Positions 1-64,000 of a stretch of 64,000 bases of DNA are shown here, piece by piece. The notes under the pieces are model-generated. The model was not told where the DNA came from, did no database searches, and saw nothing but the letters and a program-made list of their open reading frames with translations. The stretch's first letter is position 1. Each line of letters opens with the position of its first letter. The stretch is from Salinimonas profundi (lineage in GTDB: Bacteria > Pseudomonadota > Gammaproteobacteria > Enterobacterales > Alteromonadaceae). The DNA lies in contig NZ_JABBXD010000002.1 of the NCBI RefSeq assembly GCF_014750655.1, positions 545,636 to 609,635 on the forward strand, in the 5' to 3' direction. The translations under genes and the position numbers were made by a program.

Positions 1-1
1 T

Positions 2-622
2 AATATTCTTAACGACCCTGCGGTACTTGAGGCGCAGCCTTCACGTAAGGAAAAAGCCAAAATTCATCAGTGGTATCACCTGGCCGATGACCTTGCGCAT
101 AAACAGGCGCTGTTGTCACACATTCTGAAAAACGATATCAGCAATGCCATCGTATTTGTTAAGACTCGCGATCGGTTGCAGGCCTTAAAAGACTTTCTCG
201 CAGCAGAAGGTCTCATGGTCTGCTGGCTGCAGGGTGAAATGCCGCAGGATAAGCGAAATGCGGCACTGGCGCGGTTTAAAAGCGGTGAGGTTCCCGTGTT
301 ACTGGCGACTGACGTGGCAGCACGCGGTATTGATGTGCCGAATGTATCTCATGTCATTAATTATGACATGCCGCGTAAGGCTGACATCTATGTGCACCGT
401 ATTGGCCGCACCGGACGTGCAGGCGCGAAAGGTACTGCGATTTCTCTGGTTGAAGCCCATGATATTGAGATGGTCGCGCGCGTAGGCAGGTTTACCGATG
501 AGCCAATGAAGCCCAGGGTCATTGATAGTCTTCGCCCGAAACACAAAACCCCTAAAGCGCCTGTGAAGAAAAAGAAGGCGAAAAAATCGGCAGTAAAGAA
601 AAAAACCAAAGGCAAAAAGTAA
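2..622 (+). CDS. srmB: DEAD-box RNA helicase SrmB, C-terminal part
   Basis: Only the 3' end of the gene is here; the frame is open from base 2 and the N-terminal helicase domain lies outside the window. SrmB is an ATP-dependent RNA helicase acting in early 50S ribosome assembly. The visible part is the second RecA-like domain: the KIHQWYHLADDL segment typical of SrmB, then motif IV (AIVFVKTRDR), motif V (LLATDVAARGID) and motif VI (YVHRIGRTGRAG), followed by ISLVEAHD. The tail is very lysine-rich (repeats of KKK/KKKAKK), a common RNA-binding extension. Assignment to SrmB rather than RhlE or RhlB rests on the linker and post-motif VI segments resembling E. coli SrmB. Confidence 0.9.
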   Translation, partial: NILNDPAVLEAQPSRKEKAKIHQWYHLADDLAHKQALLSHILKNDISNAIVFVKTRDRLQALKDFLAAEGLMVCWLQGEMPQDKRNAALARFKSGEVPVLLATDVAARGIDVPNVSHVINYDMPRKADIYVHRIGRTGRAGAKGTAISLVEAHDIEMVARVGRFTDEPMKPRVIDSLRPKHKTPKAPVKKKKAKKSAVKKKTKGKK

Positions 623-635
623 CAGCGAGAATCCT

Positions 636-1238
636 ATGTCCTTTCCCGACAAAATAGTCTTAGCATCAGGCAACAGCGGTAAGGTAAAAGAGTTTGCCAA
701 ACTGTTTGCTGAGTACGAAGTACAGGTGGTTCCCCAAAAAGAGTTAGGCGTTGGTGATGTGCCTGAAACCGGCACCACGTTTGTTGAAAATGCGATCATT
801 AAAGCGCGACATGCTTCTCGTGAAACCGGCTTGCCTGCTATTGCGGATGATTCCGGACTGGTCGTCAATGCCTTAGGCGGTGCCCCGGGTATCTATTCTG
901 CGCGTTTTGCAGGCGAGAACGCCACCGATGCACAGAATGTTGAACTGCTGCTCTCCCGCATGCACAACGAGGCCGATCGCAGAGCGCATTTCATGTGCAC
1001 GCTGGTCTTTATGCGTCACGCAGACGATCCTGTCCCGTTGATTAGCCAGGGCCACTGGCATGGCCTCATCACACAACAGGTTTGTGGCCACGGCGGGTTC
1101 GGGTATGACCCGGTATTTCACGTACCCTCTCAGGAATGTACCGCTGCCGAACTAGACAGTAAAACCAAAAACAGTATCAGTCATCGCGGTCAGGCTATGG
1201 CTTTTCTGATCCAACAAATGAGGCAAACCTTTGCGTAA
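636..1238 (+). CDS. rdgB: XTP/dITP diphosphatase (RdgB/HAM1 family)
   Basis: House-cleaning nucleotide pyrophosphatase that hydrolyses non-canonical dITP, XTP and ITP to monophosphates and keeps deaminated purines out of DNA. The 200-residue product is normal length for the family. The substrate loop SGNSGK lies at about residues 11-16, the metal-binding DDSGL at 71-75, and the GGFGYDPVF motif and a late SHRGQA segment are present. It starts 13 bases after the srmB stop and overlaps the next gene (hemW) by 8 bases, so rdgB and hemW are translationally coupled as in many gammaproteobacteria. Confidence 0.95.
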   Translation: MSFPDKIVLASGNSGKVKEFAKLFAEYEVQVVPQKELGVGDVPETGTTFVENAIIKARHASRETGLPAIADDSGLVVNALGGAPGIYSARFAGENATDAQNVELLLSRMHNEADRRAHFMCTLVFMRHADDPVPLISQGHWHGLITQQVCGHGGFGYDPVFHVPSQECTAAELDSKTKNSISHRGQAMAFLIQQMRQTFA

Positions 1239-2370
1239 TCCGCCCCTGGGCCTATACATCCATATTCCCTGGTGTGTACAGAAATGTCCTTACTGTGACT
1301 TTAATTCTCACGGTTTGAAGAACACGCTGCCAGAAGCAGAGTATATTGCGCATCTGCTGGATGATTTAGCGGTGGACGCACAGCGTATAGGCACCCGTGA
1401 AGTCACCAGTATCTTTATTGGAGGTGGCACGCCGAGTCTGTTTAGTGAGGCGGCCATCGCCAGGCTACTGGATGGCGTCAAACAACGGGTAAATCTGTCG
1501 CCTGACGCTGAAATTACACTGGAAGCAAACCCCGGTACACTTGAGGCTGACCGCTTCAGTGGCTATGTCCAGGCCGGCGTAAATCGCATTTCTATCGGCA
1601 TTCAGAGTCTTCAGGCGCAGCACTTATCTGCACTGGGGCGTATCCACGACAGTGAGCAGGCGATGTCTGCCATTTGTCAGGCGCACGATGCCGGTCTCAA
1701 CAGCTTTAATGTCGACCTGATGCACGGTTTGCCCGATCAGTCGCTGGATAATGCCTTAAGCGACCTGACGCAGGCTATCGCGCAAAATCCGGCTCACTTA
1801 TCCTGGTATCAGCTTACCATAGAGCCCAATACGCCGTTTTACTCAAAACCGCCCGTGCTTCCTGATGATGATATTCTGTGGGATATTCAGACCCATGGTC
1901 ATGCGCTGCTTAAAGATGCCGGATATCATCAATATGAGATTTCCGGCTATTGTCAGCCCGGCTTTGAATGTCAGCATAATTTGAATTACTGGCGCTTTGG
2001 TGATTACCTGGGCATTGGTTGCGGTGCACATGGCAAAATTACCGATACCGCAGCCAATATCATATATCGCACGGTTAAAGTTAAGCATCCCAGAGGCTAT
2101 ATGGAAATGGCTCGCCCCTACCTTGACCAGGAAACAACAGTAAAAAGCGAAGATGTAGCGTTTGAATTTTTCATGAATCGTTTTCGCCTGGTGGAGCCAT
2201 GCCCGAAACAGGCATTCACTGACTTTACCGGCACAGCATTAACGACGGTACAACAAGCCAGTCTGGCGCAAGCGCGGGATCAAAAGCTGCTCACTGCAGA
2301 TGATGATTACTGGCAGGTCACAGACAAAGGCAGGCGCTATCTTAACAGTCTGCTTTCTGCGTTTGTTTAA
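1231..2370 (+). CDS. hemW: Heme chaperone HemW (radical SAM family)
   Basis: HemW is a radical-SAM, coproporphyrinogen-oxidase-like protein that acts as a heme chaperone rather than as the dehydrogenase HemN. The CxxxCxxC cluster motif (C15, C19, C22) sits in PWCVQKCPYCDFNSHG, followed by the SAM-binding GGGTPS motif near residue 65. The cysteine that follows the cluster motif in HemN (CxxxCxxCxC) is replaced by Phe, as in HemW. The best start is TTG at 1231, inside the end of rdgB, with an AGG ribosome-binding site at 1221-1223. The gene converges on the next one, whose stop it overlaps by 4 bases. Confidence 0.93.
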   Translation: MRNPPLGLYIHIPWCVQKCPYCDFNSHGLKNTLPEAEYIAHLLDDLAVDAQRIGTREVTSIFIGGGTPSLFSEAAIARLLDGVKQRVNLSPDAEITLEANPGTLEADRFSGYVQAGVNRISIGIQSLQAQHLSALGRIHDSEQAMSAICQAHDAGLNSFNVDLMHGLPDQSLDNALSDLTQAIAQNPAHLSWYQLTIEPNTPFYSKPPVLPDDDILWDIQTHGHALLKDAGYHQYEISGYCQPGFECQHNLNYWRFGDYLGIGCGAHGKITDTAANIIYRTVKVKHPRGYMEMARPYLDQETTVKSEDVAFEFFMNRFRLVEPCPKQAFTDFTGTALTTVQQASLAQARDQKLLTADDDYWQVTDKGRRYLNSLLSAFV

Positions 2371-3185
2371 TCGTCAATATGCCGGTGAGGATGCTCATTG
2401 GTAATAATGTCAAAGCTTGCCATCTCGGGAACATCACGACGTAATTGCTCTTCCAGCGTATTGAGCGCTTTGAGCTTATTACAGAACCAGTGCGCTTTAT
2501 TGCGCAGTGTGAGCGCCTTAGGCGCCATCTCCCTGCCTAATTGCAGCTCAACAGCTTCAAGTTGACGGGATAAGCGTGCGACACGCTCACTGTCGATATC
2601 CGTGTTGTTGGAATTTATGCCACTGATTGCTGATAAAATGCCGCCAACCGAGGTTGAAATGCCGCCCTCAAGCTGCGCTTCAATTTCTGTATCAACAAAT
2701 TCGTCCACACTCTCCAGCGATCCTGGCCCGATAAAATAGTGATCACTGGCATGGCGGAACTTTTCTTTGACTCTTTCTTTCACCCGAAGCATCGCAGACT
2801 GCAGACGCTCGTAGCTATCGTGATCAGTACCTACCAGCCCCTGATACACATGGTCGATGGTATCTACCGCAAGGTCCACCCCTTCGGTAGCCAGCACGAT
2901 CATTTGCGGTACTACATAATGCAGTCCCTCGGCATACTCCTTAAGCCAGTTTGTATGCTCTTCATCGAGGACGACCCAGCGCCCGCCCACAAATAACTGC
3001 TCCCGATCGTTGATTTGCAGAATAGTGCGGGACTTCTCCATCACCCTTATCTGCTCATCGTTTACCACAAGGCCATACGCAAAATCGATATCACACGTGA
3101 ATTCATCTGCGACTGCCTGTGAGCAGCACAGAAAAAAGAGTATACCCGCGTAAACGGTGTTGGAGAGTCTCTGCATTTTCATCAT
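2367..3185 (-). CDS. yggN: YggN-like periplasmic protein (DUF2884)
   Basis: A 272-residue protein with an N-terminal signal peptide (hydrophobic core ending near AVADEFTCDID). The rest is mostly helical and contains the features of the DUF2884/YggN family: an early short beta-rich part, then long amphipathic helices and a late single Cys (HWFCNKL). Its function is unknown. In E. coli yggN also lies close to rdgB-hemW, so the position supports the family call. It is convergent with hemW. The doubled Met start (MMKM) leaves the exact start open by one to three residues. Confidence 0.75.
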   Translation of the reverse strand: MMKMQRLSNTVYAGILFFLCCSQAVADEFTCDIDFAYGLVVNDEQIRVMEKSRTILQINDREQLFVGGRWVVLDEEHTNWLKEYAEGLHYVVPQMIVLATEGVDLAVDTIDHVYQGLVGTDHDSYERLQSAMLRVKERVKEKFRHASDHYFIGPGSLESVDEFVDTEIEAQLEGGISTSVGGILSAISGINSNNTDIDSERVARLSRQLEAVELQLGREMAPKALTLRNKAHWFCNKLKALNTLEEQLRRDVPEMASFDIITNEHPHRHIDD

Positions 3186-3210
3186 TATTATTCTGGACGG
3201 CAGAACTATA

Positions 3211-3239
3211 AATAAAAAGGCGGGTTGAGTCCAACCTGC
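3211..3239 (-). terminator. Intrinsic terminator of the DUF1566 gene pair
   Basis: On the minus strand an 8-bp stem with one mismatch (GCAGGTTG / CAACCCGC, loop GACT) is followed by CTTTTTATTT. It lies about 50 bases after the stop of the gene ending at 3289. Confidence 0.6.
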
Positions 3240-3288
3240 ATAATTTCAGGTTGAACGCAATCTGGTAACGTAAAGGGGTGTTATCTGA

Positions 3289-3798
3289 CTATGAACCGGT
3301 GTAAGTGCGCACCAGGCGAACATACACAAAACGGTCTTTTCGTTTTACTGAGTGGCTGGAGTTAAAGAACGCGACCACCCAGGCTCCATCCGGATTACTG
3401 ACAGAAGGCGTCGATGTCCAGAAGTCATCTTGCGGGGTCGCCGGAAAAACCGTTTCGTTAATCGCCGGGCGTACACACTGGCGCTCGGTGACCGATGCCA
3501 GCTCTTTGATATTTGGCACCCGCCAGCCCTGCTGATCCTGATCGTCCTGCTGCTGGGCAGATTGCAATGCTTCCTGCCAAGACATAGGCTGAGCATCGCC
3601 GCTACAGGTAGTACCATCCCATGTCTGGCCCTGTGCACAGCGTTTCCAGACCAGGTTTGTCTGCGTATCCCACACCTCATCCTGAGCCACTTCGATAAAA
3701 TCGTCGGTGGGGGTGCTTTCAGACACCTGTGATAAGCAAATTTGTGCCAGCGCGGCGGGGCTGATTATTATTGCAGCAAGTAATGCGATGGCTTTCAT
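3289..3798 (-). CDS. Secreted DUF1566 (Lcl C-terminal-like) protein
   Basis: A 169-residue protein with a signal peptide (MKAIALLAAIIISPAALAQ). The mature part is a single DUF1566/Lcl_C domain. The family shows a WRLP-type strand, here GWRVPNIKEL; a tryptophan-rich WTSTPS strand; and a C-terminal strand VYVRLVR. Such domains resemble the C-type-lectin/formylglycine fold found in surface proteins and probably bind other macromolecules, but the ligand is unknown. The start codon overlaps the stop of the upstream lipoprotein gene (TAATG), which carries the same domain, so the two are coupled. Confidence 0.8.
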   Translation of the reverse strand: MKAIALLAAIIISPAALAQICLSQVSESTPTDDFIEVAQDEVWDTQTNLVWKRCAQGQTWDGTTCSGDAQPMSWQEALQSAQQQDDQDQQGWRVPNIKELASVTERQCVRPAINETVFPATPQDDFWTSTPSVSNPDGAWVVAFFNSSHSVKRKDRFVYVRLVRTYTGS

Positions 3799-5531
3799 TA
3801 GTTTCTCCCCGCTCTGACCAGACGAACACGAATAGCACGATCCTTTTTAAGAAAATTATCCACACCGGATGCAAAGTCTATGGCGACGGCGTTTTGAGCC
3901 GCATCGTTGGTCACGCCATCAGCACCCGGGCGTGATGTCCAGTACCATAGCGGCGCTTCAGTCATACTCCCGGTGTTGGGGAAATAAACCTCATCAACCA
4001 TCTGCGTATTATCTTTACCAAAGTGCAGCAAACTCATCAGCTCCTGATGGGTAGGCAGGCGCCAGTCATAAAAACCACACAGACCTTCGCGGTTTACCTC
4101 ACCAATCAGTGCATTCGTATTGCAGTTTGTAATCGAACAACTGGCTGCAGCCGGATTCAGTGCACCATTTACGCCGCCGTTATTTTCTTCCTGATACCAG
4201 CCATAGGTATGCTGGGCGTCATGCAGCCCGCCCTGTGTACTTTTAACCTCCCAGACTAAACCGGTGGTGTTATCTCTGACGCACGACCAGTCAGAGGCAT
4301 TATCATCCTGCTCGTCGCCGTTATCGTTGACCTTGGTAAAATCAAATCCTGCATCGCCCGCGCCGGCCTTTTCCAGCAGGCCCTCACGCGCCACCACATC
4401 AGCCCCGCGCTGGCCATCCTGACCGGCGAACGCATTTTGCTGGGTCTGTACAACCACGTCAGTAGTCGCCTGCGCTGTGACGCCGGTATCATTCAGACGC
4501 GCAACAGGCATCGGACGCACTTTCACGTTGATGGTATCACTGGACAGATTACCGTTGGCATCAGTGACATTCAGAACAAAGGTAACACTGGTTTCACTGT
4601 CAACATCCGGTGCCACCGCGAAAGTGGATAACGCATCAGGCTCTTCAACGGTTATTCCCGCCAGTCCTGAGGACTCCCAGGTAATGCTGAACGGAAACGC
4701 ATCGGGTACCGTTGAGTCTGCGGCCCCCTCAAGGACAATAGGCTCACCACTGAAAATGGCCTGATTATAGCCCGCGCTGACAGTCGGGGCGGTATCTGAG
4801 TCAGCTTTGACCACAAGTTGCAGTGATTCTGTATGGGTTGCGCCCTCGTAATCGGTGACCGTAAGACTAAAGCCTAACGTCTGTTCTGAAGATGCGATGG
4901 GCGTGGTAATGGTCAGTTGAGGTTTATTCATTGCCAGACCGCCTGTTACATCCACCCCTTCTGTCTGTGCCCACTGCCACTCACTGATGGGATCCTGCGG
5001 GTCCTGCGCATCAGCATCGGTACTGTTGGCACCATTCAGAGTAAGCGATACCCCTGCCCCATAACGGTCATTATCATCGGCGGCCGGTCTCACATCAATC
5101 ACGGCAAGTGGCTCGCTGTTTTCAGGCAACCCGGTAATGACCAACGTATCTGAACCCGTCCCACCGTTTTCTGCCGTCACCTTTACGGTAAGCGTATAGG
5201 TTGCCTGTTCTTTGAGTACGGGCAGCGTGACTGTCGCTTCGCCTGAGCTCTCATCTTCCTGAATAATTTCCAGAGACGGGCTGGCTGACCACTGGTAGGT
5301 GAGTGCCTGTTCAGCATCCTGCGTCTGTGCACTCACGGTAATCGTGCTTTGCTCCGGTGCCTGTACGTCGGCCCCGGCATTAACCAGAATCTGCGTCTGA
5401 GCGGCTGAGGTATCACTGCTATCAGAGCCGCCCCCGCCCCCACAGGCACTTGTCAAAAAACTGAGTGCCACTACGCCGAAAAGACGCCGGTACGCTTTTA
5501 TACCTGGGCTTTGCTTAACACACCACTTCAT
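3798..5531 (-). CDS. Lipoprotein with Ig/PKD-like repeats and a C-terminal DUF1566 domain
   Basis: A 577-residue surface-type protein. A lipobox (FLTSAC, Cys30) follows a signal peptide and leads into a Gly/Ser linker (GGGGGSDSSD), typical of outer-membrane lipoproteins in this group. Residues about 45-350 hold three PKD/cadherin-like beta-sandwich repeats, each with a strand such as QALTYQWSA, SEWQWAQT or FSITWESS and an end such as YTLTVKVTAENG. The last 170 residues form a DUF1566 domain (DWRLPTHQEL, WYWTSR, IRVRLVR) matching the protein encoded just downstream. An adhesive or cell-envelope role is inferred. No catalytic motif was seen. Confidence 0.8.
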   Translation of the reverse strand: MKWCVKQSPGIKAYRRLFGVVALSFLTSACGGGGGSDSSDTSAAQTQILVNAGADVQAPEQSTITVSAQTQDAEQALTYQWSASPSLEIIQEDESSGEATVTLPVLKEQATYTLTVKVTAENGGTGSDTLVITGLPENSEPLAVIDVRPAADDNDRYGAGVSLTLNGANSTDADAQDPQDPISEWQWAQTEGVDVTGGLAMNKPQLTITTPIASSEQTLGFSLTVTDYEGATHTESLQLVVKADSDTAPTVSAGYNQAIFSGEPIVLEGAADSTVPDAFPFSITWESSGLAGITVEEPDALSTFAVAPDVDSETSVTFVLNVTDANGNLSSDTINVKVRPMPVARLNDTGVTAQATTDVVVQTQQNAFAGQDGQRGADVVAREGLLEKAGAGDAGFDFTKVNDNGDEQDDNASDWSCVRDNTTGLVWEVKSTQGGLHDAQHTYGWYQEENNGGVNGALNPAAASCSITNCNTNALIGEVNREGLCGFYDWRLPTHQELMSLLHFGKDNTQMVDEVYFPNTGSMTEAPLWYWTSRPGADGVTNDAAQNAVAIDFASGVDNFLKKDRAIRVRLVRAGRN

Positions 5532-5560
5532 AACATCTGTATTCCCGGATAAGCGAGGTA

Positions 5561-6052
5561 TCAGAACATATCCTGCTGTCGTTCCAGCGCTTCACTCTGC
5601 GCCACCTGAATGGCCTCAAGCTGCTTTTTACCAGCGGCAATGTCGGTCACATCGTAAATCATCATGCTGATATTTTCGACGCGGCCGTTGGCCGAAACTA
5701 ATGGTGACAGCGTGATGTTCTGATACATGTACTGTTCATTACCTGTAATCGGCCGGTAGTTGGGAAACTTAAATAAATATGGGCGCTGTTCCCAGGTCAT
5801 AAACGCGCGGGTTTTAAGCTCAAAGACCGGTCGCGCCTTCTGGGCAAACCACGATTCGGTGATATCCGGAAACAGGGCAAACAGCGTTTTTTCGCGTACT
5901 TCACTGGGTAGCAGGCCACTGTGACTTTCCATGAAGCCGTTCCACACTTTCACTTTGAATTCACGATCTAACACCACAATACCTACATCCACGGTTTGCA
6001 GGATATCCATCATCCAGTGAAAGGCCTGTAATTCTTCTAACGATTCAGACAT
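5561..6052 (-). CDS. PAS-domain sensory protein
   Basis: A 163-residue protein made almost entirely of one PAS domain (VDVGIVVLDREFKVKVWN ... EKTLFALFP ... NISMMIYDVTDI) with a C-terminal helix. There is no histidine kinase, GGDEF or methyl-accepting domain and no membrane segment, so it should act by protein contact. Its start overlaps the stop of the response-regulator gene (TAATG), which makes the two proteins likely partners in one signalling unit. The cofactor, if any, cannot be told from the sequence. Confidence 0.8.
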   Translation of the reverse strand: MSESLEELQAFHWMMDILQTVDVGIVVLDREFKVKVWNGFMESHSGLLPSEVREKTLFALFPDITESWFAQKARPVFELKTRAFMTWEQRPYLFKFPNYRPITGNEQYMYQNITLSPLVSANGRVENISMMIYDVTDIAAGKKQLEAIQVAQSEALERQQDMF

Positions 6053-7047
6053 TACATATCCTCCAGCAGATGGGCGAGTTTGGCATTCATCGTATCCATT
6101 GAGTCTTCGGTGAACAGCAAAATAAGATCGCAGCGCACGTTGTAGCCTTCAAGACCATAGCTGAGCTCAATAGCCAGCGTTCTGCGCCACTTCAGGCTGT
6201 TGGCAGTGATAATGTCGGTGATAGCACGATGCTGGCCCAGAACAACAGGGTGACCCTGACTAAAATTGATATCCAGTTGCTCTGCCAGTCCGGTCAGGCA
6301 CGTACCTATCAATATACTGGCCGCATCCATCAGCAGCTCAAGCTGGATTCTATCGTCCACCTCCCCCTGCACATTTAAAATGCGAGCAACATCCTCAAAA
6401 CTTGAATCGCTCAGGATGCACAATGCCTCCCCCCGTACGCCCGGCCCTAAAAACCCCTGACAGACTGCACTGACCTCTTCATGACTATCAATGTCAGAAA
6501 GCATCATATGAAGCTCGGAGACTTCGATGAGGTTTACGTTGGGAATAGGCAAATGTACGAAAACATTCATGATACGCGCGAGATGATCTCCGGCCCGACC
6601 CATTGCAATATTGGTGATCTCCTGATAGCAGTCGCGGATTGCCGGGTCAAGCGAGGCACTTTGAGGGTGGGTTTCGCCATCTTCAGTCAGAATACGATTC
6701 GCGATAAGCGTTTTTTTCAGGATGTCCGGATTGACCGGCTTTTGAATAAAATCTGTGGCGCCCATCGCCGTGACCCGCTCATGCGCTTCCGGCTGTATGT
6801 CACCAGAAACAACAATGGTGGTAACAGAAAGTTGCTCCTCGCGAATGGCGGTTAATGTCTCATAGCCATCTACAATGGGCATATTCAGGTCAAGCAGTAA
6901 CAAGTGACCTTTGCCCTGTCGAATCAGTGCGAGGGCTTCCCCCCCATGTTTGGCAAAATGAACGGAAACCTGCCAGTCCTGGGGCAAGCTTTTTGCCACC
7001 TGCTTTCGCGCAACCAGAGAGTCGTCACACACTACTACTGAAAACAT
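6052..7047 (-). CDS. Response regulator with CheC/CheX-type phosphatase domain
   Basis: A receiver domain (residues about 1-125: acidic pair in VVVCDDS, phosphoacceptor Asp in LLLDLNMP, VVSGD, and the Lys of FIQKPVNP) is fused to a CheC/CheX-like domain. The first half of the latter carries the full CheC phosphatase signature D-x3-E-x2-N-x22-P (DCYQEITN, then Pro 23 residues on); the second half (DAASILIG) lacks the Glu. Proteins of this family dephosphorylate phospho-aspartate in receivers. The ATG at 7047 is chosen over an upstream in-frame start at 7110 because it begins the receiver directly and follows GGAAGGGA. It is coupled to the PAS gene. Confidence 0.82.
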   Translation of the reverse strand: MFSVVVCDDSLVARKQVAKSLPQDWQVSVHFAKHGGEALALIRQGKGHLLLLDLNMPIVDGYETLTAIREEQLSVTTIVVSGDIQPEAHERVTAMGATDFIQKPVNPDILKKTLIANRILTEDGETHPQSASLDPAIRDCYQEITNIAMGRAGDHLARIMNVFVHLPIPNVNLIEVSELHMMLSDIDSHEEVSAVCQGFLGPGVRGEALCILSDSSFEDVARILNVQGEVDDRIQLELLMDAASILIGTCLTGLAEQLDINFSQGHPVVLGQHRAITDIITANSLKWRRTLAIELSYGLEGYNVRCDLILLFTEDSMDTMNAKLAHLLEDM

Positions 7048-7190
7048 CTGCGCTTTATCCCTTCCGATATCCTGACCTGCACAGATACGGCGAACGCATT
7101 TTCTCTGCATAGGTCTGCTAAAAAACCAAGAGTCTTAAACCTTAGCTCTTATCGGCAGGTTGTCTATAGGACATAAGGTTAAATTGCTAA

Positions 7191-7925
7191 TTAACTAAAA
7201 ACCAGTGGCAAAACAATGGCCGTCATAATCCCGTTCAGACACAACCCCAGACTGGCCATTGCCGCGACGTCTTCACCCATACTCAATGCTTTGGCGGTTC
7301 CCACAGCGTGTGCCACAGATCCTAACGCAATACCCTGGGCCTGGCGATCGGCAACCTGAAACAGACGAAAGCTCAGTGGCGCGGCAATCGCACCGGCAAT
7401 ACCTGTGATAATCACAAACACTGCAGCCAACTCAGGGACCCCCCCGATGACTCGGCTGGTCTCCATGGCAAGGGGTGTGGTGATCGATTTGGCCAGCATG
7501 GTCATTTGAAGGGCCAATGGCGCATCGACCACAAACAAGCATAACCAGGCGAGCACCGGCGCAATAATGCCGCCAACCGCGATCGCCAGCACCAGCTGCC
7601 AGCCCAGTTCACGGACCTTCTGCCATTGCGCGTACATGGGCAGCGCCAGCGCCACCGTGGCAGGGCCAAGTAACCAGTGCAGCAAGCCAGCATGTTGCTG
7701 GTAATCATCAATTGCCGTGCCCGTGACCACCGCTAACAGCATGACGCCTACTGCGGTAATCACCAGCGGATGCAGCAGCGGATTATTCCCAGCCAGCCGG
7801 TTTATTTTTATGGCTAACGCATAAATCGTCAGGGTGACAGATAACCACACAACACCCGGCAATGTGGCGGAATCCTTAAGCACCATCCACAAGCCGTTTA
7901 TTTCCTGAGTCAGAATATCAATCAT
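7191..7925 (-). CDS. lrgB: LrgB/CidB family membrane protein
   Basis: A 244-residue polytopic membrane protein of the LrgB/CidB/YohK family, associated with holin-like control of murein hydrolase activity and with pyruvate or glycolate movement in other organisms. The family signature is clear in SITTPLAMETSRVIGGVPELAAVFVI-type sequence and in GSVAHAVGTAKAL near the C-terminus. Its first 8 bases overlap the end of the lrgA gene, as is typical of lrgAB pairs. The ligand cannot be deduced from sequence. Confidence 0.9.
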   Translation of the reverse strand: MIDILTQEINGLWMVLKDSATLPGVVWLSVTLTIYALAIKINRLAGNNPLLHPLVITAVGVMLLAVVTGTAIDDYQQHAGLLHWLLGPATVALALPMYAQWQKVRELGWQLVLAIAVGGIIAPVLAWLCLFVVDAPLALQMTMLAKSITTPLAMETSRVIGGVPELAAVFVIITGIAGAIAAPLSFRLFQVADRQAQGIALGSVAHAVGTAKALSMGEDVAAMASLGLCLNGIMTAIVLPLVFS

Positions 7926-8307
7926 GATGCTGACTTCCTTTGGCTGCTAAAAATATCCGGACCGCCACCCAGGCTGTCGCGCCCAGACTTAGGGCTGTAC
8001 TGATAAAAATGGCAGCAGAGATACTCATCAGGTATGGCTCAATATCCTGCCACATCAGCATGACGGCACATACAGCGGGAACGAAAAGCACGGTCATGTG
8101 AGAAAGTAGCGGCCTGGCACCACTGGCAATGGTCGCCGGCGTGCGTTTTAAAAATAGCAGCATGAACAGCAACAGCAGCAACCCAACCAATGCGCCGGGT
8201 AAGGGCAAGCTGGCCGACTGTACAATCACTTCACCAAGAATGTAGAAGACAAATAGCATCAACAGGCCGAAACATTGCCTGCAGGCATTAACTAAAAAGG
8301 CGGGCAT
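7918..8307 (-). CDS. lrgA: CidA/LrgA family holin-like protein
   Basis: A 129-residue protein with four predicted membrane segments and the CidA/LrgA pattern: a Pro-Gly turn in SLPLPGALVGLLLL and the VPAVCAVM segment. These small proteins oligomerise in the inner membrane and act with LrgB. The gene overlaps lrgB and follows a LytTR regulator gene on the same strand by 77 bases. Confidence 0.88.
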   Translation of the reverse strand: MPAFLVNACRQCFGLLMLFVFYILGEVIVQSASLPLPGALVGLLLLLFMLLFLKRTPATIASGARPLLSHMTVLFVPAVCAVMLMWQDIEPYLMSISAAIFISTALSLGATAWVAVRIFLAAKGSQHHD

Positions 8308-8384
8308 AATGTCCTTGCTAGCGGATAGTGATGCTCACATCCTACTGAAGGTGAAATGCCGGCGCCAGTCCAAGCGAAGGGATT

Positions 8385-9275
8385 TTATTGATTATGCTGC
8401 CAAAAAGCCGCGAAGTGACGGCGGCTGATCTTTAGCCGGGTACCATCATTTAAAACCAGGTAGGCAACGCGGTTGGCGCACTGCTCAACCATTTTGACAA
8501 AGTGCCGGTTGACCAGCTCTGAACGATTCACATGTTGAAAGGTATTACTGCTCAGCTTGCGGCTCAGGTCTGCCAGTGTCGTTCTGACCACATAGTTCTC
8601 GCCAGCGGTATAAATGCACATATAGTCGCCGGCGGCCTGAACCCAGTTGATGTCATCACAGGCCAGACTACACCAGGCATTGTCACTTCGAAATGTTACC
8701 CGTTGTTGTGTACGCGAGGACATGCGCGAGGCGATCCAGGCAGCGGCCTCATCGGGTGCAATATTCAGCTTTTTTATCATTCTGTCCAGTAAGTGCGTGA
8801 CACGCTGTTGTTGGATAAGCTCCTGCATACGTGTTGCAAGATCACTGATAACATACAACACACGCTGCTCCTGTAAAGGAAGCTGAATAAACGCGGCCGC
8901 GCCGGCTTCAAATGCTTTGAGCGCATCAGCATTACTGCGCCCTATCACCACCAGCTGTCGTCCGGCGCCCTTAAATCGCGTCGATAAACTGCTCGCATTC
9001 CCGGAGTCACAAAAACAAATTGCAGCAAGATGTTCAGCCAGAATGGCCGGCTTATCAGTTACAGTTTGCACCTGTTCTATATCAGGATGATACGCCAACA
9101 ATTCACAAAGTTGAGCCGCTACGCTTTCGTAACGCAGTAATACAAAAACCATAAGCTGCGTTGACGCCGATTGGCAAGGATAATCAGAAAGCGCTGCCTC
9201 ACCAGGGCCAGCAGAAGCAATAACTTGTTGGTACGAAACAAGCTTTTGCTCCCACACTGACAAAGATGTTTTCAT
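8385..9275 (-). CDS. LytTR-family transcription regulator
   Basis: A 296-residue regulator. Residues about 195-292 form a LytTR DNA-binding domain (DDINWVQAAGDYMCIYT, VVRTTLADLSRKL, FQHVNRSELVN, LNDGTRLKISRRH). The N-terminal part resembles a receiver fold (ICFCDSG, LVVIGRSNADALKAFEAGAAAFIQLP) but lacks a clear phosphoacceptor Asp, so it is either a degenerate receiver or a ligand sensor. LytTR regulators (LytR) control lrgAB in Gram-positive bacteria. Here the gene lies directly upstream of lrgAB in the same direction, which suggests autogenous control of the whole unit. It begins 2 bases after the DUF3718 gene. Confidence 0.85.
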   Translation of the reverse strand: MKTSLSVWEQKLVSYQQVIASAGPGEAALSDYPCQSASTQLMVFVLLRYESVAAQLCELLAYHPDIEQVQTVTDKPAILAEHLAAICFCDSGNASSLSTRFKGAGRQLVVIGRSNADALKAFEAGAAAFIQLPLQEQRVLYVISDLATRMQELIQQQRVTHLLDRMIKKLNIAPDEAAAWIASRMSSRTQQRVTFRSDNAWCSLACDDINWVQAAGDYMCIYTAGENYVVRTTLADLSRKLSSNTFQHVNRSELVNRHFVKMVEQCANRVAYLVLNDGTRLKISRRHFAAFWQHNQ

Positions 9276-9277
9276 AA

Positions 9278-9610
9278 TTAACGAGAAGCCGTTAGGGTAC
9301 GGTCAAATTTTAGTCTGCGGGCAAGCAATGCGCCAGTAGCGTCGGCGTTATTCACCTGCGCGAAGGTATGGATATCCGTGCCGTCGCAAACCAGCCCTTT
9401 TTCTACTGCGCGGTAAGTCAGCCCGCTTTTCTTTATCGCCATGTGTAACTGAAACGATTTATTGTCTTTGATAGCAGTACAGATTTTTACCAGGTCCGTT
9501 TCAAGGTGTTTTGGATAGCTGGCATTAGCACTGAATGAAACACCACCTGCAACTACACATACTGACATTATAGTCGCTGCTGATCTTGCCCATGATTTTA
9601 CGTTTTTCAT
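9278..9610 (-). CDS. Secreted DUF3718 protein
   Basis: A 110-residue protein with a signal peptide (about residues 1-30, ending SFSANAS). The mature part matches DUF3718: a helix with LVKICTAIKDN, the LTYRAVEKGLVCDG segment with the second of two cysteines, and the DATGALLARR end. The family is frequent in Alteromonadales and its function is unknown. The ATG at 9610 has a good GGAGAAG ribosome-binding site, so longer readings back to 9697 are not used. It sits 2 bases before the LytTR gene and is probably the first gene of that operon. Confidence 0.75.
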   Translation of the reverse strand: MKNVKSWARSAATIMSVCVVAGGVSFSANASYPKHLETDLVKICTAIKDNKSFQLHMAIKKSGLTYRAVEKGLVCDGTDIHTFAQVNNADATGALLARRLKFDRTLTASR

Positions 9611-9912
9611 CGCTCTTCTCCAGATAACCCGACACCGCGCCGGGCGTACTGTTAAAGTAGTGAACAATTCGAAGAAGGTTATGCAGGTTTCGTTCAACCG
9701 ACAGTATTTGAGATTGTGCGATAAAAATAAAAAATTCGGGGATGAACGGTCGGAGCACTGCGCTGTTTATCGCACCGATGAAATACTTTGTAACAGCCAC
9801 TGAAATTTGAGTGACTGAAATGTACAGGCAGGGCTGCAGGTTGTGTTAAATGTGTAATGAAACAAAGTAAGAAAGGTGGGAAGTACAATCCTGACTTCCC
9901 AGACCGCTTACA
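9611..9912. other. Intergenic region with a direct repeat
   Basis: Region upstream of the DUF3718-LytTR-lrgAB unit. The one ordered element seen is a 10-base direct repeat, ACTGAAATTT at 9799-9808 and ACTGAAATGT at 9814-9823 (15 bases start to start), which could be a regulator site. No gene is supported. Confidence 0.35.
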
Positions 9913-10242
9913 TCAGAAAAAGCTGTCCTGATGAATTTTTATAAAAGAAGGAGTACCGACCTTACTGTAGTCAACTTTGTATTCTTTTCCGTTCAGGGTT
10001 TGGATGAACAACAATGTTTTCTCGTCGCCGAACACTTCACCAGTGGTGATATCTACCAGTTCCATGTCCATCATTTTTGCGTCGCGCTTATTTTCGGGCA
10101 CTTTGCCTTCGTATTCTTTCAAACCGCGAAAGGTCACTAAAATTGGTGGCTTCTCGTCACCATTCATTATAAGCAAGTCGTACTTTCTAACCTTGTGAAT
10201 TATTGTATTACGACCGCTTACCAGAAAGGGCTTTTCTGTCAT
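9913..10242 (-). CDS. Hypothetical protein
   Basis: A 109-residue soluble protein of no family I recognise. It has no signal peptide or membrane segment, many charged residues (KVPENKRDAKMMDME) and a probable beta-rich fold (ILVTFRGLKEYEG, KTLLFIQTLNGKEYKVDYSKVG). The ATG at 10242, preceded by GGAG, is preferred over an upstream in-frame start at 10266. The gene stands alone between the DUF3718 operon and the MbnP-like gene and has lower GC than its neighbours. Confidence 0.6.
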   Translation of the reverse strand: MTEKPFLVSGRNTIIHKVRKYDLLIMNGDEKPPILVTFRGLKEYEGKVPENKRDAKMMDMELVDITTGEVFGDEKTLLFIQTLNGKEYKVDYSKVGTPSFIKIHQDSFF

Positions 10243-10339
10243 TCTTTTCTCCGCACAAGCTGGCAATCAGGTTAGTTGTATAAAAATCCAAAGATAGCAA
10301 AGAAACCAGGGCGTTGCACTTATCCCAATCATTAAATAA

Positions 10340-11161
10340 TCAGTTTTGTTTCAGATACTCCTGATGCGGAGCGTCCCATCTTATCCACTGACGGCTGGTT
10401 AAATTACGCAGTACTTTTGTGCATTCCTGTGATGAATCATCCCCAAGGTTGCACGATGTCTTCTCGCGCTGCATTGCGCGAAACACAATTTCTCTTAAAG
10501 AAGCCGATAATCGCAAGTCCTCTACATTGGCCTTTAACGGCAGGTCCACTGTCACTCTGTTAGGCTTTGCACACGAGGTCGGTGCTTCATCGTCGGTTGG
10601 CGCATCACACTGACCGCTTGCCAGCATAAACGACCACAGCGCAGACGGATCACGACGTTGTTTCAATTCAATACGCATAAACGAATGCCCGACACGCAAA
10701 GACTGAAACATAGCAGTATGGTTAACTGGCGGCGCGGCATTATCTTCCAGCAGGTGATTTTCACTAAATGGCAGGCCCAGGGTGAAACGAATAGATGATG
10801 CTCTTTGCAATAGCTTTTCGTTGGCATCAAGTTGAATAGTAACCGGCTGCTTTTGCGTCTCACAGCTATCGGAGAACGCTAATAACGAGACTGTACGCGA
10901 CTGGTGATCGTTGGGAATAAAGGAAAGGGCCTGCCAGCGACCATCGATTCTGACTCTGGGCTCGGAAAGATACATCGCCAGATAGTCGACATCCCAGTAC
11001 TTATTATCAAGCTTAATCTGATGACTGCAATTATCCGTTGGCTGTAAATCTGAAAATCGCACAGGTATGTCGCCCGGCGATTTGGAGGGGCTGAAAAACC
11101 CGCAGCCAGAAATGATAAGCGTTGAAAGCACAAGCGCGCCGAACCCGACCAATTGCTTCAT
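10340..11161 (-). CDS. MbnP-like (metallo-mystery-pair four-Cys motif) lipoprotein
   Basis: A 273-residue lipoprotein (lipobox IISGC, Cys20). The body matches the MbnP family: SIRFTLGLPFSENHLLED, PPVNHTAMFQSLRVGHSF and a four-cysteine region with CAKPNRVTVDLPL. In other bacteria MbnP is a periplasmic copper-related protein encoded beside MbnH, a diheme peroxidase-like enzyme that converts an MbnP tryptophan to kynurenine. Two things are odd here. No MbnH gene lies anywhere in the window, and the aromatic FWxW-type segment of the family reads FQSL, so both Trp residues are missing. The family call is fairly secure; a role in copper handling is only inferred. Confidence 0.72.
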   Translation of the reverse strand: MKQLVGFGALVLSTLIISGCGFFSPSKSPGDIPVRFSDLQPTDNCSHQIKLDNKYWDVDYLAMYLSEPRVRIDGRWQALSFIPNDHQSRTVSLLAFSDSCETQKQPVTIQLDANEKLLQRASSIRFTLGLPFSENHLLEDNAAPPVNHTAMFQSLRVGHSFMRIELKQRRDPSALWSFMLASGQCDAPTDDEAPTSCAKPNRVTVDLPLKANVEDLRLSASLREIVFRAMQREKTSCNLGDDSSQECTKVLRNLTSRQWIRWDAPHQEYLKQN

Positions 11162-11338
11162 AAAACCTGCAGCTGAATAATTAACTCTGCCTGGCAGTTT
11201 ATCTTTAACCTGTCAACGGCGCAAAGCCTTCCCGTTCACCAGTGTTTGTAGATAAAACAAACCTGCTTTCAGGTTGTTAGAGATTGATGATTAAATGAGC
11301 AGTTAGTCGCCCGAACAATAAAATTCCGCCCTGAGCGG

Positions 11339-11367
11339 GTGACAAGCAAAAAAAAACTGCTTATACT
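11339..11367 (+). promoter_or_regulatory. Sigma-70 promoter of tRNA-Ile2
   Basis: A -35 GTGACA (11339-11344) and a -10 TATACT (11362-11367) with 17-base spacing lie 46 bases before the tRNA. The GC-rich discriminator TCGCGGC after the -10 is typical of stringently controlled stable-RNA promoters. Confidence 0.65.
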
Positions 11368-11413
11368 TCGCGGCACTGGATGGGTGCAATCGCGCGCGAC
11401 CAGAATCTCCTCA

Positions 11414-11490
11414 GGCCCCATAGCTCAGTTGGTTAGAGCATCCGACTCATAATCGGCAGGTCCCCTGTTCAAGTCAGGGTGGGGCCACCA
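11414..11490 (+). tRNA. tRNA-Ile2 (anticodon CAU, read as k2CAU)
   Basis: A 77-base cloverleaf with encoded CCA end. The acceptor stem is GGCCCCA/TGGGGCC, the D-loop AGTTGGTTA and the T-arm loop TTCAAGT; the anticodon CAT is at 11448-11450. A CAT anticodon could mean elongator Met, initiator Met or Ile2. The acceptor stem with C4 and C5 paired to G, the TilS-recognition pattern, and overall likeness to E. coli ileX favour Ile2, whose anticodon C is modified to lysidine so that it reads AUA. Confidence 0.85.
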
Positions 11491-11824
11491 TTTTTCCTCT
11501 TCGTTTTCTGATCATTTGTTTGCTTTTCCAGCATAGCTTAGCAGTATTATGAATACGGTGCTTTTTCCTCAAGCCTGACACTTTCTTCGTTGTATCCGTA
11601 AAACGCCTTAACATCGCTGATAAAAACAAACCCATTGGCGACAAAAAGCTATCAACTTTGCTTTCTATAAAACGTAGCGTAAGGTTTTAAGTAACTGACT
11701 ATGCAATGAACTTCCAAAATTCCTGCGCGTATAATCATAATTAATCCCCACAACGAAAACGCCATTCAGGCAGCACCGAGGTGGGTGGAAACGGAAAAGC
11801 GAGTACCGGGAAAATAAAAAGCAC
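11491..11824. other. Intergenic region between tRNA and transporter gene
   Basis: No gene or strong structure was seen. A TATAAT at 11730-11735 may be the -10 element for the downstream transporter gene, but no good -35 goes with it. Confidence 0.4.
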
Positions 11825-12961
11825 ATGACAGTTTCGACATCGGGTTCAAAGGGAGGCCCGCAGACAAAAGTACTGAAAATACTTTTGTTGCTGGCCGTCA
11901 TCTATACGCTGTACCTCGCAAAATCTCTGCTCATACCGCTTTTTTTCTCGGCTTTTGTCGCTCTGTTGCTAAGCCCGCTGGTAGCGATTGCCCGAAAAAT
12001 TTATATCCCACGAACAATCTCAGCGGCAGCGTTGATGGTGCTGCTGCTAACCCCGTTTACATTTTTAGGATTGCAGTTAGCCGAACCGGCAGAACGTTGG
12101 ATGCAGGCTCTGCCAAAGATGGCTGCAGAGATTACACAGGAAATTGATGAGATTAGCGATAGCCTGGTAGAGGAAACAGACCAGCCGGTTGCAGAGCCAA
12201 AGAAAGAAGAAAGTGATTCATTCTTCGACTGGTTTGGTGATGATGAAGAGGACGAAGCTGAACAAGTTGAGCCGCCACCGGAAGAGCAAAACACGGTATC
12301 AGACAAGTTAAAGCAAAATAGCATTGAAATGGCAATTTCCGTATTAAGTAACGCGCCCCTTTTGCTTGCCCAAATCTTTGCCTGCCTTATTTTTATCTTC
12401 TTTTTGCTGGTCTTTGGTCCGGGCTTATTTAAGGTATTTATCCGCGACTTTCCCATCGTAACGAACAAGCGGCGCGCATTGGTGCTTGTGCACCATATTC
12501 AAAGGGAGCTATCGGCCTACATCGTAACCATTAGCATCATAAACGCGCTACTGGGTACCGCGACAGCCGTTGTGTTCACTTACCTTGAAATAGACGACGC
12601 GATATTGTGGGGCGCATTGGTTGCGCTGATGAACTTTGTCCCCTATCTGGGAGGATTAGCAAGTTGCAGCATACTGCTTGTGGCAGGAATGGTGCAGTTC
12701 GGACTTGTCAGCACAGCATTCCTGCCTGCCGCAGTATTTCTTGGAATCAATATTCTTGAATCTCAGTTAATTACGCCAGCGGTGTTGGGCAGAAGTATGC
12801 AACTGAACCCACTTATCATCATACTCTGGTTATCGATAGCTGGCTGGTTGTGGGGAATAGTCGGAGTGTTGCTAGCGGTACCCATTTTAATGAGCTTTAA
12901 AATTATCCTGAAGAACCTGGGCGCATTATCGCATTGGGTGAAACTAATAGAAACAAAGTAG
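11825..12961 (+). CDS. AI-2E family transporter (TqsA/PerM-like)
   Basis: A 378-residue inner-membrane protein of the AI-2E/DUF20 exporter family. Paired membrane segments lie near the N-terminus (LLLLAVIYTLYLAKSLLIPLFF, then a second). The conserved C-terminal half carries LWGALVALMNFVPYLGG and the VLGRSMQLNPLIIILWL-type signature. Between them, about residues 105-160, is a long, very acidic soluble insertion (SLVEETDQPVAEPKKEE, DDEEDEAEQVEPPPEE), longer than usual. Substrates across the family are diverse, and autoinducer-2 export should not be assumed. The gene stands alone. Confidence 0.85.
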   Translation: MTVSTSGSKGGPQTKVLKILLLLAVIYTLYLAKSLLIPLFFSAFVALLLSPLVAIARKIYIPRTISAAALMVLLLTPFTFLGLQLAEPAERWMQALPKMAAEITQEIDEISDSLVEETDQPVAEPKKEESDSFFDWFGDDEEDEAEQVEPPPEEQNTVSDKLKQNSIEMAISVLSNAPLLLAQIFACLIFIFFLLVFGPGLFKVFIRDFPIVTNKRRALVLVHHIQRELSAYIVTISIINALLGTATAVVFTYLEIDDAILWGALVALMNFVPYLGGLASCSILLVAGMVQFGLVSTAFLPAAVFLGINILESQLITPAVLGRSMQLNPLIIILWLSIAGWLWGIVGVLLAVPILMSFKIILKNLGALSHWVKLIETK

Positions 12962-13140
12962 CCTGTTGTCGCTTTCACCTATAGATGGTCTTCGACGCCT
13001 GCTTATTGGGCGGCTTGTTGTTTGACTTAACTGTTAATTATTTTTGAAGTTGCCACCACTCGACTCAGACATGCAGATGTAGCCAAATGCGATCTCAGAC
13101 AGTCGCAAATTTCGACATTTTTTAGGACTAGGTTATCTGA

Positions 13141-13347
13141 TTACTCTATGCAATTGCGGCCATTGTCTTTGCAGTATAAGCAGGTATCGTGAATAGTGCC
13201 TTTTACAGAGAGACAAGCTGCAAAAACTGTGATTACAAACAACATCTCTCTAGCATTGTCTATTCCTGCTATGAATGCCCAAACGCCAAACATTAGTGTA
13301 GAAAACGCTAAAAGTGACGCGATAAATTTATAATATATCTTTTTCAT
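13141..13347 (-). CDS. Small two-segment membrane protein
   Basis: A 68-residue protein of unknown function. Two hydrophobic segments (FIASLLAFSTLMFGVWAFIA and EMLFVITVFAACLSV) are followed by a polar tail with three cysteines (CLYCKDNGRNC) that could bind metal or form disulfides. A GGTGATG ribosome-binding site precedes the ATG. It lies in low-GC DNA between the transporter and the next gene. Confidence 0.5.
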   Translation of the reverse strand: MKKIYYKFIASLLAFSTLMFGVWAFIAGIDNAREMLFVITVFAACLSVKGTIHDTCLYCKDNGRNCIE

Positions 13348-13663
13348 GTTTCATCACCCGACTGCTAAGAAGAGCACTCCAAACGAACCCTCAACACTAA
13401 TAATTTATTTAGAGTGGCACGAATAACTTGTAGCGTGGTTCCGCCTATTGCAGAACCATTTGTAGCAAACACTATTTACGGCGTGCAACTGAACGAACAG
13501 TTAGTTAACTTCGCTTACGCCGATTTTATGTATGTTGATGAAATAGCGTTTCCCAATCCGCTTGCGACAGCTTCAGGAGGGAGGGCATCGGTGGTACGCC
13601 TGCATAAACAAAGCTGTATTACGGCCAAATACGCACGACACTTTGACGAGTGAGGGCCGCTGA
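13348..13663. other. Intergenic region, no supported gene
   Basis: A plus-strand GTG-started reading of 79 codons (13414-13653) is open here, but it has no ribosome-binding site, no recognisable domain and unconvincing codon use. I see no other structure. Confidence 0.4.
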
Positions 13664-14395
13664 TCAATAGTCAGCTGCTTCACGCTGATTAACATCCCTT
13701 ACGCTAAGCCCAAGCTCTTTTACCTTGATGGTATCGTAAAAATCGAATTGCACCGGACAGCCTGCCTTTATCATTTGAAGCCACACATAGCGCAGATTGT
13801 CAGGCCGTGTTCCTGTCCAGAATTGCCTGGTTTTGTTGATATAGGTAATGACGGGCGCAGTATGCCCATCGCGATAGAGTTGCCTGACGAAGCTAAAATC
13901 CGGACCGAAGCTATTTAGCACTGCCGAGCTACCGGATTCAATTGATTTTAAAAGAAATTCGAATGCGCGTTGCTGCTCGCCCTGCCGATAAGCCAGCCAG
14001 GCCTGAGCGATACCTACAGCGTGCTTTTCACTGCCAAAACTGTCAAAAACATCCCCGGCAATTTGTTGATTGACACTAAGAGCATCAACATGACTGAAAA
14101 CCTTTTCAATTTTGGCTTTAACCTCAGAAACAGGTTCAAACTGCGCGCTGTATCTTAAATGCTGACTTAAATCGCTTATTATCTGAAAAGCGTTGTCGCC
14201 CGAGGCCAGACTTCTTTGGTAATTCTGCCAGGTTTCATCAAGCAGGCGCCGATTTTTCGCTTCGAAACTGGCGTACCTTGTTTGCATGAATTGCAGATAT
14301 TCGGGATCGTCACAGCCCTTCGCATAATCAGCTCTGGCACTTACGCTCGCAAACAAAATTGTGCAAGCGATTATCTGGAAAATGCCCTTCATCAA
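13664..14395 (-). CDS. Secreted hypothetical protein, helical-repeat-like
   Basis: A 243-residue exported protein with a signal peptide (IIACTILFASVSARA|DYAKGC). The mature part is mostly helical; the segment AQAWLAYRQGEQQRAFEFLLKSIESG looks like a TPR/Sel1-type helix pair. One cysteine lies near each end (GCDD, AGCPV), possibly forming a disulfide. No family was recognised. It is a single gene between the small membrane protein and an acetyltransferase gene on the same strand. Confidence 0.65.
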   Translation of the reverse strand: MMKGIFQIIACTILFASVSARADYAKGCDDPEYLQFMQTRYASFEAKNRRLLDETWQNYQRSLASGDNAFQIISDLSQHLRYSAQFEPVSEVKAKIEKVFSHVDALSVNQQIAGDVFDSFGSEKHAVGIAQAWLAYRQGEQQRAFEFLLKSIESGSSAVLNSFGPDFSFVRQLYRDGHTAPVITYINKTRQFWTGTRPDNLRYVWLQMIKAGCPVQFDFYDTIKVKELGLSVRDVNQREAADY

Positions 14396-14519
14396 TCAGC
14401 TCATCGTTCAGCCGTTTTTTAAATTGTTACAGTCGAACTGTGCATATTGATCTGAGAAGAATTACGCAAAGCCTGTGGCTGACGAAAATCAGGCCTGCTG
14501 CCTTAATGATCACCGCTGG

Positions 14520-15077
14520 TTAGTCATGAATACGTCTTTGGGGTCGACAGGGATTGCCCACGGCAACCGTATCAGGCTCAATACTTCTGGTTACCACACT
14601 GCCTGCGCCAATAACGCACCTGTCGCCTATCACCACGCCGGGCAGGATGGTGACATCGCCCCCTATCCAGACATCATTACCAATTGTGATTGGCTCTGCA
14701 AAACCGATATGTTGTGCGCGCTGTTCAGGGTCGATTGGATGATGCGCTGTATAAAATGATGTATTGGGTCCGATAAATACGTTATTACCTATCGTCACCT
14801 TACAGCAATCCAGCACAGTCCAGTTGAAGTTAATGAAAATGTGACTGCCCAGGTGAATATTGTGCCCATAGTCGATGCGTACAGGTTTTTCTATATGAAT
14901 ATCTTCACCACATTGCCCGAATAATTCATTGAGTAATTCCTCGCGCGCCTTCACTTCGCGCGGCCCCAGCGCGTTGATTTTATCAACCAGATCACGTGTT
15001 TTATAGCGCATCTCTACAAGATCAGGATCGTTTATCCAATACTTTTCACCGGCTATCATTTTGTCGTGTGCTGTCAT
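14520..15077 (-). CDS. Maltose/galactoside-type O-acetyltransferase (LbH fold)
   Basis: A 185-residue trimeric left-handed beta-helix acetyltransferase of the Maa/LacA/NodL group, which moves acetyl from acetyl-CoA to a sugar 6-hydroxyl. The N-terminal Mac domain (MIAGEKYWINDPDLVEMR) leads into hexapeptide repeats (ITIGNDVWIGGDVTILPGVV, IGAGSVVTRSI). The catalytic His is in FYTAHHPID and the C-terminal GNPCRP cap is intact. It looks complete. The natural acceptor is unknown; no sugar-metabolism genes flank it. Confidence 0.9.
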   Translation of the reverse strand: MTAHDKMIAGEKYWINDPDLVEMRYKTRDLVDKINALGPREVKAREELLNELFGQCGEDIHIEKPVRIDYGHNIHLGSHIFINFNWTVLDCCKVTIGNNVFIGPNTSFYTAHHPIDPEQRAQHIGFAEPITIGNDVWIGGDVTILPGVVIGDRCVIGAGSVVTRSIEPDTVAVGNPCRPQRRIHD

Positions 15078-15231
15078 AGTGTTTTTCCAGATTTTCTGCG
15101 CTTGATTTTTGAAGGTGGCGTTTAATTTATATAACCCAGAATCACATTATTTAGCCTGAAAGTCTTCATGCGGCAGGCCAATTAAGTCACTTTGGTCGCA
15201 ATCAATGATAATCCTGTCGAAAAGTATCAAA

Positions 15232-15251
15232 GGGCGGCAGACCCGCCGCCC
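15232..15251 (-). terminator. Probable terminator after the chemoreceptor gene
   Basis: A perfect 7-bp GC stem (GGGCGGC/GCCGCCC) with a 6-base loop lies 13 bases after the stop of the gene ending at 15265. The following minus-strand sequence TTTGATACTTTT is only moderately T-rich. Confidence 0.5.
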
Positions 15252-15264
15252 AAATAACGCATTC

Positions 15265-17397
15265 TCAGCGCGTTTTGAGTTTATCCAGTAATTGGCTCAA
15301 CGTTCTCACCGAGCTGAAAATTTGCACGGAGCTTTGCTCTGAGGCATGAGAATGATTAGCAACCTCGGAACTGGCATTGCCGATTACAACCATATTGCGA
15401 TTAAGCTCTTCGCTGACCTGGCTTTGCTCTTCTGCAGCCGCCGCCATTTGTGTCATCCGCTGGCTAATTTCATCAATTTGCGTCACGGTGAGCTGCATTT
15501 TTTGAAGCGCTGACTGTGAGCTTTTTGACGCGTCTTCTGCTTTGTCATTACCGCGTTTGATAATCGCCACGGTTTTGTCTACCTCAGACTGTAACCCGGT
15601 TATGACCTTGCCTATCTCGCCGACAGAATCGGCAGTTTTCGAAGCCAGTGAACGAACCTCATCAGCAACTACGCTAAACCCGCGACCATTATCCCCGGCC
15701 CGCGCAGCCTCAATGGCGGCATTTAGTGCCAGTAAATTGGTTTGCTCAGCAATAGCGTCTATCACATCCAATATCTTTTTAATGTCTGCGCTGCGTTCTA
15801 CCACTGCAATAACGGCGGTGGAGGCTGTATGCATTTCTTCAGACAACGCGGCCACCGTCTTTGTCGAGCGGGCAATTTCTTCTTCAGTGTGTTTAACCGA
15901 ATCATTAGCGTTGTCAGCATTATCTGCCGCTTCAGCCGCAGTGCGCGCTACATCCTGAGCAGTTTGCGACATTTCAGTTATGGCGGTAACGACACTATCA
16001 ATCTCTGATTGCTGAACCTGAATCTGATCATTCGTATGTTTTGCATGAGACTGGGTTTTTTCGCTATGACTAAGCACCTGGTCGCACGATCCCTTGGCCT
16101 GCTCCAACAGATCCCGCACTTTTTCTTTAAACAGGTTAAAAGCCTGGCTCAGCTGAATCAGTTCTTTGTGCGAGTTGATATGGATATCTTGAGTGAGGTC
16201 ACCACCCTGGCCCGCCAGTTCCTCCATGCGTTCAGCAACCTGCCTGACCGGCTCGATTATACTGCGGGTAAACACGTAAATCAGCGCAACCGCTGCCAGC
16301 GTAGCCAGCAATGCCACCATTAACTGTGTACTTAACAATGCATCGATAGCTGAGGATATGAGCTCATTGACGGTGCGAACAGGCTCCAGGGCAGCGCTTA
16401 CGTCAACGCCGACCACTAACTGCCACTGTGCATCGGATAAAGTTAAATTTACCGGACGGGTAACATACATCATACCGTCAATCAGTACAGATTCAGGTTG
16501 GCCGGAAACGGCCAGAATCTGTTCACTTTGATCGCGAGCAAACACCTCACTAAACGGTCGTGCCAGCTTATCAGCTGCATTAGTGGCCGCGACCGTCATG
16601 CCGTTTTGACTGACCAGATAGACTTCGGCCTGCCCATCGTACAGCGATGCTTTCAGCGCATCGGCTCGCTGTTGCAAAACAGGCAGGTTCAGATCGACAC
16701 CCACCACACCGCGAAAGCGGTCGTTGGCAATCACAGGTACAGTTAGGCTGGTCATCAGCTCTGAGTATCCCTCCCGTATTTCGTATTGATAAGGATTAGA
16801 GATACACGGTTTCATTTGCTCCTGATTGCACAGATACCATTCTGCGGCGCGAAAGCCAAACTCATCCAGTGTCGAGTCGTGTTTCATGCTGGCATCATCG
16901 ATTGGCACCTGGCTGACGCTGCCATCAGCATTACGGATAAAGTACACCTCGAAGCTGCCGGTACCCGGAACCGAATGACTTTGCCCGGCGCGATAGTCCG
17001 CGGCCCGACCATCAAAAAGGTTGGTCTCAAACTGTGCATACATACTTGAGGTTACCCCGGTAGCCAGTATGCTTTTAACAGCGCGCTGTGCCTGATCGCG
17101 CGAAATTGACTGATCGTCGCTGGCCTCTATACTGGCAGCCAGTTGCGCAGCCAGCGTATTGGGAAGCTGGTGAGCAGCGTCAATCATCGCCTGCGTCTGG
17201 GCGGCATAGCGCGCAGCTTTGGCGGAAACTGTTGACGCGATCTGTGCTTTAAACTGCTCGCTTACATGTGCATTGATGTCACGCTCAGCCTCATTTAACA
17301 GCACATAACTGACAGTAATAAACAAAGCTGCCAGCAGAACAAATAATAGACCTACCACAACGATGAGCTTGAAGGCGAGTGACGAATTTTTTTTCAT
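15265..17397 (-). CDS. Methyl-accepting chemotaxis protein with dCache-type sensor
   Basis: A 710-residue chemoreceptor. From the N-terminus: a membrane segment (about residues 10-32), a periplasmic region of about 310 residues with dCache features ([35 protein letters not shown]), a second membrane segment ([18 protein letters not shown]), a HAMP domain and a long coiled-coil signalling domain. The kinase-contact tip reads [20 protein letters not shown] and [13 protein letters not shown]. No C-terminal CheR-tethering pentapeptide is present. The ATG at 17397 is preferred to a TTG at 17418. The ligand cannot be told, although dCache domains often bind amino acids or small carboxylates. It is monocistronic. 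Confidence 0.93.
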
Positions 17398-17694
17398 GAG
17401 TAACCACAACAACGGCAAATATACAGGCTGACGGACAACAGGACCTTGCAGAAATCCAACAGGCGAAACGTGTGCCTACCAAAAGGTAACGGCGTTCACA
17501 TCTTCCCGGTATCGGCACGCATAGGGCTCTCTGAACATCGCGCTTATAATAAAAAAGCATTGCGTATGACGATTATCATCGCGGGGAATTTAGAGGCGTG
17601 AAAGCAATGAGAATAATGCTCGTAAAATCCTGATGTTATAAATTGGTGGTAGCATTTTCATTGATGTTGCCACGGGGAGGTATAACGAATTTTT
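17398..17694. other. Intergenic region upstream of the chemoreceptor gene
   Basis: This stretch should hold the chemoreceptor promoter, but I could not settle on a convincing -35/-10 or sigma-28 pair. No gene is supported. Confidence 0.35.
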
Positions 17695-18072
17695 TTAAAA
17701 CTGCACAGGGAGTGTCAGTGTTCCAGCGCGATACGCTTTGGCAATGGGGATAGCTTTTTCAAAAAATTCCTGCTTGATAAGCGGGATAAATTCCATCCTG
17801 TCACCAGCTTTGAATGCATCCAGGTAAGATTGCAGCCTTTCAACATCCCCTTTTACTACGCAGCAGACGATATGGATAAACTGCCAACCACCGGGGCGCT
17901 CGTATATTTCATAATGACGTTTTAACAGCGGCACCATTTTTTCTTCGCTCAAACAATCATAAAACCAATCGAAAGTTTGCTGTGTGATTGCGTCTAAATG
18001 CGTTTCATTTAAAGGCTCGTCAGGACAGATACGGTTATTCCCATTACCCGTGGTAAACATATATCCACCCAT
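17695..18072 (-). CDS. Hypothetical protein
   Basis: A 125-residue soluble, mostly helical protein that I cannot assign. It has an early CPDEPLNETHLD segment, adjacent cysteines in FIHIVCCVVKGD, and a helical C-terminus (IPIAKAYRAGTLTLP). Two starts are possible: ATG 18072 (GGAAGG close upstream) or ATG 18060 (GGTGG spacer). It lies 34 bases downstream of the frameshifted small gene at 18106-18287 on the same strand, so the two were probably one unit. Confidence 0.55.
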   Translation of the reverse strand: MGGYMFTTGNGNNRICPDEPLNETHLDAITQQTFDWFYDCLSEEKMVPLLKRHYEIYERPGGWQFIHIVCCVVKGDVERLQSYLDAFKAGDRMEFIPLIKQEFFEKAIPIAKAYRAGTLTLPVQF

Positions 18073-18105
18073 CCTTCCAAATATCTGTTTAGCGATATCA
18101 ATAAA

Positions 18106-18287
18106 CTAGCGAGGATTCATCACTGCTGATGCACCTACGTTTTGATTGTCTGGAGGACAGCCAATAGCTAGATCAACTTTGAGATAGCCCTCCTCATCAT
18201 CTTTGAATGTAAAAAACAGCCCCCTCCACCGGCATTCCGTGCGGGAAAGCGCTCTTTGTAAAACTTTATCATTTCTGCTTTTTTCAT
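18106..18287 (-). pseudogene. Small gene disrupted by two compensating frameshifts
   Basis: The ATG at 18287 has a strong AGGAG site and starts MKKAEMIKFYKERFP. The frame then runs through GGGG and stops at 18168 after 39 codons. Protein-like sequence continues in another frame to a stop at 18106, ending FKDDEEGYLKVDLAIG then CPPDNQNVGASAVMNPR. Removing one C from the CCC run near 18242 and adding one T to the T6 run near 18212 would restore one frame of about 60 codons. It is either a recently broken gene or carries two homopolymer sequencing errors. The family is unknown. Confidence 0.5.
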
Positions 18288-18508
18288 ATTTTATTCTCCT
18301 GAACCTGCATTATATTAAATGAAAGCTCACAATAACCTGTATCTATTCAGAATCTGTTATCATTACTGGTAATGCCGAGCTGGCTGCGACCCAGGCTGGG
18401 TAAAAAAAGATGCGCTATTACACTGCCACCAGCAATCTTGCATATCCCTTTTCGGTTAAACATTGTAGTCTTATAAGCCCGCTTACACTGCGCACAAAAA
18501 GGATTTGC

Positions 18509-19684
18509 ATGCGTATACAGTCGCTCGATGCTATTCGTGGTTTCGCCGTTCTCGGTATTCTTTTTATGAACATTGCACATCATATGAACATCCTCACTGG
18601 GTATGTGCCATTTGATAATGCATTGGTGAGTGACAGCATAATCTCTCTTGTTCAGCTTATCTTTGCCGACGGGAAATTCCGAACCCTGTTTTGCATTTTG
18701 TTTGGGGCGGGTATGGCCATACTTTACGAAAATGGGCAGAGGCAATCGGTTCGGGTAAAAACATTCTTACAGACCAGATTGAACTGGTTATTCGTTTTTG
18801 GCTTGGCTCACGCTGTATTTATTTTTGGCGGCGACATACTCATGCTGTATGCAATCTCCGGCATTATGTTTATAAACTATTTGCACCTGGACAATGAAAG
18901 CCTGTTTAAAAAAAGCCGCTTCCTCATTATTTTAGGCGCGCTCCTGATGGTGATAGTTAACCTGCTCACTCTACTTTTTGGGAATACGGAACCGATTACG
19001 CGAGGTTCCCAGGAATATACGGACATGCTATCAATCTGGCAGGACGGGTATCTTATCCAGGTGGCCGTTCAAAGTGGCATTGCGTTGGGCATGCTGTTGC
19101 TTTCTTTTCTTAACACACTGTGGTTGGTGCTTGGGTTAATGGGGCTGGGAGCATGGCTGTATCGAACACGTTTTTTCTCTACAGGCTTTGGTAAAAGTAC
19201 ACAACAAAAGCTTCTAGCTGGCGCGATAATAACCACGCTTGTTTGTATCGCTCTGCGTTTCTCACTTCCTGGCGTTGATGAAGAAATATCCTCGGCGCTT
19301 TTTGGTTTGTGCGCTATTTTCATCTCACCACTTTATGCCGACTTTTTAATTAAACACGCCAATAATGACAGTCGTTTGTTCAGAGCCCTCTGTTATTGCG
19401 GGCAGGTAGCCTTGTCACTCTATCTCATTCAATCTATCAGCATGGCGCTGTTATTTCGCCTGTTACTGCCGGCGGTGTGGCCCGACTTTGAGCTGTACAT
19501 AACCCGAATAGACCTGATGGCCTTCGCTCTGCTCTTTACCATTTTTCAGATCTATCTTGCGCGCGCTATTGTGAAAAATTTCTCTCACGGCCCCTTCGAG
19601 TTCGTGTGGCGAAAACGTTATAGACAAGGCTATATCCAGAAAGTCAGTGAAAACGCCCACTGTGAATCTGAAACAGCAAAATAG
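18509..19684 (+). CDS. DUF418 family membrane protein (YeiB-like)
   Basis: A 391-residue polytopic membrane protein. It opens with the DUF418 signature RIQSLDAIRGFAVLGIL and LFMNI, continues with GKFRTLFCILFGAGMAI, and ends with the DUF418 domain (GQVALSLYLIQSI). YeiB-like proteins have about ten membrane segments and no proven biochemical role; resemblance to acyltransferase-3 proteins suggests a possible acyl-transfer role. The ATG at 18509 is chosen over an in-frame start at 18410 because it follows AAAAGGA and starts exactly at the family N-terminus. The double-glycine peptide gene follows 131 bases downstream on the same strand. Confidence 0.85.
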   Translation: MRIQSLDAIRGFAVLGILFMNIAHHMNILTGYVPFDNALVSDSIISLVQLIFADGKFRTLFCILFGAGMAILYENGQRQSVRVKTFLQTRLNWLFVFGLAHAVFIFGGDILMLYAISGIMFINYLHLDNESLFKKSRFLIILGALLMVIVNLLTLLFGNTEPITRGSQEYTDMLSIWQDGYLIQVAVQSGIALGMLLLSFLNTLWLVLGLMGLGAWLYRTRFFSTGFGKSTQQKLLAGAIITTLVCIALRFSLPGVDEEISSALFGLCAIFISPLYADFLIKHANNDSRLFRALCYCGQVALSLYLIQSISMALLFRLLLPAVWPDFELYITRIDLMAFALLFTIFQIYLARAIVKNFSHGPFEFVWRKRYRQGYIQKVSENAHCESETAK

Positions 19685-19815
19685 CGATAATGACAAATCA
19701 CGTATCTGGGAAAACGGTTATTTTGTACAGTTCGCTTTTTTTCTAAACCATTTAGTCTTGTAGTTAGTCCGAGGCATTAGCAACTGGTACAACGATGATT
19801 AAAAGGAAATTAAGT

Positions 19816-19953
19816 ATGGAAACACTAAAACAAGAACACCTGAGCAAGGTAACGGGCGGCAATTCAGTAAAAGAAAACGCCAAAATAGCGGTAGATACGT
19901 GTGGTGCCGGTAACGTAAAAAGCGTGTCTACGTCCGGTTTTGAGTGTAAATAA
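19816..19953 (+). CDS. Double-glycine-leader secreted peptide precursor
   Basis: A 45-codon gene with AAGGAAA 7 bases before the ATG. The 15-residue leader METLKQEHLSKVTGG fits the double-glycine consensus: Leu -12, Leu -7, Val -4, Gly -2, Gly -1. Such leaders are cut by the C39 peptidase domain of a dedicated ABC exporter. The predicted 30-residue core has two cysteines 15 apart (Cys29, Cys44), consistent with one disulfide, and ends VSTSGFECK. The core is related to the C-terminus of the lipoprotein encoded 53 bases downstream. No C39 transporter is in the window. A bacteriocin-like or signalling role is inferred, and the exported product has no known relative that I recognise. Confidence 0.75.
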   Translation: METLKQEHLSKVTGGNSVKENAKIAVDTCGAGNVKSVSTSGFECK

Positions 19954-19957
19954 ATTA

Positions 19958-19983
19958 CAGGCTGACATGGATGTGTCAGCCTG
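19958..19983 (+). terminator. Hairpin (partial terminator or processing site) between peptide and lipoprotein genes
   Basis: A perfect 10-bp inverted repeat (CAGGCTGACA / TGTCAGCCTG) with a 6-base loop begins 5 bases after the peptide stop and is followed by ACTTTTC. The weak T-run suggests incomplete termination or mRNA stabilisation, which would give more peptide than lipoprotein. Confidence 0.6.
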
Positions 19984-20005
19984 ACTTTTCAGTGAGGATA
20001 AAGCG

Positions 20006-20215
20006 ATGATCAGCACCAAAAAACTATTAGCTTGCCTGTGCGTTTCGATGCTGACCGCATGCTCATCCAACGTAACGAAGGAGCATGCTTCCAGTACCGA
20101 TGCGCCCCTGTCGGCTACCGCGCAACAGGTGCAAAACAATGCCAAGCTTGCATTGGCACATTGTGGCAAAGGTAGGGTTAGCGCCGTGTCTACAAAAGGT
20201 TATGAATGCAAATAA
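20006..20215 (+). CDS. Small lipoprotein sharing the core module of the upstream peptide
   Basis: A 69-residue lipoprotein preceded by GAGGATAA. The signal peptide ends in lipobox LTAC (Cys19) with Ser at +2, which predicts outer-membrane location. A polar linker of about 20 residues leads to the final 30 residues (40-69). These align without gaps to the core of the double-glycine peptide: 16 of 30 identical, with NAK, CG.G.V, VST.G and ECK shared and both Cys (53, 68) at the same spacing of 15. It could be an immunity or decoy protein, a surface-anchored version of the peptide, or the ancestor of the peptide gene. No known family was recognised. Confidence 0.7.
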   Translation: MISTKKLLACLCVSMLTACSSNVTKEHASSTDAPLSATAQQVQNNAKLALAHCGKGRVSAVSTKGYECK

Positions 20216-20258
20216 CGGTTTACCGGCTAGGCATTCCGCTACGCTAAATTACGCCTGG

Positions 20259-21575
20259 TTAGTCAGACGATATAAGGTGAAACTTTCGCTGTCTGCCATC
20301 CAGATAACGAACCTGTTTACCGTCAAAAAATGCATCTTCTTCTAACATGATGCGAATCTTTTTATCCCATTCAGGCACGTAAGTAGTGGCGTTGAGTTCG
20401 ATGGAATACGCCGTATTTGGATAGAGCGGGTAGTCTCCTACCACGGGCAGACCTTCCTGCGCATCCCACATACCAATGGTAGGACCGGCAGCGTGGCCGT
20501 GAAAACCCAGAGGGTGCGTATAAATAGACGGTGAAATGCCGGCCTGAACCGCCTGTTGTCTGGATTTACGCAGGACCTCGTTTCCACTTCTGCCCAGCTT
20601 AAAGTTGTCGGTGAGTATGTTCTGAAGCTGGTTCCCCACGCCAAGCGCCTTTACCAGCCCTGCCGGTGGCTCTGTTTCGCCAGGTCTTAATACGTACGCG
20701 TGTTGTTGCTGATCTGTATTTAATCGTAGGTAGGTAATGCCAAAATCAACGTGTAACAAGTCACCGGGCCGTATGACATTTTCCTCAGGCCGTTGACTGA
20801 AGTCACGTTCATCCTGCCCCTTCCCAGCGCGCTGAATCGACACGGTAGGATGAAACCAGTTTTTAAGCCCCATGGCTTTACTTTGGTCCCGCAGCCACCA
20901 AACGACATCATCTGTACGCGTTTCACCTGGCGTAACCACTGCATTAGAAAAAGCTTTGGCAATAAGTTGATGACCAATTTCAGCTAATTGAGGGTAATAG
21001 GTCATTTCCAGCTCACTGCGTGTCTCCAGCCACGCGATGGCCAGCTTTTCTGCAGATACGACACGTGAATGCAGCTTGTCAGGCAGGGCCGCCATGAACT
21101 GTGCTTTTTCGGTACTACTCATACCATCTGCCAGCGCAAATGACTTTGAAACATTGATACCGATTCGGTCAGGATCACGAGATTTAATAATCTCTGCCAG
21201 TGCCGCCCATTGGTCAGGCTGTGCGTCTTTATCCCACGCCTTTTCGAACGTGTCGCCCATCGCGTATCGTGCTACTGCCAGTTTTTCCAGTGGTTGATTC
21301 TTGCCGGGATTATAAATAACCAGCATGGTATGCCTGCGTGCAGAGAGCCAGGTGGAAGGCAGCATGGTTTTTAATACCGGGTCTTCGTTGTATTCACGCG
21401 ACATGATTACCCACATGTCGATACCCGTCCGGTTCATAAGATGAGGCAAAACATTATCAAACCGCTGCTCTAATATGTTATCAACGATTTGTGCCCGCTC
21501 TTTCATGCTGGCAATTTCTGTAGCCAGCACGGGCAATGAAAGAAACAATAACAAAGACGTCAGGATACTTCGCAT
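20259..21575 (-). CDS. Exported M24-family metallopeptidase (Xaa-Pro peptidase-like)
   Basis: A 438-residue protein with a signal peptide (ILTSLLLFLSLPVLA), so a periplasmic peptidase. The C-terminal pita-bread domain has all five expected metal ligands: Asp in LLHVDFGITYL, Asp in NTDQQ, His in THPLGFHGH, Glu in YSIELNA and Glu in IMLEEDAFF. The N-terminal creatinase-like domain is present. The family usually cleaves Xaa-Pro bonds or dipeptides. It converges with the small lipoprotein gene, with 43 bases between them. The expected substrates are peptides, but no link to the neighbouring secreted peptide is shown beyond position. Confidence 0.88.
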   Translation of the reverse strand: MRSILTSLLLFLSLPVLATEIASMKERAQIVDNILEQRFDNVLPHLMNRTGIDMWVIMSREYNEDPVLKTMLPSTWLSARRHTMLVIYNPGKNQPLEKLAVARYAMGDTFEKAWDKDAQPDQWAALAEIIKSRDPDRIGINVSKSFALADGMSSTEKAQFMAALPDKLHSRVVSAEKLAIAWLETRSELEMTYYPQLAEIGHQLIAKAFSNAVVTPGETRTDDVVWWLRDQSKAMGLKNWFHPTVSIQRAGKGQDERDFSQRPEENVIRPGDLLHVDFGITYLRLNTDQQQHAYVLRPGETEPPAGLVKALGVGNQLQNILTDNFKLGRSGNEVLRKSRQQAVQAGISPSIYTHPLGFHGHAAGPTIGMWDAQEGLPVVGDYPLYPNTAYSIELNATTYVPEWDKKIRIMLEEDAFFDGKQVRYLDGRQRKFHLISSD

Positions 21576-21758
21576 AGCAGGTGATACCTTCTTACCAAGG
21601 GCTTCAATGGGTAGTGCTTATAATAGGCACGAATTGAAACCAACCTCAAAGGTTTCGCTGCTGAAGTAATGATCTGTTAAGCCATCAAACCGGTTGCGAC
21701 TTACACTGTCCGCTAATCATTATCTTTGAACCTTGCTGCATTCTGGTCTTCCTGGCTT

Positions 21759-22427
21759 TTAACATCTCCTTTTTTCGAAAAATGCCCAGTATGGTTCCGG
21801 AATTTCCAGCGCCCTTTGCGTAGCCGGGCGAGCATCAATACGCTCAAACCATTTTTGTAAGTGAGGCAAACCGGCCACGCTTACCTTTGCCCAGTAATAA
21901 GCTCGGGCCCAGGTGTAGGTAGCCATGTCAGCAATAGTGTATTGCTCGTCGACTAAATAGGTTCGCGCAGTCAGGCGGGTATTCAGAACTTCCAGTAAAC
22001 GCCGGCTTTCATCAACGTAGCGCTTAATGGCGAACGGATCCTCATTACCATTTTTAGCGGCGATGCGTTGAAAATACATGGCTTGCCCCATCATCGGCCC
22101 AACGCCGGCCATCTGAAACATCAGCCATTGCAGGGTTTCTGAACGGCCCTCAGCGCTCTGAGGTAAAAACCTGTCGTATTTTTCAGCCAGATACCAAAGG
22201 ATCGCGCCTGACTCGAATACCACAAAGTCATTGTTCGAGCGATCCACAATAGTGGGAATTCTTCCGTTGGGATTGAGCTTAAGATAGTCTTCCGATTTTT
22301 GTTCTTTCTGTGAAAAATCGATGTGGGTTACATCGTATTCAATTCCCGCTTCTTCCAAAAATACGACAGGCTTCCAGCCATTCATGGTGGAAGCAGTATA
22401 GAGGTGAATATCTTTTGATTGGCTCAT
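21759..22427 (-). CDS. Glutathione S-transferase, Nu-class-like (YfcG/YghU type)
   Basis: A 222-residue cytosolic GST. The N-terminal thioredoxin-fold domain has the Nu-class active-site stretch (LYTASTMNGWKPVVFLEEAG, comparable to TPNGHK in YfcG), the cis-Pro segment GRIPTIVD and the glutathione-binding FESGAILWYL. The C-terminal helical domain has the capping motif YTIADMATYTW. Nu-class enzymes act mainly as disulfide-bond reductases or organic peroxidases. ATG 22427 is preferred to a GTG at 22451 that would add eight residues before the family start. Confidence 0.88.
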   Translation of the reverse strand: MSQSKDIHLYTASTMNGWKPVVFLEEAGIEYDVTHIDFSQKEQKSEDYLKLNPNGRIPTIVDRSNNDFVVFESGAILWYLAEKYDRFLPQSAEGRSETLQWLMFQMAGVGPMMGQAMYFQRIAAKNGNEDPFAIKRYVDESRRLLEVLNTRLTARTYLVDEQYTIADMATYTWARAYYWAKVSVAGLPHLQKWFERIDARPATQRALEIPEPYWAFFEKRRC

Positions 22428-22535
22428 ACACTTGCTCGATTCTGATCCCACTGAAAACGCGAGGATTAGCTGATACAGTATTAATCTGCTAAACGGGCTG
22501 AATCGAAAAAGCGCTTAATCAATATCGCTGGCATA

Positions 22536-22560
22536 GTGAGTGGCAATACTGGCCACTCAC
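22536..22560. repeat. Perfect inverted repeat downstream of glycoside hydrolase gene
   Basis: A 9-bp stem GTGAGTGGC/GCCACTCAC with a 7-base loop, 23 bases beyond the glycoside hydrolase stop. It lacks a T-run on the minus strand and has only CCCTTTCTT on the plus strand, so its role is mRNA 3'-end protection or weak termination. Confidence 0.4.
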
Positions 22561-22583
22561 CCTTTCTTAATTGCTTTTACAAA

Positions 22584-23903
22584 CTACTTCCCATCCACGA
22601 AAAACGGGATATTTGCAGTAGCGACTTTTCCACTGCCGCTGAGCGCATAAGCAAATAAACGATATCCGCCCGGTGTGGTGGGTGCTGTAAGGGTAAGCGT
22701 TCCATCATTATCTTTTACAAACAACCCTTCCACCGGTTTAGGTCTGGCTTCCGGATCGCCACCGGCCTTGATATCCGTACTTTCTGGTAATACTTCCCAG
22801 CGAATAGTTGTGCCATCATCCTGATGTTCTTTCAGTTTCAGTTCGGCCGTCATCGATTCACCGGCCTGAACATGGATACTATCAACGGCTTGTTTACCGT
22901 TAATCGTAAAGTTCAGAATTGACGGTGCTCTTACCTCAGGCCACTCACCATTCCAGTTATAGTACAGCGAATCCACCACTTCATTGGGGTAGCCGGCTTC
23001 AGTAAATACGCCATACCAGGTCGGGGTTGTTTCCTGCTTCTGTCCCCATAAAAATGCATAGGAGCCCAGCGCACGGCCTGGTGCGTCTTTGATGCCGCCT
23101 GCATACCGGCTCCGGTAGGAAGCGGCTTTTTGGGTGCTGGTCTGCTCAATGGGTACATCCCAGTCGGTACGGTCTACCTGCCAGTGACCGGTCGGGCCCC
23201 ACTCAGTCACCACATAAGGGCCATCATACCCCATATCCAACAGATCCTGAGGCAACGACTCCAGACCGCCGTAGATGTTGATACTCAGATAATCAATATC
23301 CGGTACGCGGGTTAAAACCAGCTCCAGCTTTTCCTTATCAATGCCAGCTGTAACGGTCGTAATAAGATGGTTAGGATCCAGCTCTTTTATCATGGCGGCA
23401 ATATCCTGTACCGCAAACCACACATCTTTGTTGGTATAAAACAGATCGACTTCATTGCCAATCCCCCAGGCGAGCAATGCCGGGTGATCTTTATATTTTA
23501 AAACCTGCTCGCGCACCGCTGCTTTTTGCTTGGCAACAGCGTCTTTATCGCCATAATCAAAGCCGTGTCGTTCATGACCTAATCGCAACCCCAGCATAAC
23601 GGAAAGGCCGTGTTTGTGCGCCTCATCCAGAATCGCTTTTGCATTATCCGTATCCCAGGTACGCAATGAATTTGCGCCGCTATCGGCAAGAAGCGCCAAA
23701 CGGGTTCGGCCACCGGCCCCTTTGATGAAATAGGGGTCGCCGTCTCTTAGTATTGTGTAGCCATTATCTGTTTGAGCTAACGAGGTTTTGATGACGGACT
23801 GAGTCGGCGCTGATGTTTCAGATTGCGCTACCGCGTCTGGATGTGTACACCCTGCTATTAACAGCGCGCAAACGCCTGCCAGCAACATTTTAGAATTCAA
23901 CAT
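22584..23903 (-). CDS. Lipoprotein glycoside hydrolase, clan GH-A (GH2 catalytic-domain-like)
   Basis: A 439-residue lipoprotein (lipobox LIAGC) with a TIM-barrel catalytic domain related to GH2-type enzymes. The acid/base Glu lies in LLAWGIGNEVDLF and the nucleophile Glu in GPYVVTEWGPTGHW. The barrel start has GAGGRTRLALLADSGANSLRTW-like sequence, typical of the family. A C-terminal beta-sandwich (about residues 335-439; LNFTINGK, GGYRLFAYAL) may bind substrate or anchor the enzyme. It probably cleaves a beta-linked glucan or oligosaccharide at the cell surface; the exact linkage is not deducible. A LacI-type operator lies just upstream. Confidence 0.85.
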   Translation of the reverse strand: MLNSKMLLAGVCALLIAGCTHPDAVAQSETSAPTQSVIKTSLAQTDNGYTILRDGDPYFIKGAGGRTRLALLADSGANSLRTWDTDNAKAILDEAHKHGLSVMLGLRLGHERHGFDYGDKDAVAKQKAAVREQVLKYKDHPALLAWGIGNEVDLFYTNKDVWFAVQDIAAMIKELDPNHLITTVTAGIDKEKLELVLTRVPDIDYLSINIYGGLESLPQDLLDMGYDGPYVVTEWGPTGHWQVDRTDWDVPIEQTSTQKAASYRSRYAGGIKDAPGRALGSYAFLWGQKQETTPTWYGVFTEAGYPNEVVDSLYYNWNGEWPEVRAPSILNFTINGKQAVDSIHVQAGESMTAELKLKEHQDDGTTIRWEVLPESTDIKAGGDPEARPKPVEGLFVKDNDGTLTLTAPTTPGGYRLFAYALSGSGKVATANIPFFVDGK

Positions 23904-23925
23904 TTCATTCCTTAGACTTACGTTT

Positions 23926-23939
23926 TGTAAGCGCTATCA
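23926..23939 (-). promoter_or_regulatory. LacI/GalR-family operator upstream of glycoside hydrolase
   Basis: TGTAAGCGCTATCA closely matches the palindrome TGTAAGCGCTTACA bound by LacI-family sugar regulators and lies 23 bases before the hydrolase start. Repression relieved by a sugar is the expected logic. No LacI-family gene is in the window. Confidence 0.55.
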
Positions 23940-24045
23940 TTTCATGTATCTGAAAAAGATTCACCTTTTTAACATTTCATAAACATGAGCTGATACGACG
24001 TAAAGCTATGCTCAGATGCTTTGCCCGACTATCTGCTGTGCAGTA

Positions 24046-25140
24046 TTAATTAGCTATACAAGCTATGAGATGTTCAACCCAGAAACCGGGCGGATGTTTG
24101 ACAGCCTGATCACCAATGCTGATTTCACTAATACAATACCGTTCAGTGCCGCTACGCGGTAGTGGCAACACCATGACGCCGGTACGCGCCGCATAGTCCA
24201 GAATTTTGTCGGCAAGAACCTGACTGCCTTCGTTTAGTTTCAGATGAAACATGGCGGCCTGCACGGCGCCGGGGACAGTCGTAAAGCCAGCACTTACCAA
24301 TTCCTGTGCCAGCGTTTTCGTATAGCTGATGAATTCGGGCATCTTATCTGTGAGCCTTTCCAGCCCGTACTGCGCTGCAAGGACCTCAGGGTATAACGTA
24401 ATAGGATTTCCACCCGCCCTTCTTGCCCAAATTCGGGCATCCTCGATAAGAGATGTTTCACCCAGTAATGCAGCACCTGCAATACCGTTTAAGTCTTTAT
24501 AAAAGCTGACATAGACGCTATCGAAAATCCCGGCAATCTGTTGCAGGCTACGCTGGTAAAACGAAGTGGTTTGCCAGATCCGGGCCCCGTCCATATGCAT
24601 TGCCACCTGATTTTCATCACACCACTGCCGGATAGCAACCAGCGTGTCCCAGTCAGGCATGACGCCGCCCAGCTCACGCATGGGGGTTTCGATGATAAGC
24701 GCACAAATGTCAGTAGCATCCAGGTGAGTAATATCTTCTGCCCGAAGAATGATATCAGGCTGCCCTGCCATTTTTACCTTCAAGTGCCACAACGTTTCAA
24801 TTGCATTATGTTCGTGAAGTATCAGATGCGAGGTGGGATGTAGCGCAACAGATTGCCGGTTGACAGTTTCGCTGTAACACTTCACAGCGACATTTTGTGC
24901 CAGGGTGCCGGTAGGTAGAAACAGTGCAGCAGGTTTGCTGAACAATTCAGCGAGTTGAGTTTCAAACTGATGCACTACACCGCCATAGCCATAACTATCC
25001 CGGGCGTCATCTGGGTGTACGTAGTCACTCAGACGCTGCAATTCTTCTTTGATGCTTGCCTGATGGCTGCGGTGAATAACAGCATCACATTTTTGTAATA
25101 GCTGCGAATAACGTTTTTTCTGTTGTGCGGTTACCGGCAT
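24046..25140 (-). CDS. Threonine-aldolase/beta-eliminating-lyase family PLP enzyme
   Basis: A 364-residue fold-type I PLP enzyme of the L-threonine aldolase (Beta_elim_lyase) family, which splits L-threonine or related beta-hydroxy amino acids into glycine and an aldehyde. Markers: DSYGYGG near the N-terminus, LPTGTLAQNVA for phosphate binding, HMDGARIW with the cofactor Asp, and SFYKDLNG with the probable Schiff-base Lys. The Lys loop differs from the usual SxSKGLGAP form of LtaE, so this may be a divergent subgroup with another substrate. It is monocistronic. Confidence 0.8.
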   Translation of the reverse strand: MPVTAQQKKRYSQLLQKCDAVIHRSHQASIKEELQRLSDYVHPDDARDSYGYGGVVHQFETQLAELFSKPAALFLPTGTLAQNVAVKCYSETVNRQSVALHPTSHLILHEHNAIETLWHLKVKMAGQPDIILRAEDITHLDATDICALIIETPMRELGGVMPDWDTLVAIRQWCDENQVAMHMDGARIWQTTSFYQRSLQQIAGIFDSVYVSFYKDLNGIAGAALLGETSLIEDARIWARRAGGNPITLYPEVLAAQYGLERLTDKMPEFISYTKTLAQELVSAGFTTVPGAVQAAMFHLKLNEGSQVLADKILDYAARTGVMVLPLPRSGTERYCISEISIGDQAVKHPPGFWVEHLIACIAN

Positions 25141-25166
25141 ATTTTGTCCTGAACATGTACTTTACT

Positions 25167-25418
25167 CTACTTCATATGCACTTTGCCGCCGACGATTTTC
25201 AGCGCAGGAGCGCCCCGAATCATGGTTTCGCGCGCAAATTGCTGACCGCAGCCCGGGCATATGCAGGCGGTGTTGGTATAGTCTTCAACAATACGTTCGG
25301 TAAAACACTTTACCAGCGCGCCTTTACCGCCCTTGCGGTACTTAAATATCGGTGCTTTACACTGTAAACAGGATATTTGAACAGTGCGCCGAGGACCTTT
25401 TTTATTGGGTTTCGCCAT
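25167..25418 (-). CDS. Small zinc-ribbon-like protein
   Basis: An 83-residue basic protein with paired cysteines (CLQC and CICPGCGQ) that look like a zinc ribbon. The N-terminus [13 protein letters not shown] is strongly positive, suggesting nucleic-acid or ribosome contact. The ATG at 25418 follows CAGGGGCG. I do not know the family. It converges with no gene, and its promoter would face the ABC-F gene. Confidence 0.65.
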
Positions 25419-25641
25419 CGCCCCTGCCTGCCAATACAATCATATGTTCATGGTAAGCATTGCGTCATCGTATTACCACCCTGCCAAACAGCCTGCCTTT
25501 ACCGACCACTATGCGCCGGTCAATATGCAAAAAGGTCAAAATTTCCTCGACACTGTGGCCATGATTCTTTATATTGCGCGCCCGCAGCTTCCAAAGCGAA
25601 GCCATCTATTCTTCATTCTATTTACCCGCTGGACACCTGAT

Positions 25642-27231
25642 TTGATTACTACCGCCAATATCACAATGCAGTTTGGCTCTGAGCCATTATTTGAAAACAT
25701 CTCCGCTAAATTTGGTAATGGAAACCGCTATGGCCTAATCGGCGCCAATGGCTGCGGTAAGTCCACGCTAATGAAAATTTTAAGCGGCAAGCTGACACCT
25801 TCAGCAGGTAATGTGTCAATGGCACCGGGAACAAAGTTAGGCGTGCTGAGCCAGGACCAGTTTGCTTTTGAAGAAATGAGCGTAGTGGATACGGTCATTA
25901 TGGGTGATCGCGAACTGTGGGACGTTAAACAGGAACGGGATGAAATTTATAGTAAGCCAGAGATGAGCGAAGAAGACGGTATGCGCGTAGCTGATCTTGA
26001 GACTCGCTTTGCCGAGATGGATGGGTATACCGCAGAGGCCAGAGCGGGTGATATTCTTAGTGCCGCAGGCATAGAGGAAACGTATCATTTCGGTTTAATG
26101 AAGGAAGTGGCACCTGGTAAAAAAGTGCGTGTACTGCTGGCGCAAGCGTTGTTCGCCGATCCTGATATTTTGCTACTCGACGAGCCGACGAACAACCTCG
26201 ACATATATACCATTCACTGGCTGGCAGAAGAGCTAACCAAACGTAAATCCACCATGATCATTATCTCGCATGACAGACACTTTCTGAACTCTGTGTGTAC
26301 TCACATGGCCGATATCGACTATGGCGAGCTGCGAATTTACCCGGGCAACTATGATGCATTTGCCGAGGCAGCTGCATTAGCCCAGGAGCAATTACATCAG
26401 GAAAATGCCAAAAAGTCGGCCGAGATAGAGGAACTGCAAAGCTTTGTGGCGCGCTTTTCTGCAAACGCTTCAAAGGCAAAACAAGCCACTTCCCGTGCTC
26501 GTCGACTGGAAAAAATAGAACTGGCCGACATCAAGGCGTCGAGCCGCCGTAAACCCTTCATCCAGTTTAAGCAGCATAAAAAACTGCACCGTCTTGCGAT
26601 AACGCTGGAGGAGCTGGGTCACGGATATAAAGATCTGCCGCTTTTCAATAATGGTAATCTGCTACTGGAAGCTGGCTCTCGGCTTGCTATCATTGGCGAA
26701 AACGGCGCCGGCAAAACCACATTACTTAAATGTCTTATTGATGACCTTGAAGCGAACGAAGGTGTAGTGAAATGGGCAGAAAATGCGTCCGTAGGTTACA
26801 TCCCTCAGGATAGCACCAAAGACTTTTCCAGTGACCTGACATTGTTTGAGTGGATGTCACAGTGGCGAGGTCCAAAGCATGATGACTTACAGGTCAAAGG
26901 TATGCTGGGACGCTTGTTATTTTCATCCGATGATTTTAACAAAAAGGTCAATGTGTGCTCAGGTGGTGAAAAGAATCGCCTGTTATTTGGCAAGCTCATG
27001 TTGCAGGATATCAATGTACTGGTGATGGATGAGCCCACCAACCACCTGGACATGGAATCTATTGAGGCACTCAACCACGCTCTGTTGAATTTTGATGGCA
27101 CCGTCATATTTGTCAGTCACGACCGCGAGTTTGTCTCGTCGCTGGCAACACAGGTTATTGAGATAAAAGATAAAAAGCTTAATAACTTTGAAGGTACCTA
27201 CGAGGAGTTTCTGGCGCATTCGGCGGCTTAA
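25642..27231 (+). CDS. ybiT: ABC-F family ATPase, YbiT type
   Basis: A soluble twin-ATPase of the ABC-F family, which acts on the ribosome in translation. From the TTG at 25642 it is 529 residues and starts [20 protein letters not shown], matching the N-terminus of E. coli YbiT. The frame is open back to 25384, but the extra 86 codons have no family equivalent. Two Walker A motifs ([18 protein letters not shown]), the linker helices with [11 protein letters not shown], and two [16 protein letters not shown] boxes are intact. It has no membrane segments. Weak spot: the start codon has no strong ribosome-binding site. Confidence 0.88.
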
Positions 27232-27268
27232 ATTAAGCCGTTAGCTGATTTGAAAAAGAATAAAAAAA

Positions 27269-27496
27269 TCAGGGGAAAGAGTACCGTGGGGTGAGTGAGC
27301 AGCCACCAGCCAGATAGTCGATATACCGGTAACGACGCTCTTTCCCGTTGCTCAGTGACTGTCGAATCGTTGTTGGCGTTATTGAAACAATAAAAGCGCC
27401 TAAAATAATTAACTGGTTTAGTAACACGCAAAATGTGAATACTAATACGCTGCCTAGCAGTACTTTTTTAAATAACGACAACTGTATTATTTTCAT
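27269..27496 (-). CDS. Small membrane protein downstream of double-glycine peptide
   Basis: A 75-residue protein with two adjoining hydrophobic segments (VLLGSVLVFTFCVLL and LIILGAFIVSI) and a basic, polar C-terminal tail (NGKERRYRYIDYLAGG). Its function is unknown. It is the last of three small membrane-protein genes that follow the double-glycine peptide at 28000-28083, and immunity or export-accessory roles are possible. The ribosome-binding site is unusually close to the ATG (CTGGAG adjacent). Confidence 0.45.
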   Translation of the reverse strand: MKIIQLSLFKKVLLGSVLVFTFCVLLNQLIILGAFIVSITPTTIRQSLSNGKERRYRYIDYLAGGCSLTPRYSFP

Positions 27497-27548
27497 CTCC
27501 AGGTTAGCCTGGCTTCTTTAATTTTTTGTCCACCAGCCAGCAGACAAA

Positions 27549-27731
27549 TCACCATTCAATCTGCTTTTTTCTTATCAGGTAACCTAAAAAGATAATTACC
27601 ATCGCACTGATAAACCAGGGGTTTGATGAGATAGCAACGCCTGCCTTTACCCTGTCTAACACTGCGACGAAAAGACAGGTTAGTGCAGATAAGATGACGG
27701 TAATATCGAAAGCTGCAGTTTTAGACACCAC
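27549..27731 (-). CDS. Small two-segment membrane protein
   Basis: A 60-residue protein with a GTG start. Two hydrophobic segments (ITVILSALTCLFVAVL and WFISAMVIIFLGYLI) flank a short loop, and the end is basic (RKKQIEW), giving a cytosolic C-terminus by the positive-inside rule. The family is unknown. It is the middle member of the minus-strand cluster of small membrane proteins behind the double-glycine peptide. The weak ribosome-binding site keeps confidence low. Confidence 0.42.
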   Translation of the reverse strand: MVSKTAAFDITVILSALTCLFVAVLDRVKAGVAISSNPWFISAMVIIFLGYLIRKKQIEW

Positions 27732-27814
27732 GATTTCTCACATAATTTACGTTTTTGGTTGAAAGCGTACCCGCGCTTTAAATAAGGAATCGGCTTACCC
27801 GTGATGCACAAGCG

Positions 27815-27991
27815 CTATTTAACTACACAAAGGACAGTTGCTTTGTTAATAACGACGCCGTAAAACAAACATGCGAACGACATAAGCACTGATGTTATTA
27901 AAACGTGTGAAGGTGCTATGACCCCTAGGAACATCAGAAGTATTGTACAAATGACTGATATCGATATTGAAAAACCTACTTTTTTTAGCAT
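27815..27991 (-). CDS. Small membrane protein immediately downstream of double-glycine peptide
   Basis: A 58-codon gene with a good GGTGGAG site in the DNA that also ends the peptide gene (8 bases between the peptide stop and this ATG). It starts MLKKVGFSISIS and contains two hydrophobic segments (VICTILLMFLGVIAP and SVLMSFACLFYGVVI). Tight linkage to a double-glycine peptide is the usual arrangement of bacteriocin immunity proteins, which are often small membrane proteins. That role is inferred from position only. Confidence 0.55.
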   Translation of the reverse strand: MLKKVGFSISISVICTILLMFLGVIAPSHVLITSVLMSFACLFYGVVINKATVLCVVK

Positions 27992-27999
27992 AACTCCAC

Positions 28000-28083
28000 C
28001 TAAACAATAGTGTGGGTTTCATCCCACTCTGCAACACCGCCGCCAGCTACACTTTCGATTTCAGCCATGCTCATCTCTTTCAA
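28000..28083 (-). CDS. Second double-glycine-leader peptide precursor
   Basis: A 27-codon gene using TTG at 28083, with GGAAGAAG about 7 bases upstream. The leader MKEMSMAEIESVAGG is 15 residues and fits the double-glycine consensus: hydrophobic -12, Ser -11, Glu -8, Ile -7, Val -4, Gly -2, Gly -1. The core would be only 12 residues (GVAEWDETHTIV), acidic and without Cys, more like a signalling pheromone than a pore former. ATG codons at 28074 and 28068 are alternative starts. It is followed by three small membrane-protein genes. No transporter gene is nearby. Confidence 0.55.
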   Translation of the reverse strand: MKEMSMAEIESVAGGGVAEWDETHTIV

Positions 28084-28438
28084 GCTTAAGCTTCTTCCAG
28101 CGTTAAAAATATTGGCTTAATTTTGAATCTCTGCTTTGGTCAGACACAGTCATTGTATTGAGTTAGTGCCATAGAAATACTGGCCAAAGTATCGTTTTAT
28201 CAAATGAATTCGCGCCTGGGGATAATGAAAAAAGCCCGCTTAATTAAGCAGGCTGAAGAAGAAATGCCAGGAACCACAATATTACGAACTGACCATTCGC
28301 AAACTGCGTTGACACCTCATTATTCTATTAATATGAAAGGTTAACTTCACCTGTACTAACGTGCAGATATCTGTCAAAAGATGGTTAAGCCGTTGATGTA
28401 ATTGACGTATAATTTGCAGTTACAACTACGGAGTATTT
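28084..28438. other. Intergenic region with a minus-strand terminator and possible small transcript
   Basis: Separates the double-glycine peptide unit from the TPR gene. It holds the terminator at 28228-28254, which faces away from any annotated gene, and a short GTG-started reading (28315-28244, 23 residues, hydrophobic FVILWFLAFLL) that ends inside the terminator. A small RNA or a short hydrophobic peptide is possible. Confidence 0.35.
28228..28254 (-). terminator. Minus-strand intrinsic terminator
   Basis: In minus-strand RNA a 9-bp stem (AGCCUGCUU pairing AAGCGGGCU with one U-G wobble, AAUU loop) is followed by UUUUUU. In the opposite strand the wobble becomes a C-A mismatch and there is no T-run, so the direction is clear. 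It would end a transcript starting within 28260-28438. Confidence 0.65.
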
Positions 28439-29077
28439 ATGCAACTTTTACGAACAGCGGTGCTTACGGCCGCAATGTCCTTTTCGGTTTCTGCGCTTGC
28501 TCAGTCACCAACGCTTTTAGACGTCCAACATACCTGGGCAGCAATCAACTATCAGACCGATGATGCCGACCAGCAGCTTACCCAATTCGAGTCTCTGGTT
28601 GAAAACGCTCGCGAGCTTGTGTCAGCATCCCCGGATGACGCTGCTGCACTGACCTGGCTGGGTATATCACAAGCCAGTGCGGCGCGGGCTAAGGGCGGTC
28701 TTGGTGCGCTTGATTATGCTGAGGATGCAAAAGAAAATTTTGAGAAAGCTATAGCGATTGATCCGGCGGTACTCGATGGTGCAGCGCTATTTAGTCTTGG
28801 TGCCCTGTACCATAAAGTCCCGGGCTGGCCGGTCAGCTTTGGTGACGATGATGAGGCAGAGTCGCTGTTTAAGCGAGCGCTAAAAGTGAGTCCGGAAGGA
28901 ATGGATGCTAACTATTTTTATGCTGAGTTTCTGGTGGACGAGGGTGAATACAGCCGCGCCTACGACTATCTGACAAAAGCGCAACAGGCTCCTCCCCGTA
29001 CTGAGCGCCCCCTTGCTGATAAAGGTCGACGCCAGGCTATAGATGCGTTACTTAAAGAAATAAAAGAGAAGCGTTGA
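28439..29077 (+). CDS. Periplasmic TPR-repeat protein
   Basis: A 212-residue protein with a signal peptide (cleavage after ALAQ). Several TPR-like helix pairs follow, including ALTWLGISQASAARAKGGLG, FEKAIAIDPAVLDGAALFSL and ALKVSPEGMDANYFYAEFL. A KGGLGAL segment and GALYHKVPGWPVSFGDD insertion match a TRAP-type TPR family seen in Alteromonadales. It probably serves as a scaffold in the periplasm. No operon partner: the next gene, katG, starts 152 bases on with its own leader. Confidence 0.75.
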   Translation: MQLLRTAVLTAAMSFSVSALAQSPTLLDVQHTWAAINYQTDDADQQLTQFESLVENARELVSASPDDAAALTWLGISQASAARAKGGLGALDYAEDAKENFEKAIAIDPAVLDGAALFSLGALYHKVPGWPVSFGDDDEAESLFKRALKVSPEGMDANYFYAEFLVDEGEYSRAYDYLTKAQQAPPRTERPLADKGRRQAIDALLKEIKEKR

Positions 29078-29229
29078 TCATGCTCCAAGTGCTCGCTTTC
29101 CACTTCTCTGATTTTTCTCTAAAAATCCGATTAACATAATCTAATTTCCTTATTTCCTTTTTCCTGCTTTTTCTACGATGCTTAATAAGCATAAACATGT
29201 TAATGAAGTAGCATAAAGAGGATAAAACT

Positions 29230-31455
29230 ATGTTAAAGCGCGCATTGACCGTGGCCGCCGCGGTCTCTATTGCCCTTTCACCGGTAGCAATAGCCACCGA
29301 ACAGCAAATGCAGTCTAAGGAAGTAAAAAGTAATGCCTTTTGGTGGCCCGAGCAACTTAACCTTGGGCCGCTCCGCGCCCATGGCCCTGAATCCAATCCC
29401 TACGGTGAAGATTTTAATTACGCGGAAGCCTTTAATCAGCTCGATTTGCAAGCGGTGAAAAAGGATATACGCGCTGTACTGACCGAATCTCAGGACTGGT
29501 GGCCCGCAGACTACGGCCATTATGGTCCGTTTTTCATTCGAATGGCCTGGCACGCTGCAGGTACCTATCGGGTTCATGATGGTCGCGGCGGTGCCGGCGG
29601 TGGCCAGCAACGTTTTGATCCGCTCAATAGCTGGCCGGATAACGCTAACCTCGATAAAGCCCGACGCCTTTTGTGGCCGATCAAGCAAAAATACGGTCGC
29701 AGTATTTCCTGGGCCGACCTGATGGCGCTAACCGGAAACGTGGCTCTTGAAGACATGGGCTTTAAAACCTTCGGGTATGCCGGCGGCCGTGTTGATGACT
29801 GGGAGCCTGATCTGGTGTACTGGGGGCCGGAAAGCAAATTTTTAACCGACGAGCGTCGTGATAAAAAAGGTAAGCTTAAAGGTCCACTCGCAGCAGTTGA
29901 AATGGGGCTGATTTATGTCAATCCGGAAGGTCCGCACGGCAAGCCCGACCCGATAGCGGCAGCCAATGATATCCGTATGTCGTTTGGAAGAATGGCAATG
30001 GATGATGAAGAAATCGTTGCGCTGATTGCTGGCGGTCATACTTTTGGTAAGGCCCACGGTGCTAAAAAGGCAGATTGTCTGGACAAAGAACCTGCCGCCG
30101 CTGGTGTTGAAGAGCAAGGATTCGGCTGGAAGAATAAATGCGGTAAAGGTAATGCAGAAGATACCATGACCAGTGGCCTTGAAGGCGCCTGGACAGTTAC
30201 CCCTACCAAGTGGACAACCAACTATCTGGAAAACCTTTTTGGGTTTGAATGGAAACAAACCAAGAGCCCGGCAGGTGCCACACAGTGGATCCCTAAATCT
30301 GAATCTGCTGCGAACATGGTGCCTGATGCGCACGACAAAGCTAAGCGCCATGCGCCAATTATGTTTACCACTGACCTGGCCATAAAAGAGGATCCGGCGT
30401 TCAGAAAAATTGCGCTGCGCTTTAAAGACAACCCTGAAGAGTTTGAGAAAGCCTTTGCTAAGGCGTGGTTTAAGCTAAACCATCGCGACTTGGGTCCCCG
30501 TGCACGCTATCTGGGCGATGAGGTTCCTGATGAAGTACTTAAGTGGCAGGACCCTATCCCTGATGTCGATTATACGCTGGTCAATGATTCGCAGATTTCT
30601 CAGCTTAAACAGCAAATTCTGGATACCGGCCTGACGGTTCCGGAGCTGGTAAGAACAGCCTGGGCATCTGCTGCCAGTTACCGTGATACCGACATGCGCG
30701 GTGGCGCCAACGGTGCACGGGTAAGACTGGCACCTCAAAACAGCTGGCCGGTCAATAACCCGGATGAGCTGAGCAAGGTGCTGGCCGAGCTGGAAAAGGT
30801 TCAGAAGAACTTCAATGACAAGGCATCTGGCACGCAGATTTCACTGGCTGACACGATTGTTCTGGCAGGTGCTGCGGCCGTTGAAAAAGCGGCGAAAGAT
30901 GCCGGTTATGATGTAACTGTGCCATTCAAGCCAGGGCGCGCTGATGCAACAGCCGCAATGACCGATCAGGAATCGTTTGCATATCTTGAGCCTAAAGCTG
31001 ATGCATTCAGAAATTATTATTCTGACGACGCATGGAAATCACCGGCTGAAATGATGGTAGAACGCGCTGACCTGTTGTCACTAACGGTGCCGGAAATGAC
31101 AGTACTGCTTGGCGGCATGCGCAGCTTAAATGCAAATCATGGCGAGGTGCAGCATGGTGTACTGACCACGACTCCCGGACAGCTTAACAATGCGTTTTTT
31201 GTAAACCTGCTGGATATGTCAACACAGTGGGAAAAGTCGTCGGACGATGAAACCCTTTATGTTGGTAAGGATCGTAAGTCCGGCGAGCAAAAATGGACAG
31301 CAACACCGGTGGATCTGATTTTCGGGTCAAACTCAGAGCTGCGTGCAATAGCTGAGGTTTACGCTTCAGATAATGCGAAGCAAAAGTTTGTTGATGATTT
31401 TGTCAATGCGTGGACAAAGGTCATGACCAACGACCGTTTTGACCTTAAATCGTAA
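29230..31455 (+). CDS. katG: Catalase-peroxidase KatG, exported form
   Basis: A 741-residue bifunctional heme catalase-peroxidase. The active-site motif is [11 protein letters not shown] (distal Arg, Trp, His), and the proximal His is in [12 protein letters not shown]. The Met-Tyr-Trp adduct residues are all present (Tyr in [10 protein letters not shown], Met in RMAMDDEE). Both the catalytic N-terminal and the C-terminal duplicated domain are complete. The first 23 residues ([22 protein letters not shown]) form a signal peptide, so the enzyme should work in the periplasm, unlike cytosolic E. coli KatG and like exported KatP/KatG2 forms. OxyR is encoded elsewhere in the window and is a plausible regulator. 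Confidence 0.96.
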
Positions 31456-31474
31456 CAGGTCATAAGCATATAAA

Positions 31475-31499
31475 GGCCGCTCTTTTGAGCGGCTTTTTC
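31475..31499 (+). terminator. Intrinsic terminator of katG
   Basis: Stem GCCGCTC/GAGCGGC with a TTTT loop followed by TTTTT, 20 bases after the katG stop. Confidence 0.9.
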
Positions 31500-31551
31500 T
31501 TTGGTAGGTATTTGGTTACAGTAAGAAACTGTTTATACGGATATCATCATT

Positions 31552-32259
31552 ATGCGCCATCTACTTGTCTTCCTGTTGTTTTTCACACTATCGGTATGTG
31601 CACAGGCTTCTGAGAAAACCGAAAAACTTTTATTTATTGGAAACAGCTTTACCTTTTTTAACGGTGGCATCGATCACCACGTCAGTCAGCTTGCGCGCTA
31701 TGCAAAGCAAAGTTCAAACCCTCTGGCGTTTCGTAATGCATTTGGCGGTGAGACCCTCAAAGGGCACCTGGCTCAGCGAAATACGCCCGACATTATCGAC
31801 ATGCTGGAATGGGATCACGTGATCATTCAGGGTTACAGCAATGAGCCTTTAACTGATTACCAACGATTTGTAGATGCTGCGAAAGCCCTCAAAACAATGG
31901 CATCTGAAAAAGGTGCCAAAACGCATCTTTTGATTACCTGGGCCTACCGGGGTAGACCCGCCATGTTTGAGAAGCTAAAAAACGCCTATATGAAAGCAAG
32001 CCGCCATCTGAACAGTGACGCCATACCTGCAGGCCCGGCGTTTGCGCTGGCACTTGCCCGCCGTCCCACGCTCAACCTGTACAGTGATAATAAGCATCCC
32101 AACCTGGCCGGAACTTATCTGGCAGCATGTGTGGTTTATCAATGGTTGTTTGACCAGCCTGCCTCGCAAAGTCAGTATCGTGCAGGCTTACCGGCTGACA
32201 TGGCTGCATTCTTACAAACTGTAGCGCAGGATACGGTCTACGCATTTCGTGAAAAATGA
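31552..32259 (+). CDS. Exported SGNH/GDSL-family hydrolase
   Basis: A 235-residue protein with a signal peptide (LLVFLLFFTLSVCAQA). It has the SGNH pattern: block I FIGNSFTFFNGG with the nucleophile Ser, a Gly in AFGGETL, an Asn-containing block in YSNEPL and block V DNKHPNLAGTYLAA with the catalytic Asp/His pair. Members hydrolyse esters on lipids, sugars or peptidoglycan; the substrate is unknown. It has its own short leader after the katG terminator and is likely monocistronic. Confidence 0.82.
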   Translation: MRHLLVFLLFFTLSVCAQASEKTEKLLFIGNSFTFFNGGIDHHVSQLARYAKQSSNPLAFRNAFGGETLKGHLAQRNTPDIIDMLEWDHVIIQGYSNEPLTDYQRFVDAAKALKTMASEKGAKTHLLITWAYRGRPAMFEKLKNAYMKASRHLNSDAIPAGPAFALALARRPTLNLYSDNKHPNLAGTYLAACVVYQWLFDQPASQSQYRAGLPADMAAFLQTVAQDTVYAFREK

Positions 32260-32310
32260 TTGCCTAACCTTACGTGCGTCCAGCGCTGTTGAACGGTATA
32301 ATTAGCCGCT

Positions 32311-32907
32311 ATGCCTTACCTAATTCCAGAATCAACTCATCATACGCGGTATGAAGTAAAAAAAAGCCAGTTCATTGGTTATGCAGCTGCGGCATCCAGC
32401 CGTGAGCAAGCTATGGATTTTCTTGCGTTACTAAGGCAGCAGTATCCGGATGCCAGACATCATTGCTGGGCCTATTTACTCGGCCCCCCCGCTGCGCCTG
32501 TCAGTGTAGCAATGAACGATGATGGCGAGCCCAGTGGTACGGCGGGAAAGCCGATTTTAAACGTGTTGCAGCATAATAATGTTGGTGACATTGTTATTGT
32601 CGTGGTGCGCTATTTCGGCGGGATCAAGTTAGGTGCCGGTGGGCTGGTCAGAGCCTATTCAGCTTCTGCGCAAATGACGCTGGAATCGCTACCCACCCGG
32701 CAATTAGTTAAACAAACCAAATTGATGGTGGAAACCGACTTTCGGCATGAGCAGTTTGTGCGTCACTTTGTTGAGCAACACCACGGAGAAATTTTACAAA
32801 CAGACTACCAGCAGCATGTGATGATTGAACTTTCATTGCCGGATGAAAGCATTCACGAACTATCCTCGCTGGCTGGTAGTATGGGATTTACTGTTCGCGC
32901 TGACTAA
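32311..32907 (+). CDS. yigZ: YigZ/IMPACT family protein
   Basis: A 198-residue member of the UPF0029/IMPACT family, whose eukaryotic relatives act in translation control; the bacterial role is not settled. The family signature is strong: DARHHCWAYLLG, DDGEPSGTAGKPIL and VVVVRYFGGIKLGAGGLVRAY. The C-terminal ferredoxin-like domain (about residues 140-198) is present. It converges on ohr with 13 bases between stops and no obvious terminator. Confidence 0.92.
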   Translation: MPYLIPESTHHTRYEVKKSQFIGYAAAASSREQAMDFLALLRQQYPDARHHCWAYLLGPPAAPVSVAMNDDGEPSGTAGKPILNVLQHNNVGDIVIVVVRYFGGIKLGAGGLVRAYSASAQMTLESLPTRQLVKQTKLMVETDFRHEQFVRHFVEQHHGEILQTDYQQHVMIELSLPDESIHELSSLAGSMGFTVRAD

Positions 32908-32920
32908 GTCAGCGCAACGC

Positions 32921-33349
32921 TTACGCCAGCTTAAGATCTACTTCAATATTACCGCGAGTAGCATTTGAGTAAGGGCACACTTCATGGGCCTGTTCTACCA
33001 GCTTTTCAGCATCGGCTTTCGGCATATCGCCCAAATCGATGGTCAGTGTTACTGCAATAGCAAAGCCTTTTTCGATAGGACCGATGGCCACATCGCCTTT
33101 AACCGAAATTTTATCATCCAGCTTGATCTTCTGCGCCCCGGCAACATGTTTCAGTGCACCGATAAAGCATGCAGAATAGCCAGCGGCAAACAGTTGCTCA
33201 GGGTTTGTGCCAGCACCATCATCACCGCCCAGCGCCTTAGGTACTGATAAGTCTGTTTTCAGACGACCATCGCTTGATTCAGCGGTACCGTCTCTTCCTC
33301 CTGTCGCGGTCGCTGTACCTGTGTATATTACACTGTCTAACTTATGCAT
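32921..33349 (-). CDS. ohr: Organic hydroperoxide resistance protein Ohr
   Basis: A 142-residue thiol peroxidase of the Ohr/OsmC family that reduces organic and lipid hydroperoxides. The two redox-active cysteines are in AAGYSACFIGAL and EVCPYSNATRGN, and TNPEQLFAAGYSA is diagnostic of Ohr as against OsmC. It is transcribed divergently from a MarR-type regulator gene, and the intergenic DNA holds two palindromic candidate operators, the classic ohr-ohrR arrangement. Confidence 0.95.
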   Translation of the reverse strand: MHKLDSVIYTGTATATGGRDGTAESSDGRLKTDLSVPKALGGDDGAGTNPEQLFAAGYSACFIGALKHVAGAQKIKLDDKISVKGDVAIGPIEKGFAIAVTLTIDLGDMPKADAEKLVEQAHEVCPYSNATRGNIEVDLKLA

Positions 33350-33373
33350 GATTATCTCCTGCTGTGAATTTAG

Positions 33374-33385
33374 TTTGCATGCAAA
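33374..33385. promoter_or_regulatory. Candidate OhrR operator 1 (ohr side)
   Basis: Perfect palindrome TTTGCATGCAAA, 25 bases before the ohr start codon. AT-rich palindromes with TTTGCA/TGCAAA arms fit MarR-family OhrR sites. Confidence 0.6.
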
Positions 33386-33417
33386 TTAAAATAGCGAATT
33401 GTGGCTTGCTGTTCAAG

Positions 33418-33435
33418 TATTTTGTATGCAAAATA
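33418..33435. promoter_or_regulatory. Candidate OhrR operator 2 (ohrR side)
   Basis: TATTTTGTATGCAAAATA has perfect 7-base arms around TATG and lies 17 bases before the ohrR start, well placed for autorepression. It shares the TTTGnATGCAAA core with the other site. Confidence 0.6.
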
Positions 33436-33451
33436 TTCATCGAGGTGAAAT

Positions 33452-33904
33452 ATGAATAATCCACTCGCGTTGAAAAATCAGTTGTGTCATCGGTTTTATA
33501 CATTGTCCAACGCATTTAATCGCGCTTACCGTCCATTGCTGAGCAAGCTGGATGTAACTTATCCACAATATGTTGTCCTGCTGAGTTTATGGGAAGAAGA
33601 CGCCGTAACCATTTCCAGACTGGTTGAGCATACCCGTGTTGACAGCGGTGCAATGAGCCTGATTTTGAAAAAACTTGAGAAAAAAGGTTTCATTACCTTC
33701 ACATTCAACGACAACGATCGCCGCAGTCGTATCGTGACACTGACGCCGTTTGGCAGAGAAAAAAAAGATGAGGCAGTGTCGATCCCTCATCAGATGCGCT
33801 GTAACTTACAAAATATCACCGATGAGGAGGCCAGAATGCTGGTCGGCTTGCTGGATAAACTTACCAGTGAGCTGGATGAAACACTGTGTTCCGCTGATAA
33901 ATAA
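33452..33904 (+). CDS. ohrR: MarR-family organic hydroperoxide sensor OhrR
   Basis: A 150-residue winged-helix repressor. The N-terminal LKNQLCHRFYTLSNAFNRAY carries the peroxide-sensing Cys (residue 12) in the position known from OhrR proteins, followed by RPLLSKLDVTYPQYVVLLSLWE. The DNA-binding wing is NDNDRRSRIVTLT. A second Cys near the C-terminus (ETLCSADK) may allow disulfide formation as in 2-Cys OhrR. Oxidation is expected to release DNA and induce ohr. Confidence 0.92.
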   Translation: MNNPLALKNQLCHRFYTLSNAFNRAYRPLLSKLDVTYPQYVVLLSLWEEDAVTISRLVEHTRVDSGAMSLILKKLEKKGFITFTFNDNDRRSRIVTLTPFGREKKDEAVSIPHQMRCNLQNITDEEARMLVGLLDKLTSELDETLCSADK

Positions 33905-33987
33905 ATTTTGCTGTCCAACTCATCGAATTGTAATCCAATAGCGTATATTATTCAGTGAACACTTGTACGCTAAAAGGTGCCTGTTAA

Positions 33988-34623
33988 ATGTCGTCAGTAC
34001 CCTCCCCGGCTTACTCAGCAAAAGAAGAATGGATAAACAGCCTTAGTCACGGTATCGGCCTTGTCGCCGCTGTTGTAGGCCTGGTATTTATACTGCTGCG
34101 CGCCCAGGATCCCCTGGCCATCACTGTATCTGCTATCTATGGCACGACACTCATTCTGATGTTTTTGAGCTCTACGCTATATCATGCAATTGCTCATCAG
34201 CGTGCCAAAGGCTGGCTGAAGCTGTTTGATCACAGCGCCATCTACCTGCTTATTGCCGGCACCTATACACCGCTTTTGCTTGTTTCTGTTGGCGGCTGGC
34301 TGGGCATAACGATGACTGCGCTGGTCTGGATACTGGCGCTGGGTGGCGTGATGTTTAAGCTGATTGCTCAACACCGGTTTCCCCGGATCTCGGTAGCCAC
34401 ATATTTACTGCTGGGCTGGATAGCGTTAGGCATTATTTACCCCCTGTATTTGGCACTTCCCGGTGCAGGTCTATGGCTTATTGTTGCTGGTGGCCTCTGC
34501 TTTAGTATTGGGGTTATCTTCTATGTCGCAAAAAAGGTAAAATATACCCACGCCATCTGGCACATGTTTGTGATCGGCGGCTGTAGCTGTCATTATTTTT
34601 CCATTTATTACTATGTTGTTTGA
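33988..34623 (+). CDS. Hemolysin III family membrane protein (YqfA-like)
   Basis: A 211-residue protein with seven membrane segments of the Hly-III/PAQR-like family. Marker segments are NSLSHGIGLVAAVVGL near the N-terminus, SSTLYHAIAHQR, FDHSAIYLLIAGTYTPLLL, and HAIWHMFVIGGCSCHYF at the C-terminus. These conserved His and Asp residues bind zinc in related receptors, where hydrolase activity has been proposed. Despite the name, haemolysis is not established for such proteins. The next gene follows after 14 bases. Confidence 0.9.
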   Translation: MSSVPSPAYSAKEEWINSLSHGIGLVAAVVGLVFILLRAQDPLAITVSAIYGTTLILMFLSSTLYHAIAHQRAKGWLKLFDHSAIYLLIAGTYTPLLLVSVGGWLGITMTALVWILALGGVMFKLIAQHRFPRISVATYLLLGWIALGIIYPLYLALPGAGLWLIVAGGLCFSIGVIFYVAKKVKYTHAIWHMFVIGGCSCHYFSIYYYVV

Positions 34624-34637
34624 AGGGTTAACGCGGT

Positions 34638-35162
34638 ATGGAGCAGCCTGAACTCTCTCAGGATACACAAAGCACGAATGCTGCAAACACACTGCGCTGG
34701 TTTCAAACCAGTGTAGGCCGGATTTGTCTTGGTCCACGACCTGATGATGCATTAATGCAAACACTGAAAGCCGAAGGGGTTTCCCACATCGCTACTGTGC
34801 AAACTTCGGATGAGCAGGCCGATGCTATAAAAGCTCTCTGTGAGTTATTCGATACGCGTTGGGTGTGGCTACCGATAGAAAAAATACGTGACAGCTCAAA
34901 AGCAGAAGTCGCTATGTTGCAAAAATATCTTGCAGAATTACGACAAATTCTTACACAGGGTGGCAGTGTTTACCTGCATTGCGATAAATCACGTTACCGC
35001 TGTCGATTGATGTTTTATGCTCTTTGCCACCACCTTAAAATGCCCTCCTCCAGCGCTTACCCGGCCATGCACTCTTTCTCTGCGGACGGCGCCAACCGTA
35101 TTGCCCGTGAAGATTTATACTGGGCTGCTGACTTAGGTACATCAGTAAAATATCAGGCCTGA
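34638..35162 (+). CDS. Protein-tyrosine/dual-specificity phosphatase-like protein
   Basis: A 174-residue cytosolic protein. The segment VYLHCDKSRYRCRLMFYAL contains the HC-x5-R P-loop of cysteine-dependent phosphatases. Upstream, GPRPDDALMQTLKAEGVSHIATVQ resembles the early strand and helix of dual-specificity phosphatases, and an Asp-containing segment occurs at WLPIEKIRDSS. The fit is partial, so substrate and activity are uncertain. It starts 14 bases after the hemolysin III-family gene and is probably co-transcribed with it. Confidence 0.6.
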   Translation: MEQPELSQDTQSTNAANTLRWFQTSVGRICLGPRPDDALMQTLKAEGVSHIATVQTSDEQADAIKALCELFDTRWVWLPIEKIRDSSKAEVAMLQKYLAELRQILTQGGSVYLHCDKSRYRCRLMFYALCHHLKMPSSSAYPAMHSFSADGANRIAREDLYWAADLGTSVKYQA

Positions 35163-35364
35163 TATCGCCAATCCAGCCATGTTACGCATTGGCCAGTCGC
35201 GCTTTTGCATAGTATTTGCTTTACCTAGCCTAACGCATGTTTTGCCAGAATAGTCTGCAGTCGTTTTTAACACCGACGTCACTGGCATTGTGCGTATCTT
35301 AATATTTCATTCCTGCGGCATTTACGCGCAGCATTTTTTCGCTTCAGTTTATAGGTATCGGCTT

Positions 35365-37419
35365 ATGTTGTTACATCGCGCGAAACGGTTGTCACGCCTG
35401 ATTATCGGTTTATCACTCCTTGCCACCCCGGCTGCATCCACCTTTGCAGCAACATCAACACAACAGGCATTTGTGGCTGGTCAACCAGGCACTGCAGCGC
35501 TAGAGCAGATAACCCAGCAGATGTCGCTCAGCGACATTGAAGCACTGGTAGTGTCGTTAAAAAACGACAAACAATACAAACGCATGCTACAAAAATTGCA
35601 GGCGGATGAAACATCGGCCGCGGCTGAAATCCTTGCCGCTTTAAAGGACACAGGCTCGTTGTATGATGCCACGACAACGCTGGTGCAGCAGAAGACAGGT
35701 GATGCACAGAAATTAGTGCGTGCTGCAATGCTACTTTTTCCGGCTGACCGCTACGCGCTCTATCATGCCCTGTTAGCTGAAAGCACATTATCTGAAAACC
35801 AGGTTAAATCCTGGGCGTCTTCTACCGGTGTGCTTACCAGCCAATTATATGCAGATGAGGCCTTCGATAGCGCAGGTATCGCCATTGAGCCATTAATGGA
35901 ATCGCTCAGTGTCAGTATTGCCGGGCAGACCGCAGATACCAAAGCATCTGTATATTTTCGCCGCGCCAATGCGTCGAACGGCGACTGGCAGCGCGCAAAC
36001 GATCTGCAATGGGAGCCGGTGACCGCACACCTTACCGGCCCGTTAGTCTATCTGCAGCCGGATACGGCTTATGAGCTGAAAATCAGACTGGAACAGGCGG
36101 ACGGAAGTTCGCAAACACTGATGCGCCAGACGGCAACCCGCGCTGAAACACCACCTGTCGATCCCGACAAGGTTTACCAACTTGCTGATATTTATAACGG
36201 CGGGACGCTGGATCTGGAAGCGTTAGGCATAGAAGGCAAACCGGGTGCCTGGGCTAAGATTGTGGGTGATCCCAATCTTCCCATTGTTGCCCCTGACGGC
36301 AATAAGCATGCGATCGATATTGGGAATAACAGTTATATTTATTTTGAGAATATCGTCGTTAAAGGCGGCAGAACCCATAGTGTTTTTGCAGAAAAAGCGC
36401 ATCATATTTGGATAAACGAGTGTGATATTTCTGATTGGGGTCGCTCAGCTAACATTCTTAAAAATGGTGTTGCTTATGAATTAGAGGATGCACAGCCCAT
36501 TAACTATGACTCTGCCATCTATCTTCGCCAAAGTGGTGTCGTCACGGTTGAAAACTGTCATATTCATGACCCCAATGCGTTGGCTAACGACTGGCGATAT
36601 GGCCACCCCAAAGGACCAAATGCCTTTTTTGCACATGCCAATCATCCCAACCCTGCGTACAAGGGTCAGGTGATCCTAAGAAACAATATATTTGAGGGTA
36701 AGCCAGAGCACCGCTTCAATGATGTCATAGAAGGCCGTAAAAATGGTGAGCCTTTAGGGGGTTTTGTCAGAGACTCGGCAATTTATGGTAATACGCTCAG
36801 ATATGCCAATGATGACAGTATTGAGATAGACGGTGGTCAGTATAACGTGCTGGTTTACAATAACGACATTGCGCATAGCTATACGGGTGTCAGCGCCATC
36901 CCGACACGGGTCGGACCGTCGTTTATCTTCAACAATTACATTCACGACCTGGGCGATCAAACAGGCAAGCAATGGGCCGCTGTTAAGCTGGGTGGGTTGT
37001 TCGCTGGTGCGTTTGGCAAGAGCCATATTTACCACAACCTTATCACCGTAGGTCGAAACGGTATCGCCGCATCGCGTTTTCAGGAAGACAATACATTTTA
37101 TACCCACGCCCAGAATAATATCGTCATCACACAGAAAGACGCCAATATGGTAGGACTGAATGTATATGATCCCAGGCAGTTCGAACAAACCCGGTACGTG
37201 AACAACTATTTTTTCAATACAAAAAAGGGCGAGCCCAAAGTGGAAGGAACCATCGCCGTGCCTTATGCGTATCCTTCTGAGGTGAATACAAAAAATGCAG
37301 AAAGCTGGGTCAATAGTGAAGACCAGGCTATGTTTCCTGCCAATGATGCGTATTACATTCCCAATTTTAGTCTGAAAAACGCTCAACAGGGCGCGTATAT
37401 CAACGGGCTGATAAATTAA
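35365..37419 (+). CDS. Secreted right-handed beta-helix protein (polysaccharide-active candidate)
   Basis: A 684-residue exported protein with a signal peptide (LIIGLSLLATPAASTFA). Residues about 30-190 are helical, about 190-270 look like a fibronectin-III-type domain (YLQPDTAYELKIRL), and the rest is a right-handed parallel beta-helix with strand-turn repeats (YIYFENIVVKGGRTHSVF, HHIWINECDISDWGR, NVLVYNNDIAHS). Beta-helix proteins beside polysaccharide export genes are often lyases, epimerases or hydrolases of the polymer. It is directly upstream of the Wzx gene, which supports such a role. No catalytic residues could be named with confidence. ATG 35365 is chosen because it starts the signal peptide. 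Confidence 0.72.
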   Translation: MLLHRAKRLSRLIIGLSLLATPAASTFAATSTQQAFVAGQPGTAALEQITQQMSLSDIEALVVSLKNDKQYKRMLQKLQADETSAAAEILAALKDTGSLYDATTTLVQQKTGDAQKLVRAAMLLFPADRYALYHALLAESTLSENQVKSWASSTGVLTSQLYADEAFDSAGIAIEPLMESLSVSIAGQTADTKASVYFRRANASNGDWQRANDLQWEPVTAHLTGPLVYLQPDTAYELKIRLEQADGSSQTLMRQTATRAETPPVDPDKVYQLADIYNGGTLDLEALGIEGKPGAWAKIVGDPNLPIVAPDGNKHAIDIGNNSYIYFENIVVKGGRTHSVFAEKAHHIWINECDISDWGRSANILKNGVAYELEDAQPINYDSAIYLRQSGVVTVENCHIHDPNALANDWRYGHPKGPNAFFAHANHPNPAYKGQVILRNNIFEGKPEHRFNDVIEGRKNGEPLGGFVRDSAIYGNTLRYANDDSIEIDGGQYNVLVYNNDIAHSYTGVSAIPTRVGPSFIFNNYIHDLGDQTGKQWAAVKLGGLFAGAFGKSHIYHNLITVGRNGIAASRFQEDNTFYTHAQNNIVITQKDANMVGLNVYDPRQFEQTRYVNNYFFNTKKGEPKVEGTIAVPYAYPSEVNTKNAESWVNSEDQAMFPANDAYYIPNFSLKNAQQGAYINGLIN

Positions 37420-37434
37420 GGCAGGCTTTGTGCT
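37419..37434 (+). promoter_or_regulatory. Weak sigma-54-like element before wzx
   Basis: AGGCAGGCTTTGTGCT keeps GG and GC 10 bases apart and agrees with the -24/-12 consensus in most key positions, but begins with A and lacks the C of GCAC. It lies 43 bases before the wzx start. Confidence 0.35.
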
Positions 37435-37476
37435 TGTCTTCGGCACATATTTTAAACATGGAAAGTAACGCAGTAC

Positions 37477-38970
37477 ATGTCATTAAAAGCTAAATCTTTA
37501 GCGGGCGCGTTCTTCAATCTGTCAGCCAATGGCTTTGCCCAGATTGTTAACTTCGTCGTCTACGCTATTATGGCCCGAATCCTTGAAGTTGAGGAATTCG
37601 GGCTTGTTGCCATCTGTTTGATGGTCGTTGAGTTTTGTAATCTATTTGTCACCGTAGGCATCAGCCAGAACCTCATTCAACGTAAACACTGGGATAATCA
37701 GTTCGCCAGCCTCTCATTCTGGGTACTGATGGGGGTTTCTGCGGCTATTGCCAGCCTTATCTTTGTGGTGGCTGTGCCTATTGCCTGGTACACCTATTCT
37801 GAACTTGCTGCGCAGCTTATTGCGGCCCTGGCTATCGTGCCGATTGCCAATGGTTTCAGGCTGGTACACAAAGCGAAACTGGAACGTGACTTCGAAAACA
37901 AGAAGCTGGCGGTATACGATACCGTCGGAGTTCTAATAGGCGGCGTGGTTTCAGTTGTCACCGCACTGGACGGTTATGGCGCATGGGCTATCATCTTCGG
38001 CAAAATCGTTCAGGCCGTGGTCTCGACAATTCTGACTTGTGTGCGCTCTGATTTCAAACCCGAGAAAGTCACCGACAAATCACATCTGCCGGAAATTATC
38101 ACATTTGCCAAGCCGTTAATTGCGATGTCGTTTGTTAACTTTTTCTCGCAAAAAGCGTCGAATATAATTATTGCGTTTTTCCTGGGTGCATCGACGTTTG
38201 CGTTTGCCTCTGTCGCCAGACAGGGTTTTTCGGTTATCAACAACCTGACGTTCCAGCCGCTGAATCGAATTGCCCTTGCTGGCCTGTCGCGGGTAAGCAC
38301 CGATAATCTCAGTCAGACCTTTGGGCGTATGGTGGGCATGACCGCAATCTTCGTCTCTCCGGTCTATTTTGGTGTGGGTGCCATCGCCCACCCCTTCGTA
38401 GAGCTGGTGTTTGGGGATAAGTGGACAACCAGCGCATATCTGCTCTCTATTCTGGCAATCATGGCTCCCACTCAGGTGATGGCTTACTATCTGCCTAATC
38501 TTTTAATTTCCCGTGGCATGCCGCATCAGGCTTTTAAACTAAACATGATCAACCTGGTGGTGAATATGGCTCTGCCTCTGATGGCTGTGCCATGGGGGTT
38601 GTACGGCGTAATCATCGCTTTGGTAGTCGCCAATTACATCACCTTATTCCTGAAGTTTGCACTGGTTAAAAAGCATCTTGGTATTGGAATTAAAGATGCG
38701 CTTGCCAATACGTGGATGTTTTCTATGGCGTCGGTGATTATGTATGGTGTTGTCTTGTACCTTGAGCGATTCAATATCTATGGTCTGGATAATATATTTA
38801 TCAATATTGCCGCATTAGTAGCCACTGGCGCGGCTATCTACACGATAATATTGCTGCTTTTCTTTCGCCGCAAAAGCTTCAAAGTGATGGCAGAGCTTAA
38901 GCGCTCAAAAAAGCAGAAGACGATTAAAAAGAAACCACCCACCGATACAACCGGAACAGTAGAGCCCTGA
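37477..38970 (+). CDS. Wzx-type polysaccharide flippase (MOP superfamily)
   Basis: A 497-residue inner-membrane protein with about 12-14 membrane segments, of the polysaccharide-transport (RfbX/WzxC-like) family. It opens SLKAKSLAGAFFNLSANGFAQIVNF, contains LIQRKHWDNQFASLSFW, and ends with a basic tail (RSKKQKTIKKKPP). It should flip the undecaprenyl-linked repeat unit to the periplasmic face for polymerisation. It fits the neighbouring Wzy-, Wzc- and Wza-like genes. A hairpin follows the stop. Confidence 0.9.
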   Translation: MSLKAKSLAGAFFNLSANGFAQIVNFVVYAIMARILEVEEFGLVAICLMVVEFCNLFVTVGISQNLIQRKHWDNQFASLSFWVLMGVSAAIASLIFVVAVPIAWYTYSELAAQLIAALAIVPIANGFRLVHKAKLERDFENKKLAVYDTVGVLIGGVVSVVTALDGYGAWAIIFGKIVQAVVSTILTCVRSDFKPEKVTDKSHLPEIITFAKPLIAMSFVNFFSQKASNIIIAFFLGASTFAFASVARQGFSVINNLTFQPLNRIALAGLSRVSTDNLSQTFGRMVGMTAIFVSPVYFGVGAIAHPFVELVFGDKWTTSAYLLSILAIMAPTQVMAYYLPNLLISRGMPHQAFKLNMINLVVNMALPLMAVPWGLYGVIIALVVANYITLFLKFALVKKHLGIGIKDALANTWMFSMASVIMYGVVLYLERFNIYGLDNIFINIAALVATGAAIYTIILLLFFRRKSFKVMAELKRSKKQKTIKKKPPTDTTGTVEP

Positions 38971-38989
38971 TTTTCGATGACTCACGATA

Positions 38990-39013
38990 AACCGCCCACA
39001 CTCCCGGGCGGTT
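38990..39013 (+). terminator. Hairpin after wzx
   Basis: An 8-bp perfect stem AACCGCCC/GGGCGGTT, 19 bases after the stop, followed by CATCTTTG. The T-run is poor, so it is only a possible terminator. Confidence 0.45.
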
Positions 39014-39151
39014 CATCTTTGACAAATGAAGCCGTCAATTTTCGGGTAATGCCTTCACGTTGCCCACGCACATTTTCAAAAACTGTGTTCCTCTCACATA
39101 GAAAATCAACAAAAACCCTTAAATTTCAGCGTCATAAACAAATATAAATAC

Positions 39152-39167
39152 TGGCACAATAGCTGCT
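39152..39167 (+). promoter_or_regulatory. Sigma-54 (RpoN) promoter, strong match
   Basis: TGGCACAATAGCTGCT has the full TGGCAC -24 box and TGC of the -12 box at exact spacing. It lies in the 407-base gap between wzx and the YqcI/YcgG gene and points at the latter (start 39378), with transcription expected from about 39178. An AT-rich stretch just upstream could accept IHF. Confidence 0.65.
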
Positions 39168-39213
39168 TAATCAGTGTATATATTTTAGAATTGCCAGTCC
39201 ATGGAGACAGACA

Positions 39214-39309
39214 ATGGAAACCTTATGTGCACTTGCCTTTGCTTATCAGTGCGTTCTTATTCTTCGCCGTACACAGTTTGCCGGAATCGCAATGCGGGCA
39301 CCGGTCTAA
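39214..39309 (+). CDS. Possible leader peptide ahead of YqcI/YcgG gene
   Basis: A 31-codon reading, METLCALAFAYQCVLILR then a basic end, with GGAGAC 7 bases before the ATG. It would be the first translated element of a transcript from the sigma-54 element. One hydrophobic stretch is present. No homology was recognised and it could be chance. The rest of the 38971-39377 gap holds only the promoter and the hairpin noted separately. Confidence 0.3.
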   Translation: METLCALAFAYQCVLILRRTQFAGIAMRAPV

Positions 39310-39377
39310 TAAGCATATTTCCAGTCTAATGTTGTATCTCACTCTTCTTTCTTACTGGCGTTACCAGAGACGACATT

Positions 39378-40058
39378 ATGCAAACTTATCTTCCTCAGCA
39401 GGAAGAAAACCTCAAAGCATTTATTGCACAAAAAGGTTTTCCCTGCATCGGTGCTAAAACAGCCCTACACAAAGATCAAATTCACCTTCATCACTTTGGT
39501 CCTCTACAGGACAGTTCGGATAATCTGGATATACTCGACGCGCTATATCGCTTCATCGCAAGCTTCAACATTCAAAGTGACATGTTCTCTTCGCTTGTCT
39601 GTACGTTCGAGGGCCCCTGGGATCACGGTGAGCGACACTACGAGCGCTTGCTATGGGACAAGCTACAGCAGCTTTATGACATTGATAGCCAATTACATAA
39701 CTGGGACAGTCACGTAAGTAATAATCCCGACCACGCTGATTTTAGCTTTAGTCTGGGCGGTCATGCTTTTTTCATTGTCTGTCTAAACCCGGCAAGTCGC
39801 CGCAAAAGTCGGCGCTACGACTCTCCCGCTATCGTCTTTAATCTTCACCAGCAATTTGATCAGTTGCGTAGCGAAGGAAAGTTTGAAAGCTTTCGTGATC
39901 ATATCCGCAAAAGAGATTCGGTTTTCAGTGGCGGCGATAATCCGATGCTGGATAATCATGGTAGTGATTCTGAAGCAAAGCAATATAGTGGGCGTCAGTT
40001 AGAAGAAAACTGGCAATGCCCGTTTCACACGAATCAGGAGCAACGTAATAATGGATAA
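39378..40058 (+). CDS. YqcI/YcgG family protein (GntA-like heme N-oxygenase family)
   Basis: A 226-residue protein of the YqcI/YcgG family. Markers: FPCIGAKTALHKDQI near the N-terminus, CTFEGPWDHGERHYERLLW, LGGHAFFIVCLNPASRRKSRRY, and the late CPFH motif. Family members such as GntA of guanitoxin synthesis are heme-dependent enzymes that N-hydroxylate guanidino or amine substrates. The gene overlaps the following DUF1989 gene by 8 bases, so the two products should act together. It interrupts the polysaccharide locus and has a sigma-54 element upstream, which suggests nitrogen-related control. The substrate here is unknown. Confidence 0.8.
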   Translation: MQTYLPQQEENLKAFIAQKGFPCIGAKTALHKDQIHLHHFGPLQDSSDNLDILDALYRFIASFNIQSDMFSSLVCTFEGPWDHGERHYERLLWDKLQQLYDIDSQLHNWDSHVSNNPDHADFSFSLGGHAFFIVCLNPASRRKSRRYDSPAIVFNLHQQFDQLRSEGKFESFRDHIRKRDSVFSGGDNPMLDNHGSDSEAKQYSGRQLEENWQCPFHTNQEQRNNG

Positions 40059-40626
40059 AATCGCACCGCGAAGTGGCACCGCCTTTGAGTTAAAAGCAGG
40101 ACAAAAATTGAAAGTGATCGATCCTGAAGGCGAGCAGGTCGCTGATTTGTATGCGTTTAACAGCAGTAATCACAATGAGTATTTATCATCAGGACGTTCT
40201 CTGGACTACAACGAAAGCGTAAATTTTGGCAAAGGCTCAAAGTTATATTCTAATGACAGCCATGAAATGTTTGAAATCGTTGAAGATACCGTCGAGGACC
40301 ATGACTTTCTGCTCACCCCGTGTAGTAAGGCGACTTTCCGCCATTTTTACCCTGACGAGGAGCCTGTACCGGGCTGTCACGGAAATCTGGCGAAAGCATT
40401 TTCTGCCTACGGCATCCCTGAGCATCTAATCAATACGACTTTCAATACGTTTATGAATGTGGCCATTGATGAAAAGGGGAAGTTGTCAGTTTTACCGCCC
40501 AAAAGTAAAGCCGGCGACTACACTGTTTTCGAAGCTAAGATGGATATGATTGTTGGTCTGACTGCGTGCTCTGCCGGCGAATCGAATAATTTCAGTTATA
40601 AACCTATTTGCTACGAAATTTTATAG
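40051..40626 (+). CDS. DUF1989 (urea carboxylase-associated family) protein
   Basis: A 191-residue protein of the DUF1989 family, cupin-like proteins found with urea carboxylase/guanidine carboxylase and with YcgG-type oxygenases. The segments EGEQVADLYAFNSSNHNEYL, GSKLYSNDSHEMFEI, GCHGNLAKAF and TTFNTFMNV are typical, with several conserved His, Asp and Cys that probably bind metal. Translational coupling to the YqcI/YcgG gene (8-base overlap) indicates a two-step pathway or a complex acting on a nitrogen compound. A strong hairpin follows the stop. Confidence 0.85.
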   Translation: MDKIAPRSGTAFELKAGQKLKVIDPEGEQVADLYAFNSSNHNEYLSSGRSLDYNESVNFGKGSKLYSNDSHEMFEIVEDTVEDHDFLLTPCSKATFRHFYPDEEPVPGCHGNLAKAFSAYGIPEHLINTTFNTFMNVAIDEKGKLSVLPPKSKAGDYTVFEAKMDMIVGLTACSAGESNNFSYKPICYEIL

Positions 40627-40632
40627 GAAATA

Positions 40633-40657
40633 AAAAGGGTGCTATCAGCACCCTTTT
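40633..40657. terminator. Bidirectional intrinsic terminator
   Basis: Perfect 11-bp stem AAAAGGGTGCT/AGCACCCTTTT with a 3-base loop between the converging DUF1989 and pyruvyl transferase genes; A- and T-runs on both sides serve both strands. Confidence 0.88.
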
Positions 40658-40670
40658 CTGTTTTTGTGGC

Positions 40671-41474
40671 TTAGACACCCCACAAATCGAAAGGAAATGC
40701 CTGATAAAGCTTTCTGGCAATGGGAGTAAAATCAGGGGGTCTGGGAATATCGGCTTGCAGGCCTTCTTCAACGGAGCTTACCTTGGGGATGTCCTTTCTT
40801 CCGGTCCCCTGATAATAATCTTCGTACTTAAACATAGACTCGCCGCTGTTTGAGTCCAGAAATACCGCCGGTATGCCGTACGCTTCGGCAATGATCACCC
40901 CGTGCAATGAGCTTGAGATGACGCGTTTGCTATTAACAATGGACTCTATGAACGACCCCGGATATTGCATAGGTGTCACCAGCGCATCCTCATGTCCCTC
41001 ATAATGAGACATATCATCGTTCATATGATTAATAACAATGTACTCTCTGGCTTCGCCTTTCTGCATCAGCGACTTAGGGTAAAAATAAGGCAGTAAAATA
41101 GCTGGATCGCCAAAAATTTTAGGCACATCAATACCACGGTTCATCAGATATTCACGAGTAAGCGGGCCTCTGACTGCCCGGACATCAAGCTGCTTGAAAC
41201 GATTGACCTTGTCGTCCATCTTTTTGTTCAGGCCGGTACCCCAGATAGTGTCATTGGTATTGGCGAAATGCAGTACGGATCCCACGCTGACCAGCTTGTT
41301 ATCGTGGCTGAGTTTGTGCGTAATCATCTTACCTTTCATTGCGATGATTCTGTTAACCAGATCGTAGGCAACAAAGTCGCCGATATTCGGCCGCGGATCT
41401 TTTTTCGACTGCCACCAGAAAATTAGCGACTTCTCTTTGGCATACTTTTGTTTTTCGGCCCATTTATAAAACAT
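40671..41474 (-). CDS. Polysaccharide pyruvyl transferase family protein
   Basis: A 267-residue cytosolic protein of the pyruvyl transferase (CsaB/WcaK-like) family, which transfers pyruvate from PEP to a sugar to form a ketal and adds negative charge to the polymer. Features: NIGDFVAYDLVNRI at the start, IWGTGLNKK, RAVRGPLTREYL and the late VISSSLHGVIIAEAYGIPAV, the most conserved part. It is followed, reading upstream, by sulfotransferase and glycosyltransferase genes on the same strand. The acceptor sugar is unknown. Confidence 0.88.
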   Translation of the reverse strand: MFYKWAEKQKYAKEKSLIFWWQSKKDPRPNIGDFVAYDLVNRIIAMKGKMITHKLSHDNKLVSVGSVLHFANTNDTIWGTGLNKKMDDKVNRFKQLDVRAVRGPLTREYLMNRGIDVPKIFGDPAILLPYFYPKSLMQKGEAREYIVINHMNDDMSHYEGHEDALVTPMQYPGSFIESIVNSKRVISSSLHGVIIAEAYGIPAVFLDSNSGESMFKYEDYYQGTGRKDIPKVSSVEEGLQADIPRPPDFTPIARKLYQAFPFDLWGV

Positions 41475-41528
41475 CTGTTGTCCTTTGTTACTTATATCTG
41501 GTGGCGTCTCTACGCTTCGTTAAGCGCG

Positions 41529-42317
41529 TTATAAAAACCGCTTTTTTAAACGGCGAATAATGCTTTCTTTGTTGAATCGCAACAATTCGTCATCAACATT
41601 AAACTCACGGATAAATTTCTCCGTCCATGCCTTGTTGATGGTATCGCTTTGTTTTTTGGTAACAGGCGCTGTCGGAATGCGGTGACTATCGACCTCTGTT
41701 TCCATCAAGTCCGCAATACGCAAAATTGTATTTGCGGTATTACTTTTCACGTCGTTGAAATTCAAATCCATGTATTTGGCGCCATTGGCACTTAATGTGT
41801 ATTTCCAGGAACTGTTTTCAAACAAAATTCTGCGCAGACCGTTATCAATATCCTCAAAACGGTATTCAGGCTGTTTTTGTTTTTCCTGCTTTGAGATCCA
41901 CGCCCCTGTCTGCTTTGCTACCGCCAGCGAAACCGCCTGCGACATCACATCCTGGCGGGTCAGCAACACAAAGTGCGGATTGGGAAATAACGCGCTGATA
42001 CCGCTGAAGCCACCCAGCGTTTCGAGATGGCAGTAATGTAGTTTGATCCCAAATACACCGTTGGGTGACGTCCGGCGCTGCATCAGTTTTCGCATCACTT
42101 CTGCGGTATCAGAAATACCGAACTTTAGCTTCCACTGATTCAGGTTTTTGGTATTTGCATATTCCAGCGGAAACCCGAATGCGCCGGTTTCGTGTAGCGC
42201 ATGCCCCAGCATATGACTGCCTGATCGCACCGTAGAGGCTATGATCAGTGTTTTTCGGGTTTCTGTCTGATTGGGATAATCGTGCTCATCGGCAAACTGA
42301 TCTTCGTACAATTCCAT
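41529..42317 (-). CDS. Stf0-type sulfotransferase
   Basis: A 262-residue protein related to the Stf0 trehalose 2-sulfotransferase family. The PAPS 5'-phosphosulfate loop is represented by IIASTVRSGSHMLGHAL, the 3'-phosphate region by FVLLTRQDVMSQAVSLAVA, and the family-typical VFGIKLHYCHLE lies between. Together with the neighbouring glycosyltransferases it probably sulfates a polysaccharide residue or lipid-linked intermediate. No sulfate-activation genes are in the window. Confidence 0.82.
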   Translation of the reverse strand: MELYEDQFADEHDYPNQTETRKTLIIASTVRSGSHMLGHALHETGAFGFPLEYANTKNLNQWKLKFGISDTAEVMRKLMQRRTSPNGVFGIKLHYCHLETLGGFSGISALFPNPHFVLLTRQDVMSQAVSLAVAKQTGAWISKQEKQKQPEYRFEDIDNGLRRILFENSSWKYTLSANGAKYMDLNFNDVKSNTANTILRIADLMETEVDSHRIPTAPVTKKQSDTINKAWTEKFIREFNVDDELLRFNKESIIRRLKKRFL

Positions 42318-42335
42318 GTTTGGCTCTTTGCTTGG

Positions 42336-43196
42336 TTAAACGCGCTGACGCACTTTTTTAAGAGATACGGCGGCGATATGCTCCATCGTCACACGCAGAC
42401 CTGCTAATTTTATCGACTGCATTATCCAGCGGGCTTTTTGTTGCTTGAGTGGCAGGTACACAAGAAGCTGCGCGGCGACGCGCTTACGGTAATTCTCTTC
42501 GCCCAAAAACGCCCGATGTTTATCTGCAGAGCGTAACCTGACGATGGCCTGCTCGGGTGTCATTTTGGCAACCTTTGCGCCAATGCCATCCATATTCATA
42601 AAGCGATACATGAATATGGCCCGTGGAATGTTCACAAGTTTATAGTTTTTTTGCAGCAGCCTGACATACATGTCCCAGTCCTGCCCGTTCGGCAGCGACT
42701 CGTCAAACCGTTCACTAATGGCCAGTTCACGACGTATACTGAATCCGCTCATCCCACAATACTGATTGCCTGTACGCAGAATGTCAGCCTGAACCACGTC
42801 GTCGGGCTGAACAAACACCTCTTCTTCTTTACCCAGATTCTGATAACCGCTTACTACGGCATCAGCACCTTCCTCGTAAGCACGAACATGTTCCAACAGG
42901 TAATCTGGCATCCAGATATCATCATCATCCAGAAATGCGATAATATCTCCACGAGCGGTATCAACACCGATATTGCGCGCCTTATTTGCACCAGATGACG
43001 TGTCGAGGGGTTTGTAGATAAAATTGTCGTGATGAGAAAATGCTTCAATTACCTGTTCATATGGCAAGGAAGATGCATCATTTACCACAATGACTTCCAG
43101 TGGCTTAACAATTTGAGCATAAACGCCATCCAGCGCTTCTTTCAGTTCATTCGGTCGATTAAAAGTGGTAATGACAACGCTGACTGTATAGCTCAT
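42336..43196 (-). CDS. Family 2 glycosyltransferase
   Basis: A 286-residue GT-A fold glycosyltransferase. The N-terminus SYTVSVVITTFNRPNELKEAL begins the nucleotide-binding domain; FLDDDDIWMPDYL supplies the DxD metal motif; NGQDWDMYVRLLQKNYKL is the typical ED-type acceptor segment. It should add one sugar to the undecaprenyl-linked repeat unit. ATG 43196, preceded by AGGGAATC, is used although the frame is open 28 codons further. It is divergent from the sulfotransferase gene starting at 43286. Confidence 0.9.
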   Translation of the reverse strand: MSYTVSVVITTFNRPNELKEALDGVYAQIVKPLEVIVVNDASSLPYEQVIEAFSHHDNFIYKPLDTSSGANKARNIGVDTARGDIIAFLDDDDIWMPDYLLEHVRAYEEGADAVVSGYQNLGKEEEVFVQPDDVVQADILRTGNQYCGMSGFSIRRELAISERFDESLPNGQDWDMYVRLLQKNYKLVNIPRAIFMYRFMNMDGIGAKVAKMTPEQAIVRLRSADKHRAFLGEENYRKRVAAQLLVYLPLKQQKARWIMQSIKLAGLRVTMEHIAAVSLKKVRQRV

Positions 43197-43285
43197 AGAT
43201 TCCCTGTGAAGTAAAAATATAATGCGTAGACGGTTTAGGAAATTCCAAAGAATTTCTTTGATGTACATGAACAGGAGCAAGAATC

Positions 43286-44071
43286 GTGCAAGAAATTTTG
43301 AAGCAGCAATCGGAAAAGTATTTATCGAGGTATCCGAAGATATTTTTCTGCCATGTGCCTAAGTGCGCAGGCGTATCATTATCCAAGGCGATTTATGCGT
43401 CGGTCTATCCCAGCGTCCTTAAAGCCACTAAGTTTGCAGCTCATATAGATCTTAAAAGTAGCAGGGTCAGCGCTGATCTTCTGGATATTGATATGATGAC
43501 TGCCAGAGAGTGCCAGTTAATCTCGCATCTGGACTCGCCTAATATGCTCTACACTAACGGACACTGCATAGCGCGCCCATCCGTAGTCAGTAAATATTCC
43601 CAGAAGTGGCACTTTCTTACGATACTGCGCGATCCGGTGGACCGTTTTATTTCTGAATTTGTTTATAACCGATACAAAGAGTCAGAATGGCTCAAGCACG
43701 ATCAGGATATTGAGCAATATATTGAATCAGAAAAGGGGATTAGTGCCGGACTCACTTATGCCAGATATTTCTCAGGAATAAATGACAGTCAGCAAATACT
43801 GGCCAATCCGGAAGCCGCCATCGATGCAGCTGTTGCCAATTTAAGACGATTTGCTGTAGCCGGTACACTGGATGATATGCCGTCTTGGATAAATCAGTTT
43901 AATCAGCGTTTTGATACAAAAATTAATATCGACAGCAAGAATAAAAGCCCGAACCAGAATGCATCCTCTGATATTACAGCAAACGATCAGGTTATGAATC
44001 AGATCGCCCGGCTTTGTGACATTGACTTGCAGATTTATCAGCAGTTAAAGGCCATAAAACCTGCCGCATAA
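43286..44071 (+). CDS. Sulfotransferase family protein (Sulfotransfer_2 type)
   Basis: A 261-residue protein with GTG start and CAGGAG ribosome-binding site. FFCHVPKCAGVSLSKAI is the PAPS-binding P-loop (HxPKxAGxSL), and FLTILRDPVDRFISEF is the 3'-phosphate-binding RDPxxRxxSxF motif of carbohydrate sulfotransferases. The rest is divergent. It is the only plus-strand gene in this stretch and lies between minus-strand glycosyltransferase genes, so it may have been inserted into the locus. It would add a second sulfation function to the locus. Confidence 0.85.
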   Translation: MQEILKQQSEKYLSRYPKIFFCHVPKCAGVSLSKAIYASVYPSVLKATKFAAHIDLKSSRVSADLLDIDMMTARECQLISHLDSPNMLYTNGHCIARPSVVSKYSQKWHFLTILRDPVDRFISEFVYNRYKESEWLKHDQDIEQYIESEKGISAGLTYARYFSGINDSQQILANPEAAIDAAVANLRRFAVAGTLDDMPSWINQFNQRFDTKINIDSKNKSPNQNASSDITANDQVMNQIARLCDIDLQIYQQLKAIKPAA

Positions 44072-44115
44072 TCAGGCGGATCAGGCAGGCCGTCAGCGAG
44101 ACAGCCTGCTACAAT

Positions 44116-45099
44116 CTACAGCACTTTTCGCCAGGAAAGCTGAACTTCCTGGTCGCCGTATTTCTGCATTGCCTGTTCAATCACGGTATCAGCGCTCGTG
44201 TAGCTAAGCGCTGGTAACTGGGTGTCAAGGTGCTGTGCATCCAAAACCTGTACAAATTCGAACTCAGCTGCCTTTGCACGGCCAAACTCCGAATCAAAAC
44301 ATAACACATTCGCCCCAAGGCTAAGGGCCATATAGAAGGTACCGGAAGAGATCATCGCCCCATCCTCGTGAGGAATAATCACATACCGAGCACTTGCTAC
44401 CGCCTCTTCCAAATCATCCTGTTCGATGAAAGCATTGTGCCAGGGCACATCCAGATTGCGTTCGCGAATTATCTGATTGAGCAAACTGGTATGTTCTTCA
44501 TCAGCGCACTTGCCCATAATGGTTAATGATTCAGATGCTGGCCATGCCCTGAGCAGCGCATCTAACCGTTTATAGGGTTTGATGACGCCAAAATAGAGAT
44601 AATTGATTGGCCGCGCCCGCCCTCGGGTCTGCTCGATAACAGTCTTTAGTCCCGCATCCGGTTGATACAACGGATGACGGACGACCTGCCCGGGTATGCC
44701 CCTTACCGGTTCGAGTGTCACCGTCTGGTGCGCAACCTTATCAAGTAGCCAGACCGTGACGCGGAACAATGTGGTTTCCCGTGGCAGGTTGTGCGGTTTA
44801 AAATTATGTCTTAGCCAAATGATACGGTGGCTGAAAAAACGCATTGCTAAGATACTGATGAAAAAACTGACGATAAACAGCAAACGGCGAGAGCCTTTTA
44901 AACCCTTTCTGAAAGGCTGGTCTTCGTACCAGTTAAGCACCACCGTATTTTTTTCTCGTTTACTGAAATTATCTTTTGAAAATAATGCTTTGAGTGGTTC
45001 AATCTGAAAACCTTGCTTGGCATAAACCGCTTTGGTGCGCGCAATAAAACCGTTGTTATGTTCAAACGGATAAAGATATAGCCATCGGTACGTGCTCAT
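44116..45099 (-). CDS. Glycosyltransferase, GT-B type
   Basis: A 327-residue protein with GT-B features. NYLYFGVIKPYKRLDALLRAW is the start of the donor-binding domain and VIIPHEDGAMISSGTFYMALSLG carries the E-containing donor motif in GT4-like position. The N-terminal acceptor domain has IIWLRHNFKPHN. A hydrophobic segment (LLFIVSFFISILAMRFF) suggests membrane attachment. Its start overlaps the stop of the upstream GT4 gene by one base, so the two are coupled. The sugar specificity is unknown. Confidence 0.8.
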   Translation of the reverse strand: MSTYRWLYLYPFEHNNGFIARTKAVYAKQGFQIEPLKALFSKDNFSKREKNTVVLNWYEDQPFRKGLKGSRRLLFIVSFFISILAMRFFSHRIIWLRHNFKPHNLPRETTLFRVTVWLLDKVAHQTVTLEPVRGIPGQVVRHPLYQPDAGLKTVIEQTRGRARPINYLYFGVIKPYKRLDALLRAWPASESLTIMGKCADEEHTSLLNQIIRERNLDVPWHNAFIEQDDLEEAVASARYVIIPHEDGAMISSGTFYMALSLGANVLCFDSEFGRAKAAEFEFVQVLDAQHLDTQLPALSYTSADTVIEQAMQKYGDQEVQLSWRKVL

Positions 45100-46226
45100 T
45101 AGTTCGCCCTTCGCGGTGTCACGCCAGATGTTCCGACTAAACCCCTTACAACGTCATAAGTTTCCACGGCAATATTGTCCCAGTTAAAGGTTTCAAGAAA
45201 GCGTGCCTGATCTATCTGCAGATTCAGTGACTCAAGTGTGTTGAACTTGTTTGCAAGGTGATCTGTATCCCCTACCCGAAAATAACAGTCATCGGGCAAG
45301 CCGATATCCGTATTGGGCGTAATATCACTAATCACCACCTGCGTACCGGCTGCAATGGCCTCAAGGGCAACAATGGGTAGCCCCTCATGATAAGAAGGCA
45401 GGCAGAACACCCGTGCAAATTTATACAGAGCATGTAGCGCATCACCGCTCCGGCGTCCGGCAATCATGATGTTCCCCGACGCCTGCTCCAGTAATGCCCG
45501 CGAATAATCATCCTCATGGTCGGCACTGCCCACCACCACCAGCTTCAGGTCAGAATGACTTTTGCGATATGCCTCAACCAGATCATGAAATCCTTTTTCC
45601 GGTACCAGCCTGCCTACGGTCAATATGTACTGACCCGGTTCTACATCCAGATCCCCTGGCAGTTTGTCAGCAGACAAATTAGCATCAACACCGGTCAATG
45701 CGCCGTTTGGCACATAACAAATTTTGTCGGCATGACGCGGATATGCCTGCTGCAGCCGAGCAGTAAGCGACTTGCCTACCACTAAGGTTTTGTTGGCAAA
45801 ACGAATTCCCAGTGACTCGCCGGTTTTTAACAGGTTTTTGGCAAACGCGTTCCATTTTTGTCTGTCATAATCAGCGCCATGATGGGTGACCAGCACCTTC
45901 ATTCCCAATAACCGGGCTAACGGTGTAAACAGGGCCGGACCGATGGCGTGCAGATGCAGCACATCCGGCTTTACCACAAATCTGGCGTAAATAATGGCAA
46001 GAAAGGTATGCAAAAAGGTTTCGAAAAATTTGTGCTTAAGTGTCCAGACACTGCGAAGCTTGACGCCTTCAAACTCCTTATTGCGACTATCCACATAAGG
46101 TGAGCGACAAATAACAGTAATATCTGCCCCCTCTTTAACCATTCGTGGATACAACTGCTGACAGTGTGACTCTATCCCTCCCATGACATTCGGGATACCG
46201 CGAAGTCCAACAGCACAAAGCTTCAT
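45099..46226 (-). CDS. Family 4 glycosyltransferase
   Basis: A 375-residue GT4 enzyme. It starts KLCAVGLRGIPNVMGGIESHC, the usual glycine-rich acceptor loop, and has VLVTHHGADYDRQKW, ILTVGRLVPEKGFHDLVEAY and CLPSYHEGLPIVALEAIAAG with the EX7E donor motif. This pattern is typical of retaining transferases building exopolysaccharide repeat units in Wzx/Wzy clusters. It is coupled by one base to the next glycosyltransferase gene. Confidence 0.9.
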   Translation of the reverse strand: MKLCAVGLRGIPNVMGGIESHCQQLYPRMVKEGADITVICRSPYVDSRNKEFEGVKLRSVWTLKHKFFETFLHTFLAIIYARFVVKPDVLHLHAIGPALFTPLARLLGMKVLVTHHGADYDRQKWNAFAKNLLKTGESLGIRFANKTLVVGKSLTARLQQAYPRHADKICYVPNGALTGVDANLSADKLPGDLDVEPGQYILTVGRLVPEKGFHDLVEAYRKSHSDLKLVVVGSADHEDDYSRALLEQASGNIMIAGRRSGDALHALYKFARVFCLPSYHEGLPIVALEAIAAGTQVVISDITPNTDIGLPDDCYFRVGDTDHLANKFNTLESLNLQIDQARFLETFNWDNIAVETYDVVRGLVGTSGVTPRRAN

Positions 46227-46260
46227 ATTTCTCTCCAGTAACAGCTACCAATGCAGCCAG

Positions 46261-47583
46261 TTATACTTTTACAAATCGATTTAAAAAGGCAGGAACGTGA
46301 GTTTCTTCCGCGTTGAGCAGGCGTACCGGTGCCAGCGTATTGCCAATCAAAATAGCGTACAAAATGAGCCCTTCGATATTCCATAATGGCATGGTGGCAA
46401 AGCACATGATCAGAAATCCCACCATGGATGAGAAAAGCATCATCGAATAACGTCGATTCTTGATACGCAAAGACTGTTTTAAAAAGGCGCCGACAGCCAA
46501 CAGGAAGCACAGCAGCCCGAACGCACCGTATTCAAACAGAAAGGATACATAGGTGTTATGAGCATATTTGGGAAAACGCCCGCTCCAGGATTCCGGCCCC
46601 CACCCGACAAGCTGATGGATCCAGTCGCCCTGCCAGTAGGTGTAAATATACTGACTCCATATATAGACCCGTGCCGAGAAGATATCTTTCTCAGCCTCTG
46701 AATAATACTGTGGGGCTTTCATGAGCTCGTCCAGCGACCCCAGAAACACGAAGACATCGGCGAATCGGTCCTGCATAGCATAAGACAGCAGTAAAAATGC
46801 CAGGCCCATCCCAAAAAACGCGGCGATCAGGAATACCGGTTTGTAACGTGGAGCGACGCGAGCCTCCATTGTATTAAATGCAAATATCGCAGCCAATGGC
46901 AGAATCGCCAATACAGAAGTACGGTAATTGGCAATAACCAGCAAAATGCAGCCCAGTCCGAATAACAATGTCCTGAACCGGATATAGCCTGCGGAGATAA
47001 GCCCTACCACCAGCGTAAAGCTGGCAATAATCATGGAAAAGGCGGCTTCATGGTTGTAACCGCCGATATAACTGGTAGAGCCATCAGATTCTGTGGCCTT
47101 TGCCTCGCCTAAAAGAATCGACATGATCTGTAGGCTGACGGGTAAAAAGAAAGCGACCAAAAGCTTTCGGAGCACCTCATCTTTGCCTACTTTACGAACC
47201 GCCATGAAAATAGCACCAGTGACGGTAAGAAAGAACATCCATTTCACCATGACATTAATAAGTCCTACCATAGCGCCATTGAGCACACCACTTAGCAAGA
47301 TACTGGCAAAAAACAGATAGATGAGCCCAAGCTTTTGCAGGGTCAGAAAATTGCGTGGCAACAGTAACAAGCCCATACCGGCAATACCGATGGAGGAAAG
47401 CGCGTTGATGGAGAAGCCGGCAATCAGCGGTTCGTAGGTGATGTCATGAAATGCCGACAGGAAAAACCGCAGCCACAGTGCAACAACTGCAAACGCAAGA
47501 TACTTATTGCATCGCCGTGAAATCGCGCGATACACCAGATAGCCACTGATCAGGCCAAATACCAGCTTAACCAGCAGGAACAT
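46261..47583 (-). CDS. O-antigen ligase/polymerase family protein (Wzy-like)
   Basis: A 440-residue inner-membrane protein with about 11-12 membrane segments. The large periplasmic loop has LVGWGPESWSGRFPKYAHNTYVSFLFEYG, which is the O-antigen ligase/Wzy signature (G.G...H..Y...L.E.G). It most likely polymerises flipped repeat units. The first 17 bases overlap the end of the upstream GT4 gene. A second, more divergent ligase-like protein is encoded at 49498-50865, so which is the polymerase is open. Confidence 0.85.
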   Translation of the reverse strand: MFLLVKLVFGLISGYLVYRAISRRCNKYLAFAVVALWLRFFLSAFHDITYEPLIAGFSINALSSIGIAGMGLLLLPRNFLTLQKLGLIYLFFASILLSGVLNGAMVGLINVMVKWMFFLTVTGAIFMAVRKVGKDEVLRKLLVAFFLPVSLQIMSILLGEAKATESDGSTSYIGGYNHEAAFSMIIASFTLVVGLISAGYIRFRTLLFGLGCILLVIANYRTSVLAILPLAAIFAFNTMEARVAPRYKPVFLIAAFFGMGLAFLLLSYAMQDRFADVFVFLGSLDELMKAPQYYSEAEKDIFSARVYIWSQYIYTYWQGDWIHQLVGWGPESWSGRFPKYAHNTYVSFLFEYGAFGLLCFLLAVGAFLKQSLRIKNRRYSMMLFSSMVGFLIMCFATMPLWNIEGLILYAILIGNTLAPVRLLNAEETHVPAFLNRFVKV

Positions 47584-48733
47584 AAGCTGTATCCTCGGCG
47601 CCCGGGGTTAACTCTAAACAGGCCATCATTTTTTGGCGGAAAATTTCGTTACTGAAAGCCTGCGCACGCTCAGTGCTTTTCGCCGAATAGCGTGCCAGTT
47701 CGGTGGGTGCGTTAAGAAAATCCATGGCATTGGCAACCGCAGTAGCATCGTTCACCGGACATAGGCATCCATATTTCGAGGGTGTAAACTGCGTAATGTG
47801 AAGCGGGTACTCGCCTGATAGAATCTCGGCAGGACCAGATTCACAGTTAGTCGCAACCACGGCCTTGCCCAGACACATCGCCTCGACAATAGCATTCGGA
47901 AACCCTTCTGCATTGGAGGTTGAAACAAAATACCGAGCCTGTTTGATATAGGGATAAGGATTAGACTTGAACCCCAGAAAGTGGACCCGCTCGTTTAACC
48001 CGAGTCTGGCAACCTGTTCTTTCAGCGCGCCTTCCTGGTCGCCCTGACCAAGAATGACCAGGTCTTCCGGCACATCACTTTTGGCATAGGCATCAATCAG
48101 AAGACTGAAGTTTTTATTTTTAACAAGACGTCCGGTGCCAATGATGTATGCGTTTTGGGGCAAATCAGTTACCGACTCATCCGCGCGCTTATGAATCGCC
48201 TCGATATCATAAGGATTATATACCGTCTGCACACGGTCTTCTTTGACATTGAAATTCTGAATAAGGTCGGCTTTTACACCTTCAGAAACCGCCATAACCC
48301 GATGCGCCTTCGGATACGTCGCTTTGACCATTGCTTTGCTGATAGTGTCTTTCAGTCCGCCCGGGAAGTGGCTACTGGTGTTGACCCGTTCGCTGATAAC
48401 TGCCTGATAGCCCAGCTGATGAGACAAAACAACATTGAGCATATTACTGCGGGTTAGAAAGCTCAGACTGAGCGAAGGAGATAACTGCCTGAGTAACGGT
48501 TTAAGCTGGCGATAGCCCTGTAACAGATTGCCATCGGTTTTAAGCGTAATTTTATTAACGTAGGCAGGGCACTGATGCGCTTCCGGTACGGCATCAAGCA
48601 GAATAAGATACACATCAATCTGATGCTGCGTGAAAAACGACTCCATAATGCTCAGCAGATTACACATTACCCGCTCGGCACCACCGCCCTCAAGGGAATT
48701 GATAATAAAAGCGATGCTGTTGTGTCGGTTCAT
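47567..48733 (-). CDS. Family 4 glycosyltransferase
   Basis: A 388-residue GT4 enzyme. The N-terminal domain starts SIAFIINSLEGGGAERVMCNLL, a typical donor/acceptor loop. The C-terminal half has IIGTGRLVKNKNFSLLIDAYA, FLGFKSNPYPYIKQARYFVSTSNAEGFPNAIVEAM with the EX7E motif and AVVATNCESGPAEIL. These fit transferases acting on lipid-linked intermediates such as WbnK- or PelF-related enzymes. It is the first gene of the minus-strand run that continues through the Wzy-like and GT genes. Confidence 0.9.
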   Translation of the reverse strand: MNRHNSIAFIINSLEGGGAERVMCNLLSIMESFFTQHQIDVYLILLDAVPEAHQCPAYVNKITLKTDGNLLQGYRQLKPLLRQLSPSLSLSFLTRSNMLNVVLSHQLGYQAVISERVNTSSHFPGGLKDTISKAMVKATYPKAHRVMAVSEGVKADLIQNFNVKEDRVQTVYNPYDIEAIHKRADESVTDLPQNAYIIGTGRLVKNKNFSLLIDAYAKSDVPEDLVILGQGDQEGALKEQVARLGLNERVHFLGFKSNPYPYIKQARYFVSTSNAEGFPNAIVEAMCLGKAVVATNCESGPAEILSGEYPLHITQFTPSKYGCLCPVNDATAVANAMDFLNAPTELARYSAKSTERAQAFSNEIFRQKMMACLELTPGAEDTAYVPAG

Positions 48734-49497
48734 TGTGGATTCCTCAAGCTAATACCTTTAAACGCATACGAAGCCGGTTTTGATTGCCGTATGCGTTTCA
48801 TCACTACCTACAGCGGCGCTTCTTAATTTTCAGGCGGCACAAATGTACAGAGTACGTAAGGGTGGTGTTTATCGCGCTGGTGATAATTGAGCTAATGAAT
48901 TCATCTTTTATGCCAACTGGCGAATTCGCGCTACATGAAATCACGCAAACCCTTAATGAATTTATAAATGTCTTAAAATCAGCACGGAGACTCTCCCTTT
49001 CTGCGCCCTCCTTGTGACTCGCCAGCCTCTGTCGGTAATCAATACTGTTGAAGGCGTGTTTAAGCCCATGCTTAAGTCGTACTTACTGTAGCAATCAGGC
49101 AACATTTTCAATCAGTGTGTAATTTTCTTTCTTTTTCATAGAGTTCTGTTGATATTATACTCACACAGGCCCGAGGCAAGAGGCTGTTTCCGTTGCAAAC
49201 CTCACGAGTAGCCGGCGCTACCTCAATTTTGAATGTGACTATCCTCAGCAACCACGAAATCTGGCGGGATCTTTGCTTATGGAATCGTTGCCTATAGCAA
49301 GCGTGGTAACGCTTTGTATACACTGAAAGAGTATTGAGCCTGTACTATACAGGCATAGTCTCAGTGTCGCGTCAGGCGCATCGAGTCATACGCATATTCA
49401 GTTAACGGGCCAGAGGCAACCGAGCCGGATATATCGCCAAAAATAACGGGGAGTCAGAACTATTACGGCGAGAACACACCTATTTGCAGCACTGACA
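48734..49497. other. Long divergent intergenic region
   Basis: 764 bases between divergent genes. A sigma-54 element lies at 49262-49277 on the plus strand. A GC-rich hairpin (GTAGC CGGC GCTAC, 49208-49221) lies 40 bases before it. No gene was supported; short readings lack ribosome-binding sites. I tested c-di-GMP riboswitch motifs by eye without a fit. Confidence 0.45.
49262..49277 (+). promoter_or_regulatory. Sigma-54 (RpoN) promoter candidate
   Basis: TGGCGGGATCTTTGCT matches TGGC, G and TTGCW of the consensus with GG and GC exactly 10 bases apart. It would start a transcript near 49288 with a leader of about 210 bases before the ligase-like gene. Confidence 0.55.
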
Positions 49498-50865
49498 TTG
49501 CATATGCCGGGTCGTTATTACCTGGCCGTATTTTTGTTGGTTCTTTTTTGGCTGCCTCTTCCACTGGGCTCCGCAACCACATCAGGATGGCTGGCAATGT
49601 GTCTGTTCGTGGTGGCGTTGACTGCCTTGTATATTCGCCAGTTCGCTTCAACGGCATTACCTGTGATTCGCCAGAATCGGCTAATCTTTGCTGGCTGGCT
49701 AACTCTTATTATCTGGCATGTGCTGTTACTGATCCCCTTACCGGAGAGCTTGATTGACTTCATCCGTCCCCAGCGTACCTTTCTCGCATTCAGCGCGTAT
49801 AACGACTGGTTAGCCCTGACATACAGCACGACGGACACGCTGATATCGCTGTTAAGAGTCGTTACCTACAGCGCCTTATTTACACTGGCCCTGTTGTTGT
49901 TTCGCTCAGCCCGACGCCTGAAAATACTGCTTCGGTGTCTGCTGGCCGTGGGATTGTTTCAAACCCTGTATGCCGCACTGCCGATTTTCATGGCCCTGGA
50001 CACCAGCCTCATTCTGGACCTGCCCGTCAAAAGCGGGGCAAGTGGTACGCTACTGCGTTGTATCGCTTACGGACATTTGCTGTTAATTGCTTTATGCGCG
50101 GTACTGGGATTATTGATTATCCGCATCAAGCCATCTGCCACCGGCAATTTGCGTCAGCGTATCCGGCGCATTGTGAACTATTTTTTTGGGCGAAAGGCCG
50201 TGCTACGTATTGCAGCACTCTTACTGTATGGCGGCCTGGTAATGACCGCTCAGGCTGAAGTTATCTGGGCAACCGTCATTGCCACTGTGTTCGCAGTGGT
50301 CGCAGGTTTCATCCTGTTTTCACCACGCCCCAAGCTGTTCAGTACTTTTATGCTAAGTCTGCTGTGCGCGAATTTGTTGATGATACTGGCCGCTTCGTAT
50401 TTGGCCGACCGAGCGCTGACACTTGATGAGCCCCCCCTGGTCACGCTGGAGGACCAACAATGGGCGCCTGCAACCCCCGGCGTTGAAGATCACCTTTTAC
50501 TGGGCGCCGGACCGGGCACCGCAAAGGATATTGACGCAGAGGATCTCCCGTTGCCGGTTTCTGGGGTGCTACCGGTGGGTGAAACTGATGTGACGCAATT
50601 TCTGGCTGAATTCGGCGTTCCTGCCAGCCTTGTATTTGTCGCAATATTCCTGACCAGCCTATTTAGTGCAATCATGGCGATGGCGCGCCGCCGCCATCTT
50701 GTATTTCGAGCTACTGCACTAAGCTGTACTGGCGTCCTTGCCGGCACAGCCTACCTTTCAATGGTATCGACAACATTACAAACCCCGGCAGTGATGGCAT
50801 ACGTCACTGTGCTGATGGCCGTTTCACTGGTATGCTTGCAGTGTCGTAAATATCAAAAGGCATGA
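49498..50865 (+). CDS. O-antigen ligase-like polytopic membrane protein
   Basis: A 455-residue protein with about 11 membrane segments (YLAVFLLVLFWLPLPLGS at the N-terminus). A long periplasmic loop contains HLLLGAGPGT and then DVTQFLAEFGVPASLVFVAIF, which follows the GxGxG...LaEfG pattern of the O-antigen ligase superfamily but lacks the usual His-Asn. It may be a ligase or polymerase, or an accessory. The start is uncertain: TTG 49498, ATG 49504, or an ATT near 49462 that sits better behind a GGGGAG site. The next gene begins one base after its stop. Confidence 0.75.
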   Translation: MHMPGRYYLAVFLLVLFWLPLPLGSATTSGWLAMCLFVVALTALYIRQFASTALPVIRQNRLIFAGWLTLIIWHVLLLIPLPESLIDFIRPQRTFLAFSAYNDWLALTYSTTDTLISLLRVVTYSALFTLALLLFRSARRLKILLRCLLAVGLFQTLYAALPIFMALDTSLILDLPVKSGASGTLLRCIAYGHLLLIALCAVLGLLIIRIKPSATGNLRQRIRRIVNYFFGRKAVLRIAALLLYGGLVMTAQAEVIWATVIATVFAVVAGFILFSPRPKLFSTFMLSLLCANLLMILAASYLADRALTLDEPPLVTLEDQQWAPATPGVEDHLLLGAGPGTAKDIDAEDLPLPVSGVLPVGETDVTQFLAEFGVPASLVFVAIFLTSLFSAIMAMARRRHLVFRATALSCTGVLAGTAYLSMVSTTLQTPAVMAYVTVLMAVSLVCLQCRKYQKA

Positions 50866-50866
50866 T

Positions 50867-51256
50867 GTGTACAAGATTAAGCATTCCGGTGCGCAATCAC
50901 CGGCTGTGCAACGGCTGTTAGCAAAAATGCCACAGGACGTTGCTGACAGCTTTACTGAAGATCAACTTGAAGGCTTAGCACAAAGCATTGGTACGACGCG
51001 CTGGAAAACTCACAAGGTAGACTGGCGTGTCACGATTAAGCTATGGCAACACAGATATTATCTTGTGTTTTTAGCTGGTCGTAATCGACGCCAACCTTCC
51101 CGTTTGCAGCAAACCATCAGTAAAACCTGGCTGGCGCTGATGATTTGTATTTTTCTGACCGTGTCAGTGATGCTGGGGCTCACCTGTTTGTACGTATTGA
51201 AGTCGGCCCTGGGGATTGACCTTTTCGACGCCTTTTCACTGGGTATCTGGCGCTGA
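50867..51256 (+). CDS. Small EPS-locus membrane protein of unknown function
   Basis: A 129-residue protein with GTG start, separated by one base from the ligase-like gene, so co-translated. Residues 1-85 are soluble and basic (QSPAVQRLLAKMPQDVADSFTEDQL; DWRVTIKLWQHRYYLVFLAGRNRR), followed by one membrane segment (LALMICIFLTVSVMLGLTCLYVL). Proteins of this type occur in many exopolysaccharide clusters and are sometimes mislabelled as shikimate enzymes. They lack any EPSP-synthase sequence. Function unknown. Confidence 0.7.
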   Translation: MYKIKHSGAQSPAVQRLLAKMPQDVADSFTEDQLEGLAQSIGTTRWKTHKVDWRVTIKLWQHRYYLVFLAGRNRRQPSRLQQTISKTWLALMICIFLTVSVMLGLTCLYVLKSALGIDLFDAFSLGIWR

Positions 51257-51280
51257 CACCGTCAGCGAATCGCAACCAGG

Positions 51281-52003
51281 CTATGCCTCACTCATCACAA
51301 TGTTGCGCGGTGTGTGCACAAACAACTGTTCAGCTTTTTCAACGGAGTGTAGATCAGATACCCGTCTGTAGGCGTCACCCATCTCGTTTGGCCTGCGTTT
51401 AGTATCATGGGTATCGGATGCGACCAGATCGATTTGATTGTTTTTTAGCATAGACTCGGCGATTTGTTGCACATGGTCACCAAACCGGCCAGTAAACGCC
51501 CCGGCAGTAACCTGCAACAGGCACCCCTGATTTCTGAGCCACTGAATCTTTTGTGGCTGCTTCCAGATATCTCTGTTTCGCTCAGGGTGCGGCACCAATG
51601 GCTGAACACCGGCATTGCGAAGCCAGCGAAAAAGCTGATCCAGCCCGGCTGGCATATTACTATGCGGCATTTCAAGCAGTAATACCTGTTTATTGTCCAG
51701 GCTGCCCAGATAGGGCAGCTTGTCCTCTTTAAACCAGATGGGCACCATCTCATTGATGCGGATCTCACCTGCCCACGATAAATCCAGCTGAATGCCAGCC
51801 TTATCGACTTCTTCGACTAATGCATCAAAACCTTGCTTAATAATCGGTTTGGTATTGTCGAACGTGCCCCAGTGCATGTGCGGCGTACAGATTAAATGCG
51901 TGACACCAGCATCAACGGTTTGTCTGGCCATATCCAGGGCCATTTCCATTGTTCTGGCACCATCATCTATGCCGGGAATGATATGGCTGTGTACATCGAT
52001 CAT
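51281..52003 (-). CDS. CpsB/CapC-type tyrosine-protein phosphatase (PHP domain)
   Basis: A 240-residue metal-dependent phosphatase of the PHP superfamily that dephosphorylates the C-terminal tyrosines of Wzc-type kinases and so tunes chain length and export. Metal ligands are visible in MIDVHSHIIPGIDDGA, ICTPHMHWG, LVPHPERN and VASDTHD. ATG 52003 with a GGGTG site is favoured over a GTG at 52015. The gene lies just after the kinase gene, its expected substrate, with 19 bases between them. Confidence 0.92.
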   Translation of the reverse strand: MIDVHSHIIPGIDDGARTMEMALDMARQTVDAGVTHLICTPHMHWGTFDNTKPIIKQGFDALVEEVDKAGIQLDLSWAGEIRINEMVPIWFKEDKLPYLGSLDNKQVLLLEMPHSNMPAGLDQLFRWLRNAGVQPLVPHPERNRDIWKQPQKIQWLRNQGCLLQVTAGAFTGRFGDHVQQIAESMLKNNQIDLVASDTHDTKRRPNEMGDAYRRVSDLHSVEKAEQLFVHTPRNIVMSEA

Positions 52004-52022
52004 AGCATCACCCACTTAAGAT

Positions 52023-54239
52023 TTAGTTAGCATTATAGCCGTACTGGTCATAAAAACCGCCGTATCGCTCAGAAACATCCGAGCGTCGCAAGTCAACCTG
52101 ATTAAGCACAACACCATCCACGCGGTGTCCAACCTGCAGGAAGCGGCCCAGACCATTTTGGATCATCTTCTCACTGGTGCTGTCAGCCCTTACTACATAA
52201 ATGACTGAGTCACAGGCTTTCGACACCACCATCGCATCACTGACAGCCTGCGTCGGCGCGGTATCCACCACCACATACTTGTAATGCTTCTTAAGATAGG
52301 TGATAAGTGCATTAAATCCTTCACCGGCCAGCAGTTCCTGCGGATTAGATGGAATACTGCCGGCACAAATCAGATCGATACCAGACTGCTCATCATGCAC
52401 CAGACACTCATCCAGCGAGTGAGTTTTCATTGTCAGGTTTGATAAGCCAGGCTGATAATTAGGCACATTAAAGCGCTTGCCGATGGACGGCCGACGCAGG
52501 TCGGCATCAATAAGAATGGTTTTGTCCAGCTGTCCCAGTGCAAAGGCAAGATTAGTTGAAACAGTGGACTTACCTTCTTTAGGCACACTGGAGGTCACCA
52601 GAATCGCCTGGTTTTGCTTCTCCAGATTGGTCAGGGACAGACTGGTTCTCAAGGTGCGCACAGCCTCACTGAACTGATGATACTTATTGTCGAAAAATGC
52701 GCGCAGCGGCATCGACTCTTTACGCTTTTGAGGAATAAGTGGAATAAGTCCAAGCATACGCTGTCCGAGCTTCTTCTCCACATCTTCGACGGAACGCACA
52801 CCACTGTTGAGCGCTTCCAGCACAAAGGCCAGGAACACGCCGAATCCGAAGCTGATGACAAATGCCGCACCGATTAACAGGGTACGATTTGGTTTGGATG
52901 GGTTATTCGGCGCCACGGCTGGATCCAGAATTCGCGCATTTGCCGACTCAAAACCGCCTATTTCGCTCGTCTCCTTAAGACGGGTAAACATGGAGTTATA
53001 AAGCTGCTGATTAATATCAACCTCGCGCTGTAGAGCACGACGCTGATTCTCAAGGCCTGATAACTTGCGATATTCAGATTTAGCCTGACTCACTTCTTCC
53101 TGTAAGTTAGCAACACGTTCCTGAGAGGCCCGGTATTGTGTCGTGATGCTGGAAATCAAATCGCGGATTTGCGTCTGCAACGTATCCCGCACTGAGGTTA
53201 GCTCAGCCTGAGCAGCAACCATTTTAGGATGTTTGGGCCCGAATACCTTGCTGAGCTCACTCACCCTGCTCTGCGCCTCTGCCTGCTGACGACGCACGCT
53301 TTGAATGCTGGGATGATTCAATACTTCAGGCAACCTTGACAGCGCGTTGATGTCCGCGCCGTTACGCTGAGTTTGCTCGTAGATAGTCCGGTTCTGCTTT
53401 AACGTAGACTGAGCGTCTAACAATTGGTCGCTCAGCTGTTCCAGTTCTTCAGCTGCCAGACCGACCACACCGTTACTCAGGTTGACCAGCTGATTTTCTT
53501 CGTAAAAATCTGTCAGTTTTCGCTCAGCTTCTTCCAGCTTATCTTTCAGACCTTCCATACTTTCGGTCAGAAATGACGTCGCCTTGGTGGTCATATCAAC
53601 CTTAGCCTGCAGATAGTTCTCGACGTACACATCACCCATTGCATTTGCAATTCGTGCAGCCAGCTCAGGCGATTCGCTCACCGCGGTAATCTCAATGACC
53701 TGGGTATTATTGACCAGATTCACCGAAATTGAATTCATCAATTTGTTGATGGCGGCCTGACGGCGCTTTTCTGCGCGCTGGGTTTGTGTCAGCGTTTTCT
53801 TTTTCTTTTCCGGTAAGAATGTAAGCTTTGATTTTATCCATTGCTTCACATCTTTGACGATATCAAATCCGCCCGATGACGATGGCATGAAAACCGGATC
53901 ATTAGACAAGTCCAGTTCGTCCACCGCGCGTGAGGCAACCTGACGCGACTGGATAATTTCATACTGGGTCTGCATATAGTCTTTTCGGGTAGTATCTGAC
54001 TTGTAGATCTCCTCGATAGACATCAGATTAGCCGGTTGCGACTCAATTAACAGGCTGGCTGTGGCTGAATAAATCGGCGTCATCTTCATGACTATCAGCG
54101 CCACCAATACGGTGAACAACACGGCAAGCAGAATGATTCGACCAGCGTAACGCTTAAATACTTGCCAATAATGCGCAAAATCGATGGTTTCATCATCGAG
54201 GATATTGGCTTGTAGCTGATCCCTCACTTTACTAGACAT
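52023..54239 (-). CDS. Wzc-type polysaccharide co-polymerase and tyrosine autokinase
   Basis: A 738-residue inner-membrane protein. The N-terminal Wzz domain begins after TM1 (IILLAVLFTVLVALIVMKM), followed by long periplasmic coiled coils and TM2 (TLLIGAAFVISFGFGVFLAFVL). The cytoplasmic BY-kinase domain has Walker A SSVPKEGKSTVSTN, Walker A' ILIDADLRRP and Walker B YVVVDTAPT. The C-terminus RYGGFYDQYGYNAN is a tyrosine cluster for autophosphorylation. It controls polymer length and drives export together with the Wza-like protein. It follows the Wza-like gene in one operon. Confidence 0.95.
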   Translation of the reverse strand: MSSKVRDQLQANILDDETIDFAHYWQVFKRYAGRIILLAVLFTVLVALIVMKMTPIYSATASLLIESQPANLMSIEEIYKSDTTRKDYMQTQYEIIQSRQVASRAVDELDLSNDPVFMPSSSGGFDIVKDVKQWIKSKLTFLPEKKKKTLTQTQRAEKRRQAAINKLMNSISVNLVNNTQVIEITAVSESPELAARIANAMGDVYVENYLQAKVDMTTKATSFLTESMEGLKDKLEEAERKLTDFYEENQLVNLSNGVVGLAAEELEQLSDQLLDAQSTLKQNRTIYEQTQRNGADINALSRLPEVLNHPSIQSVRRQQAEAQSRVSELSKVFGPKHPKMVAAQAELTSVRDTLQTQIRDLISSITTQYRASQERVANLQEEVSQAKSEYRKLSGLENQRRALQREVDINQQLYNSMFTRLKETSEIGGFESANARILDPAVAPNNPSKPNRTLLIGAAFVISFGFGVFLAFVLEALNSGVRSVEDVEKKLGQRMLGLIPLIPQKRKESMPLRAFFDNKYHQFSEAVRTLRTSLSLTNLEKQNQAILVTSSVPKEGKSTVSTNLAFALGQLDKTILIDADLRRPSIGKRFNVPNYQPGLSNLTMKTHSLDECLVHDEQSGIDLICAGSIPSNPQELLAGEGFNALITYLKKHYKYVVVDTAPTQAVSDAMVVSKACDSVIYVVRADSTSEKMIQNGLGRFLQVGHRVDGVVLNQVDLRRSDVSERYGGFYDQYGYNAN

Positions 54240-54279
54240 AGATTTTCCTTCGAAATCTGGCTATAACTGACACGCTTCA

Positions 54280-54825
54280 TCAGAAGAAGCGCTGTGGTAC
54301 GGTAATAATATCGCCGGGTCGGATCAGGTGACCAACATCCACTTCAATGGTGCGTTGTTGCCCATCTTTTTCGCGAATTATCTGGATATCGGAGCGCGAG
54401 GCCCGTTCGGTATAGCCGCCGGCCAACGCAGCAGCCTTATTGACGGACAAACCTGGCTGGTAGGGATACCCCCCGGGGCTTTTCACTTCACCGTCGATAA
54501 AAAACGGGCGGTATTCAACAATGGATACCGCGATGGAAGGGTTTACCAGGTAATCACCTTCCAGCCCATCGTAGATCAGACTTTCAACTTCAGAAAGCGT
54601 GAGGCCAACCAGCTTCAGGTCGCCCAGAAACGGATAATTGATTTTGCCAACATCGGGGATTCGGGTTTCCATAGATAAGTCAGTTTGACCAAAAACCTTA
54701 ATAAGGATTTTGTCGCCGACACCCAGCCGGTATTGACTCATGTTCACGTTGCCCTCTTGTGCCACTGCGTTACAAACAAACAACAACAACACGATAGTCA
54801 GCACATACCTCACGCTTTTCTCCAT
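54280..54825 (-). CDS. Short Wza-type polysaccharide export protein (OPX)
   Basis: A 181-residue periplasmic OPX protein with signal peptide (VLTIVLLLFVCNAVA). The polysaccharide export domain (YRLGVGDKILIKVFGQ, PFLGDLKLVGLTLSEVE, NPSIAVSIVEYRPFFIDGEV) is followed by one SLBB domain (GGYPYQPGLSVNKAAALAGGY). E. coli Wza is about 379 residues and has a C-terminal helix forming an outer-membrane pore; that part is absent here. The gene overlaps the upstream beta-barrel gene by one base, which fits models where short OPX proteins work with a separate barrel. Confidence 0.9.
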   Translation of the reverse strand: MEKSVRYVLTIVLLLFVCNAVAQEGNVNMSQYRLGVGDKILIKVFGQTDLSMETRIPDVGKINYPFLGDLKLVGLTLSEVESLIYDGLEGDYLVNPSIAVSIVEYRPFFIDGEVKSPGGYPYQPGLSVNKAAALAGGYTERASRSDIQIIREKDGQQRTIEVDVGHLIRPGDIITVPQRFF

Positions 54826-56048
54826 TATAAAGTTACCTTCGCGGTCAGACCGATTACGTCGCGATCATAATCTATAGTCTCACGGTTACTATCTCGTTCA
54901 TTTATTTGATAAAAAACACCTAATTGTAGCCAGCGACGGAAATCGTAGTCGGCGCCAAGTGTTATTTTTGTCGTTTCATCTTCGCGAAGGTCGGAGGCCT
55001 GTCCCTCATAATCATCCGTGGCAAACGCGACCCGGGCAGTGGTAGAAAAGCGCTCAAGCCATGAATGCTCCCAACTGACACTGTAGTCGCGGCTGCGAAT
55101 ATAGTCGGCTTCACTATTGGTTTCCCGGGTATCGGCACTTGTTGCAAATTTTATCTGCGAGTAACTCATTGGCTTATAGGCCATTCCGACTTCCCAGGCC
55201 ACGCCGGAAAAGTCCTCACGCCCGACAGCATCAAACTTTTTCTGCGTGTAACCGATTTTAGCGAAACTGCGCGTGTAGTTATTCGTTTGCCAGGTTACCC
55301 CTGCTAACACTGTGTTTTCTATAGAGTCCAGAGATTGTTGGGCCTGCTGCTGCTCATCGTACGTAATTTCCTGACGGTTTGCGTCAAGTACGAGGTTAGT
55401 GCTGGGTGCGACACGATAATAGAATGCGGCGCCATATCTGAAGTAATCGCGGTCACGATAGCGCAAAAAGTTGGTGTCGCGAAAGCCCAACACCTCAGGC
55501 CTGTCATCGTAATTCATCACCTCGTAGCCTGCTGAAACCTCTACCCGGCCTGTTGATGACAGTCCGCCATATGACAGCACACCATCGAGGTTTGCGTTTT
55601 TATACGTGTCAGGCTCGCTGAGCGCGTTGCCGAACCCGTTTGAGTAAACCCGGCCACGATCATCGTGACCGTCTTCAAAATTTGCTCTGGCTGTAAAGCG
55701 GCTACGTTCAGAAAACACAAAGTCGCCATCGGCATGCAAAAAGTGATCAGTGTAGTTATCCGCTGCACTGGAGAAATACTCACCGCGCTCGAGGCGATAG
55801 CCTAATTCAATCTCATTGCCGTTCAGCTCCGTTACAGCACGCAACTCAGGTGAAACGACTCCGACCCAACTGGTGATTTCCGCGTCCTGCTCACTGGCGT
55901 AAGTAACATTATCAATATGCAGAAAATCCGTATTCAGAACAGGGATGAGGTCGACGCTGCCCATTTTGTACCTGCCCGCTTCCTGAGCGTGACTAATACT
56001 AACAGCAATCAAAGACAGTGCGAGCGCACTGGAAGCCTGCTTTATCAT
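54825..56048 (-). CDS. EPS-associated outer-membrane beta-barrel protein
   Basis: A 407-residue protein with a signal peptide (cleavage after SHAQ). The rest is a series of alternating amphipathic strands separated by short turns (VEVSAGYEVMNYDD, YFRYGAAFYYRVAPSTNLVLDANR, KITLGADYDFRRWLQLGVFYQI) and ends in a hydrophobic residue strand (GLTAKVTL), as expected of an outer-membrane barrel. It is the first gene of the operon with the OPX protein, Wzc-like kinase and CpsB-like phosphatase. It probably forms the channel for polymer exit. A sigma-54 element lies upstream. Confidence 0.82.
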   Translation of the reverse strand: MIKQASSALALSLIAVSISHAQEAGRYKMGSVDLIPVLNTDFLHIDNVTYASEQDAEITSWVGVVSPELRAVTELNGNEIELGYRLERGEYFSSAADNYTDHFLHADGDFVFSERSRFTARANFEDGHDDRGRVYSNGFGNALSEPDTYKNANLDGVLSYGGLSSTGRVEVSAGYEVMNYDDRPEVLGFRDTNFLRYRDRDYFRYGAAFYYRVAPSTNLVLDANRQEITYDEQQQAQQSLDSIENTVLAGVTWQTNNYTRSFAKIGYTQKKFDAVGREDFSGVAWEVGMAYKPMSYSQIKFATSADTRETNSEADYIRSRDYSVSWEHSWLERFSTTARVAFATDDYEGQASDLREDETTKITLGADYDFRRWLQLGVFYQINERDSNRETIDYDRDVIGLTAKVTL

Positions 56049-56263
56049 GTTCTCTCCGGTTAAAATATTTTGAATGGGGCGAATGCTTCAATGCATTGGC
56101 CGCCAAAACCTTAAGCGTAAAATCATCCTTCGTCGCCAGCGCTGTTCTGTAAACTCAGCGCCTGGTTGCCTTTGGTGCACAAAGCCTGACGTGCCTGCAC
56201 GGGTAATATTGGAGCAGGCTTCATTACGCTTACTTCACTAAATGAAGATATCGAGTGGTCACA

Positions 56264-56279
56264 AGCGAATTCTGTGCCA
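56264..56279 (-). promoter_or_regulatory. Sigma-54 (RpoN) promoter of the export operon
   Basis: On the minus strand TGGCACAGAATTCGCT has the full TGGCAC box and GCT at exact spacing (TTGC reads TCGC). Start expected near 56253, about 205 bases before the barrel gene. Confidence 0.6.
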
Positions 56280-56489
56280 TCAGTAAAAACGCCGAAAAAA
56301 ATGCTTCGGAAGTGGTCACGAACAGAACCAGGTCTGTAACTAATTATTCCGTCACTGCTGTCTATGAAGCATCCTGATACTTCATTCCTTTTTAGTAGGA
56401 TCGGAAATAAAGGCTATAAATGTTGTAATAAATTTACAGTTTTTAATTTTTAGCACGCGGCAATCTAGTGAAAATCATTCACTTAAATT

Positions 56490-56505
56490 TGGAACACTTT
56501 GTGCA
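56490..56505 (+). promoter_or_regulatory. Sigma-54 (RpoN) promoter of the initiating transferase gene
   Basis: TGGAACACTTTGTGCA keeps TGG, AC and TGCA at exact -24/-12 spacing, with A for C in the -24 box and G for T at the start of the -12 box. Start expected near 56516, 92 bases before the gene. The surrounding DNA is AT-rich. Confidence 0.55.
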
Positions 56506-56607
56506 TTTAGTTAAGGCAGTTATCTTGTATTCAATGAAGTTTAAGATGTGTGAATTCGGTCGAGCCTTCGTTTTTCCTGGTTTACCACTTATCGGAGCGA
56601 ATGAATT

Positions 56608-58065
56608 ATGAAATTCAACTTACTGCAAAGTCAGGCGCTAAATAGCAACAGTAATTCTCGTGATGAGAGAAGAAGTGGTATTACCGGTCATTATCAGAGC
56701 AGTTTTTCTACGGTCTATCGACTGATCGATCTGTCGCTGATTACCGTCTGTTTTTACGCTGCCGTGTTTTATTATGAACTGACGCTAACCACCACGGGCA
56801 TGATTTTACTGTTCATTAATGTGGTGTCGTTTCAACTGGCGGCCGAGGCATTAGACCTTTACCGTTCCTGGCGCAGCAGCCGCACCAGCTCGATGCTTAA
56901 GAGTGCGGCGGGCACATGGTTGTTAAGTTTCGTTGTGACACTGACACTGGGCTTTTTATTCTCCCACAGTGTGACACTTTCTCCTTCGATGGTGATGTTC
57001 TGGTTTGCGACCTCGTTTGTGGCATTAACGGTATGGCGCGGCATCATGCGACAGTTTCTGTTCAAGGTTCGTCGCAGTGGTATGAATACACGTTCAGCCA
57101 TCATTGTTGGCGCAACAGAAGTTGGCTATGACATGGCACAGCAAATGGCTGCTAACGAGCATTTGGGTATTCAGTTCAAAGGCATGTATGACGACCGTCC
57201 GTCTGATCGATTAACTGCTGAGCAAAAGCATGATATTAAAGGCAGTATTGATGATGCGATTGAATTAGCCCGGCTTCATCAGGTTGACTATATTTATATT
57301 GCGCTGCCGACTGCTGCAGAAGGCAGGATTAAGAACATTCTTGAAAAATGCAGTGACACCACTGCCAACGTTTATCTGATTCCTAATTTCTTTATGTATT
57401 CACTGCTGAACTCTCGCTGGCAGACAGTGGGTAATGTGCAGGCATTGAGTATCTATGATACGCCCTTCCAGGGTGCCAACGATGTGTTAAAACGTATTGA
57501 AGATGTCGTTGTCAGCAGTATTATTCTGGCGTTTTTAGCCATTCCAATGCTGTGTATTGCTGCCGCGGTTAAACTGACGTCGCCTGGTCCGGCTATCTTC
57601 AAGCAAAAGCGTTACGGCCTCGATGGTAAAGAAATTACTGTTTATAAATTCCGGTCAATGTCGACCCAAGATAACGGCCCGGAAGTGAAACAGGCAACGA
57701 AGAACGACCCGCGTGTAACAAAGCTGGGCGCATTTTTGAGAAAGACATCTCTGGATGAGTTACCACAGTTTATAAATGTGTTGCAGGGTAGGATGTCGAT
57801 TGTTGGCCCCCGTCCTCACGCAGTTGCGCACAATGAACAGTATCGAAAACTTATTACCGGTTATATGCTACGCCATAAAATACGTCCGGGTATTACAGGC
57901 TGGGCCCAGGTTAATGGTCTTCGTGGTGAAACAGAAACCGTTAACAAGATGGCCAAGCGGGTAGAATACGATCTTGATTACATGCACCGCTGGTCTGTAT
58001 GGTTTGATTTAAAGATTATTTTGAAGACCGTTGTCGGCGGTTTCTCCGGGAACAACGTCTATTAA
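56608..58065 (+). CDS. Undecaprenyl-phosphate glucose phosphotransferase (WcaJ-like)
   Basis: A 485-residue polyisoprenyl-phosphate hexose-1-phosphate transferase that starts repeat-unit synthesis by moving a sugar phosphate, usually glucose-1-P, to undecaprenyl phosphate. Four N-terminal membrane segments (residues about 35-135), a CoA-binding-like domain ([18 protein letters not shown]), a fifth segment ([20 protein letters not shown]) and the catalytic domain follow in order. Catalytic motifs are [38 protein letters not shown] and [14 protein letters not shown]. It is the first committed step for this locus. A terminator follows. Confidence 0.93.
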
Positions 58066-58066
58066 A

Positions 58067-58094
58067 AAAAAGGCCCGTCTATCGGGCCTTTTTT
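58067..58094 (+). terminator. Intrinsic terminator of the initiating transferase gene
   Basis: Stem GGCCCG/CGGGCC flanked by A-run and TTTTTT, right after the stop codon. Confidence 0.9.
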
Positions 58095-58236
58095 GTACGT
58101 GGCATCCTCTCGATCACCGGGACAAAGTTTCACGATTGATACCAAGTTATAGTGTCACTATGCCAGGCGCTTCTTTTGCTTTGTTGGAAATAAACGACAA
58201 TTACGCCTTTAGAGCTACTAAAATAGAATGAGTAGC

Positions 58237-59145
58237 TCAGTTAAGCGTTGGCTGGGGCAACAGCGGCGCCAGGATCTCCCCGATGCGGCGGAATAAACGC
58301 ATTCTGGTCGTGCCAGAGCGCCATACCAGTCCGATTTCCCTAAATGCATCATCCTCGGCCGGCATTGCCGTTAGCGACGTATTTTTGAGAATATTCTGAT
58401 TAATCGCCAATTCTGGCAAAAATGTATATCCCAGTTTGCTGTTTGCCAGCTGTACCAGTGTGTACAGGCTACTGGCTGCCAGGCTACTTACTTGTTCCTG
58501 ATGCTGCAGTCCACAAGCACTGACGGCATGTCCGGTCATGCAATGCTCTTGCTGTAGCAAAAATATGCTTTTCTTAGGCAATGACGAAATATCCAGCGGA
58601 TTCGGTAGCGTTTTACTAAGCTCTTCATGGGCGACCAGATGAAACGGATCATGTCCCAGTACCATTTGCTTGCACCCCGGGGTTTCCATTGGCAGCGCTA
58701 ACACCAGCAAATCGAGCTCTCCGTCACTCAGTTGCTGGAGCAGGTTGTCAGTGGTGTCTTCCTGTAGCTCAAGACCAATTTCCGGCAAAAATGCATTGAA
58801 TGCACCGATAAGGCCTTCAAACAGAAATGGCGCAATTGTGGGAATCACGCCCAGTTTGAGCTTACCGCTTTGCCAGTTCCCCGCATTCTGCGCATATTCG
58901 ACTAACTCACCGGCTTCCTGGAGTATTAGTTTGCTTCGCTCTACAACGTCCAGCCCCAGTGAGGTAAACACAAATGTTTTATGTTCTCGTTCAAGCAGTT
59001 GTGAGCCGAAGTGCTCTTCAAGATTTTGTATTGCCGTGCTGAGCGTCGACTGGCTCACATTGCAACGATGCGCTGCCCGGTGAAAATGCTGTTCCTGATG
59101 CAATGTCACTAAATAGTGCAGATGCTTTAAGTTCGGCCACTTCAT
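58237..59145 (-). CDS. oxyR: Hydrogen peroxide-sensing regulator OxyR
   Basis: A 302-residue LysR-type regulator. The N-terminal helix-turn-helix (NLKHLHYLVTLHQEQHFHRAA ... RCNVSQSTLSTAIQNLEE) matches OxyR. The redox pair is in HCMTGHAVSAC, two Cys nine residues apart, the same spacing as Cys199 and Cys208 in E. coli OxyR, within the QQEHC...ACG loop. Oxidation to a disulfide should activate genes such as katG. It is divergent from the UspE-like gene, with 230 bases between. Confidence 0.9.
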   Translation of the reverse strand: MKWPNLKHLHYLVTLHQEQHFHRAAHRCNVSQSTLSTAIQNLEEHFGSQLLEREHKTFVFTSLGLDVVERSKLILQEAGELVEYAQNAGNWQSGKLKLGVIPTIAPFLFEGLIGAFNAFLPEIGLELQEDTTDNLLQQLSDGELDLLVLALPMETPGCKQMVLGHDPFHLVAHEELSKTLPNPLDISSLPKKSIFLLQQEHCMTGHAVSACGLQHQEQVSSLAASSLYTLVQLANSKLGYTFLPELAINQNILKNTSLTAMPAEDDAFREIGLVWRSGTTRMRLFRRIGEILAPLLPQPTLN

Positions 59146-59375
59146 AAGTCAACTTTTAGATTAGAAATGATAGTTTCAATCTAGCATAAGTATTACCGAA
59201 AGGTAAATCCAATAAGATTTGCCGTGGCCGTGACGTCAACGTAAGGGCTTCATCATTTATTCATGTTTACAGCCCGATTTTTGCCCGAATAAAGCTTATA
59301 ATAAGTCTAAATGGTTTTAAAAAGCCGTATCAATAATTTGTAGTTTCATTTCAAAGGTTTCGTCTTGAGGATGTT

Positions 59376-60350
59376 ATGAAGGGACATTTTACCAACATAG
59401 CCTGCGTGTTAAATGACACCCATAAACAGGATGAGGTTGTTGCTCAGGCTGTTCACGTCGCGAAGCGGCATCAGGCCAAATTGACAGTGGTACTCAAACT
59501 GGATGCCTTGCCACCTAACGCTAAAATGGTGATGCAATCGTTCGCTTATCTGGAGACACAGACCAGTATCGAATCGTCGGCGCAGGTGTGGCTAAAAGAA
59601 AAGGCACAAACCTGGCAGGAAAAATATCCACTGGAAACCGACGTCCGGGTTGGCGACAGCAACAATGATTTTCTGAAATACATTGTTGAGTCTGGTTTTG
59701 ACCTGGTAATAAAGCTTTCTGAAGCCGATTTTCTGGAGCGCTTGTTCGGCAGCGAAGATATGAACCTGCTAAGAAAGTGTCCCTGTCCTGTGTGGGTTGT
59801 ACATCGTGGTAACAGTCGTCAGTACGATACCATCGTTGCTTGTCTGGATTTAAACTACCATTACCCTGAGCATGAAGTTTCTGTCCGCAAAAAGCTGAAC
59901 ATGGATATTCTGCGGTATGCCTCTCAGGTGGCGCTGATGGAGTTTGCCCAGCTACATATTGTGCATGTGTATGATGCGGTTCCGGAGAATATTGCGCGAG
60001 GTGGCTTTATTTCGGTGGATGAGAATAATCTTACCAGCGATTTACAGGACATCTACGCTGAGCGCGATGCTGAACTTGAACGTCTTCTTTCAAATCTGGA
60101 CGAAGAACTTGATGAAGGCGCACTGGAATATCTGGCACCACAACGTCATATCATCCATGGCTATCCGCGTCGTGATATTGCCATTACAGCGCGCTCTCTG
60201 GGTGCAAAGGCGGTAGTGATGGGTACAGTGGCTCGCATCGGCGTTCCGGGCTTCATTATGGGTGGCACCGCCGAAGAAACGATTAGTCAGTTAGATTGCG
60301 CAGTGCTTGGGATTAAACCTGAAGGATTTATCTCACCCGTAAATGAATAA
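59376..60350 (+). CDS. uspE: Tandem universal stress protein (UspE-like)
   Basis: A 324-residue protein made of two Usp domains, like E. coli UspE (316 residues). Domain 1 spans about residues 5-145 (FTNIACVLNDTHKQDEVV ... CPCPVWVVHRG), and domain 2 about 150-315 (YDTIVACLDL ... GAKAVVMGTVARIGVPGFIMGGTAEE). The second domain has a GxxxxG-like segment but the ATP-binding G-2x-G-9x-G-(S/T) motif is incomplete, as is common in UspE. It probably assists stress survival and motility control. A strong terminator follows. Confidence 0.88.
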   Translation: MKGHFTNIACVLNDTHKQDEVVAQAVHVAKRHQAKLTVVLKLDALPPNAKMVMQSFAYLETQTSIESSAQVWLKEKAQTWQEKYPLETDVRVGDSNNDFLKYIVESGFDLVIKLSEADFLERLFGSEDMNLLRKCPCPVWVVHRGNSRQYDTIVACLDLNYHYPEHEVSVRKKLNMDILRYASQVALMEFAQLHIVHVYDAVPENIARGGFISVDENNLTSDLQDIYAERDAELERLLSNLDEELDEGALEYLAPQRHIIHGYPRRDIAITARSLGAKAVVMGTVARIGVPGFIMGGTAEETISQLDCAVLGIKPEGFISPVNE

Positions 60351-60376
60351 CTCTCTGATTTAATACCACAAAAAAA

Positions 60377-60393
60377 GCCCCGCAAGGCGGGGC
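60377..60393. terminator. Bidirectional intrinsic terminator
   Basis: Stem GCCCCGC/GCGGGGC with A6 before and T6 after, between converging uspE-like and pitA genes. Confidence 0.92.
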
Positions 60394-60415
60394 TTTTTTC
60401 TTATTTTCGCTACCT

Positions 60416-61693
60416 TTAGGGAACGTTGAAAATCCCTTTAAGTAAGTAGAAAAAGATAACCGATAAGATGGCACCTGCAGGTAAGGTAATTACCCAGGAC
60501 ACCACGATGTTACGCACGATACCCAGGTTCAGTGCTGATACACCTCGGGCCATACCAACCCCTAATACAGCACCTACCAGCGTCTGCGTAGTAGAGATAG
60601 GTAAACCAGTGCCTGATGCAATAACGACGGTACATGCAGCTGCAAGCTCCGCAGCAAAACCGCGACTTGGGGTAAGGTGTGTAATGCCCTGCCCGATGGT
60701 TTTGATAACCCGGTGTCCGAACAGTGCCAGACCAGCCACAATACCCAGACCGCCAAGTGGCAGGATCCAGGGTGCCAATGTAGAGCTGGAATTGATTTCG
60801 CCACCTGAACTTACCACGCTGACAACCGCAGCCAATGGACCAATCGCATTCGCCACATCGTTTGAGCCGTGGGCAAACGCCATACAACACGCGGTAACGA
60901 CCATCAAAATCGCAAACACTTTTTCAACGTTAGCGGTTTGCAGATCGGCATCGTGAGATTCACTGTAATGCACTCTCTTGATCCACATTTTACCCAGCAC
61001 AGCCAAAAGAATACCAATGCCAATGGCCAGCAAATAGCCGTTGAGCGTAGATAGCTCCATACCAACGTGCTTGAGGCCTTTTTTGATGGTAACCAGTGAC
61101 ATGACAAAACCAGCCAGCGCCATATAAAACGGTACATAACGCTTTGCGTTTTCAAGCGGTTTATCTGTGCTGAAGATCAGCTTTTGTGCACTCATGAATA
61201 TCAGATAGGCAATAATGCCGGAGATAGCAGGGGTCACTACCCAGCTGCCTACAATACCGCCAACTTTTCCCCACGATACGGCATCCATACTGACGCCCGT
61301 CGCTGTAAAGCCGATGATTGCGCCAATAATTGAATGCGTGGTTGAAACAGGCCAGCCCAGCCATGATGCCAGCGCAAGCCAGATACCGGCTGCGAAGAGG
61401 GAGGCAATCATGCCCAATACCAGATAATCCGGCTTATCTACAAAGAACGCCGAATCAATAATTCCTTTTCGTATGGTCGAGGTAACTTCACCACCCGCCA
61501 GATATGCCCCGGCGAATTCAAAGATCATCGCAATGATGATGGCTTGCTTGATGGTTAACGCTTTAGAGCCAACAGAGGTTCCCATGGCGTTTGCCACGTC
61601 GTTGGCGCCTATTCCCCACGCCATGATAAATCCTACAGCGGCAGCCAGCAGGATTAGGGTCGTTCCATAATTTTGCAGAAGTTCCACAGGCAA
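60416..61693 (-). CDS. pitA: PiT-family inorganic phosphate transporter
   Basis: A 425-residue inner-membrane transporter that takes up metal-phosphate with protons or sodium. The duplicated PiT signature is present: GANDVANAMGTSVGSKALT in the first half and HGSNDVANAIGPLAAVVS in the second, plus GWPVSTTHSIIGAIIG and GLPISTTQTLVGAVLG. About 11 membrane segments are expected. A candidate PHO-box promoter lies about 240-270 bases upstream, next to phoU, so regulation by phosphate is likely. Confidence 0.93.
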   Translation of the reverse strand: MPVELLQNYGTTLILLAAAVGFIMAWGIGANDVANAMGTSVGSKALTIKQAIIIAMIFEFAGAYLAGGEVTSTIRKGIIDSAFFVDKPDYLVLGMIASLFAAGIWLALASWLGWPVSTTHSIIGAIIGFTATGVSMDAVSWGKVGGIVGSWVVTPAISGIIAYLIFMSAQKLIFSTDKPLENAKRYVPFYMALAGFVMSLVTIKKGLKHVGMELSTLNGYLLAIGIGILLAVLGKMWIKRVHYSESHDADLQTANVEKVFAILMVVTACCMAFAHGSNDVANAIGPLAAVVSVVSSGGEINSSSTLAPWILPLGGLGIVAGLALFGHRVIKTIGQGITHLTPSRGFAAELAAACTVVIASGTGLPISTTQTLVGAVLGVGMARGVSALNLGIVRNIVVSWVITLPAGAILSVIFFYLLKGIFNVP

Positions 61694-61927
61694 GTGCTCC
61701 TGATTATTTATGGCTGACGCCAGACTGTTCGTGGCGCAGGATGAAAATTGTTTGCCTTCTCAGGCAGGCGAAATTGCTATCGTGCGAGTTATTTTCGTTT
61801 CTCAGCATAGGTCAATATTTAAACTGATCTCGTTTTGGCAGCGCGCATGATAACGTAATCATTCGTTTTGCCATAGTCTAAAAACTGGTTAATCGTAAAT
61901 TTGAGATAAAAGTGTCGCCAGTTGTCG

Positions 61928-61960
61928 ATTTTAGACGCAATTGTTTCAGTTTTATGACAT
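61928..61960 (-). promoter_or_regulatory. Candidate PHO box and -10 element for pitA
   Basis: On the minus strand ATGTCAT-AAAA-CTGAAAC (61960-61943) fits the two 7-base repeats of a PhoB box with 4-base spacing (6 of 7 and 4 of 7 matches to CTGTCAT). TAAAAT (61933-61928) follows after 9 bases in the -10 position. The transcript would have a leader of about 230 bases. Confidence 0.5.
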
Positions 61961-61972
61961 CTCGCCGACGCT

Positions 61973-62689
61973 TTACTCAAGATTTTCCAACGTCTGACTG
62001 AGGTTCTCCAGCGGGGTATGGCGAATATCTTCACCACGGGTCAGGGTGACAACGTACTCACAGATATTTTTACACCGGTCTCCTACCCGCTCTAATGAAC
62101 GCAGAGCCCATAGTATTTCCAGCCAGTCCTGCATGGACTCATTACTGCTTTCCATCTCTTTGACGATATACGCCAGCAACCGCTTATATTCACTATCGAT
62201 ACGATTATCCTGATCATAGACTTCCAGCGCAGAGTTATCGTCCTGCCTGGCGAATGCGTCAAAAGTGCCCCGCATCATCGCAACCACCTTTTCACCGATT
62301 GACAGCATGCTGCTCTTTACACTTTCCGAATTCGGAATTTTTTGCTTCGTGACCAATCTGGCCATCCGTTCAATTTCGTCGCCCATACGCTCAATATCGG
62401 TAATGGCCTTAGAGATAATCATAACCAGCCGTAAATCTGATGCGGTGGGATGGCGTTTGGCAATTATGCGCATGCACTCCTTGTCGATCTGAATTTCCAT
62501 CGAGTTGATGCGCAGGTCGTTAAGGGCGACTTTTTCCGCCAGCCCACTGTGATTGAGACGAATTGCTTTTAATGTATCAATCAGCTGTTGCTCGACTTCA
62601 CCACCCATCGTCAGTACGGAATTTCGTAAATCCTCAAGCTCGGTATTAAATTTACCGGATATGTGTGTGTTAAAGGCGATTTGTCTCAT
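61973..62689 (-). CDS. phoU: Phosphate signalling protein PhoU
   Basis: A 238-residue all-helical protein with two PhoU repeats: residues about 15-105 (LEDLRNSVLTMGGEVEQQL ... DLRLVMIISKAITDIERMGDEIERM) and about 115-215 (DQDNRIDSEYKRLLAYI ... ALRSLERVGDRCKNICEYV). It links the PstSCAB transporter to PhoR and prevents Pho-regulon activation when phosphate is ample. It lies 11 bases after pstB and belongs to the pst operon. Length is normal. Confidence 0.94.
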   Translation of the reverse strand: MRQIAFNTHISGKFNTELEDLRNSVLTMGGEVEQQLIDTLKAIRLNHSGLAEKVALNDLRINSMEIQIDKECMRIIAKRHPTASDLRLVMIISKAITDIERMGDEIERMARLVTKQKIPNSESVKSSMLSIGEKVVAMMRGTFDAFARQDDNSALEVYDQDNRIDSEYKRLLAYIVKEMESSNESMQDWLEILWALRSLERVGDRCKNICEYVVTLTRGEDIRHTPLENLSQTLENLE

Positions 62690-62700
62690 TGCTGATGCTC

Positions 62701-63507
62701 CTAGCCATAACGGCCGGTGATGTAATCTTCCGTCTGCTTTTGTTCAGGCGTGGTAAATAAGGTGTCACTATCACTGTACTCGATAAGCCGGCCCTGATGT
62801 AAAAACGCCGTGTAATCGGACACCCGCGCTGCCTGTTGCATATTATGTGTGACAATAATGATGGTACACCGGTGTTTTAGTTCAGCAATCAACTCTTCGA
62901 TAAATAATGTGGTCAGCGGATCCAGCGCTGACGTCGGTTCATCAAGTAGCAGGATATCGGGTTTCAGCGCCAGTGCCCGCGCAATCACGAGACGTTGCTG
63001 CTGGCCACCGGACAGCACAGAGGCAGACTCAAACAAACGATCTTTAACCTCTTTCCATAACGCAGCATCTTTAAGCGCCCGCTCTACAGCATCATCCAGC
63101 TGACGACGCACTTTAATTCCCTGGAGTTTTAATCCGTAGCACACATTCTCATAAATACTCATAGGAAAAGGATTCGGGCGCTGAAATACCATGCCTACCT
63201 GCGTGCGAAGCTCAGAGACATTTTGTTTTTTATTATTAATATCTCTGTCACCGATATAAATCTGTCCCTGATACCGGCACTGAGGGTTGAGATCATTCAT
63301 GCGGTTAAAGCTGCTGATGAGTGTGGATTTACCACAACCGCTTTGTCCAATAAGCGCGGTGACGCGGTGTTTTGGAATACGCATGGAAATATTTTCAAGC
63401 ACATGCTTATTACCAAATTGCAGGCTCAAATCTTCCACCCGTATAGCTGTCAGGTCATCACTGAGATTGTCTAAATCAAGGTGCTCGTGATCAAATAGCT
63501 TAAGCAT
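62701..63507 (-). CDS. pstB: Phosphate ABC transporter ATP-binding protein PstB
   Basis: A 268-residue ATPase of the high-affinity phosphate importer. Walker [11 protein letters not shown]-loop [15 protein letters not shown] (diagnostic of PstB), ABC signature LSGGQQQRL, Walker [14 protein letters not shown] and the switch His in [13 protein letters not shown] are intact. It is 2 bases after pstA and 11 before phoU. No defect was seen. Confidence 0.96.
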
Positions 63508-63509
63508 GC

Positions 63510-64000
63510 CTACCTTCTTTCGTAACGTCGACGCAGCCTGGCCCGTAGCAAAATAGCCAGAATGTTTAGGATAAATACGACCACCAGCAGCAGCAGGCAG
63601 GCGGCGAACATCATTGAGGCACTTTTTGCATCAGTCTGACTATGAAAAGCACCATCGTATATTAACACGCCCAGATGCATAAACTGGCGTTCCAGATGAA
63701 GATACGGAAATTCTGCGTCTACCGGCAGGTTCGGGGCAAATTTGACCGCACCGACCAACATGAGTGGCGCGACTTCACCGGCAGCACGGGCAATGGCCAG
63801 AATCACCCCGGTCATGATGCCCGGCGAGGCCATTGGCAAAATCGTATGCCACACCGTTTCAGCTTTAGTGGCACCCAATGCATAGCTACCTGCTTTCAGT
63901 CCCTGAGGTACATTGCGAAGACCTTCCTCCGTGGCTACGATGACCACAGGCAGTGTAAGAATAGCCATAGTCAGGGCTGCCCAGAAAACACCGGGAGTCC
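63510..64000 (-). CDS. pstA: Phosphate ABC transporter permease PstA, C-terminal part
   Basis: The gene runs off the window; the last 163 codons are here. The frame is open to the edge ([20 protein letters not shown]), and the internal ATG at 63968 is not the start. The EAA-type loop that contacts PstB is visible ([35 protein letters not shown]), and membrane segments follow. PstA forms the phosphate channel with PstC. The end of the coding region is normal. Confidence 0.95.

Follow-up and report, generated by a model that had tools for sequence, protein, structure and literature searches.

The window, a 64,000-nucleotide stretch of the Salinimonas profundi genome, encodes a 45-residue peptide with a double-glycine (GG) leader, followed on the same strand by a 69-residue lipoprotein whose C-terminus carries the same 30-residue module as the peptide core. 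A pair of this kind recurs in an unrelated bacterium. The recurrence hints at an as yet undescribed system of peptide and protection or of peptide and competitor. The reading we favor, tentatively, is that the peptide belongs to a bacteriocin-type PCAT export system and that its tethered paralog may protect the producer. Both genes, the shared module, GG-type relatives of the peptide, recurrence of the pair, and several module genes within exporter or bacteriocin loci form the observed basis of this reading. The features are as follows.

19816..19953, + strand: double-glycine-leader peptide of 45 aa (leader 19816-19860, core 19861-19950, stop 19951-19953), from the reading frame and its translation
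19861..19950, + strand: 30-residue module as the free core peptide, with Cys14 and Cys29 of the core; profile match
19958..19983, + strand: stem-loop of 11 bp followed by ACTTTTCAGT, 5 nt past the peptide stop and 5' of the lipoprotein gene
20006..20215, + strand: lipoprotein of 69 aa, with lipobox LTAC, Cys19 (20060-20062), and Ser at +2
20123..20212, + strand: C-terminal 30-residue module of the lipoprotein; 16/30 residues identical to the peptide core

The peptide consists of METLKQEHLSKVTGG followed by the 30-residue core, with Leu at -12, Leu at -7, and Val at -4 preceding the GG, a leader of the type carried by PCAT-exported class II microcins and bacteriocins. An alternative in-frame ATG at 19795 would yield a 52 aa peptide; judged by eye, the start at 19816 is preceded by the better ribosome-binding site (AAGGAAA, 19803-19809). 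The core has a net charge of about +1 by hand count and looks soluble, not of the hydrophobic membrane-active type. In the lipoprotein, a lipobox (LTAC) with its Cys at residue 19 was recognized by eye. Under the Lol rule, Ser at +2 directs sorting to the outer membrane, where the window lipoprotein is accordingly expected to reside. The stem-loop between the two genes folds at -19.5 kcal/mol (z -3.76) with a T-rich tail, and is possibly a terminator or attenuator separating peptide from lipoprotein. A DUF418 protein is encoded upstream on the same strand (18410-19684), and a convergent M24 peptidase gene lies downstream (20259-21575).

An earlier note, made from the letters of this DNA, had described the leader residues and a gapless match of 16 residues between the two modules with equal Cys spacing. 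Both reading frames lie where it placed them with the residues as described, and they bear out that one module follows a GG leader in the first gene and a lipoprotein signal in the second. The alignment likewise confirms 16 identities over 30 residues without gaps and two Cys 15 apart in each module, whereas none of 20,000 shuffled versions of the lipoprotein module reach 16 identities (best, 9). At the DNA level, the modules share 51 of 90 positions and only 10 of 30 third codon positions, suggesting that their similarity is old and has been kept at the protein level. Searching the whole genome (4.07 Mb, 30 contigs) with the 45-aa peptide recovers only the peptide itself and the lipoprotein (E 1e-5). 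As counted by identities (the module being too short for a tree), the window core matches the peptide cores of L100 (22/30), L026 (20/30), L057A (19/30), and L057B (15/30, with one residue dropped), and matches nine anchored copies at 10-17 of 30 residues, its own lipoprotein standing at 16/30 and the copies of L100, G097, and G267 at 17/30. A recent tandem duplication within the window genome was rejected because three foreign peptide cores are closer to the window core and third codon positions agree at only 10 of 30.

Neither window protein matches a Pfam or NCBIfam model above its cut-off, and the same holds for eight module relatives; the module thus carries no name in either database. 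Bacteriocin_IIc (PF10439) aligns weakly to peptide residues 1-26 at 15.9 bits (cut-off 27.1; E 0.013), and the peptide reaches no PF10439 or NCBIfam cut-off that would place it among class II microcins and bacteriocins. PADLOC returns nothing for the two proteins, and PHROGs returns nothing for the peptide and weak matches only for the lipoprotein (best E 0.027). Across 20 diverse copies, the conserved core reads A-x3-C-G-x-G-x-V-x2-V-x6-C, with A10, C14, V22, and C29 invariant, and the paired Cys residues could form a disulfide. AlphaFold predicts a helix of 16-17 residues followed by a beta-hairpin in both proteins, with the leader and linker at low confidence. In the peptide model (33 alignment rows), the helix spans 14-29 and the strands 34-37 and 42-44, with a block pLDDT of 91-93 from residue 21; in the lipoprotein model (18 rows), the helix spans 37-53 and the strands 58-62 and 65-68, with a block pLDDT of 95 from residue 41. 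A known fold was also sought and set aside: the module finds only chance-level matches in a PDB sequence search (best E 3.5), and Foldseek gives a best E of 8.7 for the peptide model and matches no chain with the lipoprotein model. Modules follow three kinds of N-terminus, namely a lipoprotein signal, a membrane helix, or an export leader, in Proteobacteria and Bacteroidota.

The module was traced with a DNA pattern, CGxGx[VIM]xxVxxx[GSR][FY]xCK, in a GTDB-based collection with one genome per species (84,980 species, contigs >=3 kb); the pattern requires the final CK and so misses variants. It matches 68 stretches, 57 of which encode lipoproteins (40 by lipobox regular expression, and 17 recognized by eye, their residue at -3 being Ser or Cys), four carry another N-terminal hydrophobic segment (L078, L082, L083, and L106), and two are GG-leader loci (L057 and L100). 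The rest comprise a broken fragment (L064), a masked stretch (L070), one cut at the locus edge (L092), and two likely chance matches (L047 and L079). Most matches derive from Burkholderiales (Roseateles, Pelomonas, Mitsuaria, and Undibacterium), with others in Hyphomonadaceae and Parvularcula. Profile searches find the module in 11/394 genomes of the order (three weak), in 14/395 of the family, in 1/369 of the class, which is the window genome itself, and in 2/249 of the Aquimarina family (one weak). Within the family, GG-type modules occur in the window genome (G000) and in G186, and a weak match in G047 was left unclassed; a single-sequence search of the family matches 7/295 genomes. No match was found among plasmids searched with the 30-aa core, phages searched with the 45-aa peptide, or viral contigs scanned with the strict DNA pattern, and carriage by phage or plasmid was discarded on these grounds. 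By eye, 14 loci with orphan anchored modules show no common neighbor; sharing is confined to Undibacterium (L058 and L103) and to Hyphomonadaceae (L042 and L066).

Whole-genome module searches covered 36 genomes from the 68 pattern loci, 34 of which hold a single module; the other two, Aquimarina longa (G1043) and the metagenome-assembled genome ZJ1.bin62 (G1044), each hold two adjacent modules with GG peptides. Two modules also occur in four of 13 further genomes: a lipoprotein with a leaderless module ORF in G097, two anchored modules 1.9 kb apart in G546, and two far apart in both G300 and G324. In the last three genomes (loci L035 for G546; L033, L038, L034, and L037 for G300 and G324), no GG-type module peptide was found. 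GG-type leaders precede module peptides in four genomes, namely that of the window, G1044 (L100), A. longa (L057, two copies), and G186 (L006/L026), which belongs to the window's own family. At L100, a lipoprotein beginning VKLLAAATLALLLCAC (1175-1363, GTG start) ends 83 nt 5' of a module peptide with a GG leader (1447-1611). Beyond this peptide lie the end of an ABC ATPase gene and hydrophobic, glycine-rich ORFs, of which one carries a GG leader. In A. longa, two GG module peptides lie in a row (2293-2442 and 2485-2643), the next genes encoding two TIGR03949 peptides, HlyD, and a C39 ABC exporter; the search of its genome revealed no anchored copy. The module peptide of G186 has GA in place of GG and sits in a GG-peptide array after HlyD and PCAT genes; it is the sole module found in that genome, where the search revealed no anchored copy. 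In G097 (L004/L027), a module lipoprotein lies among GG peptides, and the module ORF that lacks a clear leader lies 86 nt upstream of it.

A complete pair, with a lipoprotein paralog adjoining the peptide as an immunity protein might, is therefore present in two of the four GG-peptide genomes (the window genome and L100), and no anchored module was found in G1043 or G186. The earlier note had asked whether peptide and lipoprotein always occur together. They do not: lipoproteins and membrane-anchored modules commonly stand without a partner, so pairing is not a rule. It had also held that the pairing would be chance or a decayed duplicate if the module were widespread in unpartnered lipoproteins and the 45-codon reading were not conserved or expressed in relatives. 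The module is indeed widespread in such lipoproteins (57/68 pattern hits, 34/36 genomes with one module), but non-conservation of the 45-codon reading is excluded because GG-type module peptides exist in G186, a Proteobacteria MAG, and Aquimarina.

Exporters were sought in 84 loci with a C39 profile whose source sequences, the PCATs of L025, L026, and L057, necessarily match it. Further matches lie in L027, L082, and L031=L064 (one place), and the exporters of L026, L057, L027, L082, and L031=L064 all exceed the PF03412 cut-off. The nearest module lies 0.6 kb from the exporter in L026, 2.0 kb in L057, L027, and L064, and 2.4 kb in L082, where an anchored module is followed by a GG peptide, HlyD, PCAT, and an outer-membrane efflux protein. 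Peptides in L057 and L027 exceed the class IIb bacteriocin cut-off of TIGR03949. Among 77 anchored-module loci (735 kb in all, counting broken and cut loci but not L064, which duplicates L031), three have a C39 exporter and 74 have none in the fetched DNA, mostly 8 kb, as the flanks of pattern loci reach up to 8 kb with some modules at the edge. At PCAT densities of 0.25 (measured in the window genome), 0.5, and 1 per Mb (both assumed), 0.18, 0.37, and 0.74 of the 77 loci would be expected to contain a PCAT, and the post hoc P for 3/77 is 0.0009, 0.006, and 0.04, respectively. None of the three anchored-module loci with a PCAT is from Burkholderiales.

Several of these exporter loci contain features of their own. 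At L027:9327-16924 (G097), HlyD, a PCAT, several GG peptides (one above the TIGR03949 cut-off), the module lipoprotein, and the leaderless module ORF lie together. Near-identical GG-leader peptides of the GIGGSVSASVEHSNGNTTVRVEVKFEW type lie downstream of HlyD and a C39 exporter at L026:10183-11198 (G186); they are hydrophilic and, by eye, not bacteriocin-like. A. longa encodes at L057:20-1478 a LanC-like protein (PF05147, E 4e-50) and then a GG-leader peptide (1299-1478) with a Gly/Cys/Ser/Thr-rich end, possibly a lanthipeptide locus beside the module peptides. In Psychrosphaera saromensis, a broken module gene at about 5880-5970 of L064 (the same place as L031) has no usable start and an internal stop; it lies about 2 kb downstream of the C39 exporter, on whose upstream side a GG peptide is encoded.

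The genome search for a C39-peptidase ABC transporter that the earlier note had proposed gives one match in the window genome (PF03412; G000:C10:52177-52563) with an adjoining HlyD gene, on another contig and unlinked to the pair; the exporter and membrane-fusion protein needed for a GG peptide are thus both present. This PCAT could serve the window peptide in trans. In the same region (L025:5975-10859, contig C10), HlyD, the C39 ABC exporter, a LuxR/GerE-type regulator, a 62-aa GG-leader peptide (6928-7116) ending GEDGGDLPDLLTQ, and a RimK/YheCD-like ATP-grasp protein are encoded in one run, which looks like a graspetide-type cluster. A PF10439 search of the window genome for GG peptides returns only the window leader (E 0.155); this search misses peptides, as shown by the PCAT locus, whose GG peptide emerged only on reading the ORFs.

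The nearest genome found is G655, in which the M24 neighbor is 89% identical. Its lipoprotein region and stem are kept (10 pairs, z -4.23) and the T run is absent; it lacks the peptide ORF, and its lipoprotein frame is shifted by one base at a C run before the module. The shift is either recent or a sequencing error, since the downstream codons look conserved. Ten further loci of the genus (L111-L120), taken from 32 genomes that have the M24 gene, show no resemblance at the site of the pair, and the family profile search gives no same-genus match beyond G000 and G655, with 20 same-genus genomes listed without a match.

Immunity by a tethered paralog, the tentatively favored reading, would work as follows. 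Cleavage after GG would release the core for export, probably through the only PCAT/HlyD pair found in the genome, and the core would fold as a helix and hairpin pinned by one disulfide. The next gene would supply the same module as a lipoprotein retained in the producer's envelope. As both modules have the same predicted fold and conserved residues in common, the tethered copy would most likely bind the target of the free peptide, or the peptide itself, and by such binding could shield the producer while the peptide acts on other cells. The stem-loop after the peptide stop could allow more peptide than lipoprotein to be made. The foreign GG cores, the L100 pair, exporter and TIGR03949 neighbors, the genome's own PCAT and HlyD, and the stem-loop count in favor, as do the peptide loss and lipoprotein frame shift in G655. 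Evidence against a plain toxin/immunity pair includes the soluble-looking core, the two peptide genomes without an anchored module, the many orphan lipoproteins, the 74/77 anchored loci without a C39 exporter, and the double modules of non-GG genomes. In addition, the window core resembles its own lipoprotein at least as well as it does the L057B core (15/30), three anchored copies (L100, G097, and G267) match it at 17/30, the G655 shift is perhaps a sequencing error and its T run is absent, and the window PCAT, unlinked to the pair, has its own GG peptide and ATP-grasp protein.

A variant that we consider unlikely is that exported peptides of a new class have copied a module widespread in envelope lipoproteins, the free copy competing with that module in rivals and the tethered paralog absorbing it in the producer. 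On this view the toxin's fold, anchored at the membrane, would itself confer immunity, and the orphan lipoproteins of Burkholderiales and other groups would act as targets or as shields without a partner. Equally unlikely in our judgment is a communication or biofilm peptide that is read at the envelope, with the lipoprotein buffering it or marking kin. The predicted compact core, which by AlphaFold and hand charge count looks soluble rather than membrane-active, would suit such a signal, as would the hydrophilic GG peptides around the L026 module peptide and the LuxR/GerE-type regulator in the window genome's PCAT locus; GG-motif small proteins of Synechococcus enable biofilm formation, according to the available part of that report (PMC4997328). 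However, no sensor or receptor gene was recognized beside the pair, where the neighbors are DUF418 and M24 peptidase genes, and the neighbors in L057 and L027 are of class IIb bacteriocin type.

Somewhat more doubtful is an arrangement of two subunits, in which free and tethered modules would associate at the envelope or the tethered one would aid GG-peptide export via HlyD/TolC. The common predicted fold agrees with this, as do the anchored module beside the GG peptide, HlyD, PCAT, and efflux genes of L082 and the ones close to PCATs at L027 and L031/L064; for E. coli, the available text of one study reports that TolC has a lipoprotein partner (PMC13082787). The lack of a C39 exporter in the fetched DNA of 74/77 anchored-module loci and the two GG-peptide genomes without anchored modules (G1043 and G186) argue against it. 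More doubtful still is module shuffling, in which an ordinary envelope-lipoprotein module became fused to a GG leader and adjoins its relative by chance, with no joint function. The lipoprotein form is the commonest (57/68 pattern hits) and usually stands alone (34/36 genomes), and genomes with two anchored copies exist (G546, G300, and G324); however, adjacent GG and anchored or GG and GG modules arose in the unrelated L100 and L057 despite the rarity of the module (11/394 genomes of the order, three weak; 14/395 of the family; 1/369 of the class).

A chance ORF or decayed duplicate, which would accord with the peptide's absence from G655 and the lack of same-genus matches beyond G000 and G655, is very improbable and was set aside given that leader and core recur in distant bacteria, the ribosome-binding site is good, 0/20,000 shuffles are as similar, and third codon positions have diverged (10/30) while the protein was kept.

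Should the tethered copy give protection from the free copy, or compete with it, one fold would serve both toxin and immunity, a form of self-protection for which no precedent was found among the open-access papers searched. This would also provide a first handle on the role of the orphan small lipoproteins of many Roseateles, Pelomonas, and Undibacterium genomes.

The earlier note knew of no described system that combines a peptide with a lipoprotein of the same module, which fits the open-access papers searched: judged by title and start of abstract, none concerns a double-glycine peptide plus such a lipoprotein, and Treponema denticola offers a partial precedent. Like class II microcins and class IIb bacteriocins (TIGR03949; PF10439), the window has a GG leader, a genomic PCAT with HlyD, and a small neighboring gene, and module relatives in L057 and L027 lie near peptides above the TIGR03949 cut-off. 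Unlike them, the window peptide scores below the PF10439 cut-off with no NCBIfam match and looks soluble with one possible disulfide, and the gene proposed to give protection encodes a lipoprotein paralogous to the peptide. Immunity lipoproteins of the NisI type belong to Gram-positive bacteria and are not known to be paralogs of their peptide. These lantibiotic immunity proteins resemble the proposed system in providing lipid-anchored self-protection against an exported peptide, as far as the available text describes them (PMC4828448). The nap island of Neisseria gonorrhoeae similarly has GG-leader peptides and a putative immunity gene on a horizontally acquired island; its NapI resembles LagC, not the peptides, and the word lipoprotein does not appear in the available part of the article (PMC11798529). 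In T. denticola, tandems of a lipoprotein and a bacteriocin-type signal protein lie upstream of tepA1, near a bacteriocin ABC transporter, and killing activity was not found according to the available text (PMC11879956). As in the window, the lipoprotein gene adjoins that of a double-glycine secreted protein; the T. denticola lipoproteins are about 400 residues long, however, and the same portion of the report describes no module common to lipoprotein and secreted protein (PMC11879956). On that portion of the report, the T. denticola tandem is a partial precedent and the closest case among the papers searched.
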